NCBI GenBank assembly: GCA_002381485.1 | Contig: DFTJ01000017.1 | Location: 65,576-76,880, forward strand | Length of the DNA stretch: 11,305 nucleotides | Direction: 5' to 3' | Source of the DNA: Candidatus Saccharibacteria bacterium UBA4215 | GTDB taxonomy: Bacteria > Patescibacteriota > Saccharimonadia > Saccharimonadales > Saccharimonadaceae | In this document: one piece after another, positions 1 to 11,305 of the stretch | Layout: each line of letters starts with the position of its first letter | Position numbering within the stretch: the stretch's first letter is position 1 | The notes under the pieces: generated by a model | The model's input: only the letters and a program-made list of their open reading frames with translations | Told to the model about the DNA's origin: nothing | Databases searched by the model: none | Position numbers and translations under genes: made by a program

Positions 1-1
1 T

Positions 2-1042
2 GCTATAGGGGGTGCTTCTCGGCGCGGAGTAATAGTTAAAGGCGGACGCTTCCTTGAAGTCTTGAGCAAAACAAAAGCAATCGCCTTCGATAAAACGAAA
101 ACGCTCACTGTGGGAACTCCTGTAGTGGTTGAGGTTATTACCTTCAACGGTGCATCTAAAGAAGATGTGCTCGCTGATGCGGCAGGTCTAGAGAAGTTTT
201 CTTCCCACCCTCTTGCTTCTGCTATTGAGGCGTATGCGGCTCAAGAAGGTGTCAAGCCTCACGCAATGGATAAGTACAAAAACGTCGCTGGGCGTGGAGG
301 CATCGCCAACTGTCTTGTTTGTGACGGTAAAGATCATGCTATTGGTAACCTGGAACACATAGGCAGTAACGCGAAAGCAAGCAAAGAAGTTATTAAGGAA
401 GTTGAGCGTCTTGAATCGCAAGGGATGACATCAATCCTCGTGAGTGAGGGAAAGGTCGTCATTGGTCTGATTGGTGTCACCGATGAGCTGCGTCCTGAAT
501 CAAGGGGTGTCATCACGGCCCTTAAGCGCCTCAAGGTTACTCCTGTCATGTTGACGGGTGATAATAAGCTTGCTGCGAAGTACGTTGCTGATCAGGTAGG
601 AATCAAGGATGTTTATGGTGCACTTCTTCCCGAAGAAAAGGCTGGATTAATCGAAAAGCTTCAGAAAAAATATGGAAAAGTTGCAATGGTCGGCGACGGC
701 GTCAATGATGCCCCGAGCCTTGCGAGGGCCGATGTCGGTATAGCAATGGGAGGCGGCGGTTCGGATATTGCGATTGAAACAGCTGATGTGACGCTTATGA
801 ACGATGCGATCGGAACAATTCCTTACCTTATGGATGTCGGACAGCAGACCTTTAGGGTAGTACGACAGAATGTGTACGGATCTTTGGCGGTTAAAGGTGT
901 CATATTGGTAGCCGGTGCTTTAGGGCTGGCGAGTCTAAGTGTTGCGGTGGCGGTTGACGCAGCTATGGCAATTCTCGTAGTGGTGAATGGTTTGCGATTG
1001 TTTGGGGCTGGTGCAAAGACGTTTAAACAAATTAAAGCATAG
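2..1042 (+). CDS. P1B-2-type heavy-metal (Zn/Cd/Pb) transporting P-type ATPase, C-terminal part
   Basis: The frame is open from base 2, so the gene starts left of the window; a TTG at 62 is internal, because the codons before it encode the usual ATPase lead-in (GVIVKGGRFLE). About 346 residues are present: P domain, N domain and the last two membrane helices. Visible motifs are the phosphorylation loop D-K-T-K-T (89-103), the P1B N-domain HP pair in SSHPLA and the following GxG, TGDN (554-565) and GDGVNDAP (692-715). The final helices carry a Lys in NVYGSLAVKG (codon 893) and an Asp in AVAVDAAMA (codon 956), matching the TM7 Lys and TM8 Asp typical of ZntA/CadA-type Zn2+/Cd2+/Pb2+ exporters. 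The metal-binding CPC helix lies outside the window, so metal choice is inferred. Odd feature: the near-invariant Gly of DKTGT is Lys (AAA at 98-100), two base changes away from a Gly codon. The protein would act in the cytoplasmic membrane. Confidence 0.9.
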   Translation, partial: AIGGASRRGVIVKGGRFLEVLSKTKAIAFDKTKTLTVGTPVVVEVITFNGASKEDVLADAAGLEKFSSHPLASAIEAYAAQEGVKPHAMDKYKNVAGRGGIANCLVCDGKDHAIGNLEHIGSNAKASKEVIKEVERLESQGMTSILVSEGKVVIGLIGVTDELRPESRGVITALKRLKVTPVMLTGDNKLAAKYVADQVGIKDVYGALLPEEKAGLIEKLQKKYGKVAMVGDGVNDAPSLARADVGIAMGGGGSDIAIETADVTLMNDAIGTIPYLMDVGQQTFRVVRQNVYGSLAVKGVILVAGALGLASLSVAVAVDAAMAILVVVNGLRLFGAGAKTFKQIKA

Positions 1043-1171
1043 GTTCAAAAGCTTCATCCTCGAACTAATCGGTGAAATGTTGCGATAGGCTTAATCGATT
1101 ACCTAGGTTAAACGAAAAATTCTTAAAAAAGTACTTTCGAACTCTAAACTAAGCGGCAATCGACTACCGTT

Positions 1172-1236
1172 AAAAAACCATACCAATTGATGGCTTTTTG
1201 CAGTGAAAATTCTACTTGGTATGGAGAAAGATTTTT
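1172..1236 (+). repeat. Inverted repeat with two mutually exclusive pairings, possible terminator/attenuator
   Basis: CCATACCAA (1178-1186) is the exact reverse complement of TTGGTATGG (1216-1224), giving a 9-bp stem with a 29-nt loop, followed by ATTTTT (1231-1236). The left arm can instead form a local hairpin with ATGG (1190-1193), flanked by A6 (1172-1177) and T5 (1195-1199), which resembles a weak bidirectional terminator for the upstream ATPase. The two structures cannot coexist. Function is inferred. Confidence 0.45.
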
Positions 1237-1288
1237 AGAACTATATAAGTAAGTTCTTCCTTCCTCTGTCTTTTCATTATACGGGTGA

Positions 1289-1335
1289 ACCAAAAGCATC
1301 AAGGTAGTACAAGTCTCCACCTTGACACTTTTGGT
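1289..1335 (+). ncRNA. Long two-part stem-loop in the DUF3768 leader
   Basis: ACCAAAAG (1289-1296) pairs with CTTTTGGT (1328-1335) for 8 bp; a symmetric CA/CA internal loop follows; TCAAGGT (1299-1305) pairs with ACCTTGA (1319-1325) for 7 bp; the 13-nt apical loop is 1306-1318. All 15 pairs are Watson-Crick and no ORF explains it. It lies 62 bases upstream of the DUF3768 start, so it is probably part of the 5' untranslated RNA or a protein-binding element. I do not recognise a known riboswitch class. Confidence 0.5.
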
Positions 1336-1344
1336 CGCAGCCCG

Positions 1345-1393
1345 TGCCTCTTAGACAGAGAGGCAGAAAGCCCTCTCAGAAAGAAAAGGAGGG
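1345..1393 (+). promoter_or_regulatory. Candidate four-segment RNA switch masking the DUF3768 ribosome binding site
   Basis: Segment A TGCCTCT (1345-1351) pairs with B AGAGGCA (1359-1365), 7 bp. Segment C CCCTCT (1371-1376) pairs with D GGAGGG (1388-1393, the Shine-Dalgarno), 6 bp including one U-G. Alternatively GAGAGG (1358-1363, overlapping B) pairs with CCTCTC (1372-1377, overlapping C), which frees the Shine-Dalgarno. So A:B plus C:D would be off and B:C on. The pairings are read directly from the sequence; the regulatory role is inference. Confidence 0.4.
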
Positions 1394-1397
1394 TTTC

Positions 1398-1712
1398 ATG
1401 GAAACTCAAGTTGGTGATATAGCAAAACTAAACGATAGGTTTCGGGGGATGTGCCTCAATGTGTATTACACGAGTGGGGTGCGAGATGGGATTATAGATC
1501 TCATCGAGCTGTCTCGAAAAATAGAGAGCTTCAGTAAGTTTACCGAAGATAACGACCCATACGGTGAGCACGATTTTGGCTCGCTCATGTTTGAGGGCAA
1601 GAAGGTTTTCTGGAAGATAGATTACTACGACAAGGAGCTGAAGTATTGGTGCGATCCGCTCAGTCCGGACTGTAACCGAACCCTAACAGTGATGTTGGCC
1701 GAAGAGTACTAA
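1398..1712 (+). CDS. DUF3768 domain-containing protein
   Basis: A 104-residue protein recognised as DUF3768 by its N-terminal LNDRFRG and the central run NDPYGEHDFG followed by VFWKIDYYD and the C-terminal RTLTVMLAEEY, which together cover nearly the whole family consensus. The ATG at 1398 is chosen because AGGAGGG (1387-1393) lies just upstream; a GTG at 1344 would add 18 basic residues, has no ribosome binding site and would run through the hairpins of the leader. DUF3768 proteins are small, of unknown biochemical function, and are known mostly from plasmids, phages and other mobile DNA, which fits the neighbouring recombinase. Acid- and aromatic-rich, no membrane segment. It converges with the replication-relaxation-like gene, leaving 34 bases between the two stops, where a short ACGTC/GACGT hairpin is visible but no T-tract. 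Confidence 0.85.
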   Translation: METQVGDIAKLNDRFRGMCLNVYYTSGVRDGIIDLIELSRKIESFSKFTEDNDPYGEHDFGSLMFEGKKVFWKIDYYDKELKYWCDPLSPDCNRTLTVMLAEEY

Positions 1713-1746
1713 ACTCTTCACGTCCTGAGCAAGACGTCAAAGGGCT

Positions 1747-2523
1747 CTATATTAAGCCGACTGGAGAGCTGGTTTCCCTGGCGTATGTCCAGATAGCACT
1801 AGTACGATAGTCCCCTAGCGCCTTGATCGTTGTTGCCCCGATCGATAGCTCATCAGTATCAATGCCCGCACTTTCAAGCGACTTTTTGGCGAAGTCGAGA
1901 AAGCGTACTTCATTATTACTATCGGCAAAGACAAAGAGTAAAGCAGGGTACACTCCCCCACTCCAGCCCTCTTCTTCGCTATGGGTTATATATTCAGCCA
2001 GACGTTTTCTGATCAGAAACGGTTGGACATCATGCGACAGCGTGATGAAGTACTCACGATCACCACGTAAATAAAGGTCTGGCTTGGTCTCTGGGAGGTC
2101 ATCGAAGGCGGAGAGTTCTTGTTTAGTGAATATCTGGTAAGTATCACCGTAGCTTCGCTTGAGGGCGTTGAATACTGCCAACGTATCAATACTGTGTTGC
2201 ATGAAGGCAGTACTGATCGATTTGTTCTTGTAGTAGCTATGTAGGACGTTAGGATCGAAGCGAGGATCATCTTTAAGAAGAGCGATGCCTTTTGTACTTA
2301 AGTAATAGATAGCTGGTTTACGATCAATTTTGAATACTGGTTCAAATTTACGACCGATGTATTCTTTTTCTAGTAAGATGTCGAGGGTTCTTTGTAATGA
2401 GTTTGATTTTAGGTTTTTGTAGCTTGTAAGTAATGGAATGGTTGCGTAGCGGAATTTGTAGAGCAAGGTTAAGATATGAAGTTGTTTAGCATTGAGATTA
2501 TAATGTGTTTTCTCTTTAGCCAT
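1747..2523 (-). CDS. Replication-relaxation (Replic_Relax) family winged-helix protein
   Basis: A 258-residue protein. The N-terminal ~80 residues look like a winged helix-turn-helix (LNAKQLHILTLLYKFRYATI, then a helix SNSLQRTLDILLEKEYIGR and the wing ending YYLSTKGIALL). The C-terminal part has the layout of Replic_Relax proteins: a helix beginning with a conserved His (MQHSIDTLAVFNAL), an acidic stretch with PDLYLRG, and a strand-helix LIRKRLAEYI, resembling a nuclease-like core. The family occurs on plasmids and integrative elements of Gram-positive bacteria and is thought to act with replication or transfer initiation; a role in mobility of this element is inferred. The ATG at 2523 is preferred over the upstream in-frame ATG at 2607 because AGGAGA (2541-2536) precedes it; the 28 extra residues have no such signal. 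Its promoter overlaps that of the divergent RHH-like gene. Confidence 0.7.
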   Translation of the reverse strand: MAKEKTHYNLNAKQLHILTLLYKFRYATIPLLTSYKNLKSNSLQRTLDILLEKEYIGRKFEPVFKIDRKPAIYYLSTKGIALLKDDPRFDPNVLHSYYKNKSISTAFMQHSIDTLAVFNALKRSYGDTYQIFTKQELSAFDDLPETKPDLYLRGDREYFITLSHDVQPFLIRKRLAEYITHSEEEGWSGGVYPALLFVFADSNNEVRFLDFAKKSLESAGIDTDELSIGATTIKALGDYRTSAIWTYARETSSPVGLI

Positions 2524-2654
2524 GAGTGTAGTCTTTCTCCTATATACATATATAAAAGAGGGAGAGTAAATAAGCAAGTACCTATCTGTTATTTTGTTCA
2601 TAATCATACTTAATGCGAAAAGTATGTTTTGTTACTTAAATTAACATAAATAGT

Positions 2655-2683
2655 ATTGTATATTTGTACTACAAGTAGTACAA
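2655..2683 (-). promoter_or_regulatory. Promoter for the Replic_Relax gene (TTGTAC-17-TACAAT)
   Basis: On the minus strand -35 TTGTAC occupies 2683-2678 and -10 TACAAT 2660-2655, with a 17-nt spacer. Both boxes differ from sigma-70 consensus by one or two bases. Transcription would start near 2648 and leave a leader of about 125 nt before the ATG at 2523. Confidence 0.55.
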
Positions 2684-2684
2684 T
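2656..2684 (+). promoter_or_regulatory. Promoter for the RHH-like gene and recombinase module (TTGTAT-17-TACAAT)
   Basis: -35 TTGTAT (2656-2661), 17-nt spacer, -10 TACAAT (2679-2684); start near 2691. Each box overlaps a box of the opposing promoter: this -35 covers the minus-strand -10 and this -10 covers the minus-strand -35. The two promoters therefore occupy the same DNA and should exclude each other. Confidence 0.55.
2664..2683. promoter_or_regulatory. Perfect 9+2+9 palindrome, probable operator of the RHH-like regulator
   Basis: TTGTACTAC-AA-GTAGTACAA is an exact inverted repeat lying in the spacers and end boxes of both divergent promoters. A bound repressor here would shut both. The TTGTACTA half-site recurs at 2778-2785 beside the RHH-like start. 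The neighbouring small basic protein is the obvious candidate ligand; this is inference. Confidence 0.6.
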
Positions 2685-2749
2685 TTAAGTATAGAAGATA
2701 GCACGTTAACAAGTCGGCTATGTACAAAGGGTAAACGGAGGGTTTTAGT

Positions 2750-2788
2750 ATGGTAAAAAACATAGAAAGTAAGACTGTTGTACTATAA
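2750..2788 (+). CDS. Possible 12-residue leader peptide upstream of the RHH-like gene
   Basis: ATG at 2750 is preceded by GGAGGG (2737-2742) at an ideal 7-nt spacing, and the frame MVKNIESKTVVL ends at TAA 2786-2788, seven bases before the RHH-like ATG. The RHH-like gene has no Shine-Dalgarno of its own, so terminating ribosomes might restart there. The peptide sequence has no recognisable attenuation signature. It could be a fortuitous reading frame. Confidence 0.35.
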   Translation: MVKNIESKTVVL

Positions 2789-2796
2789 TGATAGTA
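2778..2796 (+). promoter_or_regulatory. Second operator-like dyad with an exact TATAAT box at the RHH-like start
   Basis: TTGTACTA (2778-2785) repeats the half-site of the 2664-2683 palindrome, and TACTAT-aatg-ATAGTA (2781-2786/2791-2796) is a 6-bp dyad whose last base is the A of the start codon. TATAAT (2784-2789) sits six bases ahead of that ATG, the geometry of a leaderless promoter; the position for a -35 box (about 2761-2766) is poor. Confidence 0.45.
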
Positions 2797-2993
2797 TGGC
2801 AGTTCGACCAAAGATGCAGATAGACATTTCAACAAAGGCTAAAGCCCGTGCGAAAGCTGTGGCCGCCGATCGAGAGATTACACTGAGCGAGCTGGTGCTT
2901 ACGGCACTGACTAAACTTGGTGACGATAAACTCGCAAGACTCATTAAAGAGGACTTGGACCGCAAAGCAGGTCGCGGACGACCCGCAAAATAA
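2796..2993 (+). CDS. Small ribbon-helix-helix-like DNA-binding protein
   Basis: A 65-residue basic protein. Residues 7-30 read as a short beta strand (KMQIDIS) followed by two helices (TKAKARAKAVAADRE and TLSELVLTALTKL), the order of a ribbon-helix-helix fold as in MetJ/Arc- and plasmid accessory-type proteins. The tail GRGRPAK contains an AT-hook-like RGRP core that could add minor-groove contact with the AT-rich upstream DNA. ATG 2796 is the natural start; an in-frame TTG at 2778 would place the operator dyad inside the coding sequence. No Shine-Dalgarno is visible, so expression is either leaderless from the TATAAT at 2784 or coupled to the mini-ORF at 2750. Placement between two palindromic sites and a recombinase suggests an autoregulator of the element, or a recombination accessory factor. 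RHH assignment is by pattern only. Confidence 0.65.
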   Translation: MAVRPKMQIDISTKAKARAKAVAADREITLSELVLTALTKLGDDKLARLIKEDLDRKAGRGRPAK

Positions 2994-3022
2994 CTAAATC
3001 TATATAGCCGATCGGTTACGTG

Positions 3023-3047
3023 CCAGCGACAAGGAAACTTGGGCTGG
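3023..3047 (+). terminator. GAAA-tetraloop hairpin between the RHH-like gene and the recombinase module, weak terminator or attenuator
   Basis: CCAGC (3023-3027) pairs with GCTGG (3043-3047) and the inner CAAG (3030-3033) with CTTG (3038-3041), closed by a GAAA tetraloop (3034-3037) and separated by a small GA/G internal loop. The hairpin is followed by TATTTTC, a poor U-tract, so termination would be partial; the next Shine-Dalgarno starts 12 bases downstream. It could equally be a processing or stability element. Confidence 0.4.
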
Positions 3048-3068
3048 TATTTTCTATACGGAGGGTAC

Positions 3069-3287
3069 ATGGGTATTAGTAAGTTTCATAATTTTGTGGG
3101 TATCATCACTGAATCGTTCAGGGTTGATAATGAGGCTATCGAAGAGCTCCGCATTATTTTGGAACGTGAGAACCAACGCATCGTGACATACGAGGAAGCC
3201 GAAGCAGTTGGCCGTAGCTTAATTACGGTCGTTGAAACACTTGCGAACGGTCGTACTATCGTTGCAGATAGCGAAAAAATGGAATGA
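3069..3287 (+). CDS. Small hypothetical protein co-transcribed with the serine recombinase
   Basis: A 72-residue acidic protein that I cannot name. It is predicted mostly helical, with a middle segment reading as two helices (NEAIEELRIILERENQR, then TYEEAEAVGRSLITVVETL). The pattern of a helix, a T-x-E-E-A turn and a second helix ending in a leucine-rich stretch resembles short proteins that sit before site-specific recombinases in other Patescibacteria elements, but that is recall, not a search. ATG 3069 is chosen because GGAGGG (3060-3065) is immediately upstream; an earlier in-frame ATG at 3039 lies within the hairpin and has no binding site. The stop overlaps the recombinase start (ATGA, 3284-3287), so the two are translationally coupled and may work together, for example as a directionality or control factor. 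Confidence 0.6.
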   Translation: MGISKFHNFVGIITESFRVDNEAIEELRIILERENQRIVTYEEAEAVGRSLITVVETLANGRTIVADSEKME

Positions 3288-4918
3288 ACACGAAGAATAC
3301 AGCAGTCATACTGGCAAGAGTATCGTCCAAATCGCAAGAGGACGAGGGTTATTCGCTTGACTCACAGCTAAAGCTCCTACGGGGTTACTGTGAGAGTAAT
3401 GATCTAAGAGTTGTTCGAGTGTTTAAGATCGCTGAAACAGCTTCAAAGCAGCAAAGTAGAAAGATATTTAACGAACTTCTCACCTATTTAACTGATAATA
3501 ATGTCTATAACCTTACCGTAGAGAAAACTGACCGATTAACACGCAACCTGCGTGACGCCGTATCTATTGATGATTGGCTCGAGCTAGATAAAGACCGCAT
3601 GCTTCATGCCGTTAAAGAAAATTTGAGACTACATAAAGAATCTAAATCCGACGTTAAGTTTATGTGGAATATTCACCTAGCTGTCGCTAAAAAATATACA
3701 GATAACCTTCGCGAAGAGGCTATGAAAGGCTGGGCTGAAAAGCTTGCTCAAGGTTGGCTTCCTTCGCGTCCACCTATCGGCTACATGACGGCTATACAAA
3801 ATGGCAAAAGAGTTCATGTTCCCGATCCGAAGAAAAGCAAAGTTATTAAAAAGGCATTTGAGTTGTACGTTCAAGGAAGCGAATCAACCGCTACTGTTTG
3901 GTCTTTCCTTGAGCAAGCACATATAACGACCTACACTGGCAGGCCACTTACCAAAAGTGCTGTTCACCTCTTGCTGCAAAATCCATACTACATGGGTATT
4001 ATTCAGTTCAACGGTGAGAAATATCCGGGCTCACACCAGCCGATCATATCTAAACAGCTATATAAATCTGTTCAAACAAAAATGCATAGTGGCAGAGCTG
4101 TTAAGCAGCGTCGTCATGACGTTGCACTCAGAAACGTACTCACTTGTGGGTATTGCAGTAAATCAATCACATGGGAACGCCAGAAGGGTCATCTATATGG
4201 CGCTTGTCAGCGTGATTTAGTTGAGTGTAAGCAAAATAAATACTTACGAGAAGAACTGGTACATGAAGTATTGATCGAAAAGCTAGATAAACTCATAAGT
4301 CCGTCACCTACTGTTGTCCAATGGCTAGTTAATAGACTTGAAAACGAGTTCAACGCGTCGAAAGCTACCGTCATCGAATACAAACAGTCTTTAGAGACCC
4401 GCATTACACGACTCGAAAAAATGGATGAGATGTTATATGACGATAAACTTGCTGGTGACATTACAAAAGAACGTTATGAAACAAAACACACCGACATAGC
4501 TAAACAGGTTGAAGAACTCAAAGAAGAGCTTCTAGTTGCTGATGCAACAAGCGAGACCAAGCACCGTGAGGCTATCGGACTAATACAGCTTACACAGCAC
4601 GCAAAAGAACAGTATTTAGACACAGATTTAGCGAATGATGATAAACGTACGATTTTAACCGAACTCTTCGAATCAGTCACCTACATTAGCAACTCCGTAT
4701 CTGTTAAATACACAAAGTTTGTAGAAATGATCGCTGAGAAAAGCGCAATATCTAAGGAAATAATGGAGGACATAGAAATGCTTAACCGAACCAGCGATAA
4801 TAGCAAAAGTAACAGTAGTCAGGAAACAAAAAACAACGCAGAAATTGCGTTGCGTCCTGTTTGGCAGGGGCACGTGGAATCGAACCACGATCTAAGCTTT
4901 TGGAGAGCTTTATACTAG
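3284..4918 (+). CDS. Large serine recombinase (integrase), C-terminus encoded antisense to tRNA-Trp
   Basis: A 544-residue large serine recombinase. The N-terminal resolvase domain (about 5-150) has the ARVSS motif with Arg12 and the probable nucleophile Ser14, GYSLDSQ, and DRLTRN (83-88) with catalytic arginines. A Recombinase domain follows (about 157-270: GWLPSRPPIGY, LLQNPYYMG), then a zinc ribbon with Cys288, Cys291, Cys308 and Cys315, and a long coiled coil (about 350-450). Such enzymes cut and join attP and attB through a Ser-DNA intermediate. No Shine-Dalgarno is needed because the start overlaps the upstream stop (ATGA). The gene crosses the tRNA-Trp terminator and its last 18 codons are the complement of the tRNA itself, stopping at TAG 4916-4918. 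That tail (after about residue 515) is outside any known domain and was probably acquired or is remade when the element integrates. All key residues are present, so it looks active. Confidence 0.92.
   Translation: MNTKNTAVILARVSSKSQEDEGYSLDSQLKLLRGYCESNDLRVVRVFKIAETASKQQSRKIFNELLTYLTDNNVYNLTVEKTDRLTRNLRDAVSIDDWLELDKDRMLHAVKENLRLHKESKSDVKFMWNIHLAVAKKYTDNLREEAMKGWAEKLAQGWLPSRPPIGYMTAIQNGKRVHVPDPKKSKVIKKAFELYVQGSESTATVWSFLEQAHITTYTGRPLTKSAVHLLLQNPYYMGIIQFNGEKYPGSHQPIISKQLYKSVQTKMHSGRAVKQRRHDVALRNVLTCGYCSKSITWERQKGHLYGACQRDLVECKQNKYLREELVHEVLIEKLDKLISPSPTVVQWLVNRLENEFNASKATVIEYKQSLETRITRLEKMDEMLYDDKLAGDITKERYETKHTDIAKQVEELKEELLVADATSETKHREAIGLIQLTQHAKEQYLDTDLANDDKRTILTELFESVTYISNSVSVKYTKFVEMIAEKSAISKEIMEDIEMLNRTSDNSKSNSSQETKNNAEIALRPVWQGHVESNHDLSFWRALY
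4824..4852 (-). terminator. Rho-independent terminator of tRNA-Trp
   Basis: On the minus strand CAACGCA (4852-4846) pairs with TGCGTTG (4840-4834) through a 5-nt loop, 7 bp, followed by TTTTTTGTTT (4833-4824). It begins nine bases after the tRNA CCA. It lies wholly inside the recombinase reading frame on the other strand. Confidence 0.85.
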
Positions 4919-4936
4919 CCGTTGTACTATGCCCCT
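4862..4936 (-). tRNA. tRNA-Trp (anticodon CCA, CCA end encoded)
   Basis: Cloverleaf folded by hand on the minus strand: acceptor AGGGGCA/TGCCCCT (7 bp), D stem GTAC/GTAT with a GG-containing loop, anticodon stem AAGCT/AGCTT around loop CTCCAAA (anticodon CCA at 4904-4902), T stem CGTGG/CCACG with loop TTCGATT, discriminator G (4865) and encoded CCA (4864-4862). The G discriminator and the AGGGG acceptor start are usual for bacterial tRNA-Trp. The gene reads UGG only, consistent with the standard code. Bases 1-27 are shared with the same-strand HNH gene and bases 19-75 with the antisense recombinase gene. It has its own terminator; its promoter must lie within or ahead of the HNH gene. Confidence 0.96.
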
Positions 4937-5254
4937 TTGATGAGTTCGCTCCATGTGGCAGTTCGCACAAACCACTTCGCACTTAGCGAGCTCAGTATCA
5001 ATTTTAACACGATTATTATAATTCACTAGTGTTGCAATGTTATATTGCTTGTCACGGACATGGTCAAACTGCATTACATAGTATGGATATCTCTTGCCGC
5101 AATCCGTGCACGGACGATCCTTCTTGCGGCGAACATATGCTCGCATCTTCTCCTTTGTTTGTTTTGCGCTAGCAATATACACAATCTTATTTTTTAAGTA
5201 ATGTTTCTTACTGCTAACGGCTCTTCGTGGGTCATTTGGATTGCTATACGCCAT
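4910..5254 (-). CDS. HNH endonuclease-like protein ending inside tRNA-Trp
   Basis: A 114-residue basic protein. The C-terminal half carries an HNH/zinc-finger pattern: Cys49-x2-Cys52, FDH with His65 as probable general base, Asn residues around 78-81, then Cys96-x2-Cys99-His100 and His105. The two CxxC pairs would bind a structural zinc. The N-terminal half is Lys/Arg-rich and helical. HNH proteins of this size are frequent as free-standing nucleases in bacterial and phage DNA; the target is unknown. The start ATG (5254-5252) follows a GAGG about three bases upstream. The last eight codons and the TAA stop are the first 27 bases of tRNA-Trp, so HNH and tRNA probably share a transcript, and processing at the tRNA 5' end would cut this mRNA. 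It also overlaps the recombinase CDS by nine bases (4910-4918) on the opposite strand. Confidence 0.75.
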   Translation of the reverse strand: MAYSNPNDPRRAVSSKKHYLKNKIVYIASAKQTKEKMRAYVRRKKDRPCTDCGKRYPYYVMQFDHVRDKQYNIATLVNYNNRVKIDTELAKCEVVCANCHMERTHQRGIVQRLV

Positions 5255-5302
5255 AGCCTCACTTTAGTATGCAATAATTATCAAACGATTAAATCATGCA
5301 AC

Positions 5303-5331
5303 TTTTATACAGTGGCTGATTCTGCTACCAT
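5303..5331 (+). promoter_or_regulatory. Candidate ndh promoter with extended -10
   Basis: TGC-TACCAT (5323-5331) fits an extended -10 element; a 17-nt spacer leads back to a poor -35, TTTTAT (5303-5308). Start would be near 5338, inside the CATAAGCTTA element (5335-5344). The 112 bases between HNH and ndh contain no gene. Confidence 0.35.
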
Positions 5332-5334
5332 AAA

Positions 5335-5344
5335 CATAAGCTTA
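5335..5344. repeat. CATAAGCTTA element, copy 1 (upstream of ndh)
   Basis: An exact 10-base element containing the palindrome TAAGCTTA, 22 bases before the ndh start; an identical copy lies at 6539-6548 in the promoter of the glucan operon. A shared operator is possible. Confidence 0.4.
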
Positions 5345-5366
5345 AAAATAACACAAAAGGAGTTGC

Positions 5367-6524
5367 GTGAACGTAGTCATTGTCGGGGGAGGGTTCGCTG
5401 GCGTCAAGGCCGCACTAGAGCTGAGCAAACGTCATATTGGCCGCATTACGCTTATTTCGGATGAGGATTATTTTCTTCACCACGCGACGCTCTATGCAAC
5501 TGCAACCGGCAAAAGTATGGCCGAGTCTGTGATTCCCCTTAAGCAGATCTTCGAGAACCATCCCAATGTGACGGTTGTTCACGACAAGGCGACATCGATT
5601 GACCCTACTCGCCGCATTATAAAAGGCGCTAAGAAACAATACCACTACGACAAGGTCATTATGGCCCTTGGGTCAGTCACGACGTACTTTGGCATCAAAG
5701 GCATGGCCGAACACTGCTACGGCATCAAAAGCCTCGAGGACATTAAGAAGTTTCAGAATCATATTCACGAAGCCGTTGTCCAGAACAAGCTGGATAAGGA
5801 CTACGTCATTATCGGCGCAGGGCCAACAGGCGTCGAGCTAGCCGGAGCACTGTGTCAGTACTTGCATTCAACTATCAAACTTCACCGTTTAAACCACTCA
5901 AATACTCGCGTCACACTTGTCGAGGCTGCTCCTCGCATTTTACCGCGCATGTCACCGACTGCTTCTAGGATTGTAGGTCGGCGACTAAAGAAAATGGGCA
6001 TCCGAGTGCTCACTAATCACAAAGTCGAAGCACTTGATGATGACTACATCCTCGTGGAAGGCAAAAAGATCGACACAAAAACCGCAATCTGGACGTCAGG
6101 AGTTGCCAACAACCCCTTCTTTAGTAAGCATCCTGATATCTTTGACCTGGCACCCAATGGGCGGGTCAATGTCGATGAATATTTGCAGGCAGCAAAAAAT
6201 ATATACGTCATCGGTGACAACAATACTGTCAAATACAGCGGTACGGCCTGGCCAGCAATGGCTCAGGCGAGCTTTGTTGCCAAACACTTTTCTCGCATTG
6301 TCACAAAGCGCCAGCCAAAGCCCTTTCGCCCCCGTTCTTACATGAGCGGCGTACCAGTTGGAGAAGGATGGGGCTACGTTGAATGGCTAGGGGTATACGC
6401 AGCTGGAAAATTTGGCGCATGGGTGCGACGTCAGATGGAACTTGCCGGTTATCGGCAGTTTGTTTCGCGCAAAAAAGCCAAGGAGCTTTGGCGCGCACAC
6501 AACATCCCTGAAATTGACGCCTAA
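5367..6524 (+). CDS. ndh: Type II NADH:quinone oxidoreductase (NDH-2)
   Basis: A 385-residue FAD-dependent oxidoreductase that passes electrons from NADH to membrane quinone without pumping ions. The first Rossmann motif GGGFAG (7-12) binds FAD and the second, GAGPTGVELAG (150-160), binds NADH; the FAD-phosphate motif IGDNN is at 282-286, followed by the NDH-2-type AMAQASFVAKH segment with the Ala-Gln pair near the quinone site (about 299-300). The C-terminus has an amphipathic, aromatic and basic stretch (GWGYVEWLGVYAAGKFG onward) typical of the membrane-anchoring helices; there is no transmembrane helix or signal peptide. Length is near the family norm of about 400. Translation starts at GTG 5367, preceded by AAAAGGAG (5355-5362) at a short 4-nt spacing; the residues after it are the canonical FAD strand, so no earlier start is needed. 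It is a single-gene unit; the next operon has its own promoter. Sulfide:quinone reductase is less likely because the expected redox cysteines are absent. Confidence 0.9.
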   Translation: MNVVIVGGGFAGVKAALELSKRHIGRITLISDEDYFLHHATLYATATGKSMAESVIPLKQIFENHPNVTVVHDKATSIDPTRRIIKGAKKQYHYDKVIMALGSVTTYFGIKGMAEHCYGIKSLEDIKKFQNHIHEAVVQNKLDKDYVIIGAGPTGVELAGALCQYLHSTIKLHRLNHSNTRVTLVEAAPRILPRMSPTASRIVGRRLKKMGIRVLTNHKVEALDDDYILVEGKKIDTKTAIWTSGVANNPFFSKHPDIFDLAPNGRVNVDEYLQAAKNIYVIGDNNTVKYSGTAWPAMAQASFVAKHFSRIVTKRQPKPFRPRSYMSGVPVGEGWGYVEWLGVYAAGKFGAWVRRQMELAGYRQFVSRKKAKELWRAHNIPEIDA

Positions 6525-6529
6525 TGTTG

Positions 6530-6558
6530 TTGTAAAAGCATAAGCTTACATCTATAAT
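6530..6558 (+). promoter_or_regulatory. Promoter of the alpha-glucan operon (TTGTAA-17-TATAAT)
   Basis: -35 TTGTAA (6530-6535), 17-nt spacer, perfect -10 TATAAT (6553-6558); start near 6565, leader about 60 nt. GTTGTAA (6529-6535) and TTACAAC (6558-6564) form a 7-bp inverted repeat bracketing the promoter core, and CATAAGCTTA lies within the spacer, so repression by a dimeric regulator is plausible. Confidence 0.7.
6539..6548. repeat. CATAAGCTTA element, copy 2 (in the glucan promoter spacer)
   Basis: Identical to 5335-5344. Its TAAGCTTA palindrome (6541-6548) sits in the middle of the 17-nt spacer between -35 and -10, where a bound protein would block polymerase. Confidence 0.4.
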
Positions 6559-6596
6559 TACAACCAACAACTAGGAACACACAAAGGAGAACTCGG

Positions 6597-6612
6597 CTTG
6601 CCTACGGGCAGG
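6597..6612 (+). promoter_or_regulatory. UNCG-tetraloop hairpin between ribosome binding site and glycosyltransferase start
   Basis: CTTGCC (6597-6602) pairs with GGCAGG (6607-6612), with one U-G pair, closed by a C(UACG)G tetraloop, one of the most stable RNA loops. GGCAGG is repeated at 6617-6622 and could be an alternative partner. The only strong Shine-Dalgarno, AAAGGAG (6583-6589), is 36 bases from the ATG at 6626, so the hairpin may bridge the gap, or the GC-rich patch (about 6595-6624) may be an inserted palindromic repeat. Confidence 0.55.
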
Positions 6613-6625
6613 CCAAGGCAGGGGT

Positions 6626-7861
6626 ATGAACATATTAATGCTGGGCTGGGAGTTACCGCCGCATAACAGTGGTGGATTAGGTGTTGCCTGCTATCATCTT
6701 GCCAAAGCTCTTGCCTTAAAAGGCACTTCTATCGATTTCGTCGTGCCCTACTCTGCTGTGCACGAAAACATTGACTTTATGACTGTTCATAACGCCACAA
6801 AGCTATCCCCCCTCGACAGGTACGGCCTAGGTGCATACGACAGTAAGTTCTTGATTTCTGGAAACAATGACGCCGAAACAAGCCACCTGACCGACATACG
6901 AAGCGTTCAGCGACAGTACACAAAGTACGTCGAACGCCATATTGAAAAAGGGGTTGCAACATATGATGCTATTCACGCTCACGACTGGTTGACGATGGAA
7001 GCCGGTATCCGAGCCAAGCAGATGACAGACGCGCCGTTAATCGTCCACGTCCACTCGACGGAGTTTGATCGTTCTGGCGGAGCAAGCGGCAACCCAATCG
7101 CTCGCGAAATTGAATACCAAGGCCTTATCGTGGCCGACAGAATTATTGCCGTCAGCGCCGTCACGAAGCGAATCATCATCGAGCAGTATGGTATTCCAGC
7201 CGATAAAATCGAAGTCGTCCATAATGCGATCGACACAGCTAGCTTTGACGACGGCTACGAGTATGATCGCCGCACCTACAAGTACCTTGAAAGCCTAAAG
7301 TCAGAGGGCTACACCGTAATCAGCGCCGTCACGCGTCTGACAATTCAGAAAGGATTAACGAATCTCGTACGCGCTCTTGCGATGGCTTCTGAAAAATACG
7401 ATCGTCTTGCGCTGCTGCTTGCTGGTGACGGCGAACAGCGTGACGAGCTAATTTCGCTCGCTTCTGAGTTGGGTGTTTCGGATAAGATATTCTTTACCGG
7501 CTTTGTACGCGGCAAACAATGGCGCGACTCCTACAGCGTTTCGGATGTATTCGTCCTGAGCTCAATCAGTGAACCGTTTGGCCTTACCGCGCTCGAAGCC
7601 GCCCACCACGATACGGCTCTCGTTCTCTCCAAACAATCTGGTGTCGCCGAGGTGCTCCATAACGTGCTGAAATATGACTTCTGGGATGTCGAGCGTTTAG
7701 CTGATCAGATTGTTGGAGTGGCGACTTCTCCAGCACTTAAAACATCGTTAAAGCAGAATGTCATGCAGGAGTATGCTCAACTTTCATGGGATGATGTTGC
7801 TGCACAACTGCACATACTTTATGGCGCTGCCCGACAGCCACGCGAGAGGGTGCTGGTATGA
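6626..7861 (+). CDS. Glycosyltransferase, GT4/GT5 type, likely glycogen synthase
   Basis: A 411-residue GT-B enzyme. The N-terminal Rossmann domain has the glycine loop NSGGLG (14-19), HAHDW (117-121) and HVHSTEFDRSGG (141-152). The C-terminal donor domain has RLTIQKG with Arg237 and Lys242, and EPFGLTALE (316-324), the E-x7-E motif of retaining GT4/GT5 enzymes. It probably transfers glucose from a sugar nucleotide to the end of an alpha-1,4-glucan; the role follows from the next two genes, which degrade such glucans. A different GT4 acceptor remains possible. ATG 6626 is the start because no in-frame start codon lies between it and the upstream region; a TTG at 6598 is better spaced from the ribosome binding site but opens another frame that stops after 22 codons at 6666. 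No signal peptide. First gene of the operon; it overlaps the next by ATGA (7858-7861). Confidence 0.85.
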   Translation: MNILMLGWELPPHNSGGLGVACYHLAKALALKGTSIDFVVPYSAVHENIDFMTVHNATKLSPLDRYGLGAYDSKFLISGNNDAETSHLTDIRSVQRQYTKYVERHIEKGVATYDAIHAHDWLTMEAGIRAKQMTDAPLIVHVHSTEFDRSGGASGNPIAREIEYQGLIVADRIIAVSAVTKRIIIEQYGIPADKIEVVHNAIDTASFDDGYEYDRRTYKYLESLKSEGYTVISAVTRLTIQKGLTNLVRALAMASEKYDRLALLLAGDGEQRDELISLASELGVSDKIFFTGFVRGKQWRDSYSVSDVFVLSSISEPFGLTALEAAHHDTALVLSKQSGVAEVLHNVLKYDFWDVERLADQIVGVATSPALKTSLKQNVMQEYAQLSWDDVAAQLHILYGAARQPRERVLV

Positions 7862-9087
7862 GCAAGCGCGGTATTACGCTATACCTACACGTCCACCAGC
7901 CATACCGGCTGCGGGACTATACCGTATTTGATACGGCAAATACCCACGACTATTTTGTCGACCCCGATCCGCTTAGTGGGCGCAACAACGAAAAAATATT
8001 CCGTAAAGTCGCAGATAAATCCTATCGGCCGATGAACCAGTTGCTTGAGAAGCTTTTGCAAACGCATCCGGATTTCAAAGTGTCTTTGTCAATCACCGGC
8101 ACCCTGCTAGAGCAAGCTGAACAGTGGGGACAAGATGTGATCGATAGTTTTCGCCGCCTTGTTGAAACTGGACGTGTCGAAATTGTAGCCGAAACGTATC
8201 ACCACTCACTCGCCTTCTTTTATAGCCGAGCCGAATTCGAATCGCAGGTTGAAGCGCACAAAGCGAAGATACGAGAGCTTTTTGGCGTCGAGACATCTGT
8301 GTTTCGTAACACCGAGCTCGCCTACAATGACGAGCTAGCTCAGTGGGCAGATCAATATGGTTTTAAGGGCATCTTAGCTGAAGGCTGGGATCCGGTACTT
8401 GACTGGCGGAGCCCAAACTTTGTCTATCGACCAGAAGGCACAAAGGACATTTCGCTGCTCATGAAGAATTACCGTCTCAGTGATGATCTGGCATTTCGCT
8501 TTAGCAACAAGTCTTGGGCTGAGTGGCCTCTGACCGTCGATAAGTATAGCGAGTGGATGAACGCATCAATCAACGACCAGCCTCTCGTTAATTTATTCAT
8601 GGACTACGAAACCTTCGGAGAGCACCAATGGGCTGATACCGGCATCTTTGATTTCTTTGAAGATTTTGTCGGACGCTGGCTGGCAGACGAGAATAATACC
8701 TTCTACACTGTGTCTGAAGCCATTGAAGCCCACTCACCTGCAGGAACGATTAGTATGCCCTCAACCGTCACTTGGGCTGATGCAGAGCGCGACCTGACCG
8801 CCTGGATAGGTAATAGTATGCAAAAAGAGGCGTTGCAGCACTTATATGCACTTGAAAAAGACATCCTCCGCACCGAAGACGACCAACTTATATCCGATTG
8901 GCGCCGCCTCCAGACATCTGACCACGCGTACTATATGTGCACCAAATGGTTCACAGACGGCGATGTCCATGCCTACTTTAGCCCGTACGAGTCTCCGTAT
9001 GATGCGTTTTTATACTATATGAACGCTATTAGAGACCTTCGCTGGCGTTTGCATGCTCATCACAAAACAGGAGGGCTGAGTGGCTAG
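7858..9087 (+). CDS. GH57 family glycoside hydrolase (alpha-amylase / 4-alpha-glucanotransferase type)
   Basis: A 409-residue GH57 enzyme with the conserved regions in order: HVHQP (11-15), ETYHHS (112-117), FRNTELAY (149-156) with Glu153 the likely nucleophile, and MDYETFGEH (248-256) with Asp249 the likely acid/base; the end FSPYESPYDAFLYYMNAIRDLRWR is family-like. GH57 members cleave or rearrange alpha-1,4-glucans in a (beta/alpha)7 barrel. Hydrolase, transferase and branching activities cannot be separated from sequence alone, but the length is shorter than most branching enzymes. No signal peptide, so the substrate is cytoplasmic. A purine-rich GAGAGGG (7844-7850) precedes the ATG by 7 bases, inside the previous gene; the stop overlaps the GH15 start by 8 bases. 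The set of glycogen-synthase-like, GH57 and GH15 genes recalls the glycogen cluster of methanogens such as Methanocaldococcus. Confidence 0.9.
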   Translation: MSKRGITLYLHVHQPYRLRDYTVFDTANTHDYFVDPDPLSGRNNEKIFRKVADKSYRPMNQLLEKLLQTHPDFKVSLSITGTLLEQAEQWGQDVIDSFRRLVETGRVEIVAETYHHSLAFFYSRAEFESQVEAHKAKIRELFGVETSVFRNTELAYNDELAQWADQYGFKGILAEGWDPVLDWRSPNFVYRPEGTKDISLLMKNYRLSDDLAFRFSNKSWAEWPLTVDKYSEWMNASINDQPLVNLFMDYETFGEHQWADTGIFDFFEDFVGRWLADENNTFYTVSEAIEAHSPAGTISMPSTVTWADAERDLTAWIGNSMQKEALQHLYALEKDILRTEDDQLISDWRRLQTSDHAYYMCTKWFTDGDVHAYFSPYESPYDAFLYYMNAIRDLRWRLHAHHKTGGLSG

Positions 9088-11017
9088 GCCGATTGTCTTA
9101 AGTAACGGCGAACTTCATGTTGGCCTCAACAAGTTTGGGCTGGTGCATGACTTCTACTACCCCTACGTCGGGTTTGAGAACCATGCTGGCGGTAGTCATT
9201 TGCGCCATAAAGTAGGTATTTTCATTGATGGTGCCATCAGCTGGCTGGATAACGGAGATTGGGAGTTCCGGTTTGAGTACCCGCATACTGCGTTGATTGG
9301 CCATACCCGAGCCAAAAACGACAAGCTTAACGTTATTCTAGAGTTTGATGATGCGGTTGACGCCGAAACAAGTGTCTTTATGCGCAACGTGCATGTTATC
9401 AACCTTGGCAACGAAGCAAGGGAGATTAAGCTATACATGCACCAAGCATTCGCAATCGGTGATTCGCGTAGCAATACCGACACAGCTCAGTATCTGCCAG
9501 ACAGTGACGCCATCCTGCACTACCGAGGCCGTCGCGCCTTTGTGATCGCCGGCCAGTACAATGAAAAGCCCTTCGACCAATATTCGATTGGCCTTTTCGG
9601 TATAGAGGGACACGAAGGCAGCTTCCGCGATGCTGAAGACGGGCAGCTCGATGGTAATAACGTCGAGCATGGTCGGGTTGACTCGGTACTTGGATTTACG
9701 ATGAATGTTGCCGCCAAAAGTTCAGAACGTGCCCACTACTGGGTAAGCGCCGGCATGTCTATTCGTGAAGCGCTGTATATTCATCGTCAGATGCTTGATG
9801 ATGGTATGCATGCTCGTATCCACAAAACTGCCGCCTGGTGGCACAAATGGCTGTCTCCTGCCCTAAAGCTGATCGACCATGTGCCTGTTGATCATCGCCC
9901 GCTTTTCCTGCACAGCATTATGATTATGAAGTCCCAAATGGACAAACGGGGTGCAATCATTGCCAGCACCGATAGTACAATGCTGAACTATTCTCGTGAC
10001 GCCTACGGGTATAGTTGGCCCCGGGACGGTGCGTATGTTCTATGGCCATTTATTCGAATGGGCTATAAAGACGAACCCTACCGATTCTTCGAGTTTTGTC
10101 GACGTGGCATGCACCCTAGTGGCTATATGATGCACAAATACCGTGCCGATGGCGCCCTTGGTAGTAGTTGGCATCCCTACGTCCACGGTGATATGGTTGC
10201 CCCACCGATTCAAGAAGACGAAACGGCGATCGTTGTCTTTATGTTTGCGCAGTTCTATCACACCCAGCAAGACTCAGCTCTGATTAAGGACTTCTATGGT
10301 TCAATGATTGTGCCGATGGCGGAATTCCTCGCCGAGTATGTTGATAGCAGTTCGGGCCTTCCGAAGCCGAGCTATGATCTGTGGGAGCAAGACTACATGA
10401 CAACCACATACTCAACTGCGGTCACGTACGGTGGTCTACTGGCTGCTGCCGAGCTTGCTGCCATCGCCGGAGACGAAGCGCATGAAGTGAAGTGGCGCAC
10501 TGCTGCCGAGGATATTCAAGTAGCGGCTCACAGGCATCTGTTCAACGAAGACCGTAAGTCATTCTATAAGGGTATTCGCTACGATTCCGGCTCGCCCGTT
10601 GCTGACGAGACAATCGATCTTTCGGCTACTTTTGGCGCATTTATGTTCGGGCTATTCGCAATTGAAAGCACCGAAATGAAACAATCCATTCAAACAATAA
10701 CCAGTACTTTCAATCCTTCACCCGAAAAGCCAGGTCTGCCTCGCTACGAAAACGACGACTATCGACGTACCGACGATACAGTAACGGGCAATTATTGGTT
10801 CATCACTACCCTTTGGCATGCCCAGTACTTACTAGAGGTTGGTGATAGTGCGGGGGCAATGGCAATACTGAGCTGGGTAAAATCTCACGCTCTGTCTACC
10901 GGCATGCTCGCTGAGCAAATTAACCCAAAGACAAGCGAAACGATTGCACCAGCTCCCCTGACCTGGTCACACGCCGAATACGTCTCAACAATGCTTGATA
11001 GCATTGAACGGAGATAA
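9080..11017 (+). CDS. GH15 family glucoamylase / glucodextranase-type enzyme
   Basis: A 645-residue GH15 protein of the prokaryotic type: an N-terminal beta-sandwich domain (about 1-255), then an (alpha/alpha)6 barrel. Barrel motifs are SRDAYGYSWPRDGAY (305-319) lining the active site, PPIQEDET (375-382), SYDLWE (431-436) with Glu436 the likely general acid, MLAEQ (609-613) with Glu612 the likely general base, and PLTWSHAEY (626-634). It should release glucose from the non-reducing ends of alpha-glucans in the cytoplasm, completing breakdown begun by the GH57 enzyme; trehalose or isomalto-linked substrates are known in the family and cannot be excluded. Starts at GTG 9080, preceded by AGGAGGG (9069-9075), overlapping the GH57 end by 8 bases, so translation is coupled. 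No signal peptide. Length is usual for archaeal/bacterial GH15. Confidence 0.9.
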   Translation: MARPIVLSNGELHVGLNKFGLVHDFYYPYVGFENHAGGSHLRHKVGIFIDGAISWLDNGDWEFRFEYPHTALIGHTRAKNDKLNVILEFDDAVDAETSVFMRNVHVINLGNEAREIKLYMHQAFAIGDSRSNTDTAQYLPDSDAILHYRGRRAFVIAGQYNEKPFDQYSIGLFGIEGHEGSFRDAEDGQLDGNNVEHGRVDSVLGFTMNVAAKSSERAHYWVSAGMSIREALYIHRQMLDDGMHARIHKTAAWWHKWLSPALKLIDHVPVDHRPLFLHSIMIMKSQMDKRGAIIASTDSTMLNYSRDAYGYSWPRDGAYVLWPFIRMGYKDEPYRFFEFCRRGMHPSGYMMHKYRADGALGSSWHPYVHGDMVAPPIQEDETAIVVFMFAQFYHTQQDSALIKDFYGSMIVPMAEFLAEYVDSSSGLPKPSYDLWEQDYMTTTYSTAVTYGGLLAAAELAAIAGDEAHEVKWRTAAEDIQVAAHRHLFNEDRKSFYKGIRYDSGSPVADETIDLSATFGAFMFGLFAIESTEMKQSIQTITSTFNPSPEKPGLPRYENDDYRRTDDTVTGNYWFITTLWHAQYLLEVGDSAGAMAILSWVKSHALSTGMLAEQINPKTSETIAPAPLTWSHAEYVSTMLDSIERR

Positions 11018-11023
11018 CTGCAT

Positions 11024-11305
11024 ATGGGTGGATTCTTACATACCAGAGAGCGCGGCTATGCGATTAAAGACATCGCTAAAAAGTTAGGCCTACTATACTT
11101 TGGCTCGGTTGACCATCGAAACGACGACCACGAGGTCATACGAGGCCTTACGGTGTCGACAACGCACAAAGATAGGCATTATGCCGTCGGCTCTTACGAC
11201 GGCTACGATATTGCGCTCGTCGATCGCTACGACACGAACGTAATTGGCCGAACTAAGGAAAAACATAACTGGGCCATACTCCAGGTGACACTTCACCCTG
11301 ACGTG
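11024..11305 (+). CDS. Conserved protein of unknown function, N-terminal part
   Basis: The frame is open from ATG 11024 to the right edge, giving 94 residues of a longer protein. GGAGAT (11010-11015), inside the end of the GH15 gene, is a well-placed ribosome binding site, and only six bases separate the two genes, so it belongs to the operon. The N-terminus (HTRERGYAIKDIAKKLGL) is a helix, followed by a beta-rich stretch with HYAVGSYDGYDIALVDRYD and HNWAILQVTLHP, which looks like an alternating-strand small domain. No membrane segment or catalytic motif is visible in this part. I have the impression of a protein conserved in Saccharibacteria, but give no function. Confidence 0.75.
   Translation, partial: MGGFLHTRERGYAIKDIAKKLGLLYFGSVDHRNDDHEVIRGLTVSTTHKDRHYAVGSYDGYDIALVDRYDTNVIGRTKEKHNWAILQVTLHPDV

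Follow-up and report, generated by a model that had tools for sequence, protein, structure and literature searches.

We propose that a mobile element of Saccharibacteria carries a large serine integrase that targets the 3′ ends of tRNA genes, that its att site lies inside the 3′ coding end of the integrase gene itself, and that the host tRNA would supply the enzyme's final residues and stop codon; we put the probability of this reading at about 0.85. It draws on sequence comparison, which shows a family habit of ending at tRNAs, several junction types in relatives, a 5-bp offset between the P′ and B′ half-sites, an enrichment of terminators and two kinds of integrase tail. The window, meaning the whole 11,305-nt stretch analysed, is G000:C6:65576-76880, from a genome (G000) of 664 kb in 31 contigs. 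The features on which the argument turns are as follows, in window coordinates.

3284..4918, plus strand: large serine recombinase (integrase), 544 residues, with PF00239 and PF07508; its last 18 codons and stop are antisense to tRNA-Trp
4833..4853, minus strand: terminator-like hairpin and T tract for tRNA-Trp, antisense to recombinase codons
4862..4936, minus strand: whole tRNA-Trp (CCA anticodon), called by ARAGORN; Rfam agrees, at 4865-4936
4862..4870, plus strand: putative att core TGGCAGGGG, complementary to the CCA end and the acceptor 3′ strand of the tRNA, common to the empty, attL, attR and attP-like junctions of relatives
4881..4885, plus strand: CGAAC of the tRNA T-loop (antisense), proposed from geometry as the zinc-ribbon motif of the B′ half-site
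4910..5254, minus strand: gene for an HNH-like small protein, 114 residues; its last 8 codons and stop lie within tRNA bases 1-27
4910..4918: 9-nt triple overlap of tRNA-Trp, recombinase and HNH-like gene
4861..4920 (C6:70436-70495), plus strand: one copy of a 60-bp exact direct repeat; its partner, some 8.4 kb upstream and beyond the window, is at G000:C6:62047-62106
5367..6524, plus strand: pyridine nucleotide-disulphide oxidoreductase, a chromosomal neighbour that marks the tRNA 5′ side and is there in several relatives

A sequence-only reading of this DNA had started from the claim that every base of tRNA-Trp is also protein-coding, and ARAGORN, Rfam and the open reading frames bear its coordinates out to the base. 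The recombinase runs antisense over tRNA bases 19-75 for 57 nt, where it reads WQGHVESNHDLSFWRALY and stops; the HNH-like gene covers bases 1-27 on the sense strand (27 nt); all three overlap at 4910-4918; and a terminator-like hairpin, with its T tract, spans 4853-4833 on the strand of the tRNA, antisense to recombinase codons as that reading had it. Full coverage of the tRNA is nonetheless a coincidence of two independent overlaps, because the 27-nt overlap of HNH-like gene and tRNA-Trp is also present in G012, where the 20 kb retrieved contain no member of this recombinase family. By this comparison the HNH-like overlap is chromosomal and independent of the element, the gene lying on the chromosomal side. 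The HNH-like protein has no Pfam match, its name being that of the sequence-only reading. Members of its family also lie 7-21 nt upstream of tRNA-Arg(TCG) in G123, G110 and G138, and abut or overlap tRNA-Cys on the opposite strand in G011, G010, G053 and G086.

The recombinase family ends at tRNAs far beyond chance. The window's protein has a resolvase followed by a Recombinase domain (PF00239, E 1.3e-18; PF07508, E 7.3e-15), TP901-1 integrase is one of its two PDB sequence matches, and the zinc-ribbon cysteines C288, C291, C308 and C315 are invariant across eight aligned members; PF13408, precomputed for many of 120 listed relatives, is absent by Pfam from the window's own protein. A profile of eight members retrieved 51 loci from GTDB species genomes, whose hosts, where the titles are telling, are mostly Saccharibacteria and other Patescibacteria, with two loci in an Armatimonadetes MAG and one in an archaeal record. 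An opposite-strand tRNA with its 3′ end at the recombinase end is present at 33 of the 51, against 0.8 expected from the tRNA density of the same loci in a 600-nt window, in keeping with the earlier suggestion that the recombinase targets a tRNA gene. At the remaining 18 loci ARAGORN calls no tRNA at the expected place, and six of these show tRNA-like pieces by eye. The isotypes at the 33 loci are Gln (12), Asn (10), Trp (7) and Gly, Asp, Leu and Ser (one each). These targets have switched often, since a tree of the 51 requires 24 label changes among eight labels (with 'none', 18 rows, counted as one) and its well-supported branches alone force at least 4 changes for Trp, 5 for Gln and 8 for Asn.

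The habit extends beyond the family. Distant recombinases of the same genomes (L021-L033; 25-31% identity) end in tRNAs in 13 of 13 cases, several in other frames, which made them unusable as a control. Among 30 loci found by the Recombinase domain alone, an opposite-strand tRNA lies within 150 nt of the stop in 17, overlapping in 15, and is lacking in 13; the longest ORF was taken, possibly on the wrong strand at some loci, so that 17 of 30 is probably low, and the set includes close-family members. Viral contigs yielded only four recombinase relatives, at 25-33% identity.

All four kinds of junction occur in relatives. An empty tRNA-Trp locus, which the sequence-only reading implied, is present in G015 and G012; in G015 the flank ...GTGCTTAAGCT sits directly on the CCA end of tRNA-Trp. 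An attL is found in G256 (L213), where a flank like that of the empty site is joined to the same arm as in G064, and attR is represented by G064 and the window. The left end of the G064 element consists of flank, TGGCAGGGG and TACATGGATGAAGATAGAAC..., its right end of recombinase, TGGCAGGGG and CACGTGGAATCGAACC (tRNA), and the two ends have only about 9 bp in common. The attP-like junction, in G085, joins a recombinase remnant (a fragment) to the arm; with tRNA-Trp some 10 kb beyond it, this is a tandem junction. A circular form of the element was not found, the attP-like junction being the tandem one in G085, and the circle invoked below is a presumed one. In G020 the recombinase ends before the core, which is followed by the arm and, about 0.8 kb on, by tRNA-Gln; at L190 the recombinase ends beside non-tRNA DNA in which the arm motif was not seen, with tRNA-Asn about 8 kb on.

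From these junctions the core is thought to be the part brought by the element, tRNA bases beyond it being chromosomal. We infer that the crossover lies in or next to TGGCAGGGGYAC, which would make the integrated tail beyond it host tRNA. The earlier claim that the element carries a tRNA 3′ end and terminator as integrase codons would then survive in reduced form: the element would bring the terminator and only the first ~9-10 nt of tRNA (acceptor 3′ strand and CCA), the remaining tail and the stop belonging to the host tRNA.

Integrase tails follow the neighbouring DNA and not ancestry. The tail reads WQGYMDEDRTF... where the arm comes next and WQGHVESN... where tRNA-Trp does; a recombinase only 27% identical at tRNA-Trp (L031) ends WQGHVESNHDLRFWRPLY, of the WQGHVESN... 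type, and one 52% identical at tRNA-Gln (L157) ends WLGMRDSNPRSW... (WLGMRDSNPR...). The arm of G064 reads WQGYMDEDRTFYSV..., in full WQGYMDEDRTFYSVSENAISGGKNV up to the stop, and that of G256 WQGYMDEDRTLFSV..., in full WQGYMDEDRTLFSVNENAISGGQNA up to the stop. L175 and L176 (about 36% identity, no tRNA at the place) have the arm-type ends ...DFRTLKW... and ...NVRTIFE..., with AGAAC 29 nt from TGG. The differences among tRNA-Trp, tRNA-Gln and arm tails support the idea that the tail depends on the adjoining att half-site, and relatives beside non-tRNA DNA have a different C-terminus, as that idea predicts, and not the shared one that would speak against it. Among 120 homologous proteins, antisense-tRNA ends number 53 by a strict pattern (30 + 23) and 64 by a loose one; by the latter, 17 other proteins end at the core, 33 before the core or shorter and 4 otherwise, and the arm-type tail W.{7}RT occurs in only 2 of the 120.

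The sequence-only reading had also asked whether the C-terminus is always antisense tRNA. At 26 of the 33 tRNA-adjacent loci the recombinase ORF stays open into the tRNA and overlaps it, but at the other seven it stops 71-87 nt before the tRNA, which argues that the tail is not essential. Read in this frame, 29 distinct tRNA-Trp sequences would set overlaps of 57 nt (21 sequences), 15 nt (5), 12 nt (2) and 66 nt (1); since 21 of the 29 give 57 nt, the 57-nt overlap is a property of the tRNA, and the host tRNA sets the integrase stop. That integration would also set the length of the integrase, as had been supposed, is not supported for the window. Both repeat copies are identical, recombinase stop (4916-4918) included, so excision across the 60-bp repeats is predicted to leave the same 544-residue protein. 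For G064 a change is predicted, from 18 residues counted from the core on when integrated to 25 when the frame runs into its own arm (totals of 544 versus 551).

The spacing of half-sites agrees with a serine integrase. The T-loop GAAC ends 24 nt from the first core base in the tRNA, and AGAAC ends at 29 in the arms. A scan for TGGCWGGGN{6,26}TAGAAC gave 84 matches in 65 of 296 related genomes, with a total length of 29 in 49 of them, 28 in 4 and an average of 1.6 for each of the other 19 lengths; many of the 49 are related copies, sequences and not events being counted. As a control, the same pattern read backwards gave about 61 matches over all lengths; the arm is therefore supported by the peak at 29 alone and not by the 84 matches as a whole. 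The tRNA T-loop is nearly universal. For that reason it would, together with a core matching the acceptor stem, explain how one family uses many tRNAs, if these are the bases that the protein reads. In large serine integrases the zinc-ribbon motif of attB lies closer to the centre than that of attP, by 5 bp (PMC3783163), and in the relatives it likewise lies 5 bp further out in the attP arm than in attB (+29 versus +24); the left end of the window's element does not have this offset.

Upstream of the core, a terminator (a hairpin of at most -4 kcal/mol with a T-rich tail, no more than 75 nt from the tRNA end) is present at 23 of the 33 tRNA-adjacent loci, compared with 32 of 330 control windows inside recombinase genes. 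This enrichment is the basis for our view that the element seems to replace the terminator that its insertion separates from the tRNA. A second motif, ACAGRGGY, lies mostly 50 or 41 nt before the core (for example in L154, L158 and L162) and is perhaps an accessory site.

In the mechanism that we propose, the last integrase codons upstream of the att site would double as the replacement terminator of the tRNA, and the core (TGGCAGGGG) would rebuild its CCA and acceptor 3′ strand. Downstream, the host tRNA would provide the B′ half-site (T-loop CGAAC), the final residues and the stop codon of the integrase. When the element is unintegrated or in tandem, the same frame would enter the element arm (P′) and come to a different end. 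Given a presumably active enzyme, the swap of the C-terminus follows from the site geometry and the compact layout.

How the window's own element was formed is less straightforward. The 8.4-kb unit, of which the window has the right end, reads as an element integrated at the 3′ end of tRNA-Trp, on account of the 60-bp repeats, the cargo that they enclose and the conserved gene order on the tRNA 5′ side (tRNA-Trp, oxidoreductase, glycosyltransferase and two more genes, whole or partial in several relatives). Like other tRNA-targeting elements it has a whole tRNA at one end and a repeat of the tRNA 3′ fragment, here of 60 bp, at the other; the intact tRNA-Trp at 4862-4936 fits the earlier view that the tRNA is restored beside the element. 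Recombinase residues 526-544 are encoded a second time at C6:62045-62101, and a recombinase 100% identical to the window's occurs in a Candidatus Saccharibacteria MAG (L148). Between the repeats lie genes for a DsbA-like protein, an ArsR-type regulator, a P-type ATPase, a DUF3768 protein, a weak replication-relaxation match and the recombinase, and the cargo within the window is the following.

62..1042, plus strand: P-type ATPase (Pfam), C-terminal part, the start lying outside the window
1398..1712, plus strand: DUF3768 protein (Pfam)
1747..2523, minus strand: replication-relaxation-like protein, 24.5 bits, just under the Pfam cut-off of 25.3
2799..2993, plus strand: small ORF with no Pfam match
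3069..3287, plus strand: small ORF with no Pfam match, directly before the recombinase

No element arm with the motif at +29 was found in the G000 element, whose left end is instead the 60-bp tRNA copy with B′-type spacing. The element in G000 may therefore have arisen, or been changed, in some other way; its left end may derive from an attL by conversion or be what a homologous entry left behind, and the element is possibly non-excisable. An entry by homologous or imprecise recombination, in which a circle bearing an attR-like piece (the integrase end and 60 bp of tRNA) joined the chromosome without the integrase, is a serious contender for the 60-bp repeat, at somewhat under an even chance; the B′ spacing of the left copy speaks for it, as do the ends of the G064 element, which share so much less than 60 bp. 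Yet the left flank, ...GTGCTTATGCT, has the ending expected of a normal attL: it shares CTTATGCT with the attL of G256 and closely resembles the flank end at the empty site of G015. After the 60 bp comes arm-like sequence (TAGTGGAC...GAAC), which conversion of a normal attL would equally give. That left copy (L003 16048-16160) continues from the 60 bp into TATAGTGGACAGGCGAAC, resembling other arms at the wrong distance. Islands of tyrosine integrases, too, usually show a long block of identity up to the tRNA 3′ end, and a tyrosine integrase might have made the repeat with the serine recombinase as a passenger. We regard this as very improbable, given that no such enzyme was matched by Pfam among 15 scanned proteins of the element and its neighbourhood, a part of the element's small ORFs included, and that this serine recombinase adjoins tRNAs at 32 further loci.

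Integration by the serine integrase itself, our preferred reading, leaves room for different views of what the tail is for. The view we hold to be likely, and which is compatible with that reading, is that the tail is a by-product: no stop happens to precede the att region, the overlap has no role, and selection acts on the DNA (terminator, core, half-site) and not on the peptide. Beyond the seven relatives that stop early, this is favoured by the host-dependent overlap, which would range from 12 to 66 nt with tRNA-Trp alone, and by ACAGRGGY, kept in 5 of the 7 non-overlapping loci, where it is non-coding, and in 8 of the 26 overlapping ones, where it is coding (one at 33 nt). The frame does remain open into the tRNA in the other 26 loci, and all 13 distant recombinases end there too, in several frames, although keeping so few codons free of a stop costs little. 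We think it improbable that the C-terminus serves the integrase as a sensor of its own state, with an arm tail or a tRNA tail altering the enzyme's stability or its willingness to excise, so that integration rewrites the enzyme and the host tRNA decides its stop. Were this true, tail sensing would be a widespread, built-in memory of integration across Saccharibacteria and other Patescibacteria.

Tyrosine-integrase tRNA islands place the element on the 3′ side of a tRNA, keep the whole tRNA, leave a tRNA fragment at the far end and can form tandem arrays. All of this recurs here, but with a serine recombinase and, in G064, a core of about 9 bp. Neither large serine integrases nor elements that target tRNAs are new in themselves. 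tRNA genes are common integration sites, and attP often completes the gene, as the available part of one source describes (PMC12884075); in a survey of M. abscessus, 16 of 23 tyrosine sites overlap tRNA or tmRNA genes, and the excerpted text names no tRNA for six serine sites (PMC10654092). The present integrases resemble phiC31, Bxb1, A118/LI and TP901-1, as far as the excerpts describe these, in their Resolvase and Recombinase domains, zinc-ribbon cysteines, short core and 5-bp motif offset between attB and attP (PMC3783163), and differ from them in that attB is the 3′ end of tRNAs of several isotypes, the att site lies in the 3′ coding end of the integrase and the C-terminus varies with the junction. 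A further parallel is the integration-dependent immunity of mycobacteriophages, where, in the portion of the source at hand, attP lies within a coding gene and integration changes the C-terminus of the protein (PMC9635641). There, however, a repressor is shortened and loses a degradation tag, whereas here the integrase would gain a tRNA-antisense tail; with its att site in the integrase gene and not in a repressor, the present system is not a case of that immunity. We found no report in the open-licence literature of serine integrases that use tRNA 3′ ends with the att site in their own coding end, or of their genes ending antisense in tRNAs.

The reading would make sense of frequent recombinase ends in Saccharibacteria and other Patescibacteria (...ESNHDLRFWRPLY, ...DSNPRS..., ...GLEPPH...) as antisense tRNA. 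A single short stretch of DNA would encode the end of the integrase, terminate the tRNA, form the tRNA 3′ end and act as the recombination site. Candidate att sites could be named from sequence alone, with the core given by the tRNA 3′ end and the arm motif at +29; they could serve as integration tools and help to delimit elements in bacteria that are known chiefly through metagenomes. A simple test could then tell whether the integrase protein changes on integration.

Several smaller observations concern the same sites. Five cores stand in a row in G070 (L073, minus strand, 275, 621, 1190, 1447 and 8354), spaced 257-569 nt apart before a recombinase unit and tRNA-Gln, which resembles a small-cassette array anchored at a tRNA. 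Arm pairs 0.6-4 kb apart occur in G208, G227, G079 and G023. The family member in the archaeal record (L175; Candidatus Methanodesulfokora) has the arm-type tail WRRAWDDFRTLKW, and a pattern search of its genome for a second arm returned only the copy beside the recombinase. Shorter units, about 178-192 nt long and ending in a terminator, lie between the flank CTTATGCT and the core, beside tRNA-Trp or an element, in G014, G051, G006 and G064, and look like very small passengers of the same att site; their positions are listed here.

L112, minus strand, 4725-4903: short cassette
L114, plus strand, 5901-6081: short cassette
L117, 3942-4130: short cassette
L058, 815-1007: short cassette

An Rfam scan for structured RNA in the short cassettes, covering the window and three loci, gave only tRNAs at the gathering threshold. 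Similar spacing is seen in G002 and like sequence in G008. The latter genome (1.3 Mb; L056, L109 and L110 on contigs C31, C18 and C38; L057) has two tRNA-Trp loci and two related elements, and may be a mixture of two strains. In G085, besides the tRNA-Trp at C1:63479-63553, a second, divergent tRNA-Trp is called in the array region (L074 12608-12683).
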